This document shows positions 1 through 64,000 of a stretch of 64,000 bases of DNA, in pieces (position 1 is the first letter of the stretch; each line of letters opens with the position of its first letter). The stretch is from Jiella marina (GTDB lineage Bacteria; Pseudomonadota; Alphaproteobacteria; Rhizobiales; Rhizobiaceae). The notes below the pieces were generated by a model. That model searched no databases. It saw only the letters and a program-made list of their open reading frames with translations, and was not told where the DNA came from. The stretch is taken from positions 186,001 through 250,000 of the forward strand of contig NZ_JAKQZG010000001.1 in the NCBI RefSeq assembly GCF_024359545.1, in the 5' to 3' direction. Made by a program: the position numbers and the translations under genes.

Positions 1-903
1 GAGGACAATATCGAACTCATCGCGATGGGCGAGGACGAGGACGACGAGAGCGTCATCCAGGAAGCCGAGACCGCGATCCGCGGACTGAAGGCCGAGGTCG
101 ACAAGCGTCAGATCGAAACTCTTCTGTCTGGCGAGGCCGATTCGAACGACACCTATCTCGAAGTCCATTCGGGCGCCGGCGGGACCGAGAGCCAGGACTG
201 GGCCGAGATGCTCGAGCGGATGTATATCCGCTGGGCCGAGCGGGCGAAGTTCAAGGTCGAGGTGCTCGAGGAGCATCCCGGCGAAGAAGCAGGCATCAAG
301 TCGGCGACGCTGCTGATCAAGGGCCACAATGCCTATGGCTGGGCGAAGACGGAGTCGGGCGTCCACCGCCTGGTCCGCATCTCGCCCTATGACAGCCAGG
401 CGCGGCGGCACACCTCCTTCGCTTCGGTCTGGGTCTACCCGGTGGTGGACGACACGATCGACATCGAGGTGAACGAGTCCGACTGCCGGGTCGATACCTA
501 TCGCGCCTCGGGCGCTGGCGGACAGCACGTCAACACGACGGATTCGGCGGTGCGTATCACGCATATTCCGACCGGCATTGTCGTGGCCTGCCAGCAGGAG
601 CGCTCGCAGCACAAGAACCGCGCGACGGCCTGGAACATGCTGAAGGCGCGTCTCTACGAGGCTGAGCTTGAGCGCCGGGAAGAAGCGGCCAATGCCGAGG
701 CCTCGAGCAAGACCCAGATCGGATGGGGCCACCAGATCCGCTCCTACGTTCTGCAGCCCTATCAGCTGGTGAAGGATCTGCGGACGGGCGTCGAGCACAC
801 GACACCCCAGGAAGTGCTCGACGGTGACCTCGACGAGTTCATGGAAGCCGCACTCGCCCATCGCGTCCATGGCGGCAACGCGGCGGTCGAAGACATCGAC
901 TGA
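1..903 (+). CDS. prfB: Peptide chain release factor 2, C-terminal part (5' end outside window)
   Basis: RF2 recognises UGA and UAA stop codons on the ribosome and triggers peptide release. About 300 residues are present; the family is usually about 365-375 residues, so only the N-terminal domain start, where RF2 genes often carry a programmed frameshift, lies outside the window. The frame is open from base 1. The peptidyl-hydrolysis motif GGQ is visible in [16 protein letters not shown] near base 520. The codon-reading tripeptide, SPF in E. coli, reads SPY here ([15 protein letters not shown] near base 380). The gene ends at TGA 901-903 and converges on an M23 peptidase gene, with a large hairpin between them. 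The identity is certain from several conserved blocks. Confidence 0.97.
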
Positions 904-919
904 CCACCTGAGAATCGGT

Positions 920-961
920 TTCGCGAACTTGGGCTGAGCGAGGCTCAGCCGAGTTCGCGAA
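920..961. terminator. Bidirectional hairpin between prfB and the M23 peptidase gene
   Basis: Bases 920-929 (TTCGCGAACT) pair with 952-961 (AGTTCGCGAA), and 932-939 (GGCTGAGC) pair with 943-950 (GCTCAGCC), leaving a three-base loop and one small internal mismatch. It sits between two convergent genes and covers the stop codon of the minus-strand gene. Neither side has a clear T-run, so its strength as an intrinsic terminator is uncertain. Confidence 0.6.
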
Positions 962-2300
962 TCTGCTCTCCCATCCGGAAGAAGCGGGCCGGGTCGACGG
1001 CGCGGCCGTCTCGGCGGATCTCGTAGTGCAGATGCGGGCCGGTGCTTCTGCCCGTGCTGCCGACGGCGCCGATCGTCTCGCCGCGACTCACGACCTGCCC
1101 CTTCTTGACGTTGATCCGCGACATGTGGCCGTAGCGGGTCGTGATACCGTTGCCATGGTCGATCTCGACCATGTTGCCATAACCGCCCGAGCGTCCGGCA
1201 TGAACGACGGTTCCCGGGGCGGCGGCACCGATCCTGTGACCCATGGGGACCGCAAAATCGATGCCCGCATGCAGGGCACGGCGCTTCAGAAACGGATCCG
1301 AGCGAATACCGAAAGTGCTGGAGATTGCGTTGCGCGACATCGGCATGGCAAGCGGCATGTCTTCCGCAACCGCGCTCACGCGCTGCAAGTCATCGAGCGC
1401 CGTTTCAAGATCCGTATAGGAATCCTCGAAGGGGTCCGGTTCCGCGACGGGTTCGAACGGCCCGCCGGTCGCGCGCTCCGGTTCGCTTTGTTCGGGGAGG
1501 GCGATCCCGCCGGCTTTGAGGGTGCTGGCGATCTTCACCGCGCGTTCGCGGGCTTTCGTGGCGAGCGTCTCCAGGTGTTCGATCTGCTGAAGCTCGGCGA
1601 GGCTCAACGCCTTGCCGATTTCCCGGATCGCCTCCTCGGAGATGGCAGGTGCATTCTTTGCCACTCTGCTGGTTTTCTGGTCCTCTTGCTCGGCTATCCC
1701 TGCACGCAAACGACCGAGATCGAGCCTCGGATCGGCCTCCTCCGTGATGGAATCGGTTGAGAGAGTGTCGCTCGGAGCGGAGCCGGATGATGCGTCTGGG
1801 GAAATCGAGCCCGTCGAGAGATCTCGATCGAGCGAAGAGGCGTTCGCCGCGACGGGCTTGGGTGTCGGGATCGGAACAGAGGTGGGGATCAGCCCCGTGG
1901 CTTTTGCGCGCGACATCAGCGGCTGGAGGCGGTCATAGCGCGAGGCCAGCTCGTCCTGCTGTTCGAGCAGCACATCCACCTTCGTCTCGACCATCTTTTG
2001 GGCCAGGAACTGACGGCTGGTCATCCGATCGAGCTGGGTACGAAGGGCGAGGATGCGCTCTTCATATTGCCTTTGTTCCTGCCACTGACGCTCGGCGGCC
2101 CGAGAACCCCCATCATCTTCGAGAATGTAGGAGAGAGGCAGGGCGATCGCACCGGCAATCACGAGGCCGGCAAACGCCGAGCAGGCAGCCAGCGCCGCCC
2201 GTCCGACGGTGAAATGACGGACCTCTTCGCCGCGTGCGATGATGACGGTATGGGGGTGGCTTCGCTTGCCGAAGGTGTTCGTCAGCTTGTTCGCCCGCAT
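945..2300 (-). CDS. Membrane-anchored M23 (LytM-type) metallopeptidase
   Basis: Predicted inner-membrane protein with a periplasmic zinc endopeptidase domain that cleaves peptidoglycan peptide cross-links. A short cytoplasmic N-terminus is followed by one membrane segment (AALAACSAFAGLVIAGAIAL, about residue 35-55), a coiled-coil stretch rich in Q, E and R, a low-complexity Ser/Pro linker, and a C-terminal LytM domain. Zinc-site motifs are intact: HAGIDF (HxxxD) and HLHYEI (HxH). An upstream GTG at 2312 could add four residues; the ATG at 2300 was chosen. The architecture resembles the polar-growth endopeptidase RgsM of Sinorhizobium, but orthology is only inferred. The gene is single, convergent with prfB, and carries a CGTTAACCTTA motif upstream. 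Confidence 0.9.
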   Translation of the reverse strand: MRANKLTNTFGKRSHPHTVIIARGEEVRHFTVGRAALAACSAFAGLVIAGAIALPLSYILEDDGGSRAAERQWQEQRQYEERILALRTQLDRMTSRQFLAQKMVETKVDVLLEQQDELASRYDRLQPLMSRAKATGLIPTSVPIPTPKPVAANASSLDRDLSTGSISPDASSGSAPSDTLSTDSITEEADPRLDLGRLRAGIAEQEDQKTSRVAKNAPAISEEAIREIGKALSLAELQQIEHLETLATKARERAVKIASTLKAGGIALPEQSEPERATGGPFEPVAEPDPFEDSYTDLETALDDLQRVSAVAEDMPLAMPMSRNAISSTFGIRSDPFLKRRALHAGIDFAVPMGHRIGAAAPGTVVHAGRSGGYGNMVEIDHGNGITTRYGHMSRINVKKGQVVSRGETIGAVGSTGRSTGPHLHYEIRRDGRAVDPARFFRMGEQIRELG

Positions 2301-2352
2301 TGACGGAATCACTCGAAAGACTGCTTGGTGGGTGCGGGCGATTAGAGGTCCT

Positions 2353-2363
2353 TAAGGTTAACG
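2353..2363 (-). promoter_or_regulatory. CtrA-like half-site CGTTAACCTTA upstream of the M23 gene
   Basis: The 11-mer CGTTAACCTTA reads on the minus strand about 50 bases before the M23 start. The same 11-mer occurs upstream of the GPR-like gene at 55522-55532. TTAACC resembles the half-site of the alphaproteobacterial cell-cycle regulator CtrA (TTAA-N7-TTAA). A full-spaced second half-site is not present, so this is a candidate only. Confidence 0.3.
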
Positions 2364-2387
2364 TTTCCTTGCCGAGGCCGTTCGGGG

Positions 2388-3230
2388 TCAGCGAGAGCGC
2401 GGGGAAAGCGAGCGATAGAATGTGGGCGTCAGTCCGGCTTCGGCGCGGGCGCGGTCGTTGAAGGGGGCCTTCACGTCGCCGCGAAAGCTTTCCCGCACCA
2501 GAAGCTTGAAGCGTTCGGCCGGGTTTTCGCCGCGCCGGGCGCACAGAAAGCGGAACCATTTGGCGCCGATCGCGACGTGCTTCTTCTCGTCGCGGTAGAT
2601 GATCTCCAGGATCTTCGCCGTCTCGAGATCGCCGACCTCGGTCAGCTTCTCGATCATCGAAGGCGTCACGTCCAGGCCGCGGGCTTCGAGAATCAGGGGC
2701 ACGACCGCGAGACGGGCAGAGAGATCATGCGAGGTCGCCTCGACCGCCTGCCAGAGCCCGTCATGGGCCGGCATGGCGCCGTAGCGCGAGCCGAGCGATT
2801 GGAGTCGCCGGGAGAGGAGACCGAAATGCTTCGCTTCTTCGAGCGCCACCGTCATCCAGCCGTCGAAGAAGGAGCGCGGCATGGTCTCCTGGGCGAAGCG
2901 GGCCACGATGTCGAGGGCGAGATCGATGGCGTTGAGTTCGATATGGGCGAGCGCATGGATCAGGACGATCCGGCCTTCCTCCGTGTGGATCGACCGGCGC
3001 TTCAGCTTGCGGGGTGAGACGAGTTCAGGCTCGGCGGGGCGGCCGGGACGCCCCGGATGAGACGGATCCGAAGCGGAATGCAGACCGAGCCGCCGCCCGA
3101 ACCACAGGCGGCAGGCAAGATTCGTCCTGTCGACCTTCTCGTCCAGATCGGCCGAGGCGAGAGCCTCGATCGCCGCCTGCCGAAGCGTGGACGGCCAGGC
3201 TGCCCTATCGTCATCCTGGATGACCGTCAT
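2388..3230 (-). CDS. DUF455 ferritin-like diiron domain protein
   Basis: 280-residue protein of the DUF455 family, a ferritin-like four-helix group with predicted diiron ligands. Ligand-type motifs are present in order: ALAHIELNAIDL, ALEEAKHF and RDEKKHVAIG, the E/H pairs expected for a carboxylate-bridged metal site. The physiological substrate of the family is not established; diiron monooxygenase or metal-storage roles are possible. The ATG at 3230 overlaps the TGA of the upstream bcp gene by four bases (ATGA), so the two are probably translationally coupled. That pairing with a peroxiredoxin suggests a link to oxidative stress, which is inference. Confidence 0.85.
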   Translation of the reverse strand: MTVIQDDDRAAWPSTLRQAAIEALASADLDEKVDRTNLACRLWFGRRLGLHSASDPSHPGRPGRPAEPELVSPRKLKRRSIHTEEGRIVLIHALAHIELNAIDLALDIVARFAQETMPRSFFDGWMTVALEEAKHFGLLSRRLQSLGSRYGAMPAHDGLWQAVEATSHDLSARLAVVPLILEARGLDVTPSMIEKLTEVGDLETAKILEIIYRDEKKHVAIGAKWFRFLCARRGENPAERFKLLVRESFRGDVKAPFNDRARAEAGLTPTFYRSLSPRSR

Positions 3231-3703
3231 TTCGTCTCGGGCAATTGCCGCGCGGCTTCCAGAACCTCCTGCGCGTGGCCGGGCACTTTCACCTTCGGCC
3301 AGATGCGGGCGACCGTTCCGTCTGCGGCGATGAGGGCGGTCGTGCGATCCACGCCCATGTATTTGCGGCCGTACATGGATTTTTCGACCCAGACGCCGAA
3401 AGCGCCGATCAGCGACTTTTCCTCGTCGGAAAGGAGGCGGACGGCCAGTTCATGCTTGTCGCGGAACTTCTCGTGCTTCTTCACCGGATCAGGCGAAACT
3501 CCGAACACTTCGACGCCGAGGTTGTCGAACTCGGGCTTGAGACCGGTAAAATCGACAGCTTCGCGCGTGCATCCCGAGGTATCGTCCTTCGGATAGAAAT
3601 AGAGCACGAACGGCTTGCCCTTCAGATCATCGAGCGTGACCGTTTTGCCGCGGTCGTCCGGAAGACTGAATTCGGGACACCGATCGCCAAGCGAAACCGC
3701 CAT
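3227..3703 (-). CDS. bcp: Thioredoxin-dependent peroxiredoxin, Bcp/PrxQ type
   Basis: 158-residue cytoplasmic peroxiredoxin that reduces H2O2 and organic hydroperoxides. The peroxidatic cysteine lies in YFYPKDDTSGCTREA. The resolving cysteine found five residues later in E. coli Bcp is absent (CTREAV), so this is a 1-Cys or alternative-resolution variant. The start was set at the ATG at 3703, which has AAGGATG about six bases upstream; the open frame continues 146 codons further upstream without any similarity to the family. It overlaps the DUF455 gene by four bases and is divergent from the AsmA-like gene, with about 250 bases between. Confidence 0.93.
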   Translation of the reverse strand: MAVSLGDRCPEFSLPDDRGKTVTLDDLKGKPFVLYFYPKDDTSGCTREAVDFTGLKPEFDNLGVEVFGVSPDPVKKHEKFRDKHELAVRLLSDEEKSLIGAFGVWVEKSMYGRKYMGVDRTTALIAADGTVARIWPKVKVPGHAQEVLEAARQLPETK

Positions 3704-3953
3704 GTTGTCATCCTTTTGGCCCAATGAATGGAAATAGGCACGCCCGTAAATCGCCCTCGCATGGAAAGCGAAGCGGCAACGGCCCGGTAGATGCCGGCAA
3801 GATAGCGCAACGCGCGGGGGAGAGCGAAATGTTTGCGCGCGCGCGGCGGGCCCGTTCCACAGGATATCGTTTCGCGTGCCGCTCCACGAGCGGCGGACGG
3901 AAAGGGTCTTTGCCGGACCTTCAAGATTGCCGTGATGCAGGGTCTGCGGTTTC

Positions 3954-6900
3954 ATGAGGCGGAGCATCCGAATTGGGGCTTTCGGTCTCGCTGGTGCGGT
4001 CTTTCTGGCGGCGCTTGCAGTCGGGGCCTTGTCGACCGCATCCGGCAAGCAACTGCTCGCCCGACAGACCGAGCGACTGGCCGCCTCGCTTCTGCCCGGT
4101 GATTTTTCCATTGCGCTGGGTGAACAGGACTTTGGCTTCACTTTCGCGAGCGGCTTCGCTTTCGATGTGAAGAATGTGGTCCTCAGCGATCGCGGGAGCG
4201 GCGAGACGGTCGTCGCAATCGATTCCCTGCAAAGCGGTGTCGGCCTGCTCGATCTTCTGACCGGCGATTTGGCGCTCGGTCATCTGACTCTGAGCGGCTT
4301 GCGGATCGATGCCGAACGCCTGCCGCGCGGAGGAGAGTTCCCGCCCCTCGACGCGACAGCCGTCTTTGCCGCAGTCGACGCGGGAGCCCGGCGGATCGCC
4401 GCGCTGCCGGTGGATTTCATCGAACTGGCTGATCTCCGTGTGCTTGGGGATGACCACGCCGCGCTGCCGCGTCTCGTGCGGGCGGTCGTTGAAAAACCAG
4501 CGCAAGACGAGATCCGCTTTGATGTCGCACTGGACGTTTCAGGAGAGATCGTCGAAGCCGTGGGCGATCTCGCCTTGGCGGAAAACCGCAAGACAGTGTC
4601 GCGTCTCGACCTCGCCACCAATGCGATGTCCTTCGCCATGCCGTCCGATGACACCTGGGACGGAAAGACCGTCGAAACCCGGACAACCGTTTCGCTCTCT
4701 ACCGAAAACGACCAGAGAATCCTTCGCTTCGACACGGATGCGGCGCTTCTTGGTGGTGAGCGTGGAGACCATGATCCCCGGCTCGAGGCAAAGCTCGCTT
4801 CCTACATGAGGGAAGACGACCAAGCCTTTGTCTCCGATATAACAATAACCGACGAAGCAACCTTCCGAGGCCGCTTCACGGCTTCGGTCGACCTTGCTTC
4901 GACGACAGGCACCTATCCGGTGAGCCTGCGATCACGGGAACTCGTCTCCGCGGTTGGGTCACGTGATGGGAGCAACGGCAGCGATGTGGCACGCGCCGCC
5001 GACTTCGCCGCAAGCGGCACGTTCGATCCGCGCGCCATGCGGCTGTCGTTTCCCGACATCGCACTGGAAATGGCGAGCGGCTCGGTCAACGGGCGGGCGG
5101 AGATCAGGGATGACGCGCACGGCGGCGCCCTAAGCACGAAGTTTCGAGCGACGGGCGTGTCGGCGGCCGACCTCAAGGCGTTCTGGCCGTTTTTCCTCGT
5201 GGATGGGCCTCGCGAGTGGGTCTTCGACAATCTCCTGGCCGGCCAGGTTGGTTCGGCGACCTTCGACCTGGCCATGACGCTGCCACGCCTCGCCGCGATC
5301 GTCGTGCCGGGTGTCGAACCCGAGGCCGACGAGGTGCGGCTCGCTCTCGATTTCGGGCAGGGACATTTCCGGACTGTCGGCGAAATGCCGGCACTCACCG
5401 AAGTGAAGGGAACCATCCGCTACGCCGGTGGTCAGACCGAGATTGCGGTCGAAACCGCAAGCGTCGAGGGCATGACGGGACTTTCGGTCCTGCCGTCGAC
5501 GTTGGGTTTCCGGTCCGAGGCCGAGGCTGTCGCGGCTTCGCTCTCCCTCGGACTGGAAGGCGAGGCGTCGGCCATTCTCTCGCTGCTCGGACATGAGCCG
5601 GTCGACAGGCTGAACGAACTGGAGGTCGGGCCAGAGGACGTGGCTGGCCGAGCACGGGTCAAGCTCGACGCCGGCTTTCGCTTGTCTCGGGAGCCGCGGG
5701 AGCGAGATTTCTTATCCGACGCAATCGAAGACTGGTCGGTGGTTGCCGAGCTGGATGGTGTCGACATCCGGAAACCGATCCGCGGTCACAGGCTTGGCCG
5801 GCTGACAGGTCTCGCAGTGATCGCACCCGGAAACGCCATGGGTGAGCTCTCGGCCCACATCGACGGGCTGCCGGCCACGATCAACTTCTCGCGGCCGCTG
5901 GCGCCGGAGCCTGTCGGCGAGCCGTCGTTGAAGATTTCCGCGCGGATCGAGAGTGGCATGCTGGCAGAGGTCTCTCCGGTTCTCGCCGACTTCGTGAGCG
6001 GGCCCCTCGACGTCGAATTGACGCAGACGGATGCGGGCTTTGCGGCCGAGGTCGATCTGGGTGCGGCGGCCATGCGCCTGCCGCCGATTGGCTGGAGCAA
6101 GAGCGCCGGCATTCCGGCCCGGCTGACATTCGATGTTCTGAGGACGGGCAGTCGGACGCGGATCAACGACGCGGTTCTCGAAGGCGAGGGTTTCTCGGCG
6201 CGCGGACGCGCGAGGCTTGATGAGGCGGGGCTCGAAACTCTCGTGCTTGAGTCCCTCTCCCTGAACCCGGGCGACGCGGTCTCCGCACGGCTCTCCCGGA
6301 TAGAAGGCGGCCTCGGCCTCAGCGTGGCCGGCACGAGCATCGATGCGCGCCCCGTGATCTCGGCCCTTCGTGACCGGTTTGGCGATGATGATCCCGCCTC
6401 GGGTCCATCCTCGTCGAAGAGTCGTCTGATCGTGGAGCTATCCGCGCAGCGACTTCTCGGCTTCAACGGTGAGACGATGCAGAATGTCGAACTGCGCTAC
6501 GAGGAGCGCGACGATCGCATTCGAGCCGCCTCCCTGACGGCCAACCTCGAAAGAGGAGAGGTGACCGGCTTCATCGGTCCAGCGGACGACGGCACGGCAA
6601 GCGTGGACGCGACAATCGCCGATACGGGTGCTTTCTTGCGGTTCGCGGGCTTGTACGAGCACATGCGCGGTGGTCAGGCGGGCATCCGCCTTCGCGGCCG
6701 GGACGGCGGGTTCGCCGGATCGTTTCGTGTCCGCAACTTCAGCCTCGTTGGCGAAGAGCGACTGCGAAGCCTTGTGGGAACCGGGAACTACGCGAGCGAC
6801 AGTCTCGCAGGCCGACTCGGCCGCGACCTGCCGGTCGCCAATGCCTTCTTCGAGACCGCTCGGGCCCGCCTGTTCTGGCGGGATGGCCGGCTGGTGGTGG

Positions 6901-7184
6901 AGAACGGCATTCTTCGCGGGCCGATCTTCGGGTCGAGTTTCGAGGGCACCCTGATCGACGCTGCGAGCCGGATCGCGATCAACGGTTCGTTTATGCCCGC
7001 TTACGGCGTCAACCGCATCTTCGGTGCGCTGCCGCTGGTCGGCAACGTGCTCGGCAACGGCATCGAGGGCGGCCTGATCGGCATTACCTACCGGCTGGAG
7101 GGGGCGTTTTCAGACCCGACCCTGACGGTCAATCCGATTTCGCTGATCGCACCGGGCATCTTCAGGCGCATTTTCGAGTACTGA
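3954..7184 (+). CDS. AsmA-like / DUF3971 envelope protein
   Basis: 1076-residue protein anchored by one N-terminal membrane segment (FGLAGAVFLAALAVGAL, residues about 9-25) and otherwise periplasmic. It has the repetitive beta-rich character of AsmA/TamB/YhdP-type bridge proteins. The C-terminal block with GSSFEGTLIDAASRIAINGSF and LPLVGNVLGNGIEGGLIGIT is characteristic of alphaproteobacterial DUF3971/AsmA_2 proteins. This superfamily is implicated in anterograde phospholipid transport to the outer membrane; that role here is by family only. The gene stands alone, divergent from bcp and convergent with tyrS. Confidence 0.88.
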   Translation: MRRSIRIGAFGLAGAVFLAALAVGALSTASGKQLLARQTERLAASLLPGDFSIALGEQDFGFTFASGFAFDVKNVVLSDRGSGETVVAIDSLQSGVGLLDLLTGDLALGHLTLSGLRIDAERLPRGGEFPPLDATAVFAAVDAGARRIAALPVDFIELADLRVLGDDHAALPRLVRAVVEKPAQDEIRFDVALDVSGEIVEAVGDLALAENRKTVSRLDLATNAMSFAMPSDDTWDGKTVETRTTVSLSTENDQRILRFDTDAALLGGERGDHDPRLEAKLASYMREDDQAFVSDITITDEATFRGRFTASVDLASTTGTYPVSLRSRELVSAVGSRDGSNGSDVARAADFAASGTFDPRAMRLSFPDIALEMASGSVNGRAEIRDDAHGGALSTKFRATGVSAADLKAFWPFFLVDGPREWVFDNLLAGQVGSATFDLAMTLPRLAAIVVPGVEPEADEVRLALDFGQGHFRTVGEMPALTEVKGTIRYAGGQTEIAVETASVEGMTGLSVLPSTLGFRSEAEAVAASLSLGLEGEASAILSLLGHEPVDRLNELEVGPEDVAGRARVKLDAGFRLSREPRERDFLSDAIEDWSVVAELDGVDIRKPIRGHRLGRLTGLAVIAPGNAMGELSAHIDGLPATINFSRPLAPEPVGEPSLKISARIESGMLAEVSPVLADFVSGPLDVELTQTDAGFAAEVDLGAAAMRLPPIGWSKSAGIPARLTFDVLRTGSRTRINDAVLEGEGFSARGRARLDEAGLETLVLESLSLNPGDAVSARLSRIEGGLGLSVAGTSIDARPVISALRDRFGDDDPASGPSSSKSRLIVELSAQRLLGFNGETMQNVELRYEERDDRIRAASLTANLERGEVTGFIGPADDGTASVDATIADTGAFLRFAGLYEHMRGGQAGIRLRGRDGGFAGSFRVRNFSLVGEERLRSLVGTGNYASDSLAGRLGRDLPVANAFFETARARLFWRDGRLVVENGILRGPIFGSSFEGTLIDAASRIAINGSFMPAYGVNRIFGALPLVGNVLGNGIEGGLIGITYRLEGAFSDPTLTVNPISLIAPGIFRRIFEY

Positions 7185-7224
7185 GCCGCCGGCCGCCGGT
7201 CACTCCGACGTCAAGCCGTTCCGG

Positions 7225-8475
7225 CTACTCCGGTCGAACGAGCACGTGCTTCTTGCGGCCGAGGGACAGCTTGACCACGCCGTCGACGAGGTCGCTCTCG
7301 TCGACGCTGAGGCGAGGATCGGAAACCGGCTGATCGTTGAGGCGCACGGCACCCCCCTGAACATGACGGCGGGCCTCGCCATTGGAGCCGGCGAGACCCG
7401 CCGAAACCAGAAGTGAAAGAAGGCCGACGCCGGAGGCCAGTTCGCTGCGAGCGACAGCGATGCTCGGGAGATTGTCGGCGAGGGCACCCTCCTCGAAGGT
7501 CTTGCGGGCGGTTTCCGCTGCTTCTTCGGCCGCCGCACGACCGTGAAGCATCGCCGTCACTTCGTTGGCGAGAATCTTCTTCGTCTCGTTGATTTCCGAC
7601 CCGGCGAGCGCCGACAGCCGAGTGATCTCGTCCAGCGGCAAGGTCGTGTAGAGCTTCAGGAAGCGGACGACGTCGGCGTCCTCGGTGTTACGCCAGTACT
7701 GCCAGAAATCGTAAGGACTCAGCATATCGGCGTTGAGCCAGATCGCACCGGAGGCGGTCTTGCCCATCTTGGCACCGGAGGCGGTCGTCAGCAGCGGGGA
7801 GGTAAGGGCGAAGAGTTCCGCGCCCTCCATCCGTCGCCCGAGCTCTATCCCATTGATGATGTTGCCCCATTGATCCGAACCGCCCATCTGCAATCGGCAG
7901 CCCAGTCGCTTGTAGAGCTCCACATAGTCGTAGGCCTGGAGGATCATGTAGTTGAATTCCAGGAAGGATAGCGACTGCTCGCGGTCGAGACGCAGCTTGA
8001 CCGAGTCGAAGGACAGCATCCGATTGACTGAGAAATGTCGCCCGACGTCCCGCAGGAACGGGACATATTTGATGTCGAGCAGCCACTCGGCGTTGTCGAT
8101 CATGACCGCGTCGGTCGGCCCATCGCCGAAGCTCAGATAGTTTTCGAAGGCCTGGCGGATGCCGGCCAGATTTTCGGCGATCGTGTCCTGAGTCTGGAGT
8201 TTTCGAGCTTCGTCCTTGAACGAAGGATCGCCGATCATGCCCGTCCCGCCGCCCATGAGCGCGATCGGGCGATGGCCGGTCTGCTGCATCCAGTAGAGCA
8301 GCATAATCTGCATGAGCGAGCCGACATGCAGGCTCTTCGCGGTGGGATCGAAGCCGATATAGCCGGTGACGGTCTCCTTCGAGAACAGTTCGTCGAGCCC
8401 GGTGTCATCCGACAGCTGGTGGATGAAGCCCCGTTCTGAAAGGATCGACAGGAAGTCGGACTTGAAGCTCGTCAT
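7225..8475 (-). CDS. tyrS: Tyrosyl-tRNA synthetase
   Basis: 416-residue class I aminoacyl-tRNA synthetase charging tRNA-Tyr in the cytoplasm. The HIGH-type motif is HVGS ([12 protein letters not shown]) and the KMSKS-type loop is KMGKTASGA. The tyrosine-binding region [24 protein letters not shown] is typical of bacterial TyrS, and a C-terminal S4 RNA-binding domain ([19 protein letters not shown]) is present. Length and both ends match the family. It converges with the AsmA-like gene, with 40 bases between stops, and the 147 bases before its start show no clear site. Confidence 0.97.
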
Positions 8476-8622
8476 CTCGCTCGTGTCTTTTCGGTTCTAT
8501 CGGCAAAGCGGCGCGGACACCTCGTCGGGAGCACGCGCCGCGCCTTCCAGTTCGGTCGAGGACGCTGCGCTGAGACCGGCAACAATCCGCTTAAATCTTG
8601 GCTCCGTTCCGGTGCCCGGGCT

Positions 8623-9297
8623 TCAGCGCAAACGCTTCGGCCTGGGATCGGACAGTTCGCCTGCCAGGCGCCGGTCCAGATACTCGGCGCATTCGGCGAT
8701 CAGTTCCTCGTTCATGCCACTGAAGAAATGATTGGCTTCGTCCATCGTCTTCTGACTGATGACGATGCCCTTTTGCGCCTTCAGCTTGTCGACCAGCACC
8801 TGCACGTCGCGCGGCGGCGCCACCCGGTCCTTGCCGCCATGGATGATCAGGCCGGAGGAGGGGCAGGGGGCAAGGAAGGAGAAATCGTAGGAATTGGGCT
8901 GCGGAGCGACCGAGATGAAGCCTTCGATCTCGGGCCGGCGCATCAGCAGTTGCATGCCGATCCAGGCGCCGAAAGAATAACCCGCCACCCAGCACTGCTT
9001 GGAATCGGGATGCAGGCTCTGCACCCAATCGAGCGCCGAAGCGGCGTCGGATAGCTCGCCAGCGCCGTGGTCGAATTCGCCCTGGCTGCGTCCGATGCCG
9101 CGGAAATTGAAGCGCAGGGTCGTGAATCCCCGCTCAACGAACATGTAGAAAAGCTGATAGACGATCTGATTGTTCATCGTCCCGCCGAACCGCGGATGCG
9201 GATGGAGGACCACGGCGATCGGCGCGTTCTTTTCCTTGGCCGCCTGGTAGCGGCCTTCAAGACGCCCCGCCGGGCCATTGAAGATCACTTCGGGCAT
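8623..9297 (-). CDS. Alpha/beta hydrolase, dienelactone-hydrolase-like
   Basis: 224-residue cytoplasmic alpha/beta hydrolase. The nucleophile elbow GYSFGAW (GxSxG) supplies Ser; the Asp lies in IIHGGKDRVAPP and the His near MDEANHFFSGM. The oxyanion-hole segment HPHPRFGGTMNN is typical of the alphaproteobacterial family often annotated as dienelactone hydrolase or YfhR/YtpA-like; no substrate can be assigned. The ATG at 9297 was chosen, with AGAAAGAG upstream; a TTG six codons earlier also keeps the frame. It is divergent from the suf operon, so the 9298-9492 gap holds promoters for both. Confidence 0.85.
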   Translation of the reverse strand: MPEVIFNGPAGRLEGRYQAAKEKNAPIAVVLHPHPRFGGTMNNQIVYQLFYMFVERGFTTLRFNFRGIGRSQGEFDHGAGELSDAASALDWVQSLHPDSKQCWVAGYSFGAWIGMQLLMRRPEIEGFISVAPQPNSYDFSFLAPCPSSGLIIHGGKDRVAPPRDVQVLVDKLKAQKGIVISQKTMDEANHFFSGMNEELIAECAEYLDRRLAGELSDPRPKRLR

Positions 9298-9345
9298 ATA
9301 AATACTCTTTCTCAAGCGGGCGATTCAGGGCACAGGCGCCGTCGC

Positions 9346-9374
9346 TTGACGAAGCCCGGTCGGCTTCGTAAGTT
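9346..9374 (+). promoter_or_regulatory. Candidate promoter of the suf operon
   Basis: TTGACG at 9346-9351 is followed after 17 bases by TAAGTT at 9369-9374. The -35 is near consensus and the -10 is weak, as expected for a regulated promoter. Transcription would start near 9381, inside the adjacent Irr-type box. The coding start is at 9493. Confidence 0.5.
9350..9368. promoter_or_regulatory. Perfect inverted repeat between -35 and -10 of the suf promoter
   Basis: CGAAGCC at 9350-9356 and GGCTTCG at 9362-9368 form a perfect 7-base inverted repeat with a five-base centre. It fills the spacer of the candidate suf promoter. A repressor or spacer-acting activator could bind here; the protein is unknown. 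It does not match the RirA (IRO) box well. Confidence 0.35.
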
Positions 9375-9378
9375 CCAC

Positions 9379-9395
9379 TTTAGAAGGGTTCCAAA
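9379..9395. promoter_or_regulatory. ICE/Irr-type iron box upstream of the suf operon
   Basis: TTTAGAAGGGTTCCAAA is a near-perfect palindrome with three central bases and matches the Irr-binding iron control element (TTTAGAA-N3-TTCTAAA type) at all but one position. Irr is the haem-dependent Fur-family regulator of Hyphomicrobiales and suf genes are known members of its predicted regulon. The box overlaps the predicted transcription start, which would favour repression. Confidence 0.65.
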
Positions 9396-9492
9396 CTACG
9401 GAGGCCGTGCGAGGGCGTTTCTTAGTCCTTTTACTGGCCGAATTTCAAGGAATTTGCGTCGGCAGGAGCCGATCGATTCTCGGCGGATTCTG

Positions 9493-10695
9493 ATGAGCGA
9501 CCGCGAGCCGCGGATTTATCTCGACTACAATGCCTCCGCCCCGCTGCTTCCCGAAGCGCGGGACGCGGTGATGTGCGCGCTCGAACTCGCCAATCCTTCA
9601 TCTACCCATCGCGAAGGACGCCGTGCTCGTGCCGTCCTGGAAGCGGCACGTGAAAGCGTCGCGACACTTTGCTCCGGGAAGGAGCGAAAGGTCGATGCCG
9701 AACAGGTCGTATTCACGAGCGGGGCCACCGAAGCGGCAACCCAACTTCTGTCGCCACGTTGGCTGGTTTCCGGCAAGGAGACCGAACTCTCCCGGTTGGC
9801 CGTGGTCGAGACGGATCATGCGGCAACGCGCGAGGGAGGGCGTTTCGATCCCGATTGCGTGACGCGCCTGCCCGTGGATCGTCACGGTATCGTGCGAATG
9901 GCCGCGCTCGAAACCTGGCTCGACGAGAGCGACGGCAAGCCTTCTCTCTTCGCGCTGTCCTGGGCAAATTCGGAGACGGGCGTGATCCAGCCCATTGCGC
10001 GCATTCGCGAGCGGATTGGCGAACGCCCGGTGCGTCTGGTCTTGGACGCTGCGCAGATTGGTGGGCGCCTTCCGATCGACCTCGAGGCAACCGGTGCGGA
10101 CGCGATCGTCCTATCGGGCCACAAGATGGGCGCCATGAAGGGCGTCGGAGCCTTCGTCCTCGCCGATATCGGCACGCGGCCTTTTGCGATGTTGCGCGGT
10201 GGTGGCCACGAACGCGGCATTCGGGCCGGCACAGAAGCGTTGCCGGCCATTGCGAGTTTCGGCGCTGCGGCGGAAGCGCGCATGAATCGGATCGCGCCCG
10301 ACGCGGATGCGATGCGGGCGCTCAGACATGATTTCGAGGCGCTAATCATGGAACGCGCGCCGGAAACCGTGATTTTGGGTGAGGGTGCTGAACGGCTTCC
10401 CAATACGGTTGCCATTGTCCATCCAGGCGTGAAGGGCGAGACCGCGCAGATCGCACTCGACCTTGCCGGTTTCGCCGTGTCCTCCGGAGCCGCGTGTTCC
10501 TCCGGAAAGGTGGGGCGAAGCCATGTGTTGACGGCACTCGCCTCGGCCGGACTGCCGATTGAGTCCTCGAGCGGTGCGATCCGGATCAGCTTCGGTCCTG
10601 ATACGAATGCCGAAGCCCTCCGGCGATTTGTCGCCGCCTATGGAAAGCTGGCCGATCAGGCGCTTGCAAAGCTTGGATCGGTCGAAGCTGCGTGA
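9493..10695 (+). CDS. Cysteine desulfurase, IscS/NifS type, first gene of the suf operon
   Basis: 400-residue PLP enzyme that takes sulfur from L-cysteine as a persulfide for Fe-S assembly. The PLP lysine is in LSGHKMGAMKGVG and the catalytic cysteine in SSGAACSSGKVGRSHVL, the longer mobile-loop form of group I (IscS/NifS) enzymes. The ATG at 9493 (MSDREPRIYLDYNASAP) matches the normal family N-terminus; an open frame extends upstream to 9067 but runs through the promoter region. It precedes sufB by 131 bases. The operon has a second desulfurase (sufS), a common alphaproteobacterial arrangement. Confidence 0.93.
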   Translation: MSDREPRIYLDYNASAPLLPEARDAVMCALELANPSSTHREGRRARAVLEAARESVATLCSGKERKVDAEQVVFTSGATEAATQLLSPRWLVSGKETELSRLAVVETDHAATREGGRFDPDCVTRLPVDRHGIVRMAALETWLDESDGKPSLFALSWANSETGVIQPIARIRERIGERPVRLVLDAAQIGGRLPIDLEATGADAIVLSGHKMGAMKGVGAFVLADIGTRPFAMLRGGGHERGIRAGTEALPAIASFGAAAEARMNRIAPDADAMRALRHDFEALIMERAPETVILGEGAERLPNTVAIVHPGVKGETAQIALDLAGFAVSSGAACSSGKVGRSHVLTALASAGLPIESSSGAIRISFGPDTNAEALRRFVAAYGKLADQALAKLGSVEAA

Positions 10696-10708
10696 ATGCT
10701 TGCGAATA

Positions 10709-10725
10709 ATTAGAATGGCACTAAA
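10709..10725. promoter_or_regulatory. Weaker ICE-like box between the desulfurase and sufB
   Basis: ATTAGAATGGCACTAAA has 6 of 7 matches to the left and 5 of 7 to the right half of an Irr-type box. It lies about 100 bases before sufB, AT-rich against its surroundings, with no good promoter nearby. It may be a secondary Irr site or coincidence. Confidence 0.3.
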
Positions 10726-10826
10726 AAAGCGCGCACTTGCGAATTATCTTGACGGTCAGGAGCATATTTTCCAGACCAAAACCCCGACCACCGGACTTTG
10801 AATCCGGCGAGTATGGAGCGTGAAGC

Positions 10827-12359
10827 ATGCCTGCAGTCCAGGAGACCATCGATCAGGTCCGCCAGATCGACGTCGATCAGTACAAATACGGGTTCGAGAC
10901 GCTGATCGAGATGGACGTTGCGCCCAAAGGGCTCAACGAGGACATCATCCGTCTGATCTCCACCAAGAAGGGGGAGCCGGAATGGATGCTGAACTGGCGG
11001 CTCGAGGCGTTCGAGCGCTGGAAAACGATGGAGAGCCCTGACTGGGCGCGCGTCGACTATCCGCCGATCGACTATCAGGACATTCACTATTACGCGGCGC
11101 CGAAATCGATGTCGGGTCCGGCTTCCCTCGACGAAGTCGATCCGGAAATCCTGCGCACCTATGAGAAGCTCGGCATTCCGCTGAAGGAGCAGGAGATCCT
11201 GGCGGGCGTGCGCAAGGCCGACGAACCGTCACAGCTCGACGACGATTCCGGCACACCGCCCGCCGAGGGTGGCTACGGCAATCGCGTCGCCGTCGATGCG
11301 GTGTTCGATTCGGTGTCCGTCGCGACGACCTTCAAGAAGGAGCTTCAGAAGGCCGGTGTGATCTTCATGCCGATCTCCGAGGCCATCCGAGAGCATCCGG
11401 AACTCGTGAAGAAATATCTGGGCTCGGTCGTGCCGGCCTCGGACAATTTCTTCGCGACGTTGAATTCTGCGGTCTTCACCGACGGTTCGTTCGTCTATGT
11501 GCCCAAGGGCGTGCGCTGCCCGATGGAGCTGTCGACCTATTTCCGTATCAACGAGCGGAACACCGGGCAGTTCGAGCGTACGCTGATCATCGCGGACGAA
11601 GGCTCATACGTCTCCTATCTCGAAGGCTGCACCGCGCCCCAGCGCGACGAGAACCAGCTTCATGCGGCCGTGGTCGAGCTGATCGCTCTGGATGACGCGG
11701 AGATCAAATACTCGACCGTCCAGAACTGGTACCCCGGCGACAAGGACGGCAAGGGCGGCATCTACAATTTCGTCACCAAGCGTGGCGATTGCCGCGGCAA
11801 GAACTCGCGGATTTCCTGGACCCAGGTCGAGACCGGTTCGGCGATTACCTGGAAGTACCCGTCCTGCATCCTGCGCGGCGACAATTCCCGCGGCGAGTTC
11901 TATTCGATCGCCGTCTCGAACGGTCGCCAGCAGATCGATTCCGGCACCAAGATGCTGCATCTCGGCAAGAACACAACGAGCCGCATCATCTCCAAGGGCA
12001 TCTCCGCGGGCAATTCCAACAACACCTATCGCGGCCAGGTGATGGCCAACCGCAAGGCGGTTAATGCCCGCAACTTCACCCAGTGCGACTCGCTGCTCAT
12101 CGGCAATGACTGCGGCGCACACACGGTGCCATACATCGAAGCCAAGAACGCGACGGCCCAGTTCGAGCACGAGGCGACGACCTCGAAGATCTCCGACGAC
12201 CAGCTCTTCTACTGCATGCAGCGCGGCATCCCCGAGGAGGAGGCCGTGGCGCTGATCGTCAACGGCTTCGTCAAGGACGTGATCCAGCAGCTTCCGATGG
12301 AGTTTGCGGTCGAAGCGCAGAAGCTGATCGGGATCTCGCTGGAAGGCAGCGTGGGATGA
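10827..12359 (+). CDS. sufB: Fe-S cluster scaffold subunit SufB
   Basis: 510-residue SufB, the scaffold subunit of the SufBC2D complex in which nascent clusters form. It begins with [13 protein letters not shown] and carries the conserved core with [43 protein letters not shown], here cited in part, and the C-terminal [21 protein letters not shown] typical of SufB. GGAG lies about ten bases before the ATG. Its TGA overlaps the ATG of the next small gene. Confidence 0.97.
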
Positions 12360-12577
12360 ACGAAAACGTCGAGAACTTGGTGCTGGAGCATATGCGGGCC
12401 ATGCGTTCGCAAATGGCTCGCATGGAGGAGAAACTCGACACGCTTTCTGCCGAGATGCTGATCATGCGTCAGCATGTTGGAGGGCTTGTCGGCAGTCAGA
12501 CGCTCAACGATCAACGCTTCGCGACCATGGAAGCGCGCCTGGACCGAATCGAGCGACGGCTCGAACTCGTGGACTAA
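12356..12577 (+). CDS. Small coiled-coil protein coupled to sufB
   Basis: 73-residue protein ([20 protein letters not shown] at its start) that is almost wholly predicted amphipathic helix, with heptad-like spacing through [19 protein letters not shown] and the terminal [13 protein letters not shown]. Its ATG overlaps the sufB stop by four bases, so it is probably translated with sufB. Similar short helical proteins are common in Hyphomicrobiales, but no function is established. A role in Suf complex assembly is only inference from position. Confidence 0.75.
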
Positions 12578-12733
12578 GCAACGCGGCAAGTGGGGCGCGC
12601 CGAGAGCGCGCGGCTGAGAGCACAGTGAGAAGGCCGTAATCTCATTGAGCGCAATGCATCTGGGCTGCTGAAATCGCCCCACTAATACCGGCACCACAGA
12701 CACGACACACGAACGCTAGAGACCGAAACGACA

Positions 12734-13489
12734 ATGCTTGAAATCAAGAACCTCCACGCCCGCGTGGCCGACGAAGGCACCGAGATCCTGCGCGGCGTCG
12801 ATCTGACGATCGAAGCCGGGGAAGTGGCGGCGATCATGGGGCCGAACGGCTCCGGCAAGTCGACGCTCTCCTATATCCTCGCGGGTCGCGACGATTACGA
12901 GGTCACCGAGGGCGACATTCTCTACAACGGCGAATCGATCCTGGAGATGGAGCCTGACGAGCGCGCCGCGGCGGGGCTGTTCCTGGCCTTCCAGTATCCG
13001 CTGGAAATCCCAGGCGTTGCGACGATGACCTTTCTCAAGACGGCGCTCAATGCCCAGCGCAAGGCGCGGGGCGAGGCCGAGCTGATGACGCCGGACTTTA
13101 TGCGCAAGGTCAAGGCGGCAGCCGGCGAACTGAAGATCGACGCCCAGATGCTGAAGCGCCCACTCAATGTCGGCTTTTCCGGCGGCGAGAAAAAGCGTGC
13201 CGAGATCCTGCAGATGGCGCTTCTGGAGCCTAAGCTCTGCGTGATGGACGAGACCGATTCCGGCCTCGACATCGACGCCCTGAAGATCGTCGCGGACGGC
13301 GTGAATGCCCTGCGTTCCGAAGAGCGGTCCTTCCTGGTGATCACCCACTATCAGCGGCTTCTGGAGTACATCGTGCCGGACACGGTGCACGTTCTCTACA
13401 AGGGGCGGATCATCAAGTCCGGCGACAAGAACCTAGCGTTGCAGCTCGAGAACGAAGGCTACAGCCAGATCATCGACGAGGCCGCATGA
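12734..13489 (+). CDS. sufC: Fe-S assembly ATPase SufC
   Basis: 251-residue ABC-type ATPase that drives conformational change in SufBC2D. Walker A is GPNGSGKST, the signature is FSGGEKKRAEI, Walker B is LCVMDETDSGLD and the switch His is in VITHYQRLL. Typical length. It starts 156 bases after the small coiled-coil gene; that gap shows no clear site. The stop overlaps the sufD start (ATGA). Confidence 0.97.
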   Translation: MLEIKNLHARVADEGTEILRGVDLTIEAGEVAAIMGPNGSGKSTLSYILAGRDDYEVTEGDILYNGESILEMEPDERAAAGLFLAFQYPLEIPGVATMTFLKTALNAQRKARGEAELMTPDFMRKVKAAAGELKIDAQMLKRPLNVGFSGGEKKRAEILQMALLEPKLCVMDETDSGLDIDALKIVADGVNALRSEERSFLVITHYQRLLEYIVPDTVHVLYKGRIIKSGDKNLALQLENEGYSQIIDEAA

Positions 13490-14754
13490 TGAGTGTCACC
13501 GAACTCAGACCGAGGACACCGGCGGAAACGGCGCTGGTGAATCTCGCCGAAGCGGCCGGAGCCGATGAGGACGCTCGCCGATCGGCGATCGAGGCGCTCC
13601 GCCGCGAAGGCTTGCCGCATCGCCGCGTCGAGGCTTGGCATTACACCGATCTGCGCGCCTTGATGGGCCGGCGTCTGGGCAAGGACCAGGCGATCGAGGC
13701 CATCGCCGCGAAGGAGGCCGGCTCGACCGAGAGCGTTCTGGCTCCGCTGGTCGCCGGAAGCACGGTCGTCGACCTTGATCGGTCGGAAGCGGCAAGCGCG
13801 CCCACCGGTGTTTCTATTTCGGCGAGCGACGATCTCGCCGACTGGCACGAGACGCCGAACCATCTCGATCGTCCGGTCGACACGATCCGTGTCGTCAATG
13901 CCGCCTTTGGCGCGCGCATCGCAAAGATCGCGGTCGCGGAAGGAACGGAGTTCGCCTCTCCGATCGAAATGCGCAGCGGCATTGGGGCGCAGTCCCATGC
14001 CGGCTGCAGCGTCGAAGTCGGCAACGGCGCCAAGGCGACCTTCGTCGAGCGGATCGAAGGCGGCGGGTCGCCGGCGCCTTCGAGTGGTGTCAGCTATTTG
14101 ACCGTGGGTGACGGCGCCGAAGTCCTCTGGATCATCGATCAGGCGAAGGACTCGGGCGCCGCCCATCTTGGTCAACTGAACGTCACGGTCGGTGCGGACG
14201 CGACGTTCAAGCTGTTTCTGCTCAATTCCGGCGGCGGCCTGGTGCGCTACGAGATCCACGCCGTCACGGCAGGCGAGGGATCCGAGATCAGGCTTCGCGG
14301 CGTGAACCTTCTGGAGAACGACCAGCATCTCGACGTGACCACGACCCTGCGGCACACCTACCCCAACACCACAGCGACGGAGACCTTCCGCAATGTGGTG
14401 ACTGGCGGCCACGGCGTGTTCCAGGGAATGATCAAGGTTGCGCGGGAAGCCCAGAAGACCGACGCCAAGATGGCCTGCAACACCTTGCTCCTGTCGCAGG
14501 ACGGTGACTTCTCGGCCAAGCCCGAGCTGGAAATCTTCGCCGACGACGTCCAGTGCGGGCACGGTGCGACGGCGGGCGAGATCAACGCGGATCATCTGTT
14601 CTACCTGATGTCACGCGGCATTCCGGCGCCGCAGGCCAAAGCCCTGCTGGTCAAGGCGTTCGTCGACGAGGTGGTCGAGGAACTGGAGACAGAGGACGCC
14701 ATCGCCGAGGCACTGGTCGCGAAGATCGACGCTTGGCTCGAACGGAGCCACTGA
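13486..14754 (+). CDS. sufD: Fe-S cluster assembly protein SufD
   Basis: 422-residue partner of SufB in the scaffold complex, needed for iron acquisition. The C-terminal region FADDVQCGHGATAGEINADH and LFYLMSRGIPAPQAKALL is diagnostic for SufD. The gene opens with two consecutive ATG codons and overlaps sufC by four bases, so translation is coupled. It is followed by two hairpins before sufS. Confidence 0.96.
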   Translation: MMSVTELRPRTPAETALVNLAEAAGADEDARRSAIEALRREGLPHRRVEAWHYTDLRALMGRRLGKDQAIEAIAAKEAGSTESVLAPLVAGSTVVDLDRSEAASAPTGVSISASDDLADWHETPNHLDRPVDTIRVVNAAFGARIAKIAVAEGTEFASPIEMRSGIGAQSHAGCSVEVGNGAKATFVERIEGGGSPAPSSGVSYLTVGDGAEVLWIIDQAKDSGAAHLGQLNVTVGADATFKLFLLNSGGGLVRYEIHAVTAGEGSEIRLRGVNLLENDQHLDVTTTLRHTYPNTTATETFRNVVTGGHGVFQGMIKVAREAQKTDAKMACNTLLLSQDGDFSAKPELEIFADDVQCGHGATAGEINADHLFYLMSRGIPAPQAKALLVKAFVDEVVEELETEDAIAEALVAKIDAWLERSH

Positions 14755-14768
14755 GACCAAACGGACGA

Positions 14769-14822
14769 GGGCGGCTTGCCGCCCACTGGGTGAAGTCCCG
14801 CCGCGATCGGCGGGCATCACCC
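14769..14822 (+). repeat. Two tandem hairpins between sufD and sufS
   Basis: The first hairpin is 14769-14784 (GGGCGGC, two-base loop, GCCGCCC). The second spans 14788-14822: GGGTGA pairs with TCACCC and, inside it, CCCGCCG pairs with CGGCGGG around CGAT. No T-run follows, so these are more likely mRNA-processing or stability elements that set the sufS:sufD ratio than terminators. Confidence 0.5.
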
Positions 14823-14847
14823 GGCTAAAGCTGGAGTTGGAATTCCC

Positions 14848-16098
14848 ATGACCGCAGAAGCGACGCTCGCGGACGGCAAGACCTACGATGTCGACAAGAT
14901 TCGGGCCGATTTCCCGATCCTGAAGAAAGAGGTCTATGGCAAGCCGCTCGTCTATCTGGACAACGGGGCGTCCGCTCAAAAGCCGCAGATCGTTCTCGAC
15001 ACGATCATGCAGGCCTACAGCGAGGACTACGCCAATGTTCATCGCGGGCTGCACTATCTGTCCAACCGCGCCACCGAGGCTTACGAGGCCGCGCGTGGCA
15101 AGGTCGCGGAGTTTCTGAACGCCGGCTCGTCCGAAGAGATCGTGTTCACTCGGTCGGCGACCGAAGCGATCAATCTCGTCGCTTATGGCTACGGCATGGA
15201 GCAGATCGGGGAGGGCGACGAGATCGTCGTCACCTTGATGGAGCACCACTCCAACATCGTGCCGTGGCATTTCATCCGCGAGAGGAAGGGCGCCAAGCTC
15301 GTCTTCGTGCCGGTGGAGGAAGACGGTTCGATCAGCGTCGAGGCCTTCGAGAAGGCAATAACGCCGAAGACGAAGCTCGTCGCGACGGCCCACATGTCCA
15401 ATGTGCTCGGCACGGTCGTCGACGTGAAGGCCGTCACGGCACTCGCCCATTCCAAGGGGATTCCGGTTCTCGTGGACGGCAGCCAGGCGGCCGTGCATCT
15501 GCCGGTCGACGTCCGCGACATCAATTGCGATTTCTACGTCTTCACCGGCCACAAGGTCTACGGGCCGACCGGCATCGGCGTGCTTTATGGCAAACGCGCC
15601 ATGCTTGAAGCGACCGCGCCGTTCAATGGCGGTGGCGAAATGATCGCCGAAGTGACGGAGGAGGGCGTGACCTACAACGCGCCGCCCCATCGTTTCGAGG
15701 CGGGCACGCCGCCGATCGTGCAGGCGATCGGTCTCGGCGCGGCGCTGGACTACATGCAGAGCGTTGGTCGCGAGGCGATCTCGGGGCATGAAGCCGAGCT
15801 TGCCGCCTATGCCCACGAGCGGCTGAAGGCGATCAATTCGCTGCGGATCTATGGCGAGGCGCCGGGCAAGGGTGCGATCGTCTCCTTCGACCTCGAAGGC
15901 ATTCACGCCCATGACGTGTCGATGGTGATCGATCGCGAAGGCGTGGCCGTGCGCGCCGGAACCCATTGCGCTCAACCGCTCTTGAAGCGTTTCGGCGCGA
16001 CCTCCACATGCCGGGCATCCTTTGGTATGTATAACACCTTGGGCGAGGTGGACCGCCTGGCGGAAGCCCTCGAAAAGGCCCGGCGTTTTTTCGCCTGA
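14848..16098 (+). CDS. sufS: Cysteine desulfurase SufS (group II)
   Basis: 416-residue PLP enzyme. The PLP lysine is in FTGHKVYGPTGIGVLYGK and the catalytic cysteine in VRAGTHCAQPLLKRFG, the short-loop form of SufS/CsdA enzymes that need a sulfur acceptor such as SufE or SufU. No sufE or sufU lies in the window. The start ATG has GGAG upstream. The 14755-14847 gap holds the tandem hairpins. Confidence 0.96.
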   Translation: MTAEATLADGKTYDVDKIRADFPILKKEVYGKPLVYLDNGASAQKPQIVLDTIMQAYSEDYANVHRGLHYLSNRATEAYEAARGKVAEFLNAGSSEEIVFTRSATEAINLVAYGYGMEQIGEGDEIVVTLMEHHSNIVPWHFIRERKGAKLVFVPVEEDGSISVEAFEKAITPKTKLVATAHMSNVLGTVVDVKAVTALAHSKGIPVLVDGSQAAVHLPVDVRDINCDFYVFTGHKVYGPTGIGVLYGKRAMLEATAPFNGGGEMIAEVTEEGVTYNAPPHRFEAGTPPIVQAIGLGAALDYMQSVGREAISGHEAELAAYAHERLKAINSLRIYGEAPGKGAIVSFDLEGIHAHDVSMVIDREGVAVRAGTHCAQPLLKRFGATSTCRASFGMYNTLGEVDRLAEALEKARRFFA

Positions 16099-16121
16099 GC
16101 GCAACCTGAAAAGACGACTGC

Positions 16122-16553
16122 ATGACGGACGAAGTCGACACCGAGAGCAACGAGCCGACCGTTTCCACGCCTGCGGACGATACCGCTGCGGCGAATATGG
16201 CGATGGCTTCGGGAGAGCAGCCGACCTCAGCGATTCCAGCCGAGGAGCTGTCGCGGCTGACCGACGACATCGTCGGCGCGCTCAAGACGGTCTACGATCC
16301 CGAGATTCCGGCCGACATCTACGAGCTCGGTCTCATCTACAAGATCGACATCGACGACGAGCGCAATGTCGACGTGGAGATGACCCTGACGGCGCCTGGC
16401 TGCCCGGTCGCCGGCGAAATGCCGATCTGGGTCGAGAACGCCGTCGGCTCTGTCGACGGCGTTGGCCAGGTCAAGGTCGAGATCGTCTTCGATCCGCCCT
16501 GGACGCCGGAGCGCATGAGCGAGGAAGCCCAGGTCGCGGTCGGCTGGTACTGA
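16122..16553 (+). CDS. sufT: SUF-associated DUF59 (MIP18-like) protein SufT
   Basis: 143-residue protein with a variable acidic N-terminus of about 40 residues followed by a DUF59 domain (DIVGALKTVYDPEIPADIYELG). The conserved cysteine lies in LTAPGCPVAGEMP, and the family C-terminal block FDPPWTPERMS is present. SufT proteins help maturation of Fe-S proteins. It is 23 bases downstream of sufS, clearly in the operon. Confidence 0.92.
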   Translation: MTDEVDTESNEPTVSTPADDTAAANMAMASGEQPTSAIPAEELSRLTDDIVGALKTVYDPEIPADIYELGLIYKIDIDDERNVDVEMTLTAPGCPVAGEMPIWVENAVGSVDGVGQVKVEIVFDPPWTPERMSEEAQVAVGWY

Positions 16554-16568
16554 GACCAAGGTCCGACG

Positions 16569-16991
16569 ATGGCCCCGCCGCTTTCCGGTCTGCTCGAAAC
16601 CTGTCTCTATGTTGACGACATGGATCGGGCGAAGGATTTCTACATCCGGCTTTTCGGCCTGAGCCCGTTGTTCGAGGAAGACCGGATCACGGTGTTCCGG
16701 CTCGAAGATGGAACCGTCTTGATCCTGTTTTTGCGTGGCGGGACCCTCGAGCCGGTGGAAATTCCAGGCCAGGGCACGATCCCGCCCCATGACGGACACG
16801 GGGCGCTTCATTTCGCGCTGGCCATTCCGGACGGAGCTGTCGGGCAGTGGCGAGAGCATATGGAGCGGTTGGGAATCGCGATCGAGAGTGAGGTCGCATG
16901 GTCAAAGGGCAGGGGGCACAGCCTCTATTTCCGCGACCCGGACGGCCATTGCGGAGAGCTTGCAAGCCGGGCGCTGTGGGCGCGAAGCTGA
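16569..16991 (+). CDS. VOC-superfamily (glyoxalase/dioxygenase fold) protein in the suf operon
   Basis: 140-residue single-domain VOC protein: GLLETCLYVDDMDRAKDFY at the start and SLYFRDPDGHCGELASR at the end, with the His and Glu positions that commonly bind metal (HFALAIPD, GHCGEL). It starts 15 bases after sufT and is followed by sufA 183 bases later. VOC proteins include glyoxalases, thiol-transferases and dioxygenases, so the substrate cannot be named. Its place within suf is unusual and may only be co-transcription. Confidence 0.85.
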   Translation: MAPPLSGLLETCLYVDDMDRAKDFYIRLFGLSPLFEEDRITVFRLEDGTVLILFLRGGTLEPVEIPGQGTIPPHDGHGALHFALAIPDGAVGQWREHMERLGIAIESEVAWSKGRGHSLYFRDPDGHCGELASRALWARS

Positions 16992-17174
16992 GCCCGCCGG
17001 TCGCTCGAACTTGCGCTCGGGCGGCATAGACGCCATTTTCTGAAGTGGACGGACGCGCACAAGTTTCCGGCCGGGATCGCAGGATAGCTTATCGATGCTT
17101 CCTCGTGAGACGGTCGTAACAAGAGACGGAGCCGGTCTGTCACAACGCTTCGAGCCGAAAGGACGACGTGAACC

Positions 17175-17555
17175 ATGAGCCGATTTGCCGTGATGAGCCT
17201 GACCGATGCCGCCGCCGAGCGGGTCAAAGCGATCCTTGCGGCCAAAGGTGACGACGCGCTCGGAATTCGCGTCGGCATCAAGAAGGGCGGCTGCGCAGGG
17301 ATGGAATACACGATCGATCTCGCGACCGAACAGAAGTCAAACGAGGACGTGATCGAGCGCGACGGCGCTAAGGTGTTCATCGCGCCGGAGGCTGTACTCT
17401 TTCTGCTCGGCACCGAGATGGATTACGAAGAGACCGTCATCCGCTCGGGCTTCACCTTCAAGAACCCCAACCAGACCTCGGCCTGCGGCTGCGGCGAATC
17501 CGTCGAGCTCAAGCAGGCGGATCTGGCAGCCATGGCCGGTCACGGGCACCAATAA
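17175..17555 (+). CDS. sufA: A-type Fe-S carrier SufA/IscA
   Basis: 126-residue A-type carrier that takes clusters from the scaffold to target proteins. The three conserved cysteines are in KKGGCAGMEYT and SACGCGESVEL. The start ATG is preceded by AAGGACGACGTGAACC. The 183-base gap from the VOC gene may contain a separate promoter, but none is convincing. Confidence 0.94.
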   Translation: MSRFAVMSLTDAAAERVKAILAAKGDDALGIRVGIKKGGCAGMEYTIDLATEQKSNEDVIERDGAKVFIAPEAVLFLLGTEMDYEETVIRSGFTFKNPNQTSACGCGESVELKQADLAAMAGHGHQ

Positions 17556-17595
17556 CAAGACACCGAACGGTCTCGGTGGCGGCGGGAGAGGGCTT

Positions 17596-17961
17596 TTGGA
17601 CGACGAGTTTCTCCGCGACCTCTTTTCCAGCCTCCCCGTCATTTCCATCCGCCGCATGTTCGGCGGCAAGGGCATCTATAGCGACGGCCGGATCGTGGCT
17701 GTCGTGGTCGGCGACGAACTCTATCTGAAATCCGACGATCAGGCAGCCGAGCGCTACGAAGCCGCCGGGCTGAAGCGCTGGGTCTATCCGCGGCCGGGCA
17801 AGACACCGATCACCATGCCGTATTATCGGCTGCCGGACGAAGCCTTCGACGATCCGGAGGTGGCGGCCGACTGGATCGCGGTGGCGGACGCGGCGGCGAG
17901 CCGGGCCTCGAAGACGGGGAAGCCGAAACGGACAAGGCGCGTACGCAAACGTATGGCGTGA
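17596..17961 (+). CDS. TfoX/Sxy N-terminal-domain protein
   Basis: 121-residue protein with the TfoX N-terminal domain (SIRRMFGGKGIYSDGRIVAV, LYLKSDDQA, PITMPYYRLPDEA) and a basic tail (PKRTRRVRKRM). It lacks the C-terminal domain of competence regulators such as E. coli Sxy, as is usual for alphaproteobacteria, so a competence role is not supported. The frame opens with a TTG codon behind GGGAGAGG. It converges with mazG, with seven bases between stops. Confidence 0.85.
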   Translation: MDDEFLRDLFSSLPVISIRRMFGGKGIYSDGRIVAVVVGDELYLKSDDQAAERYEAAGLKRWVYPRPGKTPITMPYYRLPDEAFDDPEVAADWIAVADAAASRASKTGKPKRTRRVRKRMA

Positions 17962-17968
17962 ACAGAGG

Positions 17969-18847
17969 TCACAGGCCGGTGCCCCGATCCTTGCCCTTTG
18001 CCGCGACCCAGAGCGCTTCCATCTCGTCCAGGCTTGCGTCACTCGGAGACTTTCCCTGCAAGGCTAGGCCGTCCTCGATATGCGCGAAGCGATCGCGGAA
18101 TTTCGTCACCGAACGGCGCAGCGCCTTTTCCGGATCGATGCCGTGATAGCGCGCCAGATTGGCGACGCTGAACAACAGGTCGCCCATTTCGGCCTCGCTC
18201 GCATCGGCGATGCCTTCAGACATCGCCCGATCGAACTCGCCCATTTCCTCTTCGATCTTCGCCTTGATGGGCGCCGGATCGTTCCAGTCGAACCCAACCG
18301 TCGCGGCCTTGCTCTGGACCTTGAGTGCAAGGGTCAGCGCCGGGAAGCTGGCCGGTACGGCTTCCAGGAGTCTGGCTGATCCAGATCTCTGCCGCGTAAA
18401 ATCGACCGGAGCTTTGCCCGACAGCGAAGCTTCGCTGCCGGCTTCAAGCCGCGCGGCCGCACGCTCGGCTTTTTCCTCGGCCTTGATCCGTTCCCATTGG
18501 CCCTTGGCCGAGCGCGCCGACCGTGCTTCGGCGTCGCCGAAGACATGCGGGTGGCGGCGGATCATCTTGCGCGTGATCGCTTCGACCACATCCTCGAACT
18601 CGAACAGGTCGCGCTCGGAAGCAAGCTGCGCGTGATAGACGACCTGGAGCAGAAGATCGCCGAGCTCTTCCTTCAGGTCGACCGCATCGTCGCGTTCAAT
18701 CGCGTCGGCCACCTCATAGGCTTCCTCGACCGTGTAGGGCGCGATCGTCGAGAAGTCCTGTTCGAGGTCCCACGGGCATCCGGTCTCCGGCTCGCGCAGT
18801 GCCGCCATGATCTCGATCAGCCGAGCGATGTCCCGCGATGGTGTCAT
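17969..18847 (-). CDS. mazG: Nucleoside triphosphate pyrophosphohydrolase MazG
   Basis: 292-residue all-alpha NTP pyrophosphohydrolase with two MazG repeats: TVEEAYEVADAIERDD with LKEELGDLLLQVVYHA in the first and EEEMGEFDRAMSEG with EAEMGDLLFSVANLARY in the second. The EExxE and ExxD metal ligands are present. It removes aberrant nucleotides. The ATG at 18847 has GGAGA upstream and begins with the family N-terminus SRDIARLIEIMAALR; the frame remains open for 99 codons before it but shows no family similarity. Confidence 0.94.
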   Translation of the reverse strand: MTPSRDIARLIEIMAALREPETGCPWDLEQDFSTIAPYTVEEAYEVADAIERDDAVDLKEELGDLLLQVVYHAQLASERDLFEFEDVVEAITRKMIRRHPHVFGDAEARSARSAKGQWERIKAEEKAERAAARLEAGSEASLSGKAPVDFTRQRSGSARLLEAVPASFPALTLALKVQSKAATVGFDWNDPAPIKAKIEEEMGEFDRAMSEGIADASEAEMGDLLFSVANLARYHGIDPEKALRRSVTKFRDRFAHIEDGLALQGKSPSDASLDEMEALWVAAKGKDRGTGL

Positions 18848-19281
18848 GGGGTCTGTTCTCTCCAGAAGGATTGCGGAAGCGATGAGACCGACATGGACCA
18901 GACCCGCCGGGCTTCCGCAAGATGGTGATCGGCCGGTCGCGCAGACGAGCCCAGCAGACACGGCCATGGTGGGCCCAAAGGCGGACGTCTGGCGCATCGA
19001 GGACGGCGAAATCCATTCGAACAAATTTAACCAAGTTTCGCAGCCGGGGAGAAATGCCTCGGAAGCAGTCGCGATTGCGGTGCTAAAACGGAAAGTCCTG
19101 GCATGGAGCCAGACCGAGGGTCGGGAAAACGGGGGATAGGGCATGGCCGGTTCCGAGACACAGTGGCGCGCCCATGTCAGTAAGTGTCATAAGATAGATT
19201 ATGGAACATAATATGCATTGGGCCAGCGTGGCGGTTCTTGTCCAATCGTTGCTCGCGCTGGGCGCCATCGCGGCTCGACCT
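18848..19281. other. 434-base non-coding gap upstream of mazG
   Basis: No supported gene. Open frames here lack family similarity and sensible starts. The stretch 19175-19215 is AT-rich and contains the palindrome ATTATGGAACATAAT at 19198-19212. It probably carries the mazG promoter, but no -35/-10 pair could be assigned. Confidence 0.5.
19198..19212. promoter_or_regulatory. Perfect palindrome in an AT-rich patch
   Basis: ATTATG and CATAAT flank GAA, giving a perfect 6-base inverted repeat. It lies in an AT-rich island inside GC-rich DNA, about 350 bases upstream of mazG and 70 bases after the DUF1232 stop. A regulator site is plausible but not identified. Confidence 0.25.
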
Positions 19282-19674
19282 TCAAGGTCGCATCCACCAG
19301 CGCCATCCCCAAAAGCCCATGGTCAGCAGCCCAAAAGACCAGAGCGCGACGACCAGGACCATGCCCGCACGTCCTACCGCCCTGTCGGACAACGTGTCTG
19401 TCGAGCGGCGGCATTCCTTCATCAGCTCCGCCGGAACGAGCTTCACGACGAGAAAAATGCCGAGCGGCAAGATCAGGAGATCGTCGAGCAGTCCAAGAAC
19501 CGGAATGAAGTCTGGGATGAGATCGATCGGCGACAACGCATAGGCCGCGATGACGACAGCAAGCAGCTTGGCAATGCGTGGCGTCCTCGGATCGCGCGCG
19601 ACAATCCAGAGCGCCCGACCGTCACGTCTCAGAGCGCGTGCCCAGTTTCGCAGACGGTCGTATGCCCTGGACAT
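19282..19674 (-). CDS. YkvA/DUF1232 membrane protein
   Basis: 130-residue small membrane protein with the DUF1232 core (RIAKLLAVVIAAYALSPIDL then IPDFIPVLGLLDDLLILPLG) and a further C-terminal hydrophobic segment (GMVLVVALWSFGLLTMGFWG). Function unknown for the family. The ATG at 19674 (MSRAYDRLRNWAR) starts one base after the MBL hydrolase stop, so it is very likely co-translated with it. A longer reading from 19725 would overlap that gene. Confidence 0.82.
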   Translation of the reverse strand: MSRAYDRLRNWARALRRDGRALWIVARDPRTPRIAKLLAVVIAAYALSPIDLIPDFIPVLGLLDDLLILPLGIFLVVKLVPAELMKECRRSTDTLSDRAVGRAGMVLVVALWSFGLLTMGFWGWRWWMRP

Positions 19675-19675
19675 C

Positions 19676-20485
19676 TCAGTCGATCGGCAGTTCGATCGCG
19701 AGCCCGTCGTAGCCGGGCCGCACATGGTCCGGGAGTTCGGCAGAGAGCCGGTCGTAGTCGAGCGGCGTATGCATGTGGGTCAGGGTCGCGCGCGGTACGC
19801 CGAAGCGTTCGATCCATCCGAGCGCCTGTTCGACGCTGAGATGGCTCGGATGCGGGCGATACTGCAGGCAATCGATGACGATGTGCTCGGCGCCGCGAAT
19901 GGCCGCGATCGCATCGTCGGGAAAATCGGAAACGTCGCTGCAATAGGCAAACGGGCCGACGCGAAATCCGAGCGAATGGATCGACCCGTGGATCTGGCGA
20001 AACGGCAGGATCTCCACGCGACCGCCGGGCCCATCGATTCCGAAGCGTTCTGCCGCGTCCATCGGCTCGCGTTGGATGATGGGCGGATAGTTGCTGCCGG
20101 GCGGTTTCTCGAAACAGTAGCGGAACGCCTCGAAGACGCGGTCATAGGTGAAATCGTCGGCATAGACCGGGATGCGGGTCTTCTGGGAAAGCGCGTAGCT
20201 CCGCAGATCGTCGATGCCATGGAAATGGTCGGCATGAGGATGGGTCAGAAGCACCGCTTCGAGCCGGTCGACACGGGCCGCCAGCATCTGGGCCCGGAAA
20301 TCCGGTCCGCAATCGATCGCGATCCGCGTCGTGCCCTGGGCGCCGATCCGCTCGATCAACGCCGCTGGCCTCAGACGCTTGTTCTTCGGATTGTCCGGAT
20401 CGCACGCCCCCCAATCGCCGTTGACCCGCGGGACTCCGGGCGATGAAGCACAGCCGAGTATCGTCAGGCGCAGCCGGTCGCTCAT
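19676..20485 (-). CDS. Metallo-beta-lactamase-fold hydrolase, PhnP-like
   Basis: 269-residue MBL-fold hydrolase. The metal motif HxHxDH appears in LLTHPHADHFHG, with further ligands in FAYCSDVSDFP and LTHMHTPLDYD. It resembles PhnP-type cyclic phosphodiesterases; in alphaproteobacteria this gene regularly follows tatD, and its substrate is not established. The ATG at 20485 (MSDRLRLTILGCASSPGVP) was chosen; a TTG at 20527 overlapping the tatD stop is an alternative. Confidence 0.85.
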   Translation of the reverse strand: MSDRLRLTILGCASSPGVPRVNGDWGACDPDNPKNKRLRPAALIERIGAQGTTRIAIDCGPDFRAQMLAARVDRLEAVLLTHPHADHFHGIDDLRSYALSQKTRIPVYADDFTYDRVFEAFRYCFEKPPGSNYPPIIQREPMDAAERFGIDGPGGRVEILPFRQIHGSIHSLGFRVGPFAYCSDVSDFPDDAIAAIRGAEHIVIDCLQYRPHPSHLSVEQALGWIERFGVPRATLTHMHTPLDYDRLSAELPDHVRPGYDGLAIELPID

Positions 20486-20523
20486 CGTCCACTCAGTCTC
20501 GAAGAACGCATGGTGGGAACGGC

Positions 20524-21324
20524 TCAAGCGGTGCCGCGCGGATCGTCGATCCGGCTGAAGAGACGAAAGAAATTGTCGCTGGTCCGTGTGGCGATCGCTT
20601 CGAGATCGACGCCTTTGACCTCGGCCAGAACCTCCGCCGTATGCCGCACATAGGCCGGCTCGTTGCGCTTACCGCGATAAGGCGGCGGCGCGAGATAGGG
20701 AGCGTCGGTTTCCACCAGCAGACGTTCCATCGGCACATCGGCGGCAATCGCCCGGATGTCGTCGGAGCGCTTGAAGGCGAGGATCCCGGAGAAGGACACG
20801 TAACCGCCCAGGGCCAATCCGGCCTCGGCCAACCCGCGCCCGGACGAGAAGCAGTGCAGAATGAAGTGGAAAGCCCCCTTCCCGCTTTCCTCCTCCAGAA
20901 TGCGGATCATGTCGTCGTCGGCTTCACGCGCATGGATTACCAGCGGAAGCCCGGTTTCGCGCGCGGCGGCGATATGGGTGCGGAAGACACGGGCCTGAAC
21001 GTCTCGCGGCGACTTTTCGTAATGATAGTCGAGCCCGGCCTCGCCGATCGCGACGATCTTGTCCCGCTCGCTGAGACGGATCAGCTCTTCGGCCGTGACG
21101 TCCGGCTCGGCGGCGGCATTGTGCGGATGCGTGCCGACCGACGCGTAGACCTCCGGGTGCTCGCTCGTGATCGCGATCAGCGTCTCGATCCGCGAGACGA
21201 AGGTGGAGATCGTCACGAAGCGCTGGATGCCGTTCGCCTTGGCCCGCTCGACAAGGGCGCTGCGCTCGCCGTCGAAATCGGGAAAATCCAGATGGCAATG
21301 GCTGTCGACGAGAAAGACCGCCAT
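20524..21324 (-). CDS. TatD-family metal-dependent deoxyribonuclease
   Basis: 266-residue TIM-barrel hydrolase. Metal ligands appear in DSHCHLDFP, GEAGLDYHY, VIHARE, LHCFSSG and VETDAPYLAP, the standard TatD signature series. Members act as 3'-5' DNA exonucleases or D-aminoacyl-tRNA deacylase-like enzymes. Its ATG shares one base with the metG stop (TGATG), showing tight coupling in the tmk-holB-metG-tatD-MBL string. Confidence 0.93.
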   Translation of the reverse strand: MAVFLVDSHCHLDFPDFDGERSALVERAKANGIQRFVTISTFVSRIETLIAITSEHPEVYASVGTHPHNAAAEPDVTAEELIRLSERDKIVAIGEAGLDYHYEKSPRDVQARVFRTHIAAARETGLPLVIHAREADDDMIRILEEESGKGAFHFILHCFSSGRGLAEAGLALGGYVSFSGILAFKRSDDIRAIAADVPMERLLVETDAPYLAPPPYRGKRNEPAYVRHTAEVLAEVKGVDLEAIATRTSDNFFRLFSRIDDPRGTA

Positions 21325-22874
21325 CAGGCTCCATCCTCGGCGAGCGTGTCGACGAAGCGCGGGAAGACCGGCTTCGGCGGCGGCATCGGGCTGCCGGGCT
21401 TGAGCGCCCGCTCGGGCGCCAGTTCGCTGAAGCTGCGCCGATCCGCTTCGACGCCGAGAGTGTCGAGCAGATTGCCGGCACTCTCCGGCACGAAGGGCTG
21501 CAGCAGGATCGCGACACGCCGCACGACCTCAGCCGTCACGTAGAGCACCGTGCCCATACGCTCCGGATCACTCTTGCGCAGCGCCCAAGGTTCCTGGCCG
21601 GCGAAATAGCGATTCGCCGATCCGACGACGTTGATGATACTGGCAAGTACGGCATGGATTTCCTGCCTATCGATCGCCTCGCGGGCCTTGGGCAACAAGG
21701 CGTGGGCTTCGGCGAGAATGGCCTCGTCCTCGCTTGTCAGCGTTCCGCAGGCGGGCACCTGCGCATCGCAATGCTTGCCGATCATCGACAGCGAGCGCTG
21801 GGCGAGATTGCCGATATCGTTGGCGAGTTCGGAATTGCTGCGATTGATGATCGCGTCGTGGGAGTAGTTGCCGTCTTGGCCGAACGGCACCTCGCGCAAC
21901 AGGAAATAACGCAGCCGGTCGAGGCCATAGGTCTCCACCAGTGCGAAAGGATCGATGACGTTGCCGACCGACTTCGACATCTTCTCCCCGCGATTGAACA
22001 GGAAGCCGTGGGCATAGACGCGCTTCGGCAGAGGCAGCCGCGCCGACATCAGGAAAGCCGGCCAGTAGACGGTGTGGAAGCGGACGATGTCCTTGCCGAT
22101 GACGTGGAGATCGGCGGGCCAGAAGGCGCCACGCTCCTTGCCTTCGAGATAGCCGGTCGCGGTCAGATAGTTCGTCAGCGCGTCGACCCAGACATACATG
22201 ACGTGCTTTTCGTCGCCGGGCACGGGAATGCCCCAGTCGAAGGTCGTGCGCGAGACCGAGAGATCACGCAGACCCGAGTGCACGAACGACGTCACCTCGT
22301 TGCGGCGTTCGGCCGGGCCGATGAAGTCCGGATTGGCTTCGTAATGGGCAAGCAGCCGTTCCTGGAAGGTTGAGAGCCGGAAGAAGTAGCTTTCCTCCTC
22401 GACCCACTCGACCGGCGTGCCCTGCGGACCGTAGCGCTGCCCGTCCTCCTTTAGCGTGACCTCTTCCTCGCCGTAATAGGCTTCGTCACGCACCGAGTAC
22501 CAGCCGGAATAGGAGCCCTTGTAGATGTCGCCGGCATCCTGCATGCGCTGCCAGATCGCCTGGCAGGTCTGCCGGTGACGGTCCTCGCTGGTGCGGATGA
22601 AGTCGTCATTGGACCCGCCCAGAACTTCCGCCATGCGCAGGAATTCCGCGGCGTTGGCGTCGGCGAGTTCGCGCGGCGAAACCCCCTGCCCGCGCGCCGC
22701 CTGAAGCATCTTGATGCCGTGCTCGTCGGTGCCGGTCAGGAAGAAGACGTCGTAGCCGTCGAGACGCTTGAAGCGCGCCAGCGCATCCGTCGCGATCAGC
22801 TCGTAGGCATGGCCGATATGGGGACGGCCGTTCGGATAGGAGATCGCCGTGGTCAGATAGAAGCGTTCGGCCAT
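21324..22874 (-). CDS. metG: Methionyl-tRNA synthetase
   Basis: 516-residue class I synthetase. The HIGH motif is in [20 protein letters not shown] and the KMSKS loop is [14 protein letters not shown]. It is the short alphaproteobacterial type with no C-terminal tRNA-binding extension. The ATG at 22874 ([16 protein letters not shown]) matches the family start; the 39 codons upstream in frame are not conserved. Confidence 0.96.
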
Positions 22875-22991
22875 GGTGGCGTTGGAAATCCTTGAAAATC
22901 GGCTGGTCAAAACGGCCATCACGCCGTCCGGCAGGGCATCCGTCCCGCCTTTCTCTTCTCGGGAGATAGAGCATTCCCCCGCGCGGCTCAA

Positions 22992-24101
22992 TCAGTCCCG
23001 AAACGCCGCGCCATTGCTGCCGTCGCTGCCACCGTGAAACGTCGCCCGGAGCTCGAAGATGCGGCTCGCCGTCGTCAGCGCCATCTGCTTGCGATCGAGA
23101 TTGAACGCCGCTGCCTCGGCCAAGCGCGACGACTCGGCCTGCCAGAGTTCCGCGAAGGCCGCCGCCGCGGCCATGTCGCCGGCTCTCAACCGCTCCTCGC
23201 TCATGGCGGCGATGGCGCTCATCAGCGCGGACAGGAGGAGATCGTAGGAGGCTTCGCGGCCCTTCAGCGTCAGGGAATCGATCATTGACTGCAGGGCATT
23301 GAGGTCCGGAACATCGCTGGCGAGGAGCGTGGCGAGTGTCTGTTCGATCTCCGCGCCGCCATGGGTGGCCAGCATCAGCGCCTTGCGCACGCTGCCTTCG
23401 GCCGAGCGCAGCAGAATGTCCGCCTCGGCGCCCTCGCTCGGTGCCGCGCCACAGTGCGCAAGCGCCAATGTCAACTCGTCATCGCTCAGCGGATCGAACC
23501 GGGCCAGCCGGCACCGCGAGCGGATGGTCGGCAGGAGACGACCCGGTGTGTGATTGACGATCAGGAACAGCGAACGCGCCGGCGGCTCTTCCAGAAGCTT
23601 CAGGAGAGCATTGGCGGCGCTGCGATTGAGATCGTCCGCCGGGTCGATGAGCGCGATCCGCCATCCTTTGCCCGACGCAGTCGCATGGAAAAAGCGCCCG
23701 AGTCGCCGGACTTCCTCGACGGTGATCTGGGTCCGGTAGCCGCTGCCTCGCTCCACCGGCGGCCGGGTGACGTGGATCAGGGTGGGCAGGGATCCGATGG
23801 CGATCTGACGAAACACCGGATCGTCCGTGCGAAACCGCGCCGTGGTCTGATCATCGGTCTGTTCGTCAGCGTATTCGGCGCCGCTGAGAATCCGCGCAAA
23901 GGCGAAGGCAGCCGTGGCCTTGCCGATACCCCTTGGACCCTGAAGAAGCCAGGCGTGATGCAGCCGCTCCGATCGCGCCGCCGCGATCATTTCCCCAAAA
24001 ATCGCGCCATGGCCGACAAGGGCCGGCGTGGCAGCCGGTGGCGGCACGCCCTCGATCGCATCGAACGTGTCGTAGCTTTCGACGGGTGCTGCGGCGTTCA
24101 T
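22992..24101 (-). CDS. holB: DNA polymerase III delta' subunit
   Basis: 369-residue clamp-loader AAA+ subunit. A P-loop GPRGIGKAT is present, with NALLKLLEEPPARSLFLIVN and the arginine-finger region TIRSRCR typical of delta'/gamma families. It works with tau and delta to load the beta clamp. The ATG overlaps the tmk stop by four bases. Confidence 0.94.
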   Translation of the reverse strand: MNAAAPVESYDTFDAIEGVPPPAATPALVGHGAIFGEMIAAARSERLHHAWLLQGPRGIGKATAAFAFARILSGAEYADEQTDDQTTARFRTDDPVFRQIAIGSLPTLIHVTRPPVERGSGYRTQITVEEVRRLGRFFHATASGKGWRIALIDPADDLNRSAANALLKLLEEPPARSLFLIVNHTPGRLLPTIRSRCRLARFDPLSDDELTLALAHCGAAPSEGAEADILLRSAEGSVRKALMLATHGGAEIEQTLATLLASDVPDLNALQSMIDSLTLKGREASYDLLLSALMSAIAAMSEERLRAGDMAAAAAFAELWQAESSRLAEAAAFNLDRKQMALTTASRIFELRATFHGGSDGSNGAAFRD

Positions 24102-24778
24102 TGCTCGTGGCCGAGCTTGAGCGAGCGGTCGATATCTTCGAAGCGCCGAGCTTCCAGGCGGTCGTCGACGAGTGCACGGATCTCTGCCGCCACGTCGTCG
24201 GCCGGACGATTGCCGTCGACCACCATGCAGCGCTCCGGTTCGTTCGCGGCGATCTTGAGGAACGCGCGACGACGCTCTTCCTGTACCTGAACGTCGTCCT
24301 TCTCGAACCGATCGGCCGATGCATGGCCGCGCCGCTTGCGCGCACGATCGGATCCGATCTCGGCGGGCACGTCCAGAACGATGGTGAGATCAGGATAGAC
24401 CCCGTTCAAGGCCACCCTTTCGAGGCGCTCCATCAAGGCCTGATCGTTTTCCGGATCGAGAAACTGGTAGACGCGGGTGGAGTCGTGAAACCGGTCGCAA
24501 AGCACGATGTCGCCGCGCTGCAGAGCCGGCTGAATCAGTTCGGCAACATGATCGGCGCGAGCGGCTGCAAACAGCACGGCCTCCCATTCCGGCCCCAGTT
24601 CCTCGGCGGTCCCCGACAGGATGATGTGGCGAACGGCTTCCGCGCCGGGAGAGCCGCCCGGCTCGCGGGTGATCGTCACACTGTGGCCTTCCGAGCGCAG
24701 ATGCGCCGCCAGTCGAGCGATCTGTGTCGACTTGCCGCCCCCTTCACCGCCCTCGAACGTTATCAAGAAACCTGCCAC
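24098..24778 (-). CDS. tmk: Thymidylate kinase
   Basis: 226-residue dTMP kinase. The P-loop is EGGEGGGKST, the DRx motif is LCDRFHDSTRVYQ, and the LID region (RARKRRGHASADRFEKDDV) carries basic residues. It starts with GTG at 24778 (MAGFLITFEGGEG). It begins just after the DacF gene, 23 bases away, and leads the tmk-holB pair. Confidence 0.95.
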   Translation of the reverse strand: MAGFLITFEGGEGGGKSTQIARLAAHLRSEGHSVTITREPGGSPGAEAVRHIILSGTAEELGPEWEAVLFAAARADHVAELIQPALQRGDIVLCDRFHDSTRVYQFLDPENDQALMERLERVALNGVYPDLTIVLDVPAEIGSDRARKRRGHASADRFEKDDVQVQEERRRAFLKIAANEPERCMVVDGNRPADDVAAEIRALVDDRLEARRFEDIDRSLKLGHEQ

Positions 24779-24801
24779 GAAAAACTCAAATCCGATCCGG
24801 T

Positions 24802-26004
24802 CTAGAATGCCCGCAACCAGCCAAAGGCGAGTTCGCGCATCGCGCCCACGGCACGATCAACGAAATTGCCGTTGCCGACGCTATTGGCCGCAATCAGCGG
24901 CTCGCTCAACACCCGCTGGCCATCGACCATGACGTCGAGAGACGCCACCGCGGCCCCCTCCTCCACCGGAGCGGTCAGCGGTCCTTCATAGCGGATCTGC
25001 CCCGTGACGCCTGCATCGTCGCTTTTGGGAAGGAGTGCCGAGATCGGCTTCGGGGCCCGGAGCGGGACGGTACCCGTTTCCCCACCGAACACGTCCGCCC
25101 AACCGACACGATCGCCCTCGGCGTAGAGCTTTCGCGTCGCGAACGACGAGTCGGCCCAATCGAGCAGTCGACGCGCTTCATCGGCACGGTCGCGAGAAGT
25201 CTCGAGCCCGCTCATCGCCAGATAGGTCACGCGTCCGTTGCGGTTGGTGACGCCCAGAAGCGCATAGCCCGACGCTTCCGTGTAGCCCGTACCCAGACCG
25301 TCCGCCCCGATGTCCATCTGCAGCAAGGGATTGCGATTGCGCTGAAAGATCTTGTTCCAAGTGAAGTTCGGCTCGGAATAGAGGGCGTAGAGATCGGCGT
25401 GCTCGTTGCGGATATGCCGGGCCAACGCCACCAGATCCCGGACGGTCACATACTGTCCGTCGGCGGGCAGGCCCGTCGGATTGACAAACCGGCTGTCGTT
25501 CAGTCCGAGTTCTGCGGCCCGCTCGTTCATCAAGGCCGCGAACGCCTCTTCCGAACCCGCGATCCCCTCCGCAAGCGCGATGCAGGCGTCATTGGCCGAT
25601 TGGATGATCGCACCGCGGATGAGATTGCCCACCGAGACCGTCGATTTGACGTCCGCAAACATCGTGGACGACCCGGAAGGAGCACCACCGGTCCGCCAGG
25701 CGTGAACGCTGATCGGATATTCCGTATCGAGGCTGATTCGCCCCGCCTCGATCGCCTCGAAGACCACTTCCATGGTCATCATCTTGGCCAGCGATGCCGG
25801 CGGGAACGGCTGATCGGGGTTCTTCTGCAGGAGGACGGTTCCGGACTCGCCGTCGATGAGAAGCGCCTGGCTCGCCTCCGTTTTGACCGTGTTCTGGTCT
25901 TCGTCTTCCTGCGCGTGAGCGGACAGGTTCGAAATCGCCAGTCCGACGAGCACCGCGATGGCCAACAGGCCGGATCGTGCTGGGTGAGCAGTGGTTATCA
26001 TCAT
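24802..26004 (-). CDS. D-alanyl-D-alanine carboxypeptidase family protein (DacF/PBP5 type) with altered KTG motif
   Basis: 400-residue secreted serine peptidase of the S11 family that trims peptidoglycan pentapeptides. A signal peptide is visible (GLLAIAVLVGLAISNLSAHA). Catalytic motifs are ASLAKM (SxxK) and SAND (SxN). The third motif, normally KTG, reads GTG in GADGLGTGYTEASGYA: the lysine is replaced by glycine, confirmed at the codon level near 25300. The C-terminal PBP5-type domain is present. The ATG at 26004 was chosen just before the signal peptide. Activity may be altered. Confidence 0.9.
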   Translation of the reverse strand: MMITTAHPARSGLLAIAVLVGLAISNLSAHAQEDEDQNTVKTEASQALLIDGESGTVLLQKNPDQPFPPASLAKMMTMEVVFEAIEAGRISLDTEYPISVHAWRTGGAPSGSSTMFADVKSTVSVGNLIRGAIIQSANDACIALAEGIAGSEEAFAALMNERAAELGLNDSRFVNPTGLPADGQYVTVRDLVALARHIRNEHADLYALYSEPNFTWNKIFQRNRNPLLQMDIGADGLGTGYTEASGYALLGVTNRNGRVTYLAMSGLETSRDRADEARRLLDWADSSFATRKLYAEGDRVGWADVFGGETGTVPLRAPKPISALLPKSDDAGVTGQIRYEGPLTAPVEEGAAVASLDVMVDGQRVLSEPLIAANSVGNGNFVDRAVGAMRELAFGWLRAF

Positions 26005-26110
26005 TGCATCGGAGCGAAAAACCGGATCCATGTCCTCGACACATCCAGTTATCGTCCCGAGCCATGAGGGCGCAAGTCGCCGACGGTGCTGAGGTCGATC
26101 TGAAGCGGCT

Positions 26111-27208
26111 TCAGTCCCGCAGGACGAAAGCGTCTTCCGCGCCAACCTGCCACAGCCGGCTCAGAAGCATGTCCGCGTCATTGTCGTTGTCGACCATAAA
26201 CTTGACCGTCTGACCGCCGAGGTCCGGGGCGGGTTCGACGACGAGGTGCCCCTGACCGCGAGTCACGCTGCGGACCCGCTCCAGCAGGTGATCGTCGACC
26301 AGTCCGACCGCAATGGTCTCACCGGTGGAACCAACCGACATGGTTTGCAGGGCCGATGCAGCGCCACTCTCTGCTTGGGTCGCAGCGGCATAGGAATTTA
26401 CGAACAGGGATGCACCAAACCAACCCTTCGCGCCCGAACGACCGCTTCCGCCGTCATCCTCGGCGCCATTGGCCCGCACGCCCGGCAGCTCCTCGCCATA
26501 GGCCATCGCCATGCCCCCGACGCCTGCGCCACGATCGGTCTCGACGCTGGCGACCATGACCTGATCCGGCGTCATCGACGCCGAACCGTCACCCGGCTCG
26601 AAGCTCGCCATCAGCATCTTGGTGTCGTCGCCTTCGAGCGGCGCCCGTCCGACATATTCGACCTTGACGTCGGCCGTGCCCGCGGACTTGAAGCCGAGAA
26701 GTTCCGCTGCCTGAGCCGACAGATCGATCTCGCGACCATGGGCGAACGGCCCGCGGTCGTTGATGCGCACCATCAGCCGGTTGCCGTTCTTCAGATTGGT
26801 GACGGTCGCGTAGGACGGCAGCGGAAAGGTCTTGTGGGCGGCCGACAGGCCGTACATGTCGTAGACCTCGCCGTTCGCCGTCAGTCGGCCATGGAAATTC
26901 GGCCCGTACCAGGACGCCTGGCCTGTCTTGACATAGCCCGGCTGGTCCTTGGGATAGTACCACTTGCCCTTGACCTTGTAGGGCTTGCCCACATGCGAAC
27001 GCCCGCCCCCTTTGGGAACGCGCTTGCTCTTCGTCACGCGCGGGCTGGCCGGCACACCGTAGCTGCGGCTGTCGAATTTCACGTCGGTGCTGATGTCGGC
27101 CAGGTCTTCGACGGGCGAACCCGATCCCTGGCATCCCCCCAAAGCAACCGATGCGGCAAGCACGGTTCCGCAAAGCCCGGCTTGTCGCCGGCTCAGATTC
27201 CAGCCCAT
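26111..27208 (-). CDS. rlpA: RlpA-like septal lipoprotein
   Basis: 365-residue predicted lipoprotein. The lipobox is VALGGCQG near residue 25. A double-psi beta-barrel follows with GQASWYGPNFHGRLTANGE, THE-type AAHKTFPLPSYATVTNL and VRINDRGPFAHGREIDLS, the RlpA core, whose known members cut denuded glycan strands. The C-terminal 70 residues look SPOR-like (peptidoglycan binding). The ATG at 27208 was preferred to a TTG seven codons upstream. It precedes the DacF gene by about 106 bases; both act on the cell wall. Confidence 0.9.
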   Translation of the reverse strand: MGWNLSRRQAGLCGTVLAASVALGGCQGSGSPVEDLADISTDVKFDSRSYGVPASPRVTKSKRVPKGGGRSHVGKPYKVKGKWYYPKDQPGYVKTGQASWYGPNFHGRLTANGEVYDMYGLSAAHKTFPLPSYATVTNLKNGNRLMVRINDRGPFAHGREIDLSAQAAELLGFKSAGTADVKVEYVGRAPLEGDDTKMLMASFEPGDGSASMTPDQVMVASVETDRGAGVGGMAMAYGEELPGVRANGAEDDGGSGRSGAKGWFGASLFVNSYAAATQAESGAASALQTMSVGSTGETIAVGLVDDHLLERVRSVTRGQGHLVVEPAPDLGGQTVKFMVDNDNDADMLLSRLWQVGAEDAFVLRD

Positions 27209-27684
27209 CGTTTTCGACGCCCCCGCCAAACCCCAAATTTATCGTCCATGACACGGCGTCCCCACGCCGATCACGTCGTTGAAATCATCATGTAACAAAG
27301 GGAGACCAAGAGGCAATCGCCTGATTTTCAGGCATCAGCGCCCTTCAGAAGAGGTACGGCGCTTGACTGTTGCACCGCGGTGACTCGGTGGATCGATAAC
27401 GAAAACGGTTGCGTTCGGGATGAGCCGGGCACCCATGGCCGCCAGAGGCTTGATTCACGCGGCCTTATCCCCAACCTGTACGATCACGGAGCCGCGCCTC
27501 ACTCTCATGAACTATGGCAAGACCATGGCTTTGCCCTGTTATGGCCATATTTCGCGCCCTGCAGCTTGGTTAATCGCGCCAGTTCACAAATTGTTTCATC
27601 AGTAGTTTCACCCGTCCGCGCCTTGCCCACGGTCCACCCTCGCTTGCGTGAAACGGTCCCTCCAGCTATGGCAGGCACCGGTAC
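27209..27684. other. 476-base non-coding gap with a tRNA promoter
   Basis: No supported gene; the open frame at 27380-27721 overlaps the tRNA and has no family resemblance. The only recognisable signal is TTGCGT at 27644-27649, 17 bases, TATGGC at 27667-27672, placed to start transcription a few bases before the tRNA-Ser gene. The region also marks the junction between housekeeping genes and the catabolic block. Confidence 0.55.
27644..27672 (+). promoter_or_regulatory. Promoter of tRNA-Ser
   Basis: TTGCGT, a 17-base spacer and TATGGC, with the predicted start about six bases before the mature tRNA. The tRNA-Pro gene at 41752 has the same TTGCGT -35 hexamer at the same distance. Confidence 0.55.
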
Positions 27685-27774
27685 GGATGGGTGGCCGAGC
27701 GGTTTAAGGCACCGGTCTTGAAAACCGGCGAAGGTGAGAGCCTTCCGTGGGTTCGAATCCCACCCCATCCGCCA
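27685..27774 (+). tRNA. tRNA-Ser (anticodon UGA)
   Basis: A 90-base type II tRNA. The acceptor GGATGGG (27685-27691) pairs with CCCATCC (27764-27770), the anticodon stem is CCGGT/ACCGG with TGA at 27719-27721, a long variable arm follows, GGTTCGAATCC forms the T arm, and CCA is encoded at 27772-27774. It reads UCA and related serine codons. Confidence 0.97.
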
Positions 27775-27934
27775 TCAATTATGTGTCCGGCCCGGTATCT
27801 ATGGCCCAGTCCCCCGAGAAGGCCGACAGGCTTCTTGCGTGCCGCGACAGACGGACACAAGCAACGGTTTGACCCCACCATTCCGCCAATCGGAGCATCG
27901 ATCGGGCGGGATCGGGACCCCCTCGCCGCTTTCC

Positions 27935-28642
27935 TCACAAATGCCGCATGTCATAGCGTTCGAGCACGTCCACGATGAGGTCGCGTGCCTTGATCTTGTG
28001 GTCCTGCGCCGCCTGGCAGGCGGCGGCGGCGTCGCCGTTTCGCAGACCGTCGATGATCGCCTGGTGCTCGACGACCGACTGCGTGGGCTTCGAGCGCAGC
28101 TTCAGGGTGAGGCGGCGGGCCCGGTAGGACTGATCGATATTCACCTTGGCGATGCGCTCGAGCCGCCCGTTGCCGGCGGCCTCCACCAGGAGAGCATGAA
28201 ACGCGGCGTCGTGGTCGGCCCACTGGCCCAGATCGTCGCGGGAAAGCGCTTCGGCGACCTTGGCATTCTCCGCTTCCAGTCGCCGGCAGATGGTTTCGCG
28301 CTCGGCTTCCGGCCGTTCGCAGATCAGGACGGCCGCCATGCCTTCCAGAGCGATGATGACATCGTAGACTTCCCGCATATCGACCGGTGACAGCGCACTG
28401 ATGATGACCCCGCGCTTCGCCCGAAGCTCGACCATCCCCTCGCCCTGCAGCTGGATGATCGCCTGATGGACGGGCGTGCGGCTCATGCCGAGGCGCTCGG
28501 CGATCTCCAGTTCCGAGCCCTGAAAACCCGGTGGAAACACGCCGTTGCGGATCGCGTCCTTGATGGCCGTGTAGGCGGCTTCGACGAGGGTCGCGCGGCG
28601 TTCGTCGGTTCTGGCGTCGAACACGAGTGAAGCATGCGGCAT
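27935..28642 (-). CDS. GntR-family regulator, FCD type
   Basis: 235-residue transcription factor with an N-terminal winged helix (ELEIAERLGMSRTPVHQAII) and a C-terminal all-helical FCD ligand domain whose metal-type residues are in HDAAFHALLVEAAGN and VEHQAIIDGL. FCD regulators of this kind sense organic acids. The ATG at 28642 has GGGAGGAAA upstream. It is divergent from the TTT transporter genes, so it most likely controls them and itself through the palindrome at 28716-28725. Confidence 0.9.
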   Translation of the reverse strand: MPHASLVFDARTDERRATLVEAAYTAIKDAIRNGVFPPGFQGSELEIAERLGMSRTPVHQAIIQLQGEGMVELRAKRGVIISALSPVDMREVYDVIIALEGMAAVLICERPEAERETICRRLEAENAKVAEALSRDDLGQWADHDAAFHALLVEAAGNGRLERIAKVNIDQSYRARRLTLKLRSKPTQSVVEHQAIIDGLRNGDAAAACQAAQDHKIKARDLIVDVLERYDMRHL

Positions 28643-28715
28643 GACCGGCTTTCCTCCCAATCCGGTCATGCTAACGAGGCTCGGCAGCGGGTTCAAGGCA
28701 AAGACGCATCGATGC

Positions 28716-28725
28716 TTGCATGCAA
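28716..28725. promoter_or_regulatory. Candidate FCD-GntR operator
   Basis: TTGCATGCAA is a perfect 10-base palindrome midway between the divergent regulator and tctC. Palindromes of the form TTG-N4-CAA are typical for FCD-type GntR proteins. It lies upstream of the candidate tctC promoter. Confidence 0.5.
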
Positions 28726-28742
28726 CGAAGAACGCATCATCA

Positions 28743-28772
28743 TTGACAGGGAGCCGTCCGATGGTCCCTAAT
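28743..28772 (+). promoter_or_regulatory. Candidate promoter of tctC
   Basis: A consensus TTGACA at 28743-28748 is followed after 18 bases by CCTAAT at 28767-28772. The start codon of tctC is at 28872, leaving a leader of about 90 bases. Confidence 0.45.
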
Positions 28773-28871
28773 GATGGGAAGGCTCGTCTGTCTGCCAAGT
28801 GTGCGGATGGGGTGGATCAGGAGTGAGGAGATCCGCCCGGGGCCCCGACCAGCAACGGGAGGTATTTTTCC

Positions 28872-29846
28872 ATGAAACTGACGACACTTCTGTCGACCGC
28901 CGCGCTGACGCTGGCGCTGTCCGCCGGCGCCGTCCACGCGCAGGACTCGTCCGGCGCAGGCGACTATCCGAGCAAGCCGATCAACTACATCATTCCGTTC
29001 AACGCCGGTGGCGAGTCGGACGTGGCGGCGCGCTTCCAGCAGCCGTACCTCGAAGAGGTGGCGGGCCAGAACGTGGTCATCCAGTACATTGCCGGTGCCG
29101 GCGGCGCCCAGGCCTGGTCGCAGCTGAACGGCATGGAAGCCGATGGCTACACCATCATGGGCTCGAACCTGCCGCACATCATCCTGCAGCCCATGGCCCA
29201 GGACGTCGGCTATCAGACCGACGACATCAAGAATGTTTATTTCTTCCAGTACACGCCCGACGCTCTGCTCGTGCCGGCGGACAGCCAGTTCGAGACGCTG
29301 GAGGACTTCGTCAATCACGCCAAGGAAAACCCCGGCGCGGTGACCATCGCCGGCTCGGCGACCAACTCCGCAAACCACGTCGCCCAGACCCGCTTCAACG
29401 ATCTGGCCGAGGTGAACACGACCTACATCCCCTTCTCCGGGACGAGCCCGACGATGACGGCGCTCCTCGGCAGTCAGGTGATGGGCGCGTTCAGCTACAC
29501 CACCGCCGCGCTCAATCAGGGTGACGCCGTGCGCGTGCTGGCGATCGCCGCCGAAGAGCGCGTCCCGGCCTTCCCGGACGTGCCGACCTTCAAGGAACTC
29601 GGCTATGACATGGTGGGCGGCGCCTATCGCGGTGTCGCGGTGCCAACCGATACGCCGGAAGCCGTGCAGCAGAAGCTCTCGGACATGCTCGGCGAGGTGA
29701 ACGCCAATGAGGAGTTCCAGAAGAAGATGGAGGATGCGGGCTTCGTCGTGATCTCCGTGCCTCTCTCCGAAGTGCCGGACTTCATGGCCGAGCGCCGTCA
29801 GGCCTATGAGGACGTCGCCGGGCTGATGGGCATCGAGATGAAGTGA
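28872..29846 (+). CDS. TTT-family substrate-binding protein (TctC/Bug type)
   Basis: 324-residue periplasmic binding protein with a signal peptide (LLSTAALTLALSAGAVHAQD). The Bug-family ligand loop is visible in INYIIPFNAGGESDVAARF, with VIQYIAGAGGAQAW and the second-domain block FSGTSPTMTALLGSQVMGAF. It delivers a carboxylic acid to the TctAB membrane unit. The TTT systems named SlcHFG accompany sulfolactate clusters elsewhere, while the adjacent genes suggest tartrate; the ligand is therefore open between these. Confidence 0.9.
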   Translation: MKLTTLLSTAALTLALSAGAVHAQDSSGAGDYPSKPINYIIPFNAGGESDVAARFQQPYLEEVAGQNVVIQYIAGAGGAQAWSQLNGMEADGYTIMGSNLPHIILQPMAQDVGYQTDDIKNVYFFQYTPDALLVPADSQFETLEDFVNHAKENPGAVTIAGSATNSANHVAQTRFNDLAEVNTTYIPFSGTSPTMTALLGSQVMGAFSYTTAALNQGDAVRVLAIAAEERVPAFPDVPTFKELGYDMVGGAYRGVAVPTDTPEAVQQKLSDMLGEVNANEEFQKKMEDAGFVVISVPLSEVPDFMAERRQAYEDVAGLMGIEMK

Positions 29847-29877
29847 TGCCGTTGCTTTAACAGCAAGCTGCCAACAC

Positions 29878-29910
29878 CGATCGCCGCCCTTTTTGCGAGG
29901 GCGGCGATCG
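29878..29910 (+). terminator. Strong hairpin between tctC and tctA
   Basis: CGATCGCCGCCC pairs perfectly with GGGCGGCGATCG over 12 bases around a nine-base loop. No T-run follows. It lies 32 bases after the tctC stop, as is typical where the binding protein must be made in excess of the permease, so it likely stabilises tctC mRNA and lowers read-through. Confidence 0.6.
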
Positions 29911-30055
29911 CGACTTGAGCGATCGAAGCCGGTTCTTGTGCACGGCGAGGCGTCGTGCTCCCTTCCGCAGAACGCCAGTGAGCGGCAAGCGGGACGTCCG
30001 CGAAGAACCCGCAACCGAAAGCTTTCCGCTCCCCACCCACTGCAGCGGTCTCCCG

Positions 30056-31597
30056 ATGGAAAAGCTTGTCTATCTCTTCGACGCCCTGAGCGTGATGAAC
30101 CTCGTTCTCGCGCTGGGCGGCGTCGTCGCCGGCATTCTGATCGGCGCCCTGCCCGGCCTGTCGGCCACCATGGCGGTTGCCGTGCTCGTCCCCTTCACTT
30201 TCACCATGGATCCGGCGTCCGGCCTGATCGTTCTCGGTGCGATCTATACCGGCGCGATCTATGGCGGCTCCTACTCGGCGATCCTGGTCAATGCGCCGGG
30301 TACGCCGTCGGCCATCGCGACGACCTTCGACGGCTTCCCCATGGCCAAGCGGGGCGACGGCGCGCTCGCCGTCTCGCTGGCGACGCTGGCCTCGGTCGTC
30401 GGCGGCCTCGTCGGCGCCCTGATGCTGATGTTCCTCGCGCCACCGCTGGCCCAGGTCGCGCTCGCCTTTGGACCGCCGGAATATTTCTGGCTCGCCGTCT
30501 TCGGCCTGACGCTGATCTCGGCGCTGTCGGTCGGCAATCTCTTGAAGGGTCTGATCGGCGCCTGTTTCGGGCTGCTCCTGTCGATGATCGGCATTGCCGT
30601 CGTGGGCGCCGACGTGCGCTTCACTTTCGGCAGCCAGATGCTGGTCGGCGGGATCGACATCGTTGCGGGCCTGATCGGGCTCTACTGCATCCCCGTCCTG
30701 ATCGACCTCGTCGCGACGCGCGATCCGCATCTGAAGGTCGAGAGCGACTCCTCCGGGTTCCGGCTCGGCGAATCCTTCGCCATCGTTATGCGCCAGAAGG
30801 TCAACATGATCCGCAGCGCCGTGATCGGCACGGTGGTCGGTATCCTGCCCGGCGCCGGCGGTTCGGTGGCGAGCCTCGTCTCCTATTCCGAGGCGCGGCG
30901 CTCCTCGAAGACGCCTGAGAATTTCGGCAAGGGCGAGCCGGGCGGCATCATCGCGACGGAAGCGGCGAACAACGCGACGGTCGGTGGCGGCTTCATCCCG
31001 ACCCTCGTCCTCGGCATTCCCGGCACGCCGCCCGACGCCGTCATTCTCGGCGCGCTTCTCGTCCAGGGCATCAAGATCGGACCCCAGCTTTTCCAGTCAC
31101 AGGGCTCGATCGTCTACACCTTCATCTTCGGGCTGCTCATCGGCACTCTTTTGATGCTGCCGGTCGGCCTCGTCGTCGGCCGCTACGCCTACAAGAGCAT
31201 CGTCGCGATCCCGAAGTCGGCCCTTGTTCCGACCATCGCCTTCCTGACCGTGATCGGCAGCTTCGCGATCCACAACAATCTGCACGACACGGCGGTGATG
31301 CTGACGCTCGGCGTCATCGGCTGGGTCCTGAACCGGGCGGGCTTCACCCCCTCGCCGATCGTGCTCGGCCTCGTCCTGGGGCAGATCGCCGAACAGGGTT
31401 TCGTGCAGGCCTATCTGATCGGGAATGCGCAAGGAAACGTTCTCGGTCAGTTCTTCGGCCGACCGATTTCGCTGGCGATTGCCGTCTTCGCGATCCTCAC
31501 CCTCTTCTATCCGCTGATCGCCAAGGCGATTGGCGCGGCGAGGGCTCGCAAATCCGAAACCGACACCACCGTGGAGAGCCGCGATGCAGATGCTTAG
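30056..31597 (+). CDS. TTT-family large membrane subunit TctA
   Basis: 513-residue permease with about 11-12 membrane segments. The conserved N-terminal GALPGLSATMAVAVLVPFTF, AIYTGAIYGGSYSAILVNAPG and the second-half GFIPTLVLGIPGTPPDAVIL are the TctA signatures. The ATG at 30056 (MEKLVYLFDAL) follows the open frame from 29915 that has no similarity. It overlaps tctB by 14 bases. Confidence 0.93.
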   Translation: MEKLVYLFDALSVMNLVLALGGVVAGILIGALPGLSATMAVAVLVPFTFTMDPASGLIVLGAIYTGAIYGGSYSAILVNAPGTPSAIATTFDGFPMAKRGDGALAVSLATLASVVGGLVGALMLMFLAPPLAQVALAFGPPEYFWLAVFGLTLISALSVGNLLKGLIGACFGLLLSMIGIAVVGADVRFTFGSQMLVGGIDIVAGLIGLYCIPVLIDLVATRDPHLKVESDSSGFRLGESFAIVMRQKVNMIRSAVIGTVVGILPGAGGSVASLVSYSEARRSSKTPENFGKGEPGGIIATEAANNATVGGGFIPTLVLGIPGTPPDAVILGALLVQGIKIGPQLFQSQGSIVYTFIFGLLIGTLLMLPVGLVVGRYAYKSIVAIPKSALVPTIAFLTVIGSFAIHNNLHDTAVMLTLGVIGWVLNRAGFTPSPIVLGLVLGQIAEQGFVQAYLIGNAQGNVLGQFFGRPISLAIAVFAILTLFYPLIAKAIGAARARKSETDTTVESRDADA

Positions 31598-32078
31598 AAG
31601 CGTTCACGACCCGGTCGGCACGGCGACGGCCGTCGGCTTTGCCGTTCTCGGTGTCCTGCTGATCTTCCAGTCCCAGCGGATGAGCGCCATGGGATCGGTG
31701 TTCCCGATCACCATCTCTGCGGCGATGACGCTGCTCGCACTCGTCCTCGTGATCCGCAACGTCGTCCTGGGGCTGCGCGGCATCACGCCGAAGCCCGCCT
31801 CCGGCGGCGGCGAGGGAGGCGTCTCGGGCGGATCGAACCTGCGCCGCGCCCTGTTCGTGGCACTGATGGCCGCCTGGATCGCGCTTCTGCCAATCCTCGG
31901 CTTCTATGTCGCCAGCGTCATCGCCTTCTTCGCGATCATGATCGTCGCCACCCATGAGCGGCTCAGCCCCATGCAGATCGCCATTTTGATCGCGCTGGGC
32001 TTCGCCATTCTCACCGGCTTCTATCTGCTGATGGCAAACGTCCTTCTCATCCCGATGCCGCGCGGCCTGTTCTTCTGA
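31584..32078 (+). CDS. TTT-family small membrane subunit TctB
   Basis: 164-residue protein with four predicted membrane segments (such as AVGFAVLGVLLIFQ and AILIALGFAILTGFYLLMA). TctB is poorly conserved, so the identity rests on size, topology and position after tctA. The ATG at 31584 lies inside the tctA end, giving translational coupling. Confidence 0.88.
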   Translation: MQMLRSVHDPVGTATAVGFAVLGVLLIFQSQRMSAMGSVFPITISAAMTLLALVLVIRNVVLGLRGITPKPASGGGEGGVSGGSNLRRALFVALMAAWIALLPILGFYVASVIAFFAIMIVATHERLSPMQIAILIALGFAILTGFYLLMANVLLIPMPRGLFF

Positions 32079-32121
32079 TTGCCGCCCCATCGTCCAAATC
32101 TCTCAACGGAGCAGCCCGTCC

Positions 32122-33198
32122 ATGTCGATCACCAATGCCCTCAAGATCGCGACCATTCCCGGTGACGGCATCGGCCAGGAGGTCGTGCCGGAAGGCATGC
32201 GCGTCCTCGAGGCAGTCGGCCGCAAGTTCGACATCGCCTTCCAGTTCGACGAAGTCGACTGGAGCTGCGAGACTTACAAGAAGACCGGCCGGATGATGCC
32301 GGAAGACGGGCTCGAGCAGTTCAAGAAGCATGATGCGGTGTTTCTCGGCGCCGTCGGCTGGCCGGACGTGCCGGACCATGTCTCGCTCTGGGGCCTGCTC
32401 ATCCCGATCCGCCGCGAGTTCCACCAATATGTGAACCTGCGCCCGGTCCGGCTCCTGAAAGGCACGACGAGCCCGCTCGCTGGCCGCGGCCCGGAAGACA
32501 TCGACTTCTACGTCGTGCGCGAAAACGTCGAGGGGGAATACTCCGAGGCTGGCGGAAGGCTCTATCGTGGCACGGAGGACGAGATCGCCATCCAGGAGGC
32601 GATCTTCACCCGCCGCGGCGTCGACCGTGTGCTCCGTTACGCTTTCGAACTGGCCCGCACACGCAAGCGCAAGCACGTCACCTCGGCCACCAAGTCGAAC
32701 GGCATCGTCCACACGATGCCGTTCTGGGACGAGCGCTTCAAGGCAGTGAAGGCCGACTATCCGGATATCGACACGAGCCAGTACCACATCGACATTCTGA
32801 CCGCGCATTTCGTCCAGCATCCTGACTGGTTTGACGTGGTGGTGGGCTCGAACCTCTTCGGCGACATTCTCTCCGACCTGGGCCCCGCCGTCGCCGGCTC
32901 GATCGGCATCGCGCCCTCGGCGAACATCAACCCGGAAGGGGATTTCCCCTCGATGTTCGAGCCGGTTCACGGCTCGGCACCGGATATCGCTGGTCAGGGC
33001 ATCGCCAATCCGATCGGCCAGATCTGGTCGGCGGCGATGATGCTCGATCATCTCGGACACCCTCAGGCTGCACAGGCGGTGATCGAGGCGATGGAAGAGG
33101 TGATCGCCGATCCTGCGTCGCGCACCAAGGACATGGGCGGCAAGGCGAACACCAAGGAATGCGGTGAGGCGATTGCGAGTGTGATTGCGTCGAAATAG
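32122..33198 (+). CDS. Tartrate dehydrogenase / D-malate dehydrogenase (TTC-type beta-decarboxylating)
   Basis: 358-residue NAD- and Mn-dependent decarboxylating dehydrogenase of the isopropylmalate/isocitrate family. The N-terminus IATIPGDGIGQEVVPEG, the substrate arginine region NLRPVRLLKG, the metal aspartates in SNLFGDILSDLGP and FEPVHGSAPDIAGQGIANP are all present. The sequence around DFYVVRENVEGEYSEAGG fits the tartrate dehydrogenase/decarboxylase group rather than LeuB. Products from tartrate or malate would be D-glycerate or oxaloglycolate and pyruvate. It follows tctB by 43 bases, so it belongs to the transporter operon. Confidence 0.85.
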   Translation: MSITNALKIATIPGDGIGQEVVPEGMRVLEAVGRKFDIAFQFDEVDWSCETYKKTGRMMPEDGLEQFKKHDAVFLGAVGWPDVPDHVSLWGLLIPIRREFHQYVNLRPVRLLKGTTSPLAGRGPEDIDFYVVRENVEGEYSEAGGRLYRGTEDEIAIQEAIFTRRGVDRVLRYAFELARTRKRKHVTSATKSNGIVHTMPFWDERFKAVKADYPDIDTSQYHIDILTAHFVQHPDWFDVVVGSNLFGDILSDLGPAVAGSIGIAPSANINPEGDFPSMFEPVHGSAPDIAGQGIANPIGQIWSAAMMLDHLGHPQAAQAVIEAMEEVIADPASRTKDMGGKANTKECGEAIASVIASK

Positions 33199-33255
33199 GC
33201 CGAGTCGGGAGGAATTGCGCAAACGACTGATTTTGAAAGCATTCCCTCTCCACCC

Positions 33256-33385
33256 CGTCATCCTCGGGCTTGTCCCGAGGATCTACTGAGAGATGGTCGT
33301 AGGACTGTCCGTGGGAGGACGAATGTCCCCGAAGGTTCTGGTGCAACACCGGCAGTAGATCCTCGGGACAAGCCCGAGGATGACG
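33256..33385. repeat. MITE/REP-like inverted-repeat element
   Basis: Two perfect inverted arms of 33 bases, 33256-33288 and 33353-33385, enclose 64 bases. Each arm begins with CGTCATCC on its outer side and itself contains a smaller palindrome, CCTCGGG and CCCGAGG around CTTGT. This matches the class of short palindromic repeats scattered in rhizobial intergenic regions. It fills the 337-base gap between the dehydrogenase and the dehydratase genes; the rest of the gap holds a Shine-Dalgarno GAGGAAA for the next gene and nothing else recognised. Confidence 0.8.
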
Positions 33386-33535
33386 ACGTTTCAATGGGTT
33401 AAGCGAAATGGTCATCCACTTGATACGGTGGAATCGCTCTGCCGCTCCAATGCCCAGGTGAGATGTCCAGTAGCTTAGAGAAGCACCCAGCGTTCGAACC
33501 GCGCCGAGACCACAAACAGGTTACGAGGAAACCCC

Positions 33536-34705
33536 ATGCGCATTACCGAAATCCGCGAGAAGACGGTCTCGATCGCAAGCCCGATCGCCAATGCCTTCAT
33601 CGACTTTTCCAAGATGACCTGCTCGGTGGTGGCCGTCGTTACCGATCAGATGCGCGACGGCAAGCCCGTCATCGGCTTCGGCTTCAATTCCAATGGCCGT
33701 TACGGCCAGGGCTCCTTGATGCGCGAGCGCTTCATTCCGCGTCTGATGGAGGCTGATCCGGCCTCGCTGATCGACGAGGCAAACGACAATCTTGATCCCT
33801 TCGCCATCTGGCGGACCATGATGACGAATGAGAAGCCCGGCGGCCATGGCGAGCGCTCGGTCGCCGTCGGCACGATCGACATGGCGGTGTGGGATGCCGT
33901 CGCCAAGATCGCCGGCAAGCCGCTCTATCGCCTTCTCGCCGAGCGCTATCGTGACGGGCAGGCGGATGAGAGCGTGTGGGTCTATGCGGCTGGCGGCTAT
34001 TACCATCCCGGCAAGGAGATCGAGGGCCTGAAGGACGAGATGAAGTCCTATCGCGACCGGGGCTACCGGGTCTGCAAGATGAAGATCGGCCTCGCTCCTC
34101 TGGCCGATGATCTGAAGCGAATCGAGGCGGCCCTCGAAATCGTCGGCGAAGGACAGAATCTCTGTGTCGACGCCAATGGCCGGTTCAATCTTGAAACCGC
34201 CCTCGCCTACGCCGAAGCGCTCGAGCGCTATGACCTCTACTGGTACGAGGAAGCGGGCGATCCGCTGGATTATGCGCTGCAGGCTGAGCTCTCAAGCCGC
34301 TATTCCGGCCGCATGGCAACGGGTGAAAACCTGTTCTCGATGCAGGATGCGCGCAATCTCATCCGCTATGGCGGCATGAATGCCGAAAAGGACATCGTCC
34401 AGTTCGACTGCGCGCTTTCCTACGGTCTCGTCGAATATATGCGTACGCTCGACATGATGGCCGAAAACGGCTGGTCCTCGCGACGCGTCGTGCCCCATGG
34501 TGGCCACCAGATGTCCCTGAACATTGCCGCCGGCCTGCATCTCGGCGGCAATGAGAGCTACCCGGACGTCTTCCAGCCCTTCGGCGGCTTCGCCGACACG
34601 GTCGAGGTCAAGGACAGCCAGGTCGGCTTGCCGGACGTGCCGGGTGTGGGATTCGAGGCGAAGTCGGCGCTTTATGCTTTGTTCAAGCGGGAATTGATGG
34701 ACTGA
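33536..34705 (+). CDS. tarD: D-tartrate dehydratase, mandelate racemase/enolase superfamily
   Basis: 389-residue enolase-superfamily dehydratase that converts D-tartrate to oxaloacetate. Acid-base residues are the KxK motif in VCKMKIGLAP, metal ligands in CVDANGRFNLE, YEEAGDPLDYAL and MATGENLFS, and the catalytic His in VPHGGHQMSLNIA. The sequence (GFNSNGRYGQG, NEKPGGHGERSVAVGTIDMA) closely follows the structurally known Bradyrhizobium D-tartrate dehydratase. It lies downstream of tartrate dehydrogenase, with the MITE between, so it may need its own promoter or read-through. Confidence 0.9.
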   Translation: MRITEIREKTVSIASPIANAFIDFSKMTCSVVAVVTDQMRDGKPVIGFGFNSNGRYGQGSLMRERFIPRLMEADPASLIDEANDNLDPFAIWRTMMTNEKPGGHGERSVAVGTIDMAVWDAVAKIAGKPLYRLLAERYRDGQADESVWVYAAGGYYHPGKEIEGLKDEMKSYRDRGYRVCKMKIGLAPLADDLKRIEAALEIVGEGQNLCVDANGRFNLETALAYAEALERYDLYWYEEAGDPLDYALQAELSSRYSGRMATGENLFSMQDARNLIRYGGMNAEKDIVQFDCALSYGLVEYMRTLDMMAENGWSSRRVVPHGGHQMSLNIAAGLHLGGNESYPDVFQPFGGFADTVEVKDSQVGLPDVPGVGFEAKSALYALFKRELMD

Positions 34706-34769
34706 GAGCGCGAAGTCGAGATGCGGAATGGGAGGCAAACAGGACTTCTGATCCCGTCTTGCGCTCTGC

Positions 34770-35333
34770 TCAATGCGCGTGGGAACCGCTTCCGTGCTGA
34801 GAGCCATTGGAAGGCCCGTCGTAACCACGCAGCTTCGCGTAAATTCTCATCTGGTGCGGTGTCAGAAATTCCGTCATTTCGATATGATAGCGCAGATGCG
34901 CGGCGCGCAGTTCGCCCTGGGTCTCGCCGATCAAGGCGGTCGCGTTCGACAACGACGTCGGGTCGGCCGTTTTCTCGGCAAACATTCGATCGAGTGCTTC
35001 TTCCTGACTGATCAGTTCCATGCCGAGAGGGATGGTTTCGGCCTCCATCGAGGCGAAGAGAGCTTCGGTTTTGTCCTTCTGATCCTCCGTCAAACCAAGC
35101 TTTTCTGCAAAATCGAGGACGTGACGCGGACCCGGGTAACCGTTCAATTCGGCAGGCAGGGCGAAACCCATGCCACGACCAGCCCGAAGATCAGCAATCT
35201 CTTCATCTGAAAGAGCCTTGATCGCCCTCGACTGAATGTCCGCATAGGGTTGCTGCGCATCGACGGTCTGAGCCGAGATGCATTGCGGCAGGCTGATCAT
35301 TGCGGCGACGCCCGCGAGCCAAAAACGGATCAT
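34770..35333 (-). CDS. Secreted Spy/CpxP-like protein with His-rich tail
   Basis: 187-residue periplasmic protein. A signal peptide (IRFWLAGVAAMISLPQCISA) is followed by a conserved segment GMGFALPAELNGYPGPRHVL, an EKLGLTEDQKDKTEALF helix, and a helical region ending in YHIEMTEFLTPHQMRIY. The tail contains four His (SQHGSGSHAH), which suggests metal contact. The family relation to Spy/CpxP chaperones or periplasmic metal-resistance proteins is by helix pattern only. The ATG has GAGGAGG upstream. It is flanked by convergent tarD and the comC operon and does not look functionally tied to them. Confidence 0.7.
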   Translation of the reverse strand: MIRFWLAGVAAMISLPQCISAQTVDAQQPYADIQSRAIKALSDEEIADLRAGRGMGFALPAELNGYPGPRHVLDFAEKLGLTEDQKDKTEALFASMEAETIPLGMELISQEEALDRMFAEKTADPTSLSNATALIGETQGELRAAHLRYHIEMTEFLTPHQMRIYAKLRGYDGPSNGSQHGSGSHAH

Positions 35334-35447
35334 CAAGGCCTCCTCTTGAGGTGCGGTCTTGATTTTCCGCCCTCCACTGCGAGGGCGCAAGGACCGACAA
35401 ATCAAACCTGAATCACGGTCGCCTGTTCAAGAGAGGAGGTCGGTCCG

Positions 35448-36443
35448 TCACACCCCCTCGATCATCGCCATCACATCATCCTCGATCGTCAGTCCCCTGG
35501 TCGCCGCATCCTGGCGCAATTTCCGCCCACGCGCGCCGGGAAGGCGTGTCTCCGGCTCTTCTGCAATGGCCTGTGCCAAGACGCCGAGCCGCGTCAGAGC
35601 GTCGGGGCCACCCATGGCTTTCGGATCGATCACCAGCATGAACTGTCCGAGGCGCGGCGGGGGGCCCTTGTCGTCGAAGAGCGATGAAGCTTCGGAGGCA
35701 TAGTTCGCGCCGGTTAGACCGGCCGAGAGCATCTCGACCATCATGGCAAGCGCCGCGCCCTTGGCATCCCCCATCGGCACCATGGTGCCTTCCATGGCGG
35801 CGTTGGCGTCAGTCGTGGGATTGCCGTCCTTGTCGAGCGCCCAGCCCTCGGGGATTGCCGCGCCCTTCTGCCTGGCCGCCATCACCTTGCCACGCGCGAC
35901 CTTGGAGAGCGACAGGTCGATGACGATCGGGTCTGCATCCGGCAAAGGCGCCGCGAAGGCGATCGGGTTCGTGCCGAAGAGAGGGCGCTTGCCGCCCCAG
36001 GCCGCCATGGCGCCCGGCGAGTTCGCCATCATCATCGCGACGAGGCCCGCCTCCGCAAAGCGCTCGACGGTCAGCCCCAGAACGCCGGCGTGATGCGAGT
36101 TTCGGACCGCCCCGATCGCAACGCCCGTTTCTGCGACGATGTCCTTGAGCGCTTCGATCGCGAGATCGAAGGCCGGATAGGCGAAGCCCTCGGCGGCATC
36201 GACACGGAGGACACCGGGCTTCACCCGATCGAGACCCGGTGTCGCGTGACCGTCGACCTTCTTTGCCTTCGCCTGTGCGCTGTAGGCCGGAACACGGCGG
36301 AGCCCATGACCGCCCTGCCCGGCCGCTTCCGCCGCGACCAGCGCACGGGCGACAGAGGCCGCCTGTGCGGGACCGGTCTCGGCGCGCTGAAACGCTTCCG
36401 CGACCAGGCGTTCGGCGTCTTCGATCGACAGCGTGGTGGTCAT
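35448..36443 (-). CDS. comC: (R)-sulfolactate dehydrogenase-like, Ldh/malate-dehydrogenase-2 family (ComC type)
   Basis: 331-residue NAD(P)-dependent 2-hydroxyacid dehydrogenase of the Ldh2/MDH type. Family blocks are GGHGLRRVPAYSAQ, AIGAVRNSHHAGVLG with the catalytic His, GGKRPLFGTNPIAFAAP and MVPMGDAKGAALAMMVE. In sulfolactate degradation ComC oxidises (R)-sulfolactate to sulfopyruvate; malate or lactate are alternatives in other members. The assignment rests on its operon partner slcC, which overlaps it by four bases (ATGA), and on suyAB nearby. Confidence 0.78.
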   Translation of the reverse strand: MTTTLSIEDAERLVAEAFQRAETGPAQAASVARALVAAEAAGQGGHGLRRVPAYSAQAKAKKVDGHATPGLDRVKPGVLRVDAAEGFAYPAFDLAIEALKDIVAETGVAIGAVRNSHHAGVLGLTVERFAEAGLVAMMMANSPGAMAAWGGKRPLFGTNPIAFAAPLPDADPIVIDLSLSKVARGKVMAARQKGAAIPEGWALDKDGNPTTDANAAMEGTMVPMGDAKGAALAMMVEMLSAGLTGANYASEASSLFDDKGPPPRLGQFMLVIDPKAMGGPDALTRLGVLAQAIAEEPETRLPGARGRKLRQDAATRGLTIEDDVMAMIEGV

Positions 36444-37375
36444 GCGGTCTCCTTGGCGAGATGGGCGAGAACATTGTCGGCGGTGACGGCGCTGACGCGC
36501 ACGTTCGATTCCTTGGTCACCCCGGCGATATGGGGCGTCAGGATGAGATTGGGCACGCCCTCGAAAATGCGGCCGGCTTCCGCAGTCAGCGGCTCGCTCT
36601 CGAAGACGTCCAGTGCAGCGCCGCCGATCCGGCCTTGCTTGAGTGCGACCGCCAGCGCCGGTTCGTCGACGACGCCGCCACGGGCCGAATTGACGAGGAT
36701 CGCGCCGGACTTCATGGCGTCGATCGCCGACGCGTCGATGAGATGGCGCGTCTTGTCGGTCAGCGGAACGTGCAGACTGAGGACGTCCGAGGAAGCGAGC
36801 AGTTCTTCGAGGGTCATCCGCGTGACGCTCTTCCAGGCGGGATCGTCCTCGGGCAGGAACGGGTCGAACGCCGCGATGGAGAATCCGAAAGCGCGGGCGC
36901 GCTCGGCGGTCTGCCGGGCGATCGAGCCGAAGCCGACGAGGCCGAGCTGGCGGCCCATGCCCTCGCCGCCGATCAACGCCTGACGCGGCCACTTCCCGGC
37001 AATCACGTCTGCCGTCGCGGCGTAGGCGGGGCGAAGAAGCGTCAGCGCCGCCGTCATCACATACTCGGCGACGGCAACGTCATTGGCACCGGTCGCGGGA
37101 TAGACGGTGACGCCGCGTGCTTCGCAGGCGAGCAGATCGATATTGTCGAGGCCGACACCGAGACGACCGACGCAGGCGAGCTTCGGTGCAGCCGACAGCA
37201 GCGCGTCCGTCACCCGGGTCCGGTTTCTGACGACAAGCGCGCGCGCCTCACCGAGCGCGGTCGCAAGTGCGTCCGGATTGTCGACGAGTTCGGGATCATA
37301 CTGGGTATCGTGGCGTTCGCGCAGCCGATCGACCGCCGCGTCGTCCATGAATTCGGAAATGACGATGTCGGCCAC
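36440..37375 (-). CDS. slcC: (S)-sulfolactate dehydrogenase-like, D-2-hydroxyacid dehydrogenase family (SlcC type)
   Basis: 311-residue NAD-dependent D-isomer-type dehydrogenase. The Rossmann motif is LGLVGFGSIARQTAERA, the Arg is in VNSARGGVVDE, the Glu in LDVFESEP and the His in LTPHIAGVT. The GTG at 37375 (VADIVISEFMDDAAV) was chosen because AGGAG lies eight bases upstream; the frame opens at a TTG nine codons before. With ComC it would interconvert the two enantiomers of sulfolactate via sulfopyruvate. A serine-biosynthesis PGDH would be longer and carry an ACT domain, which is absent. Confidence 0.8.
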   Translation of the reverse strand: MADIVISEFMDDAAVDRLRERHDTQYDPELVDNPDALATALGEARALVVRNRTRVTDALLSAAPKLACVGRLGVGLDNIDLLACEARGVTVYPATGANDVAVAEYVMTAALTLLRPAYAATADVIAGKWPRQALIGGEGMGRQLGLVGFGSIARQTAERARAFGFSIAAFDPFLPEDDPAWKSVTRMTLEELLASSDVLSLHVPLTDKTRHLIDASAIDAMKSGAILVNSARGGVVDEPALAVALKQGRIGGAALDVFESEPLTAEAGRIFEGVPNLILTPHIAGVTKESNVRVSAVTADNVLAHLAKETA

Positions 37376-37806
37376 TGGCGATACTCCTGTTGCGGTACGC
37401 AATAAAATCGGTGTTCAGTTTGTTCAGAATGGAGCGGACGGGCCCGTCATCCCTCGTGGCTCCCTGCGCCCGTTCCGCAGGCCAGAGTTCGCCTCATCAC
37501 GAGGCGAAGCTACCCAACAAATCCTCGCCCCCGTCCGGTAGGAAGAGGGCGAACGCCTTGGCGATCGTCAGCCTGGCGTCATACCGGCCTTGAGCCGGAG
37601 TCCATGGGAAATCTCTTCGGCCTCGCCACCGATTCAGGACGTCCGCCCTTTCCTGAAGGTGTACCGTGCTGCGGTTTTCGAGGGGCGCGGCATGGATCCC
37701 GGCTCGAGGCCGGGATGACGATCTGCGATGTGGTCGGCGCCTTGTCGCCCGGCAATCGTGGTGGTTGCCAGGACGGTGAAGCCGCCCTGACAACCGCTGT
37801 CCATGA
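37376..37806. other. 431-base gap between suyB and slcC, mainly a repeat element
   Basis: No gene is supported. An imperfect inverted-repeat element occupies 37577-37720. The rest shows no promoter that can be assigned with confidence, so whether slcC-comC is transcribed from here or by read-through from suyAB is open. Confidence 0.5.
37577..37720. repeat. Second MITE/REP-like inverted-repeat element
   Basis: 30-base arms at 37577-37606 and 37691-37720 are inverted, with four mismatches. The right arm ends in GGGATGACG and reads inward as the rhizobial palindromic consensus CGTCATCCCGGCCTCGAGCC; the left arm is degenerate. Different in sequence from the element at 33256, so the two belong to related but distinct families. 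Confidence 0.7.
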
Positions 37807-38985
37807 TTACGCGCTGCGATAGAGCTTGGTCATGACGAATTCGCGGTGACCCAGGGATTCCGCGGCGGTCATGCGGCCGTTGGCGGTGCGCATGATGTTG
37901 TCGATCAGAGCGTCGCCCGCCTGGTCGATGGTCATGTCGCGGCGCAGGATGCCGGTCACGTCCACGTCGATATGCTCGGACATCGTGCGGAGGGTGCGCG
38001 GGTTGGCCGAGATCTTGATGACCGGGACGATCGGGTTGCCGATGACGTTGCCCTGGCCGGTCGGGAAGGTGTGGATCACATAGCCCGCCGCCGCCATCAG
38101 GGTCACGCATTCGGCCGCCGCCGAGGAGGTGTCCATGAAGTAGAGTCCATTGCCCTTCTGCGGCGCTTCGGCCGGGTCCAGGATGTCGATGAACTTGCAC
38201 TCGCGCCCGATCTTCTCGAGATTGCCGAGCGCCTTTTCCTCGATGGTCGTCAGGCCGCCCTCGATATTGCCCTTGGTCGGCTGCGACTCGGACAGATCGT
38301 TCGTCGCATGGGCGAAGATCACGTCGTCCTGATAGGCCTTCCACATCTTGTACCAGCGCTCGCCGGTTTCCTCGTCCGCCGCCCGGGTCTTGCAGATATG
38401 CTCGGCGCCGGTGATCTCGGACGTTTCGCCGAAGACGCCGTAGATACCTTCCGGGATCAGCTTGTCGTACATGTTGCCGACCGTCGGGCACGAGCCGAGG
38501 CCCGTCGTGGTGTCGGATTCACCGCACTTGGTGGAAACCCACAACTCGGAAACGTCGCACTCGGTCTTCTGCACCTCGGTGGCCCACTGGACGAATTCCT
38601 TCGCCTTGCGCGAGACGTTCATGATCGTCTTCAGATCGCCATTCTGCTCGATCGAGAAGGCGGCGACCGGCTTGCCGGTCTCGGCGATGCCGTCGGCGAT
38701 CTTCTGGGTCCAGCCGGGCTCGATGCCGACGACGATGCAGGCGGCGACGTTCGGGTTGGAGCCCGTGCCGATCATCGTGCGGAAATGCAGGTCGAGATCG
38801 GCGCCGAACTGGAGCCGGCCATAGGCATGGGGCAGCGCGATCGTGCCCTTGATGTTGTTGGCGACGGCCTCGCAGCAGGCGTTCGAGATGTCGTCCACCG
38901 GCAGGATGACTACATGATTGCGAACGCCCACCCGGCCGTTCTCGCGCCGGTAGCCCATGAATTTGCGATTGGTGTTGATCGGCAT
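37807..38985 (-). CDS. suyB: 3-sulfolactate sulfo-lyase, large subunit SuyB
   Basis: 392-residue UxaA/altronate-dehydratase-type protein that with SuyA splits (2R)-3-sulfolactate into pyruvate and sulfite. It begins [20 protein letters not shown] and carries [44 protein letters not shown]-type substitutes and [19 protein letters not shown]. The [10 protein letters not shown] form with MDTSSAAAE matches SuyB rather than altronate or galactarate dehydratases. The start has a perfect AGGAGG. It is 74 bases after suyA, with a hairpin between. Confidence 0.88.
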
Positions 38986-39023
38986 GACGGTGCCTCCTCT
39001 TCAGGCGAATCTAAGGGGCTCGA

Positions 39024-39053
39024 CCGCGCGCCGGCTGAAGCCGGCCCGCGCGG
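39024..39053 (-). repeat. Hairpin between suyA and suyB
   Basis: CCGCGCGCCGGCT (39024-39036) pairs with AGCCGGCCCGCGCGG (39039-39053) apart from a two-base bulge. Strongly GC and without a T-run, so a stability or ratio-setting element between the two subunit genes is likelier than a full terminator. Confidence 0.5.
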
Positions 39054-39059
39054 GAGCGC

Positions 39060-39350
39060 TTACCAGCGGTTGGTCTTGAGGTTGTGGACGTGGACGTGGC
39101 CGCCCTTCTTCACATCCGCCTTGAAGCGGCCGATGTCTTCGCCGTACTTGATTGCCGTGTCGCCCGACGACAGGTCCGTCAGCGCCACTTTGTGGCCGAT
39201 CGGCACATCGTCGTTGCAGACGAGCTTGAAGGACGAATTGTCGGCGGTGACGACGCACAGCATCTCCGTGCCGGCCTTCAGATCCTCGACGACCACGACG
39301 CCGACATTGTCCTTGTGTTCGTGGACCAAAAGCTGCGGATTCTCGCTCAA
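39060..39350 (-). CDS. suyA: 3-sulfolactate sulfo-lyase, small subunit SuyA
   Basis: 96-residue SAF-domain protein, the small partner of SuyB. It reads SENPQLLVHEHKDNVGVVVV and GTEMLCVVTADNSSFKL, ending VHVHNLKTNRW. The start is taken as TTG at 39350 because GAGGAGGATAAA directly precedes it and the SAF domain begins immediately after; the longer ATG frame from 39530 has no similarity and crosses the promoter. SuyA lengths of about 90 residues fit. Confidence 0.85.
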   Translation of the reverse strand: MSENPQLLVHEHKDNVGVVVVEDLKAGTEMLCVVTADNSSFKLVCNDDVPIGHKVALTDLSSGDTAIKYGEDIGRFKADVKKGGHVHVHNLKTNRW

Positions 39351-39488
39351 TTTATCCTCCTCGCCGGATGGGGGTTGTCGCTCGGGCTGACGGGGGCAAG
39401 CGCCCTTGTCGCCGCATGACGTGATCCGGCCGCAAGAGAACTCCGACCGGGCATTTGACCAGCGGCGCCGCTCTTGGCTTTGCCGGCA

Positions 39489-39502
39489 ATCTTGTATAAG
39501 AT
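39489..39502. promoter_or_regulatory. Candidate GntR (SuyR) operator
   Basis: ATCTTGTATAAGAT has inverted arms ATCTT and AAGAT around GTAT. Its core resembles the GT-N-TA-N-AC sites of HutC-type GntR regulators. It overlaps or abuts the -10 of the suyA promoter and lies between divergent suyA and the regulator gene. Confidence 0.5.
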
Positions 39503-39530
39503 ATAAATTATGATTTGGACCCGATGTCAA
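39502..39530 (-). promoter_or_regulatory. Candidate promoter of suyAB
   Basis: On the minus strand TTGACA (39530-39525) is a perfect -35, followed after 17 bases by TTTATA (39507-39502). The start would fall near 39495, within the candidate operator, giving a leader of about 145 bases to suyA. Confidence 0.5.
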
Positions 39531-39607
39531 GCGCGGCCCGGCCCGCTCTCCCCGATAACGCGATCAACGTGGACGGCCGTCTCGGCCTGCCGCACCGGGT
39601 GTGCGCG

Positions 39608-40333
39608 ATGAGCGAGACTCGCGCTTCCCCGGCCTTCCGTCCGCTCTATCGGCAGGTGCGCGACCTTCTGGTGCAGCGCCTGATCGACGGCTCTTGGACG
39701 CCGGGCATGATGCTCCCGAGCGAGTTTCAACTCGCGGCCGAACTCGGCGTGAGCCAAGGCACCGTTCGCAAAGCGCTGGACGCCATGACGGCCGAGCATC
39801 TCCTCATCCGCCGGCAAGGGCGCGGCACCTTCGTCGCTTCGCTCGAAGAGGGGCGGATCCTTTTTCAGTTCTTTCGCCTGATCGCCGATGACGGCACCCG
39901 CCTTTTTCCCGAAAGCGACGTCGTCGGCCGCTCGCGAGGCCGGGCCACTGCCGCCGAAAGGCACGCGCTGGCTCTCGAGCCGGCAGCGGAGGTCTGGCGA
40001 ATCGAGCGGGTTCGACGTCTCGGGGGCCGGAAAGTCATTGTGGAGACGATCGCGCTCCCTGTCGCTCGCTTTCCGGCTCTGGACGACATGAAGACGATCC
40101 CGAACAACGTCTACGCGCTCTATTCGGAAGAGTTCGGAATCACGATTGGCAAGGCGATCGAGACGCTGAAGGCCGCCGGCGCAAGACCGGCCGTTGCCGA
40201 GCGGCTCGGCTGCGAGACCGGCCAACCCGTTCTGATCATCGATCGCGTGGCACTCTCCCTCGACGGCACCCCTGTCGAATACAGGGTGTCCTCATGCCTG
40301 ACGGAAGGCTTCCACTACCGATCCGAATTGTAA
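39608..40333 (+). CDS. GntR-family regulator, HutC/UTRA type (SuyR-like)
   Basis: 241-residue regulator: an N-terminal winged helix (LPSEFQLAAELGVSQGTVRK then ALDAMTAEHLLIRRQGRGTF) and a C-terminal UTRA effector domain ending EYRVSSCLTEGFHYRSEL. GntR regulators of this type accompany suyAB in other genomes. The ATG at 39608 (MSETRASPAFRPLYRQVRDL) places the helix-turn-helix normally; an ATG at 39524 would add 28 residues. Divergent from suyA, so control of suyAB is likely. Confidence 0.85.
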   Translation: MSETRASPAFRPLYRQVRDLLVQRLIDGSWTPGMMLPSEFQLAAELGVSQGTVRKALDAMTAEHLLIRRQGRGTFVASLEEGRILFQFFRLIADDGTRLFPESDVVGRSRGRATAAERHALALEPAAEVWRIERVRRLGGRKVIVETIALPVARFPALDDMKTIPNNVYALYSEEFGITIGKAIETLKAAGARPAVAERLGCETGQPVLIIDRVALSLDGTPVEYRVSSCLTEGFHYRSEL

Positions 40334-40424
40334 GGCGCGCCGCGTCACACGGAGACGCGGACACCTCAGCCTCGCGCCGTCTCCCGATTTCCACATTGCT
40401 CTGAGTGCCGCAGGAGGTTTGTCC

Positions 40425-41435
40425 ATGTCCGCCCTGTCCTTCCAAACCGCCAAGGATCGGTACTGGCCGCTCTTTCCCGGCATCCTCCTGGCCCTGACGG
40501 TGGCTGCCGCCGCGCGTTTCGTCGCGGACCATTACGGCGCCCCGGTCATGCTTTTCGCGCTGCTGATCGGGATGGCGTTCAACTTCCTGGCGGTGGATAC
40601 GCGCTTCAAGAGCGGGCTGGAATTCTGCTCCAAGAGCCTGCTCCGTGTCGGCATCGTTCTTCTCGGCGCGCGGATCACTGCCGCCGACATCGCTTCGCTC
40701 GGGCTTTCCACTTTCGTCACCGTCGTCGGCCTCGTCGCCGCCACGATCGGCGTCGGCTTTATCTGCGGACGGCTGTTCAACAAGGGCTGGCGGTTTTCGC
40801 TGCTCACAGGCGGCTCGGTTGCGATCTGCGGCGCTTCCGCCGCCCTCGCCATCGCTTCAGTAATTCCTCATAACGAGAAGACCGAGCGCAACCTTCTCTT
40901 CACCGTCGTTTCGGTCACGACCCTCTCGACGATCGCGATGATCGTCTACCCCATCCTGTTCTCGCTCCTCGGCCTGAGTTCCAGCCAGAGCGGCTTCCTG
41001 GTGGGCGCGACGATCCACGACGTCGCTCAGGTCGTGGGCGCAGGCTATTCGATCTCCACCGACGTTGGCGACGTCGCGACGATCATCAAGCTGTTGCGCG
41101 TGACGCTTCTGCCGGTCGTCCTCGTCGCCATCGTCTTCGCGCTGGCCGGCCAGAAGCGCGCCGATTCCGGCAAAGTGCGGCTGCCGCTCTTCGTCATCGG
41201 ATTCGCGATCCTGACGATCATCAACAGTTTCGGCCTTCTGCCTGGCTTCGTGGCCAAGCCTGCCGTGGATCTCTCCGGCTGGCTCCTGGTGATCGCGATC
41301 TCCGCACTCGGCGTGCGAACCAACATGAAGGACATGCTGCAACTCGGCTGGCGCCATGTCGCAATGGTCGTGACGGAGACGCTGTTCCTGCTGGGACTGG
41401 CGCTGGCAGCTGTTCAGGTCGGCATCGCCGGGTAG
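40425..41435 (+). CDS. YeiH/UPF0324 family membrane exporter, candidate sulfite exporter
   Basis: 336-residue protein with about ten membrane segments. Family blocks include LLRVGIVLLGARITAADIAS, SVAICGASAALAIASVIPHN and GATIHDVAQVVGAGYSI. YeiH-type (COG2855) carriers are proposed to export sulfate or sulfite in sulfonate-degrading clusters. The ATG has AGGAGG seven bases upstream. It lies directly after the GntR gene and next to suyAB, whose product is sulfite; that makes sulfite removal the natural guess. Confidence 0.82.
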   Translation: MSALSFQTAKDRYWPLFPGILLALTVAAAARFVADHYGAPVMLFALLIGMAFNFLAVDTRFKSGLEFCSKSLLRVGIVLLGARITAADIASLGLSTFVTVVGLVAATIGVGFICGRLFNKGWRFSLLTGGSVAICGASAALAIASVIPHNEKTERNLLFTVVSVTTLSTIAMIVYPILFSLLGLSSSQSGFLVGATIHDVAQVVGAGYSISTDVGDVATIIKLLRVTLLPVVLVAIVFALAGQKRADSGKVRLPLFVIGFAILTIINSFGLLPGFVAKPAVDLSGWLLVIAISALGVRTNMKDMLQLGWRHVAMVVTETLFLLGLALAAVQVGIAG

Positions 41436-41474
41436 ATCGAAGCGAGGCCTGCGTCAGCGGCCGCGGAGGAGACG

Positions 41475-41500
41475 GGTTGGAGGTCGGGAAACCTCCAACC
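41475..41500 (+). terminator. Hairpin downstream of the YeiH gene
   Basis: GGTTGGAGGT and ACCTCCAACC form a perfect 10-base stem with the loop CGGGAA, 39 bases after the YeiH stop. No T-run follows, so termination may be partial. The remaining sequence to the tRNA shows nothing else. Confidence 0.45.
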
Positions 41501-41675
41501 TCCGATTCGGATGGATCATCGCGTTCGGGGAGCGGCATCGCAACAGTGAAGCAGCGGCCCCGTCGCCAACAGGTCCGCCTTTGTCGCACATCCTGAAAAG
41601 ATGCCCGAGAATGCATCCGCCCCCCGCACGAGGGTATCGAGCGGCGCGCAAGTCATTCAAAAGTCTTGAAGAGTT

Positions 41676-41752
41676 TGGTCGGAGCGGCGAGATTCGAACT
41701 CACGACCCCCTGAACCCCATTCAGGTGCGCTACCAGGCTGCGCTACGCTCCG
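41676..41752 (-). tRNA. tRNA-Pro (anticodon GGG)
   Basis: A 77-base tRNA on the minus strand. The acceptor CGGAGCG pairs with CGCTCCG, the anticodon stem CCTGA/TCAGG carries GGG, the T arm is GTGAGTTCGAATCTCGC, and CCA is encoded. It closes the catabolic block that begins after tRNA-Ser. Confidence 0.96.
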
Positions 41753-41763
41753 ACTAGCACGAT

Positions 41764-41792
41764 CCCCTACTCAAAGCGGCGCCGGGACGCAA
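41764..41792 (-). promoter_or_regulatory. Promoter of tRNA-Pro
   Basis: On the minus strand TTGCGT (41792-41787), 17 bases, then TAGGGG (41769-41764), with the tRNA beginning about 11 bases later. Confidence 0.5.
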
Positions 41793-41832
41793 GGATTTTC
41801 CGCGCTGCCTTCTGCGTTGGCGGCGGTTTCTG

Positions 41833-42957
41833 CTACCGGTGCGACGGCCGGGCTGGCGGATCCCCTCGGGCCGCTATTTCCGCAAAGTGCTTGGAGAGCT
41901 TGAGGCCCTGGGCCTGATAGTTCGAACTCAGATCGGCGCCGTAGAGGCGTTCAGGCCGCCCGGCCATGCGCTCGTAGATCAGGCGTCCGACGATCTGGCC
42001 GTGCTCCAGGATGAACGGCACGTCATGGCTGCGGACTTCCAGCACCGCCCGGCTGCCCGCGCCACCGGCGGCATTGTGGCCGAAGCCGGGGTCGAAGAAT
42101 CCCGCATAATGGACGCGAAATTCGCCGACCAGCGGATCGAACGGCGTCATTTCCGCCGCATGGTCCGGCGGGACATGCACGGCTTCCTTGGAGACCAGAA
42201 TGTAGAATTCGTCCGGGTCGAGCACCAGTTCGCCGGTTCCGCCTCGGAGGATCGGCTCCCAGTATTCGGCCACGGGATAGGCCGCTCGGCGGTCCACATC
42301 GATCAGCCCGGTATGGCGCTTGCCCCGGTAACCCACCAGACTTCCCGGCTCGCCGGCGAGATCGATCGACAGGGCAATGCCGGCCCCAGTGATGTTGGCG
42401 GGTTCGTCGGAGGTTAGCCGGTCCCGGTCGTGGAGCGCGCTCAGTTCCGCGCCCGTCAGGGTCGGCTCGCCGCGGCGGAAACGAATTTGCGACAGGCGCG
42501 ATCCTCGCCGCACCAGGATCGGAAAGGTGCGGGGCGAGATTTCGAGATAGAGCGGCCCCTCATAGCCCGCCGGCACCTTGTCGAATTCCTGGGCGCCATC
42601 GGCGAGAACGCGGGTGAAGATGTCGAGCCGGCCGGTCGAGGATTTCGGATTGGCCGTCGCGCGGATGTCGCCCGGCAGCGCAAGGCGCTCCAGAAGCGGC
42701 ACGACATAGACGCAGCCGGTCTCCAGCACGGCGCCCTCTTCGAGGCTGAACTCGTGCAGCGCGAACCGGTCGAGCTTGTCGGCAACACTCTGCCCCCGCC
42801 CCGGCAGGAAGCTCGCACGGACCCGGTAGGCGACCGGGCCGAGCCGCAGATCGAGCGAAGCGGGCTGGATCTGATCCCCGTCCCGCTCGATCTCGGCACG
42901 CAATGCGCCCGCCTCGAACAGTTCACCGATCGCTCGATCCGGCAGGATGCCTTCCAT
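41833..42957 (-). CDS. dcd: 2'-Deoxycytidine 5'-triphosphate deaminase, long alphaproteobacterial type
   Basis: 374-residue dCTP deaminase-like enzyme with two related halves, each of the dUTPase-like fold: GDQIQPASLDLRLG with NPKSSTGRLDIFTRV in the first, and LFFDPGFG-type FFDPGFGHNAAGGAGSRAVL in the second. It makes dUTP for dTMP synthesis. About twice the size of E. coli Dcd, as known for this group. The ATG at 42957 (MEGILPDRAIGEL) has AAGGTGAG upstream. Confidence 0.9.
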   Translation of the reverse strand: MEGILPDRAIGELFEAGALRAEIERDGDQIQPASLDLRLGPVAYRVRASFLPGRGQSVADKLDRFALHEFSLEEGAVLETGCVYVVPLLERLALPGDIRATANPKSSTGRLDIFTRVLADGAQEFDKVPAGYEGPLYLEISPRTFPILVRRGSRLSQIRFRRGEPTLTGAELSALHDRDRLTSDEPANITGAGIALSIDLAGEPGSLVGYRGKRHTGLIDVDRRAAYPVAEYWEPILRGGTGELVLDPDEFYILVSKEAVHVPPDHAAEMTPFDPLVGEFRVHYAGFFDPGFGHNAAGGAGSRAVLEVRSHDVPFILEHGQIVGRLIYERMAGRPERLYGADLSSNYQAQGLKLSKHFAEIAARGDPPARPSHR

Positions 42958-43004
42958 AGTGGCGCTCACCTTGCGCAATTCCTCTGTCCCGCGAACATTC
43001 CAGA

Positions 43005-43033
43005 TTGACGCCTAACGGTATCGCGTCTATTTG
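43005..43033 (+). promoter_or_regulatory. Promoter of the SAM-II-metZ unit
   Basis: TTGACG at 43005-43010, a 17-base spacer and TATTTG at 43028-43033. The predicted start near 43040 coincides with the first base of the riboswitch. Confidence 0.6.
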
Positions 43034-43040
43034 AAAAGCC

Positions 43041-43097
43041 ATGGTGGTGATTTGGCCGGCCGGCTTGCAGCCACAGAAAACAACTCGCTAAAGGGCC
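43041..43097 (+). ncRNA. SAM-II riboswitch
   Basis: The conserved SAM-II core is visible: GGTGATTTGGCC, then GGCTTGCAGCCAC, an A-rich linker, and CGCTAAAGGGCC. P1 forms between GTGG and CCAC, and the pseudoknot between the two GGCC segments. SAM-II aptamers precede methionine-biosynthesis genes in alphaproteobacteria and shut them off when S-adenosylmethionine is plentiful. A terminator follows 27 bases later, so control is probably at transcription elongation. Confidence 0.93.
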
Positions 43098-43123
43098 GAT
43101 CCGAGAACGAAGACGTTGAGGGA

Positions 43124-43157
43124 ACCGGCATTGCGAGATCGCGACGGCCGGTTTTTT
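43124..43157 (+). terminator. Intrinsic terminator of the SAM-II expression platform
   Basis: ACCGGC (43124-43129) pairs with GCCGGT (43147-43152), with an inner TGCGA/TCGCG stem, followed by a run of six T. It lies between the riboswitch and the metZ start at 43175. Confidence 0.8.
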
Positions 43158-43174
43158 GTTGTTCGGAGACAGGT

Positions 43175-44371
43175 ATGCTGAAGCGCGCCGACAAGAACCG
43201 CAAGCTCAAGCCAGCGACCCTGATGGTCCATGGCGGCACGACACGCTCAGGCTTCGGGGAGACGTCCGAGGCGATGTTTCTGACGCAGGGCTTCGTCTAT
43301 CCCACGGCAGAAGCCGCCGAAGCGCGTTTCAAGGGCGAAGAGCCGGGCTACATTTATTCGCGCTACGCCAACCCCACGACTCGCATGTTCGAGGAGCGGA
43401 TGATGGCGCTCGAAGGCGCCGAGGACGCGCGCGGCACCGCATCGGGCATGGCAGCCGTGGCCGCGGCCATCCAGTGCCAGGTCAAGGCGGGAGATCATAT
43501 CGTCGCCGCCCGCGCGCTGTTCGGTTCGTGCCGCTACGTGGTGGAGACGGTCATGGCGCGTTGCGGCGTCAGCTGTACGCTAATCGACGGGCGCGATCTC
43601 GGCCAGTGGCAGGCGGCGGTCCGGCCGGAGACCAAGGTGTTCTTCATGGAGACGCCGACCAATCCGACGCTGGAAGTCATCGACATTCCGGCGGTGGCGG
43701 AAATCGCCCATCAGGCCGAGGCGACCCTGGTCGTCGACAACGTCTTCGCGACGCCCATTCACCAAAAGCCGCTTGAACTCGGTGCGGACATCGTCGTCTA
43801 TTCCGCGACCAAGCATATCGACGGTCAGGGCCGCTGCCTGGGCGGCATCATCCTGTCGTCGAAGGACTGGATCGACGAGAATCTCCACGAGTACTATCGC
43901 CACACCGGCCCGGCGCTGTCGCCCTTCAACGCGTGGACGCTGCTGAAGGGGCTGGAGACTCTGCCGCTCAGGGTGAACCAGCAGACGCATGCGGCCGCGA
44001 CCATCGCCGACAGGCTCGCCGAGCGCTCGGAAGTCTCTCGCGTGCTCTATCCGGGCCGCGACGACCATCCCGACGCGGCGATCGCCAGACGGCAGATGGC
44101 TGCCGGATCGACCCTGGTCGCCTTCAGCATCGACGGCGGCAAGGAGGCCGCCTTCCGCTTCATCGACGCGCTCGAGATCATCCTGATCTCCAACAATCTT
44201 GGCGACGCCAAGACCCTGATCACCCATCCGGCCACGACCACGCACAAGAACCTGAGCCCGGAAGCCCGCGCCGAACTCGGCATCGGCGACGGTTTGGTTC
44301 GCTTGTCGCTCGGGCTCGAAGATGTCGAAGACATCTGGGACGACATTGACGGGGCTCTGGCGGCCGTCTGA
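43175..44371 (+). CDS. metZ: O-succinylhomoserine sulfhydrylase
   Basis: 398-residue PLP enzyme of the Cys/Met metabolism family that makes homocysteine from O-succinylhomoserine and sulfide. The PLP lysine is in VVYSATKHIDGQGRCLGG. Features YSRYANPTTRMFEERM and METPTNPTLEVIDI are typical of MetZ. The ATG at 43175 has GGAGAC upstream; the open frame from 43031 runs through the riboswitch. SAM-II regulation supports the methionine role. Confidence 0.95.
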   Translation: MLKRADKNRKLKPATLMVHGGTTRSGFGETSEAMFLTQGFVYPTAEAAEARFKGEEPGYIYSRYANPTTRMFEERMMALEGAEDARGTASGMAAVAAAIQCQVKAGDHIVAARALFGSCRYVVETVMARCGVSCTLIDGRDLGQWQAAVRPETKVFFMETPTNPTLEVIDIPAVAEIAHQAEATLVVDNVFATPIHQKPLELGADIVVYSATKHIDGQGRCLGGIILSSKDWIDENLHEYYRHTGPALSPFNAWTLLKGLETLPLRVNQQTHAAATIADRLAERSEVSRVLYPGRDDHPDAAIARRQMAAGSTLVAFSIDGGKEAAFRFIDALEIILISNNLGDAKTLITHPATTTHKNLSPEARAELGIGDGLVRLSLGLEDVEDIWDDIDGALAAV

Positions 44372-44396
44372 GGTCCTCCTCGCGCTTTCCTATGGC

Positions 44397-45002
44397 TTAG
44401 CGAAACGTCTTCGCCGCCACGATGATGCGTGCCGCACAGGTCCAGGCGGTCATGGCGGCGAAGATATATGCGAGCGTGGGAAACCATGCCGGAAACAGGC
44501 AGAACAGCACGAAGGCGATGATCGTCTCGCTCGCTTCCGCCAGCCCGGTCGAGAAGAAGAACGACTTCTTTCCCCGAATGTCCGTGGTGATTTTCCGCTT
44601 TTCCGCGAGCACCGCGTAGGCGAGAAAACTCGCGCCATTGGCGTAGAAGGTCAGGAGCAGGACGGCGGCCGGGACTGCGTTCTGGGCCGGATCGAGGAAC
44701 GCGAAGCCGAGCGGAATCGCCCCGTAGAAGATGAAATCGAAGACGATGTCGAGATAGCCGCCGAGATCGGTGCGTTTCGTGTGCTTGGCGATCGCCCCGT
44801 CCAGCCCGTCGCAAAGCCGTGAAAGAAGCAGGAGCACGAGGCCGGCGATCGGGCTGCCAAGCGCAATGGCCAAAGCTGCCGCGAGGCCGACTGCAAGTCC
44901 GGCCATGGTCACGGCATTCGCCGACAGCCCCTTCCTGGCAAGCTGGACCGCAAGCCGGTCGACAGGCGGATCGATCCGGCGTCTGAGGATGGCGTCGAAC
45001 AC
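44397..45002 (-). CDS. CDP-alcohol phosphatidyltransferase family protein
   Basis: 201-residue integral membrane enzyme with about six membrane segments. The catalytic signature reads DGLDGAIAKHTKRTDLGGYL then DIVFD, where the usual AR is AK. Such enzymes join a CDP-linked lipid to an alcohol to make phospholipids; the acceptor cannot be told. It starts at GTG 45002, converges on metZ and lies downstream of the Sel1 pair. Confidence 0.85.
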   Translation of the reverse strand: MFDAILRRRIDPPVDRLAVQLARKGLSANAVTMAGLAVGLAAALAIALGSPIAGLVLLLLSRLCDGLDGAIAKHTKRTDLGGYLDIVFDFIFYGAIPLGFAFLDPAQNAVPAAVLLLTFYANGASFLAYAVLAEKRKITTDIRGKKSFFFSTGLAEASETIIAFVLFCLFPAWFPTLAYIFAAMTAWTCAARIIVAAKTFR

Positions 45003-45059
45003 TGTGGATTTCCCGGAGAATTGCCGTACGGCTGTGGCGCCCTCGCGCAGTTGCCTTCG

Positions 45060-45896
45060 CTACCGAAGCCCCCGCCCTTCAAGCACCTTCTGCGCTTTCT
45101 CGTAACCTCGGTTTGCGGCCTTCTGAAACCAGAAAACGGCATTTTCGTCGTCTTGCGGCACACCGACACCGTTCGAATACAGAAGGCCGAGATTGTATTG
45201 GGCAGGCGCGAACCCCTGTTCGGCCGCCTTGCGAAACCATTTCGCGGCCTCCGATCCGCTCGTCTCTACACCCCTGCCTCCGAGATACATGTTGCCGAGG
45301 TTGTGCTGCGCCTGCGCATGTCCCTGCACGGCAGCCTTGCGATACCAATGCGCGCTCAGCGCTTCGTCCTTGGGCACGCCTTCGCCGTGTCCATATAGAA
45401 AAGCGAGGTCGCTCTGGGCTGCCACGTGCCCTTTTTCAGCGGCCCTGCGATACCACTTCGCAGCGAGCGAATCGTCCAGGGCAACGCCCTGGCCCAGATC
45501 GTACAGGATCCCGAGCCAATATTGCGCGGCCGTGTAGGACCGCCCTTCGCCCGCCCTGCGAAAGCGTGCAGCAGCTTCAGCATAGCGACCGCTCATATAA
45601 AGGCTTCGTCCCAGCTGCATGAGAAGACGCGGATTGTCCGGATCCAGATTGACGGCCTTCTCACACGCAGGAATCGCCTGTCGGACGTCGATCTCATGCA
45701 GATCGACCCCGGGAACACCGCCGGGCCTGTCCATGTCGAACGGATCGGCCGCCAGTTCATCGCACAAGCGGGTTGTCTCGTCAGCCGTGGCCTGATCTGC
45801 GAGGAGCACTGGGACAAGTACGAGGATGGCCGGGATACCCCGCAGCCAGACAATCCCGTGTCTGTTTCGCTCCTGCGGTCGCCGGTATCCGTTCAC
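45060..45896 (-). CDS. Secreted Sel1-repeat protein
   Basis: 278-residue protein with an N-terminal signal segment (GIPAILVLVPVLLADQATA), an N-terminal helical domain with a TPR-like unit (DNPRLLMQLGRSLYMSGRYA), and four Sel1 repeats, each near 36 residues, with the pattern AQxxLGxLYxxGxGVxxDxxxAxxWxxKAAxQG. It starts with GTG overlapping the stop of the ClpP-like/Sel1 gene (GTGA), so the two are co-translated. Sel1 repeats mediate protein contacts. Function unknown. Confidence 0.88.
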   Translation of the reverse strand: MNGYRRPQERNRHGIVWLRGIPAILVLVPVLLADQATADETTRLCDELAADPFDMDRPGGVPGVDLHEIDVRQAIPACEKAVNLDPDNPRLLMQLGRSLYMSGRYAEAAARFRRAGEGRSYTAAQYWLGILYDLGQGVALDDSLAAKWYRRAAEKGHVAAQSDLAFLYGHGEGVPKDEALSAHWYRKAAVQGHAQAQHNLGNMYLGGRGVETSGSEAAKWFRKAAEQGFAPAQYNLGLLYSNGVGVPQDDENAVFWFQKAANRGYEKAQKVLEGRGLR

Positions 45897-47503
45897 AATT
45901 CACCCAACCGCTCAAGGACTTTCTGCGCTTCCTCATCCCCCTGGGCCGCGGCTTTCCGATACCATTTGAGATACTCGGCCCTGTCCACCGCAACGCCCAC
46001 GCCCTTTTCGTACATTTCGGCAAGGCTGGATTGCGCAACCTGATGGCCTTGCTCGGCGGCCATGCGATACCATTTGGCCGCCAATGCCAAATCTCTCGTG
46101 TCTCCATAGCGATACATCAGCCCGAGAGAGAACTGAGCGGAAGCGGACCCGTCTTCAGCTGCCTGCCGATACCACTTGATGGCTTCCGCTCTGTCCTTCG
46201 GAACCCCCTGGCCCATCTTGTACATGAAGCCCAGCATGTTCTGGGCCTCCCAAGAGCCCTTCTCGGCCGCTTTTCGATAAAAACCGGCCGCCCTGCGAAA
46301 CCATTTGTCGGCTTCGTCTGAGTTTTTGGGAACGCCTCGGCCACTCTGATACACTTTTGCGAGTTCGTATTGCGCGGCGGCGGACCCTTGCTCGGCAGCA
46401 GCGAGATAGGACTGCGCGGCCTTTTGATACCATTCCTGGGCCGCAGCATCGTCCTTCGGAACAGGGCTTCCGTATTTATAGCTGTGGCCAAGAATTGCCT
46501 GCGCCAAAGGAAGGCCGCTTTCAGCCGCCAACCGATACCATTTGAGCGCTTCTTTGGCGTTTTTCGAAACCCCTTGTCCGTTTTCCAGAAAAATCCCGAG
46601 GTCGAGTTGCGCCGACGCATAGCCTTGCTCCGCGGCTTTGCGGTGCCAAGGATAGGCATCTTCGAAACGTTTGGCTTTCTCAAGGGATCGAGCCAACTGA
46701 AAGGCCAGTCGAGGATTATCGGGTTCGGCGCTCGTCGCTTGCCGGCATGCCGATATGCTCCGATCGGAATCCAGATCCTCCCAACCGACTGCGTCGAACT
46801 CAAAGTTCCTTCGCGGATCCTGCGGATCGCCGGCCAACTCGTCGCAAAGCCGAACAGCCGTCTTCGCGTCGACCGACAGTGGCGGCGGATCGGCGAAGGC
46901 CGGCTCGGCTTGCGGCTCGGGCGAGGGCTTGGCTCCGCCCCCTCGATTGATCGCCAGCCGCTCGATCTCCGGCTCGGAAAAGACATGCATGCGATCGGGG
47001 GGCGTCGCCAGCATGATCTGCATGATTTCCGGATCCACTTCGGCTCGGCGAAGAAGCTCGAACACGTCCGACAGGGCGGTCTGGGCAAAGCTGACGTCAC
47101 CGGAAGTCGTCGAGGCGACCTGATGGACGCCGAGGCGACCCTTTACACTGCGCTCTCGGCCAGCGAGGAACAACAGTGCGCAGGCGGAGAGGCATTCCCC
47201 GTCTGGCGGAATGACGGTCGCAAGACGATCCTCGAGAATGCTCTCGGCGATGGACAGCGCGATGATCAGGGAGCCGCCCGGACTGTCGAGAGACACGGTC
47301 TTCGCCTCGGGTGAAGCCCGTAGCGCCCGGCTGAAACTGATCAGACCACGAACGCCGATTGGCCCTTCGAGGCGAATGATCGAGGGGGCACCGCTGTCCA
47401 CGACGAAAGGGCCAAACCGGCGTTCCTCGGCCTTGGAACCCGGTGATGCAAAGGCCGAAAGCGCCGCGATGATCGCCAGGACAGTCGATCGCCATGCTGC
47501 CAA
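45893..47503 (-). CDS. Secreted protein with ClpP-like domain and Sel1 repeats
   Basis: 536-residue protein. A signal peptide (TVLAIIAALSAFASPGSKA) leads to a ClpP/crotonase-type fold of about 150 residues (VSLDSPGGSLIIALSIAESI then DGECLSACALLFLAGRERSV, KGRLGVHQ), in which Ser in CLSACA and His in GVHQ are the catalytic positions of S14-type enzymes. A linker and a TPR-like unit precede about six Sel1 repeats. The only start in reach is TTG at 47503. The same fold is seen in COG3904 periplasmic proteins; activity is unproven. Confidence 0.82.
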   Translation of the reverse strand: MAAWRSTVLAIIAALSAFASPGSKAEERRFGPFVVDSGAPSIIRLEGPIGVRGLISFSRALRASPEAKTVSLDSPGGSLIIALSIAESILEDRLATVIPPDGECLSACALLFLAGRERSVKGRLGVHQVASTTSGDVSFAQTALSDVFELLRRAEVDPEIMQIMLATPPDRMHVFSEPEIERLAINRGGGAKPSPEPQAEPAFADPPPLSVDAKTAVRLCDELAGDPQDPRRNFEFDAVGWEDLDSDRSISACRQATSAEPDNPRLAFQLARSLEKAKRFEDAYPWHRKAAEQGYASAQLDLGIFLENGQGVSKNAKEALKWYRLAAESGLPLAQAILGHSYKYGSPVPKDDAAAQEWYQKAAQSYLAAAEQGSAAAQYELAKVYQSGRGVPKNSDEADKWFRRAAGFYRKAAEKGSWEAQNMLGFMYKMGQGVPKDRAEAIKWYRQAAEDGSASAQFSLGLMYRYGDTRDLALAAKWYRMAAEQGHQVAQSSLAEMYEKGVGVAVDRAEYLKWYRKAAAQGDEEAQKVLERLGEL

Positions 47504-47905
47504 TTTGCCCGACCCCGCCGATGTCTGCCCACAAGTCTGACGTTAGGGAATAGTAGCCACCAGTCGTGGCTGACACAAGCAATCGGCCCATGACATGTTC
47601 GCGACTCCGGAGACACCGGAAGGCCTTTGCGACAAGTGCAGCGGCTCGAAAGCTTGCAAAGTTGGTGTCGAACTACCTGACGCAATGGCGTGAAAAAAAA
47701 CCAAGGCGGCCAGGAGGCAAACAATCGGGCTCTCGGCAATCATAGGCGTTGCCACACCAAAAGCGTCCCGTCCCTCCCGCTGTAGAGCTTACCCAAGGAA
47801 AGATCGGAAACGAGACGCATTGCGTTGCCAACGCCTAGAGGGATGAAATTCCATTGAATTCAAGATATAGCCTTGCGCAAAGGGCACGACAGAGGGCTGC
47901 GACGC
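47504..47905. other. 402-base non-coding gap
   Basis: Divergent space between the Sel1 pair and apaG. Short open frames have no family likeness. A run of eight A lies near 47695, and an AT-rich patch near 47850-47875 (with GATATAGCC) may hold the apaG promoter. Nothing else is recognised. Confidence 0.5.
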
Positions 47906-48298
47906 ATGTATCAAGCCACGACGCGACAGATCATCGTGACCGTGACGCCCGCCTATCTGGACGATCAGTCGAATCCCGAAGGCGGGCGCTGGGTGTGGGC
48001 CTATCAGGTCGAGATCGAGAATACCGGTGAGGAGACCGTGCAGCTCGAAGCGCGCTACTGGCACATCACCGACGGCAAGGGTCAGGTGGAAGAGGTTGTC
48101 GGGCCCGGTGTCGTGGGCGAGCAGCCGGTCCTTGCACCGGGCGACAGCTACACTTACACGTCGGGCTGCCCGCTTGCCACGCCCTCCGGCATCATGAAGG
48201 GGCGCTACCAGATGCGCTCGGCGCGCGGGAAAGCCTTCGAAGTCGAGATTCCGGCCTTCTCGCTCGACCTTCCGCAGACGAACCGGGTTCTGAATTAA
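47906..48298 (+). CDS. apaG: ApaG domain protein
   Basis: 130-residue ApaG/CorD family protein of immunoglobulin-like fold: YQIVEI-type [35 protein letters not shown], the GxGxxG-like GPGVVGEQP, and MKGRYQM. The family is linked to Co/Mg tolerance and possibly nucleotide binding; the role is unclear. The ATG at 47906 ([18 protein letters not shown]) is the family start. Confidence 0.94.
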
Positions 48299-48436
48299 GG
48301 CTCATCCTACTTCCGGCGCGGCGCGCAGCCGTGTCGGCCTCGACATCACCCGGATAGGCCGCTATGCGGCGTGTTGCGATCCGCGGGCTCTCGGAAGAGC
48401 GGGTCGCGCTTGTCTCCACTTTCCAGGACGGCGACG

Positions 48437-49534
48437 ATGAAACCTGTTCCCAAGAACGGTGTGCTCGACATCGAAATCTATGTGCCCGGCAAGAGCCGCG
48501 CACCGGAAGGCATCCGTCTTCACAAGCTGTCCTCCAACGAGACGCCGCTCGGCCCCTCGCCCATGGCGCTCGAAGCCGCACGCGGCGCCTCGGACAAGCT
48601 GGAGCTCTACCCGGACGGACAGGCCAGCGCACTGAAGGCCGCGATTTCGGAGGTTTACGGCCTCAATCCCGCCAATCTCCTCTGCGGCAACGGGTCGGAC
48701 GAGCTCCTCAGCCTTCTCTGCCAGTGCTATCTCGCGCCGGGCGACGAGGCGATCCACACCGAGCACGGCTTTCTGGTCTACGATATCCAGATCCGCGCTG
48801 CCGGCGCCACGCCCGTGGTTGCGCCCGAGCGGGAGGCGACCGCCGATGTCGACGCGATCCTCGAGCGGGTGAGCGCGCGCACCAAACTGGTCTTCCTCGC
48901 CAATCCGAACAATCCGACAGGAACCTACCTCCCCTTCGACGAGGTGCGCCGGCTGCACGCAGGGTTGCCCGGCCATGTCATCCTGGTTCTCGACGCGGCC
49001 TACGCGGAATATGTGCGTCGCAACGACTATGGTGCCGGAATCGAACTGGTTTCGAGCACCGAAAACGTCGTGATGACCCGCACCTTCTCCAAGATCTACG
49101 GGCTTGCGGGCCTGCGCATCGGCTGGCTCTACGGGCCCGAGGAAATCGTCCAAGCGCTCGATCGGGTGCGCGGTCCCTTCAATCTCAATGCCCTGGCGAT
49201 TGCCGCAGGTGCCGCGGCCATCCGGGACCGCGCCTTCACCGACCGGGCCGCCGCCTTCAATGCGGAGTGGCTGGAGTGGACGACGCGTGAACTCGAAGCG
49301 CTGGGTCTCACGGTGACGCCGAGCGTCGGCAATTTCGTCCTCGTTCATTTCCCGGAGGAGCCCGGCAAGGGGGCGGCCGAGGCGGATGCCTATCTGACGG
49401 AGCGCGGCTTCATCCTGCGGCGGGTCTCAGGTTACGGCTTCCCCAACGCGCTTCGCATGTCGATCGGGGTCGAAGAAGCCAATCGCGGCGTCGTTGCGGC
49501 GCTTGGAGAATTCCTGCAGAGCAGCCGATCATGA
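48437..49534 (+). CDS. hisC: Histidinol-phosphate / aromatic aminotransferase
   Basis: 365-residue PLP aminotransferase of class I fold. The PLP lysine is in [17 protein letters not shown], with [29 protein letters not shown] and the C-terminal [11 protein letters not shown]. HisC-type enzymes act on histidinol phosphate and often on prephenate or aromatic keto acids; the overlap with tyrC (ATGA) points to an aromatic role. AGGACGGC precedes the ATG. Confidence 0.9.
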
Positions 49535-50466
49535 GCGACCCCCTCTTCGAGCGCATCGCCCTGATCGGTATCGGCCTGATCGGGTCGTCGATCGCGCACA
49601 ATGTCCGCGCCCACGGGCTGGCGCGTCACATCGCCATCACGACGCGTCGTCAGGAAACCCTGACACAGGCGGAGACGCTTGGGCTCGGAGACAGCTATCA
49701 TCTCGAGGCGGCAGAGGCCGTCCGGGGTGCCGATCTCGTCATCCTCTGCGTTCCCGTCGGCATTTGCGGCGCGATCACCCGCGAAATCGCCGACCATCTC
49801 GAACCCGGTGCCATCGTTTCCGATGTCGGCTCGGTCAAGGGGGCCGTCATCGAGCAGATGCGGCCCCATCTGCCCGAGCACGTCGATTTCGTTCCGGCCC
49901 ACCCCCTCGCCGGGACCGAGCACTCCGGTCCGGCGTCGGGCTTCGTCGAACTCTTCCAGAACCGCTGGTGCATTCTGACTCCGCTTCCGGAGACGTCACC
50001 GGAGGCGGTCGAACGTCTGAAAGCATTCTGGGAGGCCTGCGGCTCGAATGTCGAGACGATGACCTCCGAGCACCATGATCTCGTCCTGGCGATCGTGTCG
50101 CACGTGCCGCATCTCATCGCTTACAACATTGTCGGCACGGCGGCGGACCTCGAAACGGTCACGGAGTCGGAAGTTGTCAAGTTCTCGGCATCGGGCTTTC
50201 GCGATTTTACCCGCATCGCCGCTTCGGATCCGACCATGTGGCGGGACGTGTTCCTGACCAACCGCGATGCCGTGTTGGAGATGCTCACGCGGTTCTCGGA
50301 GGATCTCGCTTCCCTGCAGCGCGCGATCCGCTGGGGCGACGGCGATACGCTGTTCAACCTCTTCACGCGCACCCGCGAGATCCGCCGCAACGTGATCGAG
50401 GCGGGCCAGGACACGGCCAAGCCGAATTTCGGCCGCGAGCCGGTTAAGGGCGACAAACCCTCCTGA
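49531..50466 (+). CDS. tyrC: Prephenate / arogenate dehydrogenase
   Basis: 311-residue NAD-dependent enzyme that oxidatively decarboxylates prephenate or arogenate in tyrosine synthesis. The Rossmann motif is [15 protein letters not shown]. The catalytic His region [14 protein letters not shown] and [13 protein letters not shown] are typical. It lacks chorismate mutase and ACT domains. Start overlaps hisC by four bases. Confidence 0.92.
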
Positions 50467-50591
50467 TCGCCGATCCATGCCGCCTGGCTCTCCGGCTTCC
50501 GCGCGAAGCTTCGCGAGCAGGCGAAAGGCTTGGTTAACCCTTTGAGGCGACAATGACATGGTAAACATTTTCCCCTCGGAAAGGTTCGCTC

Positions 50592-51125
50592 ATGTCGCGT
50601 TCTTTGGCCGCCGGCCTCGCTCTTTCTCTCGCTCTCTCGTCGGCCACGGCGCTTCCCGCATATGCCGATAGCGACGAGGCGTTCTTCCAGCGCGTCTCGG
50701 GCACCTGGTCCGGTCCCGGCGAAATCGTCGCCGGCAAGTTCAAGGGCACCAAGTTCGTCTGCAATTTCGAAGGCGCGGAACACGCCCGCAATGTTGGCGT
50801 CGCTCTCGACGGCTCATGCCGCGTCGGCCTCTTCTCCCAGGCGATGCGGGCCGAAGTCGTGCGTTCGGGCCGCTCCTATCGCGGTGCCTTCCAGGACGGT
50901 GCGGCCGGCAAGGGCCTCGACATCGTCTCCGGCGACGTGCGCGGCGACAAGATCGTCGTGGGTCTCGACCGCAAGCAGCTCAAGGGCGCGATGGTCGCAC
51001 GTCTCGACGGCGACGATGCGCTGGCCATCACCATCTCGGTGAAGGTGCAGTCTCAACTCGTGCCCGTGATCGGCATGAACCTCAAGCGCGAAGGCGCCAC
51101 GCGTCAGAGCGCCCTGTCGAACTGA
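50592..51125 (+). CDS. Secreted protein of unknown function
   Basis: 177-residue protein with a signal peptide (SLAAGLALSLALSSATALPAYA). The mature part is beta-rich with WSGPGEIVAGKFKGTKFVCNF, LDGSCRVGLFSQAM and GLDIVSGDVRGDKIVVGLDR, suggesting a small lipocalin-like or OmpA-unrelated barrel. Two Cys could form a disulfide. It resembles a conserved but uncharacterised Hyphomicrobiales group; a hisC-tyrC-side position is common. It has GGTTAACCC about 60 bases upstream. Confidence 0.75.
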   Translation: MSRSLAAGLALSLALSSATALPAYADSDEAFFQRVSGTWSGPGEIVAGKFKGTKFVCNFEGAEHARNVGVALDGSCRVGLFSQAMRAEVVRSGRSYRGAFQDGAAGKGLDIVSGDVRGDKIVVGLDRKQLKGAMVARLDGDDALAITISVKVQSQLVPVIGMNLKREGATRQSALSN

Positions 51126-51253
51126 GGCCTGCCAGGGCTGTTTGCCCCCTGCCCGGCGAAAGCTCTGGCGAATGGCCTGACGCGACTTGATCGTTTCGAC
51201 CGAGGCGGCTCGATCAACCGGCCCCCTTGACGAAGCGTCTCTGCAAGGATGTT

Positions 51254-51265
51254 CTTTACGTAAAG
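51254..51265. promoter_or_regulatory. Perfect palindrome upstream of the GIDE-like gene
   Basis: CTTTACGTAAAG is a perfect 12-base palindrome located 24 bases before the chosen start, just after TTGACG (51227-51232), 17 bases, TGTTCT (51250-51255). It may be an operator over a promoter. Confidence 0.35.
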
Positions 51266-51289
51266 TCATCCTGTTCGGAGCGCTCCCGC

Positions 51290-52033
51290 GTGTCGCCACT
51301 CCTTCTTGCCATTATCGGCGCCGTCCTGATCGTCGCCGGCTGGTTGATGGAGAAGTCGCGACAGCGTGCCCTGAAGAAGCTCGATGCGATGATGATCGTC
51401 ACGAGCTACGCCGCCGACTTGAAAGACCTTATGGTCGGCGGGCCGGTGGAGGTGAAGGGTACCGTCCGGTGCGAGCCACCGCTCATCTCGCCGTTCACGC
51501 GAACGCCCTGCGTCTGGTATTCGGCCGCCCTCTACGAGCGCATTGTCGAATGGGAGCGCGACAAGGACGGCAACCAGCACCGCCACGAGCGCGAATATGT
51601 GCGCGAGCGCAAGGAAGAACTGGCGACGTTTGCGGTCGAGGACCGGACGGGGCGCGTCCTCGTCGACGCCCAGGATGCCGAGATCGACGGCGATACCCTG
51701 CTCGACGACATCACCACCGACCAGGACGAGCACTGGAACCGCGGGATCGGAGTGGAGCTGTGGCCCAGTGAAGACACGTTGGGCTTTCGCTATGTCGAGC
51801 AGGCGATTCCCCTCGGAGCGTCTCTCTACGTGCTTGGCGCGCTTCGGGCCGACGGTTCGATCGGAGCCCCCGAAATCCCGGACGAGCTTCACTTCATCGT
51901 CAGCACGCGATCCGAGCAGGAGCAGGAAAAGTCCCTCGTCTCCCAGTCCCGCTGGATGAAGGTCGGATGGCTGCTGATACCCGCCGGCGGGATTGCGCTG
52001 GTCGCATCGCTCGTCTGGTATCTGCTCGGCTGA
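51290..52033 (+). CDS. GIDE/MULAN-like (BAM-domain) membrane protein
   Basis: 247-residue protein with a membrane segment at each end (SPLLLAIIGAVLIVAGWLM; LLIPAGGIALVASLVWYLL). The central region has VEVKGTVRCEPPLISPFTRT, CVWYSAALYERIVEWER and EDRTGRVLVDAQDAEIDG, the GIDE domain found in mitochondrial E3 ligase MULAN and in bacteria without a RING. The start is set at GTG 51290 behind GGAG; a TTG at 51227 lies in the candidate promoter. Function unknown. Confidence 0.8.
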   Translation: MSPLLLAIIGAVLIVAGWLMEKSRQRALKKLDAMMIVTSYAADLKDLMVGGPVEVKGTVRCEPPLISPFTRTPCVWYSAALYERIVEWERDKDGNQHRHEREYVRERKEELATFAVEDRTGRVLVDAQDAEIDGDTLLDDITTDQDEHWNRGIGVELWPSEDTLGFRYVEQAIPLGASLYVLGALRADGSIGAPEIPDELHFIVSTRSEQEQEKSLVSQSRWMKVGWLLIPAGGIALVASLVWYLLG

Positions 52034-52048
52034 TCGGACTGTAAATTC

Positions 52049-52570
52049 CTAGCGAACTCCGGTCGGCGGCGCATTCCGCCACCAGTTCCCGTCCGATGTG
52101 ACAGGCTCAATGCCGTCGCCGGGCAGAAGCGGCAACCACTCCGCCACGCGCCGGTCGGAAACGGCGAGATCGGGTGCGATGTCGGCGAGTGGCACAAGGA
52201 CGAAGGCCCGCTCGGTAATGCGGGGATGCGGGAGTGTCAGCGCCTCGTCGTGATAGTCGACGCCGTCATGGTCGAGAACGTCCAGGTCGAGGGTCCGCGG
52301 CCCCCATCGCTCGCGGCGCTCGCGCTTGAAGGCGCGTTCCGTCTCAAGACAGAGCGCCAGAAGCGCACGGGGGTCGAGGCTGGTTTCGACCGTGGCGCAG
52401 GCATTGAAGAAATCGGGCTGATCGGTCTTTCCCCAAGGCGGCGTGCGGTATAGCCGCGAGACCGCGACGACGTGACAATCCTCCCGGTCATCGATCAACC
52501 TGAGCGCTGCCGCCATTGCCTCCTTCGGGTCGCCGACATTTCCGCCGAGGCCCAGCCGCGCCAACGCCAT
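52049..52570 (-). CDS. folK: 2-Amino-4-hydroxy-6-hydroxymethyldihydropteridine pyrophosphokinase
   Basis: 173-residue HPPK of folate synthesis. It shows LGLGGNVGDPKEAM, YRTPPWGKTDQPDFFNA and WGPRTLDLDVL with the metal aspartates, plus PHPRITERAFVLVPL. The ATG at 52570 shares one base with the folP stop (TGATG); a GTG one codon before is possible. Confidence 0.95.
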   Translation of the reverse strand: MALARLGLGGNVGDPKEAMAAALRLIDDREDCHVVAVSRLYRTPPWGKTDQPDFFNACATVETSLDPRALLALCLETERAFKRERRERWGPRTLDLDVLDHDGVDYHDEALTLPHPRITERAFVLVPLADIAPDLAVSDRRVAEWLPLLPGDGIEPVTSDGNWWRNAPPTGVR

Positions 52571-53430
52571 CACCAGCGCTCGCCATTGAGCGCGCGGCGC
52601 ATGGCGTCGGCGATCGCCAGCGCGTCGCGATTGGCCGGGACATTGTGGACGCGAATGATGTCGGCACCCCGCTCGCGCAGGAGCACGCTGGTCGCGGCGG
52701 AGGCGATGTCCGGCTCGGGATCCTCCCGGCCGATGGCACCGCGCACGAAACGCTTGCGCGACGTGCCGACAAGGAGCGGATAGTCGAATTCCAAGAGCTC
52801 CGGGAGACGCGCGAGCAGGATCAGGTTTTCCGGCCCGTCCTTCTCGAAGCCGAAACCGGGATCGAGGACGATGGCTTCGTCCTTGACTCCTGCCTCATGG
52901 GCGATCTCGAGAGAGCGCCGCAGGAACAGGAACTGGTCCTCGATCACATCGGCCAGCTTCTCGCGCTCGCGGCCCGTGTGCATCAGGCAGAGCCCTGCAT
53001 CCGTGTCGGCGGCAACCTTCGCGATCGCGGTGTCCTTCTGCGCGCCCCAAACGTCGTTGACGATATGGGCTCCGGCTTCGATCGCCATCCGCGCCGTTTC
53101 CGATCGATAGGTGTCGACGGAGATGATGCAGTCGGAGCGCCGGACGAGTTCCTCGATCACCGGCATGATCCGCCGCTGCTCCTCGGCCGCATCGACCGGG
53201 GTCGCGCCCGGACGGGTCGACTCGCCGCCGATATCGACGATCGCGGCCCCCTGCTCCACCATGCGCAGTGACTCGCTCACGGCCGCTTCGACAGACGCGT
53301 AGCGGCCACCGTCGGAAAAACTGTCCGGCGTTGCATTCAGAACGCCCATGATCGTCGCTGTCTCGCCAAGCGTCAGCGAGCGTCCATGGGCCAGTTTCCA
53401 GGTTCCGCCGCGCGGTGCGATAACGTCCAT
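52570..53430 (-). CDS. folP: Dihydropteroate synthase
   Basis: 286-residue TIM-barrel enzyme joining p-aminobenzoate to the pterin pyrophosphate; target of sulfonamides. Signatures are IMGVLNATPDSFSDGG, DIGGESTRPGA, LDPGFGFEKDG and VGTSRKRFV. Followed at once by folK; the folB gene that usually sits between them in related genomes is absent. Confidence 0.96.
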   Translation of the reverse strand: MDVIAPRGGTWKLAHGRSLTLGETATIMGVLNATPDSFSDGGRYASVEAAVSESLRMVEQGAAIVDIGGESTRPGATPVDAAEEQRRIMPVIEELVRRSDCIISVDTYRSETARMAIEAGAHIVNDVWGAQKDTAIAKVAADTDAGLCLMHTGREREKLADVIEDQFLFLRRSLEIAHEAGVKDEAIVLDPGFGFEKDGPENLILLARLPELLEFDYPLLVGTSRKRFVRGAIGREDPEPDIASAATSVLLRERGADIIRVHNVPANRDALAIADAMRRALNGERW

Positions 53431-53660
53431 CTCTCTCGCTGCCTCTTCCTGCTGCGAAGCGGTTGCCTTCTCACGTCTGCCGGTGCCCCGACCAAGACCG
53501 ATGAATCTGATTGGGCGACTGGCGCGATCGTCGAAGTTCGCAGCCAGCCCTCGGTAGCCCTCCGGAGATTATTGCGCAATCGTGTCCTAACAGCCGCTTG
53601 TTTCTGGATCGCGATACGATAGCGTGGCCGAAAGATGCGGATGCGGGGAAAGTGCCAGTC

Positions 53661-54278
53661 ATGAAGCTGACAACGGGATTGTGCGTATTGGGCGTGGCAC
53701 TTTCACTGGCGGGTGCGGCCGCAGTCGGTGCCGGAGCCGCCTCGATCACGGAGAAGACCACCTATTTCGCGGTCAAGGGATCGACCCTCGCCGAACTCGA
53801 CCAGGATCTGAACCGGCGCGGCCCGTTTCTCTCGGAGACTGGTGTGCGACATCCCGGCGCGACGGAGGTCACCTTCGATGGCAAGGTCAGCTACAAGCGG
53901 ACCTCCGAGGGATGCGAGGTCGATCAGACCAATCTCAGCCTCAATCTCGAGATCACCCTGCCCAAGTGGACCCCGCCCAAACGGGTTTCTCCCCAGACCC
54001 GCCTGATCTGGCAGACGCTCGAGGCCGATATCGTCCGGCATGAGAACCGGCATGCGGCGATCGCCAAGAACTGGCTGAAACGAACCGAAAGCGCGCTGCG
54101 CAACCTGCGTCCGGAGCGCACATGTCGCGAGATGGAAGCGATGGTCAATACGGTGACCGCCCGCTATCTCGCCGGACACGAGCGGGCTCAGGTCGAGTTC
54201 GACACGATCGAGGCGCGTGAGGTGAATTTCCGCCTTCGCCGGGCGCTCTATCGCGCGGTTCAGGAACAGGGTCGATAA
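53661..54278 (+). CDS. DUF922 secreted putative zinc peptidase
   Basis: 205-residue protein with a signal peptide (LCVLGVALSLAGAAAVGAGA). The DUF922 core follows: VKGSTLAELDQDLNRRGP, CEVDQTNLSLNLEITLPKW and a zinc-type motif HENRH in EADIVRHENRHAAIAKNW. Activity is predicted for the family but not shown. The ATG at 53661 was chosen at the signal peptide. Confidence 0.85.
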   Translation: MKLTTGLCVLGVALSLAGAAAVGAGAASITEKTTYFAVKGSTLAELDQDLNRRGPFLSETGVRHPGATEVTFDGKVSYKRTSEGCEVDQTNLSLNLEITLPKWTPPKRVSPQTRLIWQTLEADIVRHENRHAAIAKNWLKRTESALRNLRPERTCREMEAMVNTVTARYLAGHERAQVEFDTIEAREVNFRLRRALYRAVQEQGR

Positions 54279-54405
54279 CCCGCCCTGCGGCGTACCTTGA
54301 TCTCTTTGTCGGGGAATTGCCAAAGCGAGCCTCTGCGCAATCCTGGCAATGCTCGGTCTTCGAATTGTCCGGCCGCTGCTTCCTCGATCGGCCGAAAAAC
54401 CCCCT

Positions 54406-54726
54406 TCAGGCCTGTTCTTCCGGAACGTACAGCACAAGCCCGTCCAGTTCCGGCCTCACCTTGATCTGGCATGACAGACGGGAGTTGGGTTGCGGCTCGT
54501 AGGCAAAGTCGAGCATGTCTTCTTCCATCGGCTCCGGTTCGCCGACCGTCTCGCGCCAGGCCTCGTCCACATAGACATGGCAGGTCGCGCAGGCACAGGC
54601 TCCGCCGCATTCGGCCTCGATTCCCGGAACGTCGTTCTTGACGGCGTTCTCCATGGCAGTCGTGCCGTTCGGCGCGTCGATGTCGTAGCGCGCTCCGTCC
54701 GTGGTCTGGAAAATAATCTTGGTCAT
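54406..54726 (-). CDS. Adrenodoxin-type [2Fe-2S] ferredoxin
   Basis: 106-residue ferredoxin. Cluster cysteines are in [16 protein letters not shown] (C-x5-C-x2-C) with the fourth in SRLSCQIKV. The adrenodoxin-type spacing serves electron transfer to Fe-S biogenesis or P450 systems. The ATG at 54726 ([17 protein letters not shown]) is the family start. It converges with DUF922. Confidence 0.93.
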
Positions 54727-54924
54727 GCGGCAACGGCCCTGCACTGATTGCGGGAAGGCGGACGGCGCTCGCAGCACGATGCTCGTGCCCTTCGGCGCTC
54801 GTGTTTGGTCGATCTACGCGGGGGCGGATTTCGACGCTTCCCTGCCTGTTAGAAAGCGGATCACGTCAAAGTCAATGCGAACCGGTCCACAAAGCCGGGC
54901 CAGTACTCGTGCGCCGACGGTCTG

Positions 54925-55311
54925 TCAGGCAACCGCCAGTTCTCGCGCGAAACGCGCCGTATGCTTCATTTCTTCCGCCAGATCGGCCACGGCTTGCGGA
55001 TCAGCGGTTGCCGCCTCAAGTCGCTCGGCCGCATGGGCAACGCGGAAGGCGCCGACATTTCGCGCAGCTCCCTTCAGCGCATGGGCGAGCTGCCGCCTCT
55101 CCTCGGGCATTGCCGTGGAAAGGAGCGGGAGCACCCGGTCGATCTGCCGAACGAGAAGTCCAAGCACTTCCGATTCGAGGATGCGGTCGCCGGTGGTCTG
55201 GCGGGCCAGATGGACGAGGTCGATCGGCGAGTTTCGGGACGGGCATTCGATTGCAGGCCCTGTTTCGGCTTGCGCGTCGACACTTTGGAGATCCCCGCAA
55301 AGATCGGCCAT
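54925..55311 (-). CDS. Orphan HPt (histidine phosphotransfer) domain protein
   Basis: 128-residue single-domain HPt protein. The phospho-accepting His is in LAHALKGAARNVGAFRVA; the four-helix pattern surrounds it (RILESEVLGLLVRQIDRVL, HAAERLEAA). It would relay phosphate between a hybrid kinase and a response regulator, neither of which lies in the window. GGAG precedes the ATG at 55311; a GTG at 55320 is possible. It is divergent from the GPR-like gene. Confidence 0.85.
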   Translation of the reverse strand: MADLCGDLQSVDAQAETGPAIECPSRNSPIDLVHLARQTTGDRILESEVLGLLVRQIDRVLPLLSTAMPEERRQLAHALKGAARNVGAFRVAHAAERLEAATADPQAVADLAEEMKHTARFARELAVA

Positions 55312-55744
55312 GGCGTGCACTCCGGCTCAGTCCGCGGACAGCTCGTGATGCTCGTCCGAGGGACCCTTTGATCAGCGATCGTCTCGTCTTTGGGTTGGCA
55401 AAGGATTAACCCGTCGTCGGGATTTCGACGCTAATTCTCTCATGCGCTGCCACCGGCCGATCGCGCAAAGGCCTCTGCGGCAGGCCATGGCGCGAAAACG
55501 CCCGCAATTTTCTCGCCATCGTTAACCTTATGTTTAAACTTGTACGCATCCGGCGGCTTTACGGTTTCTTTCGCGGGGATGCGCCACTAACATTCACGAT
55601 GGAGACCGTGGGCCTTCGTCCGGATTTGGCTGACCTTGTGTCGGCCGGCTTCGGCCGAAGCCCGCTTCGTCGCACCAGCGCGGAAATCCGCAGGCGGCGA
55701 AGGCTGGAAAAGCCGGCAGTAACGAGTATCGAGGCGCGACGGCG
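55312..55744. other. 433-base gap upstream of the GPR-like gene
   Basis: No supported gene; the frame starting at 55530 overlaps the GPR gene in another frame and is a shadow. The AT-rich stretch 55516-55545 with CGTTAACCTTA (55522-55532) and GTTTAAAC (55534-55541) is the likely control region, and a TTAAC half-site lies at 55406-55410. Confidence 0.5.
55522..55532 (+). promoter_or_regulatory. CtrA-like half-site CGTTAACCTTA before the GPR-like gene
   Basis: Identical to the 11-mer at 2353-2363 upstream of the M23 peptidase. A TTTAA follows at 55535, giving TTAA-N8-TTAA, one base longer than the CtrA consensus. About 210 bases before the start codon. Confidence 0.35.
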
Positions 55745-58700
55745 ATGTCCAAGACGAAACCCTCCGATCAGCTTCCCGACGACGCAGTCAACGAGCTGGA
55801 AGAGGCGCTGGCCGATCTTCAGGTGGATGGCGCCTCTGACGGCGATGCGAGCGAGGCCACGGCGGAAGCGACCGGCCACCTCGAATCGAAAGAGTCCACC
55901 GAGAGCGCCGACGTCGTGCTCTCCATGGAGGATTTCGAAAGGCAGCTTCGCGAGACCGCCGGGCAGCTTCGTGACGAAGAAAGCGCGGCAGAAGTCTCTG
56001 CCGGCGAGATGCGACAGGATTTTTCCGACCGTCAGGCGGCTGAGGCCTCGAAGGAGTCCGAGCAGTACGGCATGGCGGAGGAATACACCTTGGGCCTGGC
56101 GGCCGCCGGCGGCGGCGGCGCGGCCTATTACGCAAGTGCGTCCAGTCCGACCGGCCCTGCCCCGGAAAACGCTTCCGGCGACAAGGGGGCTGCCGCCCCC
56201 GACAACATGGATCAGGAACAGCGCCGCGGTCCCACGTCGAGTTCGGAGCAGCAGCGCGCCTACAACCAGGCTCCGGCCAATGACGAGGAACGGCGGACCG
56301 CCGTCTGGGCAGAAGCCCTGCTCAACCGTCGCGCATCGCGCACGCCGCTCTGGATCGCGCTTGTCGTCTCAATCCTCTGGATCGCCGGTGTCGGCTATGC
56401 GGCAACCACGATGTACGGGACCAATCTCGAAACGCTGACGAACGGTCTCAACGATCCGCTGGGTCAGGGCGAACTGCTTCTCTTGGGTCTCGCCGCGCTC
56501 CTGCCGCCGCTGCTGTTTTTCGCCTTCGGTCTGATGATCCGGCGTTCGGCCGATCTGAGGCTGATGAGTCGCTCGCTGGCGGATGTCGCCCTTCGTCTGG
56601 CGGAGCCCGAAAGCATCGCGACCGAGCGCGTCATGAGCGTGGGTCAGGCTGTCCGCCGCGAAATCGCCGGTCTCGGCGAAGGCGTCGAGCGCGCCCTGTC
56701 GCGCACGGCCGAACTCGAAAACGTCGTGCGCAACGAGGTGAGCCAGCTCGAACGCGCTTATGCCGACAATGAGGTCAAGATCCGCACGCTGGTCCAGGAT
56801 CTCGGCGCCGAGCGCGAGGCGATGCTCTCCCATGCCGAGAGGCTGCGCTCCGCAGTCGTGGGGTCGCACCAGCGTCTGGTGGAAGACGTCGACATGACCT
56901 CGGACGACATTCTGCGCCGGATCGAGGAAGCCTCGCAGCGCTTCACCGCCCTTTTGGAGGAGCGCGGCGCGGCACTTGCCAGCGACTACCAGAACCGCAA
57001 CGAAGAGCTTTCGGCCCTGATCGAGGATCGCAGCAAGACGATGCGCGATCAGCTTTCGGAAGAAGGCAATGCCCTGCTCGACCGGCTCTCGGAAATGGCC
57101 GAGAACGCCGGTCAGCGTCTGATCACGATCGGCGATCAGGTCTCGCGTGATCTGGACGAGCGGTCCAACGGCATCAGCGAAGAACTCGGTACCCGCAGCA
57201 CGGCGATCGTGGGGCTTCTCGAAGAGCGTTCGCGGGACATCACGCAGCGAATCACCGGCGACAGCGAAGGCCTGATCGAGCGTATCACCACGAGCGCGGA
57301 CGATGCCGCCCGCCGGCTGAACGAGGCCGAAACGGCACTCGGCGCCACGGCGGAAGAGCGCAATCGCGTCCTCAGCGAGACCTTCGAGGCCCGCAGCCGC
57401 GAACTGATCGCCATGTTCGAGGAGAAGACGACCTCCTTCGGCAGCCAGGTCACGGATCTCAACGATCGGCTGGTGGCCGATCTCTCCTTCACCGGCGAGA
57501 ACGCCTGCAATCAGATCAGCACGCTGGGTGGCGAAGTCACCAGCCAGCTCGAAGAGCGGACCGCCCTCCTCGCAAGCGAGTTCGAGACGCGAAGCCGCAA
57601 CCTTCTCGCGGCCTTTGACGAAAAGAGCGCGGAAGTCACCAGCCAGGCCGGCCAGGCCAATGATCGCCTGCTCGCCGGCATCACTTCCGGCAGCGAGGCC
57701 GCCGTTCAGCGTCTGACCCAGGCCGCCGAGACCGTGACCCAGTCGTTCGAGGCCACGAGCGCGAACCTGTCCAGCGATTTCGAAACCCGCAGCCAGAGCC
57801 TTATCGCCGACATCGAGGCCAGCAGCCAGGCCCTGTCGAGCCGCGCGAACGAGGCCAACGAACGGCTCGTGAGCGGGTTCTCGTCCAATGGCGAAGCAAT
57901 CGTCGCGCGGATCTCGAGCGCTGGCGAGGATGCCGCCCGCACCCTGGAAAACCGGACGTCCGGCCTGCTCGAAGACTTCGAGACCCGCAGCCAGGGGCTT
58001 CTGACCTCCTTCGACGAGCGCGCCGCGGCCTTTGGTTCGGCCGTCCGCGAGATGAGCGAACACCTCGTCACAGACCTGTCCCTGAACACGGGAACGGCGG
58101 TCGCCCAGATCGTCGAGGCGGGCGAGACGATTGGACGGACTCTCGAAGAGCAGACGCTCACCCTGTCGAACAGCTTCGACACGCGCAGCCGCGGCCTGCT
58201 GTCGGACTTCGAGCAGAAGAGCACAGCCCTGACGAGCCAAGCAGAGGAGGCGAGCGACCGATTGATTGCGGGGCTCTCGCTCAGCGCCCAGTCGGCCGCG
58301 GACCAGATCGTCGGGGCGAGCCAGACCGTCGGCCAGACGCTGGAAAATCAGCTGGCAGCCCTTTCGAACGACTTCGATGGACGCAGCCAGGCCCTGCTTT
58401 CAAGCTTCGGCGAACGGACGGCTGCCTTCGGAGCCGCAGCACGCGAGATGAGCGAACAGCTCGTCGCCGACCTGTCGCTCAATAGCGGTACGGCGGTGAA
58501 CCAGATCGTGGAGGCCGGCCATACGATCGGCCGCACACTCGAAGAGCACACGCTCTCGCTCTCGAACGATTTCGACAATCGCAGCCGCGCCCTGTTGACG
58601 ACTTTCCAGGAGACGAGTTCGACGCTGGCGGACCAGGCGAACGAGATGAACGAACGCCTCGTAGCGGGTCTGTCCCTCAGCGCGGAATCCGCGGTCGGGC

Positions 58701-61700
58701 AGATCGTCGGCGCCGGCGATCGTGTCGGCCAGACGCTCGAAGAGCAGGCGTCACGGATCTCCCTCGACTTCGAGACCCAGACAGACGGTCTCGTCAACCG
58801 GATCGGCGAGCGCAGCAGTGCCCTCTCCGCGACGCTTGCCGAGCGTTCCGAAGCGTTGGTCGGACAGATCACGGTGCTGTCCGACGATACCACCCGCCGC
58901 TTCGACGAGACCAACGAGCGCCTTCTGTCGCGCTCGGGCGAGATCGCGGAGCATCTTGCAAATCTGGGCACCGAGGTCACCGGACGACTGATCGCTTCGG
59001 CGGACGCCGCGACGGGCCTCTTGCAGGCCAGAACCCAGACGCTGACCGAATACAGCGAGACCTTCCTTGCCGGACTGAGCGAAGCGCTCGACGACCGCAC
59101 GATGACCATGACGCTCCAGGGCGAGACATTCCTCGCCGGGCTCGAAGCCTTGTTCAACGAACGGCTGGAAGCGATCGAGCATCAGGGTACGGCCTTCCAG
59201 GAGGGCGTGGCCCAGAACATCGATGCGCGCCGCGAAAGGCTGGAAGCAAGCGCCGATCAGTTCCTCAAGACGGCCGAGACCGAGCTTGGCGAGCGCACGA
59301 CACGCATCGAGACCCTGCTGGCCGATTCCAATACCCGCACACTTGGCGGATTGGACGAGCGGATCGAGACGATCGAAAAGGCGCTCGGCGACCGGGGCCC
59401 GGCCCTGATCGAGGCGATTGAGAACCGCGCGAACGCGATCGAGGTCTCGACCGACCGGATTTCGACCGTCCTCGACGAACGTTCGCGCGAATTCGCCAAG
59501 GGTCTGGCCGAACGCACCCGGGAAATCGTCACGGCCTTCGAGAGCGGGAAGTCGGAAATCTCCGAACGCGCCGCCGATGCCGTCACCATGGCCAATGCGA
59601 CGCTGGAAGCACGCACCAACGAGCTTCGTGAACTCCTGTCACAGCGTTCCGATCAGCTCGACAACATGCTTGCCGAACGGTCCTCGAACCTGACCGACAC
59701 GCTGGACAATCGAATCCTCTCCTTTGACCTGTCCGCCGACAGTCGGATCGACTCGATCAATGAGCGGGCCGGCGAAGTCGGTGACAAGCTCGAAGGTGCC
59801 GCATCGCGGATCGAGACAATCCTGACGGAACGCCGCGACGAAATCGAGGTGGTTCTCGGCCGGATCGCGGACGGCTTCGACACGAGCTTCAGCGGACGCG
59901 TCCAGACCCTGGAGCAGAACTTCGCCGATTACGGCGCCCGGTTCGCCGAAGCGCTGGCCGAGGCCCAGAACCTCCTGACCAACGACATGGGCGAGCGTAC
60001 CGATGCGGTGGCCCGGCGAGTCGAGGAGATTCTAGCCGAGATCAATCAGGCGCTTGGGACGGTCGAAGGCGCGTTCGCCCGCGGCGTTGAAGAGCGCACG
60101 GCTGTGCTGGCCGCGCTTCTCGACGAGCGACGCGGAGAGATCGAGTCGCTCCTCGCCACATCCGAGCACAACATCACCGATGGCGTGGACCGCCGGATCG
60201 CGGCTCTCGCCAGCATCCTCTCCGAGGGCGAAGGCAGGATCACGAGCTCGCTCGAAAGCGAATCGGCACGTTTCATCAGCGGCCTGGACGAAAAAGCAAA
60301 CATTCTTCTCGAAGGTTTCGACCGCCGTTCGGAGTCCCTGAATGCCGGACTGGCCGATCGGATCAGCGCCAGCGAGCGCGTCCTGGGCGATGCACAGGAG
60401 ACGATGCTGTCCGGGCTCGATCGCCAGCATGTCGAACTGCGGGATCTGCTCGACAGCCGGACGAACGAATTGCAGCGCCTCTCGGAGGATATGCAGACGC
60501 GGATCGTCGGTGTGCTCGACGAGCGGATCGGCGGCCTGTCCGGCGGGTTCGATCAGATTGCCGAACAGGTGGCCGGAGACATCGGACAGCGCGTCGAAGC
60601 CCTGCGCAGCGCTCTGGAAGAGACCCGAGGCATGCTCGTTTCAACCATCGAAGGCGAGACGGGCCGCTTCCGCTCCGAGATCGACGAGCGCACCCGTGGC
60701 TTCGAGGATCAGCTTTCCGTCAGTGCTGGCGCGCAACTCGTGGCGATCGAGAGCGCGCTGGGCATGGTCGTCGAAGGTCTGGACGAGCGCGTGTCGCGCC
60801 TGAAAGACGTGGCGGATGGAGCCCGCTCGGAGATCGAGACGGAAATCGACCGCCAGATGGAAGCCTTCCGCGAAACGCTCGAAGCCGGACGCAACGGGGT
60901 TTCTGGCGAGTTGCAGGAAAGCGGCGAGACCATCAACGCCGTTCTCGATACGCGTCTTGCCGAGCTTCGCCAGACGGCGGAATCGGTCGAGACCGGGATT
61001 CGCGAGGCGTTGGAAAGCCGTTTCGGCAACCTCGAAGGCCTCTTCGAAGGTGGTCGCAATCAGTTGTCCAGCGTCCTCGACCAGCGCATCGAGATGATCT
61101 CTGGCGACATTGCCACGCGGGTCCAGGAGGTGGGCGAGAACCTAGACGCCCGCACCGCCGCCCTTCGCGCGATCATCGAGGAAGCGCAAAGCACTCTGGT
61201 GGGAGGCCTTGGCGAGCGCCTGTCGGCTATCCAGCAGATCGTCGACGGCTCCGAAGGCACGCTGCTGGCTTCGCTCGACGCGCGCCGCGACGAGTTCGGC
61301 CGTCAGATCGACAGCGGTCGCCAGGCGATCGCGACGACGCTCGAGGAGCGGGTCTCCGCCCTGTCGGATGCTCTCTTCGAAGCGGACCTGAAACTCGCGA
61401 CCGCCTTCGACGAGCGTCGCGACAGCCTGGCCTCGCTGATCGACGGGGCCGTCAGCTCCGCGGCGGCGACGCTGGAGGACCGCGTCGACGACGTGCGCCG
61501 CACGATCGAGCAATCGGTCGGCGACGTGTCGCAGACGCTCGAATCCCGGCGCGAGGACTTCGTCTCGGCGCTCGAAGGCGGATCGTCGAGCCTGGTCGGC
61601 GCCATCGATCAGCGGACCGAAGCGATCGCCAGCGCGCTGGATCGCGGTCTCGGCAATGTCGAACGGACGTTGAACGCGCGCACCGCGACGGTCGCCGAGA

Positions 61701-64000
61701 CGCTCCGCAAGGCGATCTCCGAGGCGACGGCCGCCATGACCGAGGAGGCCGGCCGCGCCCGTCAGGGCCTCGAGGCCGAAACCGAAAAGGTCTCGGCAAG
61801 CGTCAACGACATCTCGCGGCTCTTCGATGCGGCGAGCGAGGACGCCCGCCAGCGCATCGCCTCGGAAGCCGAGCGCCTCGCCGATCGGCTCGGCACTCTG
61901 GCGAACGATCTGGCAGACCGCACGGAGAGTGCCGGTACGCGGCTCGTCGGCGAAGGCAACCGGATTGCGGAAACGATCGGCGGCTCGACGGAAGTCATCC
62001 GCTCGCTTTCCGAAGAATCCCGCTCGCGCTTTGCCAATGAAGCCGAGACCCTGGCGACCGACATCGCCCGGCTTTCCGGCGAGATCCGCCGCGAAGCGGA
62101 CGATGTGCGCGAACAGCTCGCCCAGCAGCGGATGGCTCTGGTCGACACGCTCTCGGGCATTTCGGGAGCCGTGGCCGGCGAATTCGACCGCAACACGGAG
62201 AGCTTTGCCGAACGGATCGGCGCGGCCGGCGACCAGCTGCGCAAGATCGGCGACGAAAACCGCCGCAGTTTCCAGCGCGACGCCGACAGTCTCACCGGCG
62301 AGTTCGAAGGCGCGATCGCCCGAATGGCGGAACTTGCCCGGACGGCCGAGGCCGCGCTTCAGGCCAATGGCGACGATTTCACCCAACGGGTCGCACAAGC
62401 TTCCGACAGCGTACGGAACGCGACCACCGACATCGCCGCTGCTCTCGACGACAAGGCGGGACAGTTCTCGTCGCAGATCGAATCGGTCACACAGAGGCTG
62501 AGCGACCTGTTGGCCGCGAACCCGGTAACGGGCGAAATCGACAGCGCAACGGCGCGGCTGCGTGAGGAACTGGTAGCGTCTTCCGAGGCGATCCGGGGCG
62601 ATGTGACCAATGTCGTTTCACAGCTCCGCGGCGAAGTGGAAACCGTGTCGGGGACGCTCCTGCGGGATGCGGACGCCGTGCGCGACCAGATCGCCTCGCG
62701 CAGCGAAGATCTGGCCAGGGAAATCGCGGCAATGTCCGAGATCATCCGTCTGGAGACGGAGCGGGCGCGCGGCACACTGCTCGAGAGTGCCGGCAGTATC
62801 GGCGAAGAGCTCTCGGCGCGCATGAGCGACACCGAACGCGTCCTCGCGACGCGGACCCGGATGATGAACGACGAGCTGGAGGAGAAGACCCGCAACCTCG
62901 CCGGCATGCTGGCTGCCCGCAACGCGGAAATCGGCCGTATCCTCGACGACGAGGCCCGTCCGATGCTGAGCCAGATCGGCGAAAGCGGCACGGAGCTCGC
63001 CCGTCTCCTGCAGATGAGCACCCGCGAGGCCGCGGAAAAACTGCGGGCAGAGAACGCGTCTCTCGCCGCCGCACTGAGCCGACGTGCCCAGGAGACCATC
63101 GACAACCTGTCGCAATCCTCCGACGCCATCCTCGGGGCGCTCGACGAAAAGGCCGCTTCGACGGTCGGCATGATGAGCGAGATGCGCGAGCAGTTGCAGC
63201 GTGATGTCGGTTCGTTGATCGGCCGCCTCGCCCAGACCTCGAGCTCGCTTCGCGGGCTGGTCGAGGAAACGGCAGGCAATCTCGGCGCAATCGACGGCAT
63301 CCTCAAGGAGACCGGAGAGCGTTTCGCACACGATGCCGAGGAAGCCTCGAACTCGATCTCGCTCAGCGCCCGCATGCTCGACAGCAATGTCGAACGTCTC
63401 GACAAGCTGTCGCTGTCGGCCTTCTCCAAGATCGCCAACATGGCCGATCGCTTCCAGGAGCACGGCGCCGTTCTCGGCGAGACCGTCGAACTCCTGGAAA
63501 ACCGGGAAGCCGGATTGCGGTCGGTTCTCGAAGGCGGCCATGCCGGGCTCGACGAACTCTCGTCGAACCTCGTCGCCCGCTCCGAGGAGATCGGCGGCCT
63601 GATGCGGTCCTTCGAGGAGGTCTTCAACGGCCTGTTCGATCGCACCGAGCAGCGCTCGCGCATGATCTCCGAGCGCTTGGCTACTGAGGTCGGCGGTTCT
63701 CTGGGCGACGTCGAACAGCGGATGCTGGCGGCCGAGGAACGCTCGCGCGAGAACGCCGCGTCCATGCGCGAGGCGATCCAGAGCGTGCTCGACGAGGCCA
63801 CCACGCGCTTCGATGGAGCGACGGACGAAATCCGTCGCACGGCCGAGGCGATCCGTTCGGAAATCGAATCGGCACGCACCGAGATCAAGCGTGGCGTCTT
63901 CGAGCTTCCCGAAGAGACGCGGACGAGCACGGAATCCATGCGTCGGGCGGTTGCGGACCAGATCCGGGCCCTGCGCGATCTGTCGGACATCGTTTCGCAA
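55745..64000 (+). CDS. Growth Pole Ring (GPR/RgsE)-like giant coiled-coil protein, 3' end outside window
   Basis: One open frame of 2752 codons with no stop before the window end. Residues 1-198 are acidic and cytoplasmic (MSKTKPSDQLPDDAVNEL at the start); two membrane segments follow at about 200-221 (TPLWIALVVSILWIAGVGYA) and 244-265 (LLLLGLAALLPPLLFFAFGL). The rest is a very long helical tail rich in E, R, S, A and L with 11-residue periodicity, like apolipoproteins. This is the architecture of the Agrobacterium GPR protein (about 2115 residues) and Sinorhizobium RgsE, which form a ring at the growing pole. It is already longer than GPR. The ATG at 55745 is in frame after a stop at 55631. 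Confidence 0.85.
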   Translation, partial: MSKTKPSDQLPDDAVNELEEALADLQVDGASDGDASEATAEATGHLESKESTESADVVLSMEDFERQLRETAGQLRDEESAAEVSAGEMRQDFSDRQAAEASKESEQYGMAEEYTLGLAAAGGGGAAYYASASSPTGPAPENASGDKGAAAPDNMDQEQRRGPTSSSEQQRAYNQAPANDEERRTAVWAEALLNRRASRTPLWIALVVSILWIAGVGYAATTMYGTNLETLTNGLNDPLGQGELLLLGLAALLPPLLFFAFGLMIRRSADLRLMSRSLADVALRLAEPESIATERVMSVGQAVRREIAGLGEGVERALSRTAELENVVRNEVSQLERAYADNEVKIRTLVQDLGAEREAMLSHAERLRSAVVGSHQRLVEDVDMTSDDILRRIEEASQRFTALLEERGAALASDYQNRNEELSALIEDRSKTMRDQLSEEGNALLDRLSEMAENAGQRLITIGDQVSRDLDERSNGISEELGTRSTAIVGLLEERSRDITQRITGDSEGLIERITTSADDAARRLNEAETALGATAEERNRVLSETFEARSRELIAMFEEKTTSFGSQVTDLNDRLVADLSFTGENACNQISTLGGEVTSQLEERTALLASEFETRSRNLLAAFDEKSAEVTSQAGQANDRLLAGITSGSEAAVQRLTQAAETVTQSFEATSANLSSDFETRSQSLIADIEASSQALSSRANEANERLVSGFSSNGEAIVARISSAGEDAARTLENRTSGLLEDFETRSQGLLTSFDERAAAFGSAVREMSEHLVTDLSLNTGTAVAQIVEAGETIGRTLEEQTLTLSNSFDTRSRGLLSDFEQKSTALTSQAEEASDRLIAGLSLSAQSAADQIVGASQTVGQTLENQLAALSNDFDGRSQALLSSFGERTAAFGAAAREMSEQLVADLSLNSGTAVNQIVEAGHTIGRTLEEHTLSLSNDFDNRSRALLTTFQETSSTLADQANEMNERLVAGLSLSAESAVGQIVGAGDRVGQTLEEQASRISLDFETQTDGLVNRIGERSSALSATLAERSEALVGQITVLSDDTTRRFDETNERLLSRSGEIAEHLANLGTEVTGRLIASADAATGLLQARTQTLTEYSETFLAGLSEALDDRTMTMTLQGETFLAGLEALFNERLEAIEHQGTAFQEGVAQNIDARRERLEASADQFLKTAETELGERTTRIETLLADSNTRTLGGLDERIETIEKALGDRGPALIEAIENRANAIEVSTDRISTVLDERSREFAKGLAERTREIVTAFESGKSEISERAADAVTMANATLEARTNELRELLSQRSDQLDNMLAERSSNLTDTLDNRILSFDLSADSRIDSINERAGEVGDKLEGAASRIETILTERRDEIEVVLGRIADGFDTSFSGRVQTLEQNFADYGARFAEALAEAQNLLTNDMGERTDAVARRVEEILAEINQALGTVEGAFARGVEERTAVLAALLDERRGEIESLLATSEHNITDGVDRRIAALASILSEGEGRITSSLESESARFISGLDEKANILLEGFDRRSESLNAGLADRISASERVLGDAQETMLSGLDRQHVELRDLLDSRTNELQRLSEDMQTRIVGVLDERIGGLSGGFDQIAEQVAGDIGQRVEALRSALEETRGMLVSTIEGETGRFRSEIDERTRGFEDQLSVSAGAQLVAIESALGMVVEGLDERVSRLKDVADGARSEIETEIDRQMEAFRETLEAGRNGVSGELQESGETINAVLDTRLAELRQTAESVETGIREALESRFGNLEGLFEGGRNQLSSVLDQRIEMISGDIATRVQEVGENLDARTAALRAIIEEAQSTLVGGLGERLSAIQQIVDGSEGTLLASLDARRDEFGRQIDSGRQAIATTLEERVSALSDALFEADLKLATAFDERRDSLASLIDGAVSSAAATLEDRVDDVRRTIEQSVGDVSQTLESRREDFVSALEGGSSSLVGAIDQRTEAIASALDRGLGNVERTLNARTATVAETLRKAISEATAAMTEEAGRARQGLEAETEKVSASVNDISRLFDAASEDARQRIASEAERLADRLGTLANDLADRTESAGTRLVGEGNRIAETIGGSTEVIRSLSEESRSRFANEAETLATDIARLSGEIRREADDVREQLAQQRMALVDTLSGISGAVAGEFDRNTESFAERIGAAGDQLRKIGDENRRSFQRDADSLTGEFEGAIARMAELARTAEAALQANGDDFTQRVAQASDSVRNATTDIAAALDDKAGQFSSQIESVTQRLSDLLAANPVTGEIDSATARLREELVASSEAIRGDVTNVVSQLRGEVETVSGTLLRDADAVRDQIASRSEDLAREIAAMSEIIRLETERARGTLLESAGSIGEELSARMSDTERVLATRTRMMNDELEEKTRNLAGMLAARNAEIGRILDDEARPMLSQIGESGTELARLLQMSTREAAEKLRAENASLAAALSRRAQETIDNLSQSSDAILGALDEKAASTVGMMSEMREQLQRDVGSLIGRLAQTSSSLRGLVEETAGNLGAIDGILKETGERFAHDAEEASNSISLSARMLDSNVERLDKLSLSAFSKIANMADRFQEHGAVLGETVELLENREAGLRSVLEGGHAGLDELSSNLVARSEEIGGLMRSFEEVFNGLFDRTEQRSRMISERLATEVGGSLGDVEQRMLAAEERSRENAASMREAIQSVLDEATTRFDGATDEIRRTAEAIRSEIESARTEIKRGVFELPEETRTSTESMRRAVADQIRALRDLSDIVSQ
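57287..58870 (+). repeat. Eight tandem 198-base repeats inside the GPR-like gene
   Basis: Units start at 57287, 57485, 57683, 57881, 58079, 58277, 58475 and 58673 with no insertion or deletion; each encodes 66 residues (residues 515-1042), six hendecads. A recurring anchor is DFETRS-like (ETFEARS, SEFETRS, SDFETRS, NSFDTRS, NDFDNRS). Units at 58079 and 58475 are most alike, and units at 58277 and 58673 share SLSA with QIVGA, suggesting a 396-base higher-order duplication. A ninth unit before 57287 aligns weakly. Confidence 0.85.

Follow-up and report, generated by a model that had tools for sequence, protein, structure and literature searches.

Proteins of the GPR/RgsE kind localise to the growing pole, form a ring of about 200 nm and are needed for rod shape. 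In polar growers without MreB, GPR is a candidate scaffold for the placement of wall synthesis (PMC8546619). The published lengths are 2115 aa for GPR of Agrobacterium tumefaciens (Atu1348; PMC8262873) and 2089 aa for RgsE of Sinorhizobium meliloti (PMC7327166), and matches to the profile PF01442 are reported for the Agrobacterium protein, whose tail has been proposed to organise lipids (PMC8262873). GPR has been called similar (PMC8546619) and analogous (PMC13170164) to Caulobacter TipN (882 aa). Crescentin, which was used as a Caulobacter marker, was over the cut-off in none of 385 genomes.

The window studied here is a stretch of 64,000 nucleotides (G000:C1:186001-250000), at whose end an open reading frame of the forward strand continues without a stop. 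The original prediction had described it as a giant growth-pole protein, longer than the 2115 residues of GPR and with two membrane segments and a huge helical tail, and had raised the possibility that the added length alters ring size or partners. In the continuation sequence the stop codon lies at C1:250990, 990 bases past the window, and the full frame has 3081 residues, with the first ATG/GTG/TTG that follows the preceding in-frame stop taken as its start, which confirms that the giant open frame is real. Both membrane segments were recovered by hydropathy, and the tail lies behind them (Table 1). The tail holds three prolines in all and is followed by a Pro-rich stretch (residues 2722-2961; 29 prolines within residues 2701-3000), and the last ~118 residues form a conserved C-terminal domain.

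Table 1. Features of the gpr locus, in window positions; residue numbers refer to the 3081-residue frame.
Feature	Position	Strand	Basis
Dihydropteroate synthase (FolP)	52570..53430	-	PF00809 4.5e-73; neighbour common to C58 locus
DUF922 protein, upstream of gpr	53511..54278	+	PF06037 2.9e-40; neighbour common to C58 locus
GPR/RgsE orthologue, residues 1-2752 of 3081	55745..64000	+	Open frame and continuation
Acidic N-terminal region, residues 1-197	55745..56335	+	Net charge -24 over residues 1-150
Transmembrane segment 1, residues 198-223	56336..56413	+	Hydropathy; helix in AlphaFold2 model
Transmembrane segment 2, residues 241-266	56465..56542	+	Hydropathy; continues as long helix in AlphaFold2 model
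Conserved post-membrane block, residues 257-359	56513..56821	+	Present in 125/125 sequences searched; alignment
Hendecad (11/3) helical tail, residues 290-2721	56612..63907	+	Period 3.66; PF01442 in 17 stretches
66-residue (6 x 11) ladder, seven clear units, residues 539-1000	57359..58744	+	Repeat comparison
Conserved box at helix end, residues 2693-2756 (start only; cut by the window end)	63821..64000	+	In 124/125 sequences

The homology of the N block and the C-terminal domain, the single copy and the shared neighbours support the identification of the window gene as a GPR/RgsE orthologue of a Jiella-type bacterium, in line with the original prediction. When searched against Agrobacterium GPR, the N block matched a frame in genome G330 with 41% identity over 242 aa (E 2e-57); from its second Met this frame is exactly 2115 aa long, as published for GPR, and we take the genome to be that of Agrobacterium C58. 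The C-terminal domain is 69% identical to that of the G330 protein (row L057), and three neighbours of the C58 locus also lie in the window, namely FolP (62%), the DUF922 protein (40%) and one further frame. The two proteins are alike in their two membrane segments, their PF01442-type helical tail, their Pro-rich linker and their C-terminal domain; they differ in that the window protein is 966 residues longer, its tail measures 2436 against 1665 residues, and its strongest internal repeat is of 66 residues, against 22 in Agrobacterium GPR. PF01442 matches the window protein in 17 stretches (E 7.7e-72, 241 bits, Pfam cut-off 90). RgsE of S. meliloti, of the same family, has a tail of 1624 residues, and in S. 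meliloti 4H41 (locus L140) the N and C blocks stand in one frame of 2094 aa from the first Met; in the S. meliloti laboratory strain Rm2011 the deletion of rgsE is viable (PMC7327166). For the 215-aa frame directly upstream of gpr (54701-55348, plus strand), matches were obtained at 24 of 140 loci, most of them from Jiella and Aurantimonas.

The C-terminal domain gave one match per genome in 61 genomes, the window's own included, and was present in all 39 genomes of genus g18. Five g18 genomes belong to the eight, out of 297, in which a telomere resolvase was matched, which pointed to Agrobacterium as the probable identity of this genus. The N and C blocks share one frame in 59 of the 60 relatives examined, which comprise 55 of the 60 C-terminal-domain relatives (G017, G045, G050, G052 and G059 were left out of this check) and five members of genus g18. 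The loci of the window's genus are labelled Jiella pacifica, pelagia, endophytica and flava, with one Aurantimonas strain, and the PopZ family (PF10691) is present in the window genome. In the records L045/L101 (Jiella pelagia) and L118 (Aurantimonas manganoxydans) the two blocks lie in different frames or pieces, through either sequencing error or a real break. In four genomes of family f31 (G649, G578, G683 and G672) the C-terminal domain is matched a second time, more weakly, in frames of 443-456 aa or, in G672, partially in one of 966 aa; this may be a tail-less paralogue. The domain was not matched in the three genomes examined of family f36 (G369, G410, G444), where GPR may have been lost.

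Measured from anchor to anchor, the tail of the window protein is the longest (2436 residues) among 215 rows, which represent 214 distinct sequences. Its great length is a clade trait, common to the genus and not peculiar to this genome: ten near relatives (nine of the genus and G035) have nine frames of 2650-3050 aa and one broken frame. The intact frames of 59 relatives span 915 to 3050 aa from stop to stop, and tail lengths vary seven-fold (348-2436) in otherwise conserved proteins. Outside the order, the domain occurs in frames of 2418 and 2491 aa in G820 (L294) and G815, both genomes of 2.0 Mb; giant tails may have more than one origin.

The hydrophobic residues of the tail recur with a period of 3.66, at a power of 193, whereas 200 shuffled sequences reach at most 11.5; this periodicity is far beyond chance. 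A heptad coiled coil was rejected, as the power at period 3.5 is 0.3 against 189 at 3.66. Across 60 sequences the period lies between 3.57 and 3.67. The stripe of the window tail is not one perfect rod, because two blocks of about 600 residues each hold one phase with drift between them, the phase drifts roughly 280 degrees relative to an exact 11/3, and towards the end the signal becomes weak. The autocorrelation of the tail has its peaks at 66, 132, 22 and 11 residues. In the ladder of seven 66-residue units each is 36-53% identical to the next, two unit pairs are 61 and 71% alike at a distance of 132 residues, and two weaker units precede it (residues 407-538). In the AlphaFold2 model of the N-terminal part (pLDDT 71-97, with the dip to 71 near Pro288; pTM 0.41), TM2 is continued by a single helix some 180 residues long. 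A model of the C-terminal domain, made for the near relative Jiella pacifica (L099), is all-helical with seven helices (pLDDT 85, pTM 0.81); the fold had no PDB match at E <= 0.001, and a search by sequence gave 12 matches at E <= 10, the best at 0.12.

The analysis of tail lengths suggests that the tail is a rod whose length changes mostly by steps that keep the helical register. Lengths were measured between anchors at both ends with the tail itself unaligned, and a pair was counted as in phase if its length difference was 0, 4 or 7 modulo 11, for which 27% is expected; close pairs are independent pairs no more than 0.4 apart on a tree built from the conserved domains. Nine genomes of the window's genus could be measured: eight are 5 modulo 11, with six distinct lengths between 2018 and 2436, and the ninth has 2014. 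In the first set 18 of 29 independent pairs were in phase (18/27 when re-paired on a larger tree), and the best period of the length differences was 3.67 in a scan from 2.5 to 12. Replication with genomes added later gave 10 of 12 pairs in phase and a best period of 3.66; when the lengths were jittered by at most 15, none of 20,000 such controls reached the score. Combined, 31 of 43 independent close pairs are in phase; the rule is broken by the other 12 and by 34/91 of all pairs. Among the 23 steps that are not multiples of 11, 11 are 4 or 7 modulo 11 (20% expected, p 0.0025), so plain slippage by 33 bases, one 11-residue unit, would be insufficient. Over all 124 sequences the tail length is weakly concentrated at 11/3 (R 0.24), and it is in close pairs that the phase rule appears. 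Near the window's genus, G035, L104 and L108 are likewise 5 modulo 11, but further loci that bear the names Aurantimonas, Aureimonas or Mangrovicella have other values (such as 2 in G031, 0 in L107 and 7 in L105). The GPR/RgsE protein kind is known and the register-keeping evolution of its tail appears to be new: in the portions consulted of the literature on the growth pole ring/GPR, RgsE, TipN and hendecads, neither a hendecad register nor such length steps were found described.

The two flanks of the hydrophobic stripe differ in charge. Arg and Lys are more frequent on the left flank than on the right in all 124 tails, and Asp and Glu on the right in 117 of them; in the window tail the flank sectors differ little in acid content (DE 0.12 and 0.15). 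Bundles formed by hendecads are straight or right-handed, and lipid-binding apolipoproteins carry basic residues to either side of their hydrophobic face and are rich in prolines. Apolipoprotein A-IV resembles the window tail in its amphipathic repeats and in matching the same profile, PF01442, and differs from it in flank charges, Lys content and Pro content. In the apolipoprotein A-IV segment that served as the yardstick, the sole apolipoprotein compared, the basic flanks are equal (0.20/0.20), with 7% Lys and 3.5% Pro, whereas the window tail has basic flanks of 0.20/0.08, 0.9% Lys, 0.1% Pro and a net charge of -7.9 per 100 residues; by this comparison it lacks the two basic flanks and frequent prolines of a lipid binder. 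The single Arg-rich flank, unlike the flanks of apolipoprotein A-IV, favours helix-helix packing, and hence a helix bundle rather than a lipid binder.

We consider it probable, with moderate confidence, that the gene encodes the GPR/RgsE of a Jiella-type bacterium, a new-pole scaffold in which a hendecad-bundle tail spaces the membrane anchor from the C-terminal domain and the register of the tail is under selection. By analogy with Agrobacterium and Sinorhizobium, the protein would gather at the new pole and scaffold envelope synthesis there. Its tail would form a helical bundle, right-handed or almost straight, in which the hydrophobic stripe holds the helices together, with the Arg-rich flank packing against acidic residues, and this bundle would set the distance between anchor and C-terminal domain. 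Tail length would evolve through gain and loss of hendecad blocks, with selection removing most changes that turn the stripe out of register. Against this reading stand the imperfect stripe and its drift, the dip in the N model, the pairs that break the phase rule, the slight acid asymmetry of the window tail and the width of the GPR foci, which at about 50 nm is below the length of an extended rod (PMC8262873). Deletions of different regions of the GPR tail also have different effects (PMC8262873), which implies that the tail is more than a spacer.

Tail length could instead be neutral, with the repeats expanding and shrinking by slippage and recombination while nothing but the membrane block and the C-terminal domain matters, and to this we give appreciable but lesser credence. 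The seven-fold range of lengths and the 66- and 132-residue duplications fit such neutrality, as does the observation that Brucella RgsE is also found at the new pole (PMC9938171), with tails of 1104-1173 residues at the loci from named Brucella species. Neutral expansion accounts for multiples of 11 but leaves the excess of steps of 4 and 7 modulo 11 unexplained, and deleting one long region of the Agrobacterium GPR tail abolishes paired foci in a complementation assay (PMC8262873). Since selection on phase is compatible with neutral length, this alternative is excluded only in part. That the tail is an apolipoprotein-like lipid binder, with amphipathic helices that rest on the membrane and arrange the lipids at the pole, seems to us unlikely. 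It draws on the PF01442 match, on the only two solved-structure matches at E <= 10, both to apolipoprotein A-IV (best E 6e-5), and on the proposal and deletion data for Agrobacterium GPR (PMC8262873); against it stand the charge, Lys and Pro differences from the one apolipoprotein compared, and likeness to PF01442 may be a general property of 11-residue repeats. It is very improbable that the protein is unrelated to GPR and only resembles it, as a heptad coiled coil or the tail of a ZorA-type motor. A weak match to the ZorA (Zorya) model was found (E 4.3e-7), but at 29.2 bits it is far below the NCBIfam cut-off of 250 and the relation was rejected; there is no heptad peak, and orthology with GPR is backed by the homologous N and C blocks and by the common neighbours.

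Taking a match at E <= 1e-60 as full MreB, we found the protein in 44 of 397 genomes of the order; absence means no match at this threshold, or weak matches only (in a set of 62 genomes, all with some). It is absent from the window genome, whose best match (2.8e-16) lies in a 668-aa frame that we read as another actin-fold protein. The C-terminal domain was found in 43 of the 44 MreB-containing genomes (39/40 plus 4/4). In 37 of the MreB-containing genomes the post-membrane block, the box and the domain share one frame, with tails of 451-924 residues. Of the 39 matches in the set of 40 such genomes, 37 were examined (G540 and G392, with short frames, were left out), and 33 of these gave a tail length. 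In the MreB-less set 63 of 74 matches were examined and 58 gave a tail length. The 109 tested MreB-less tails span 348-2436 residues, with 93 above 924, and every tail observed to exceed 924 came from a genome counted as MreB-less; G331, G342, G348 and G353, of untested MreB status, are outside these tails and outside the contrasts that follow. Despite this strong raw difference, a causal role of MreB loss in tail lengthening is unsupported, as in 7 independent tree contrasts the MreB-less member was longer in 4, equal in 2 and shorter in 1. The domain was not matched in 6 of 80 MreB-less and 1 of 40 MreB-containing genomes, which counts against a universal GPR. G386 (L261), near MreB-containing genomes of f2 and with the same 491-residue tail, has no MreB at E <= 1e-60, through recent loss or an assembly gap.

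In the class, 107 of 289 genomes carry the domain, for the most part in frames that are shorter. Each of the 20 class loci inspected shows a hydrophobic segment close to its N end and ends in the domain, the post-membrane block is in place in 7, and the 17 measurable periods (3.55-3.63) are nearer to mixed repeats than the 3.66 of the long tails. Because short GPRs occur in MreB-containing genomes and the domain across the class, short GPR seems older than the loss of MreB. It has been reported that MreB occurs in only four Rhizobiales species, without Rgs homologues, and mutual exclusion was suggested; the RgsE hits in that work were filtered at ±50% of length (PMC7327166), by which frames under about 1045 aa would be removed.

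A bolder reading, which we regard as improbable, is that the tail is a ruler in which the number of hendecads determines the radius of the ring or of the growth zone, with long tails only in MreB-less lineages, where they partly replace MreB, and derived from a short GPR that coexisted with it. If it were true, at 0.15 nm per residue the tail would measure ~250 nm in C58 and 365 nm in the window protein, and the ring would be about 1.5 times wider. The extended 1,700-residue helical domain of GPR is given as 600 nm (PMC8262873); as an alpha helix at the same rise it would be about 255 nm by our arithmetic.

GPR bears on the question of how wall synthesis is placed in polar growers without MreB. 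With short GPRs occurring beside MreB, the mutual exclusion of MreB and Rgs proteins that has been suggested in print needs qualification. A register-keeping tail offers a concrete and testable model and questions the apolipoprotein reading, and the natural series of tail lengths provides ready-made variants.
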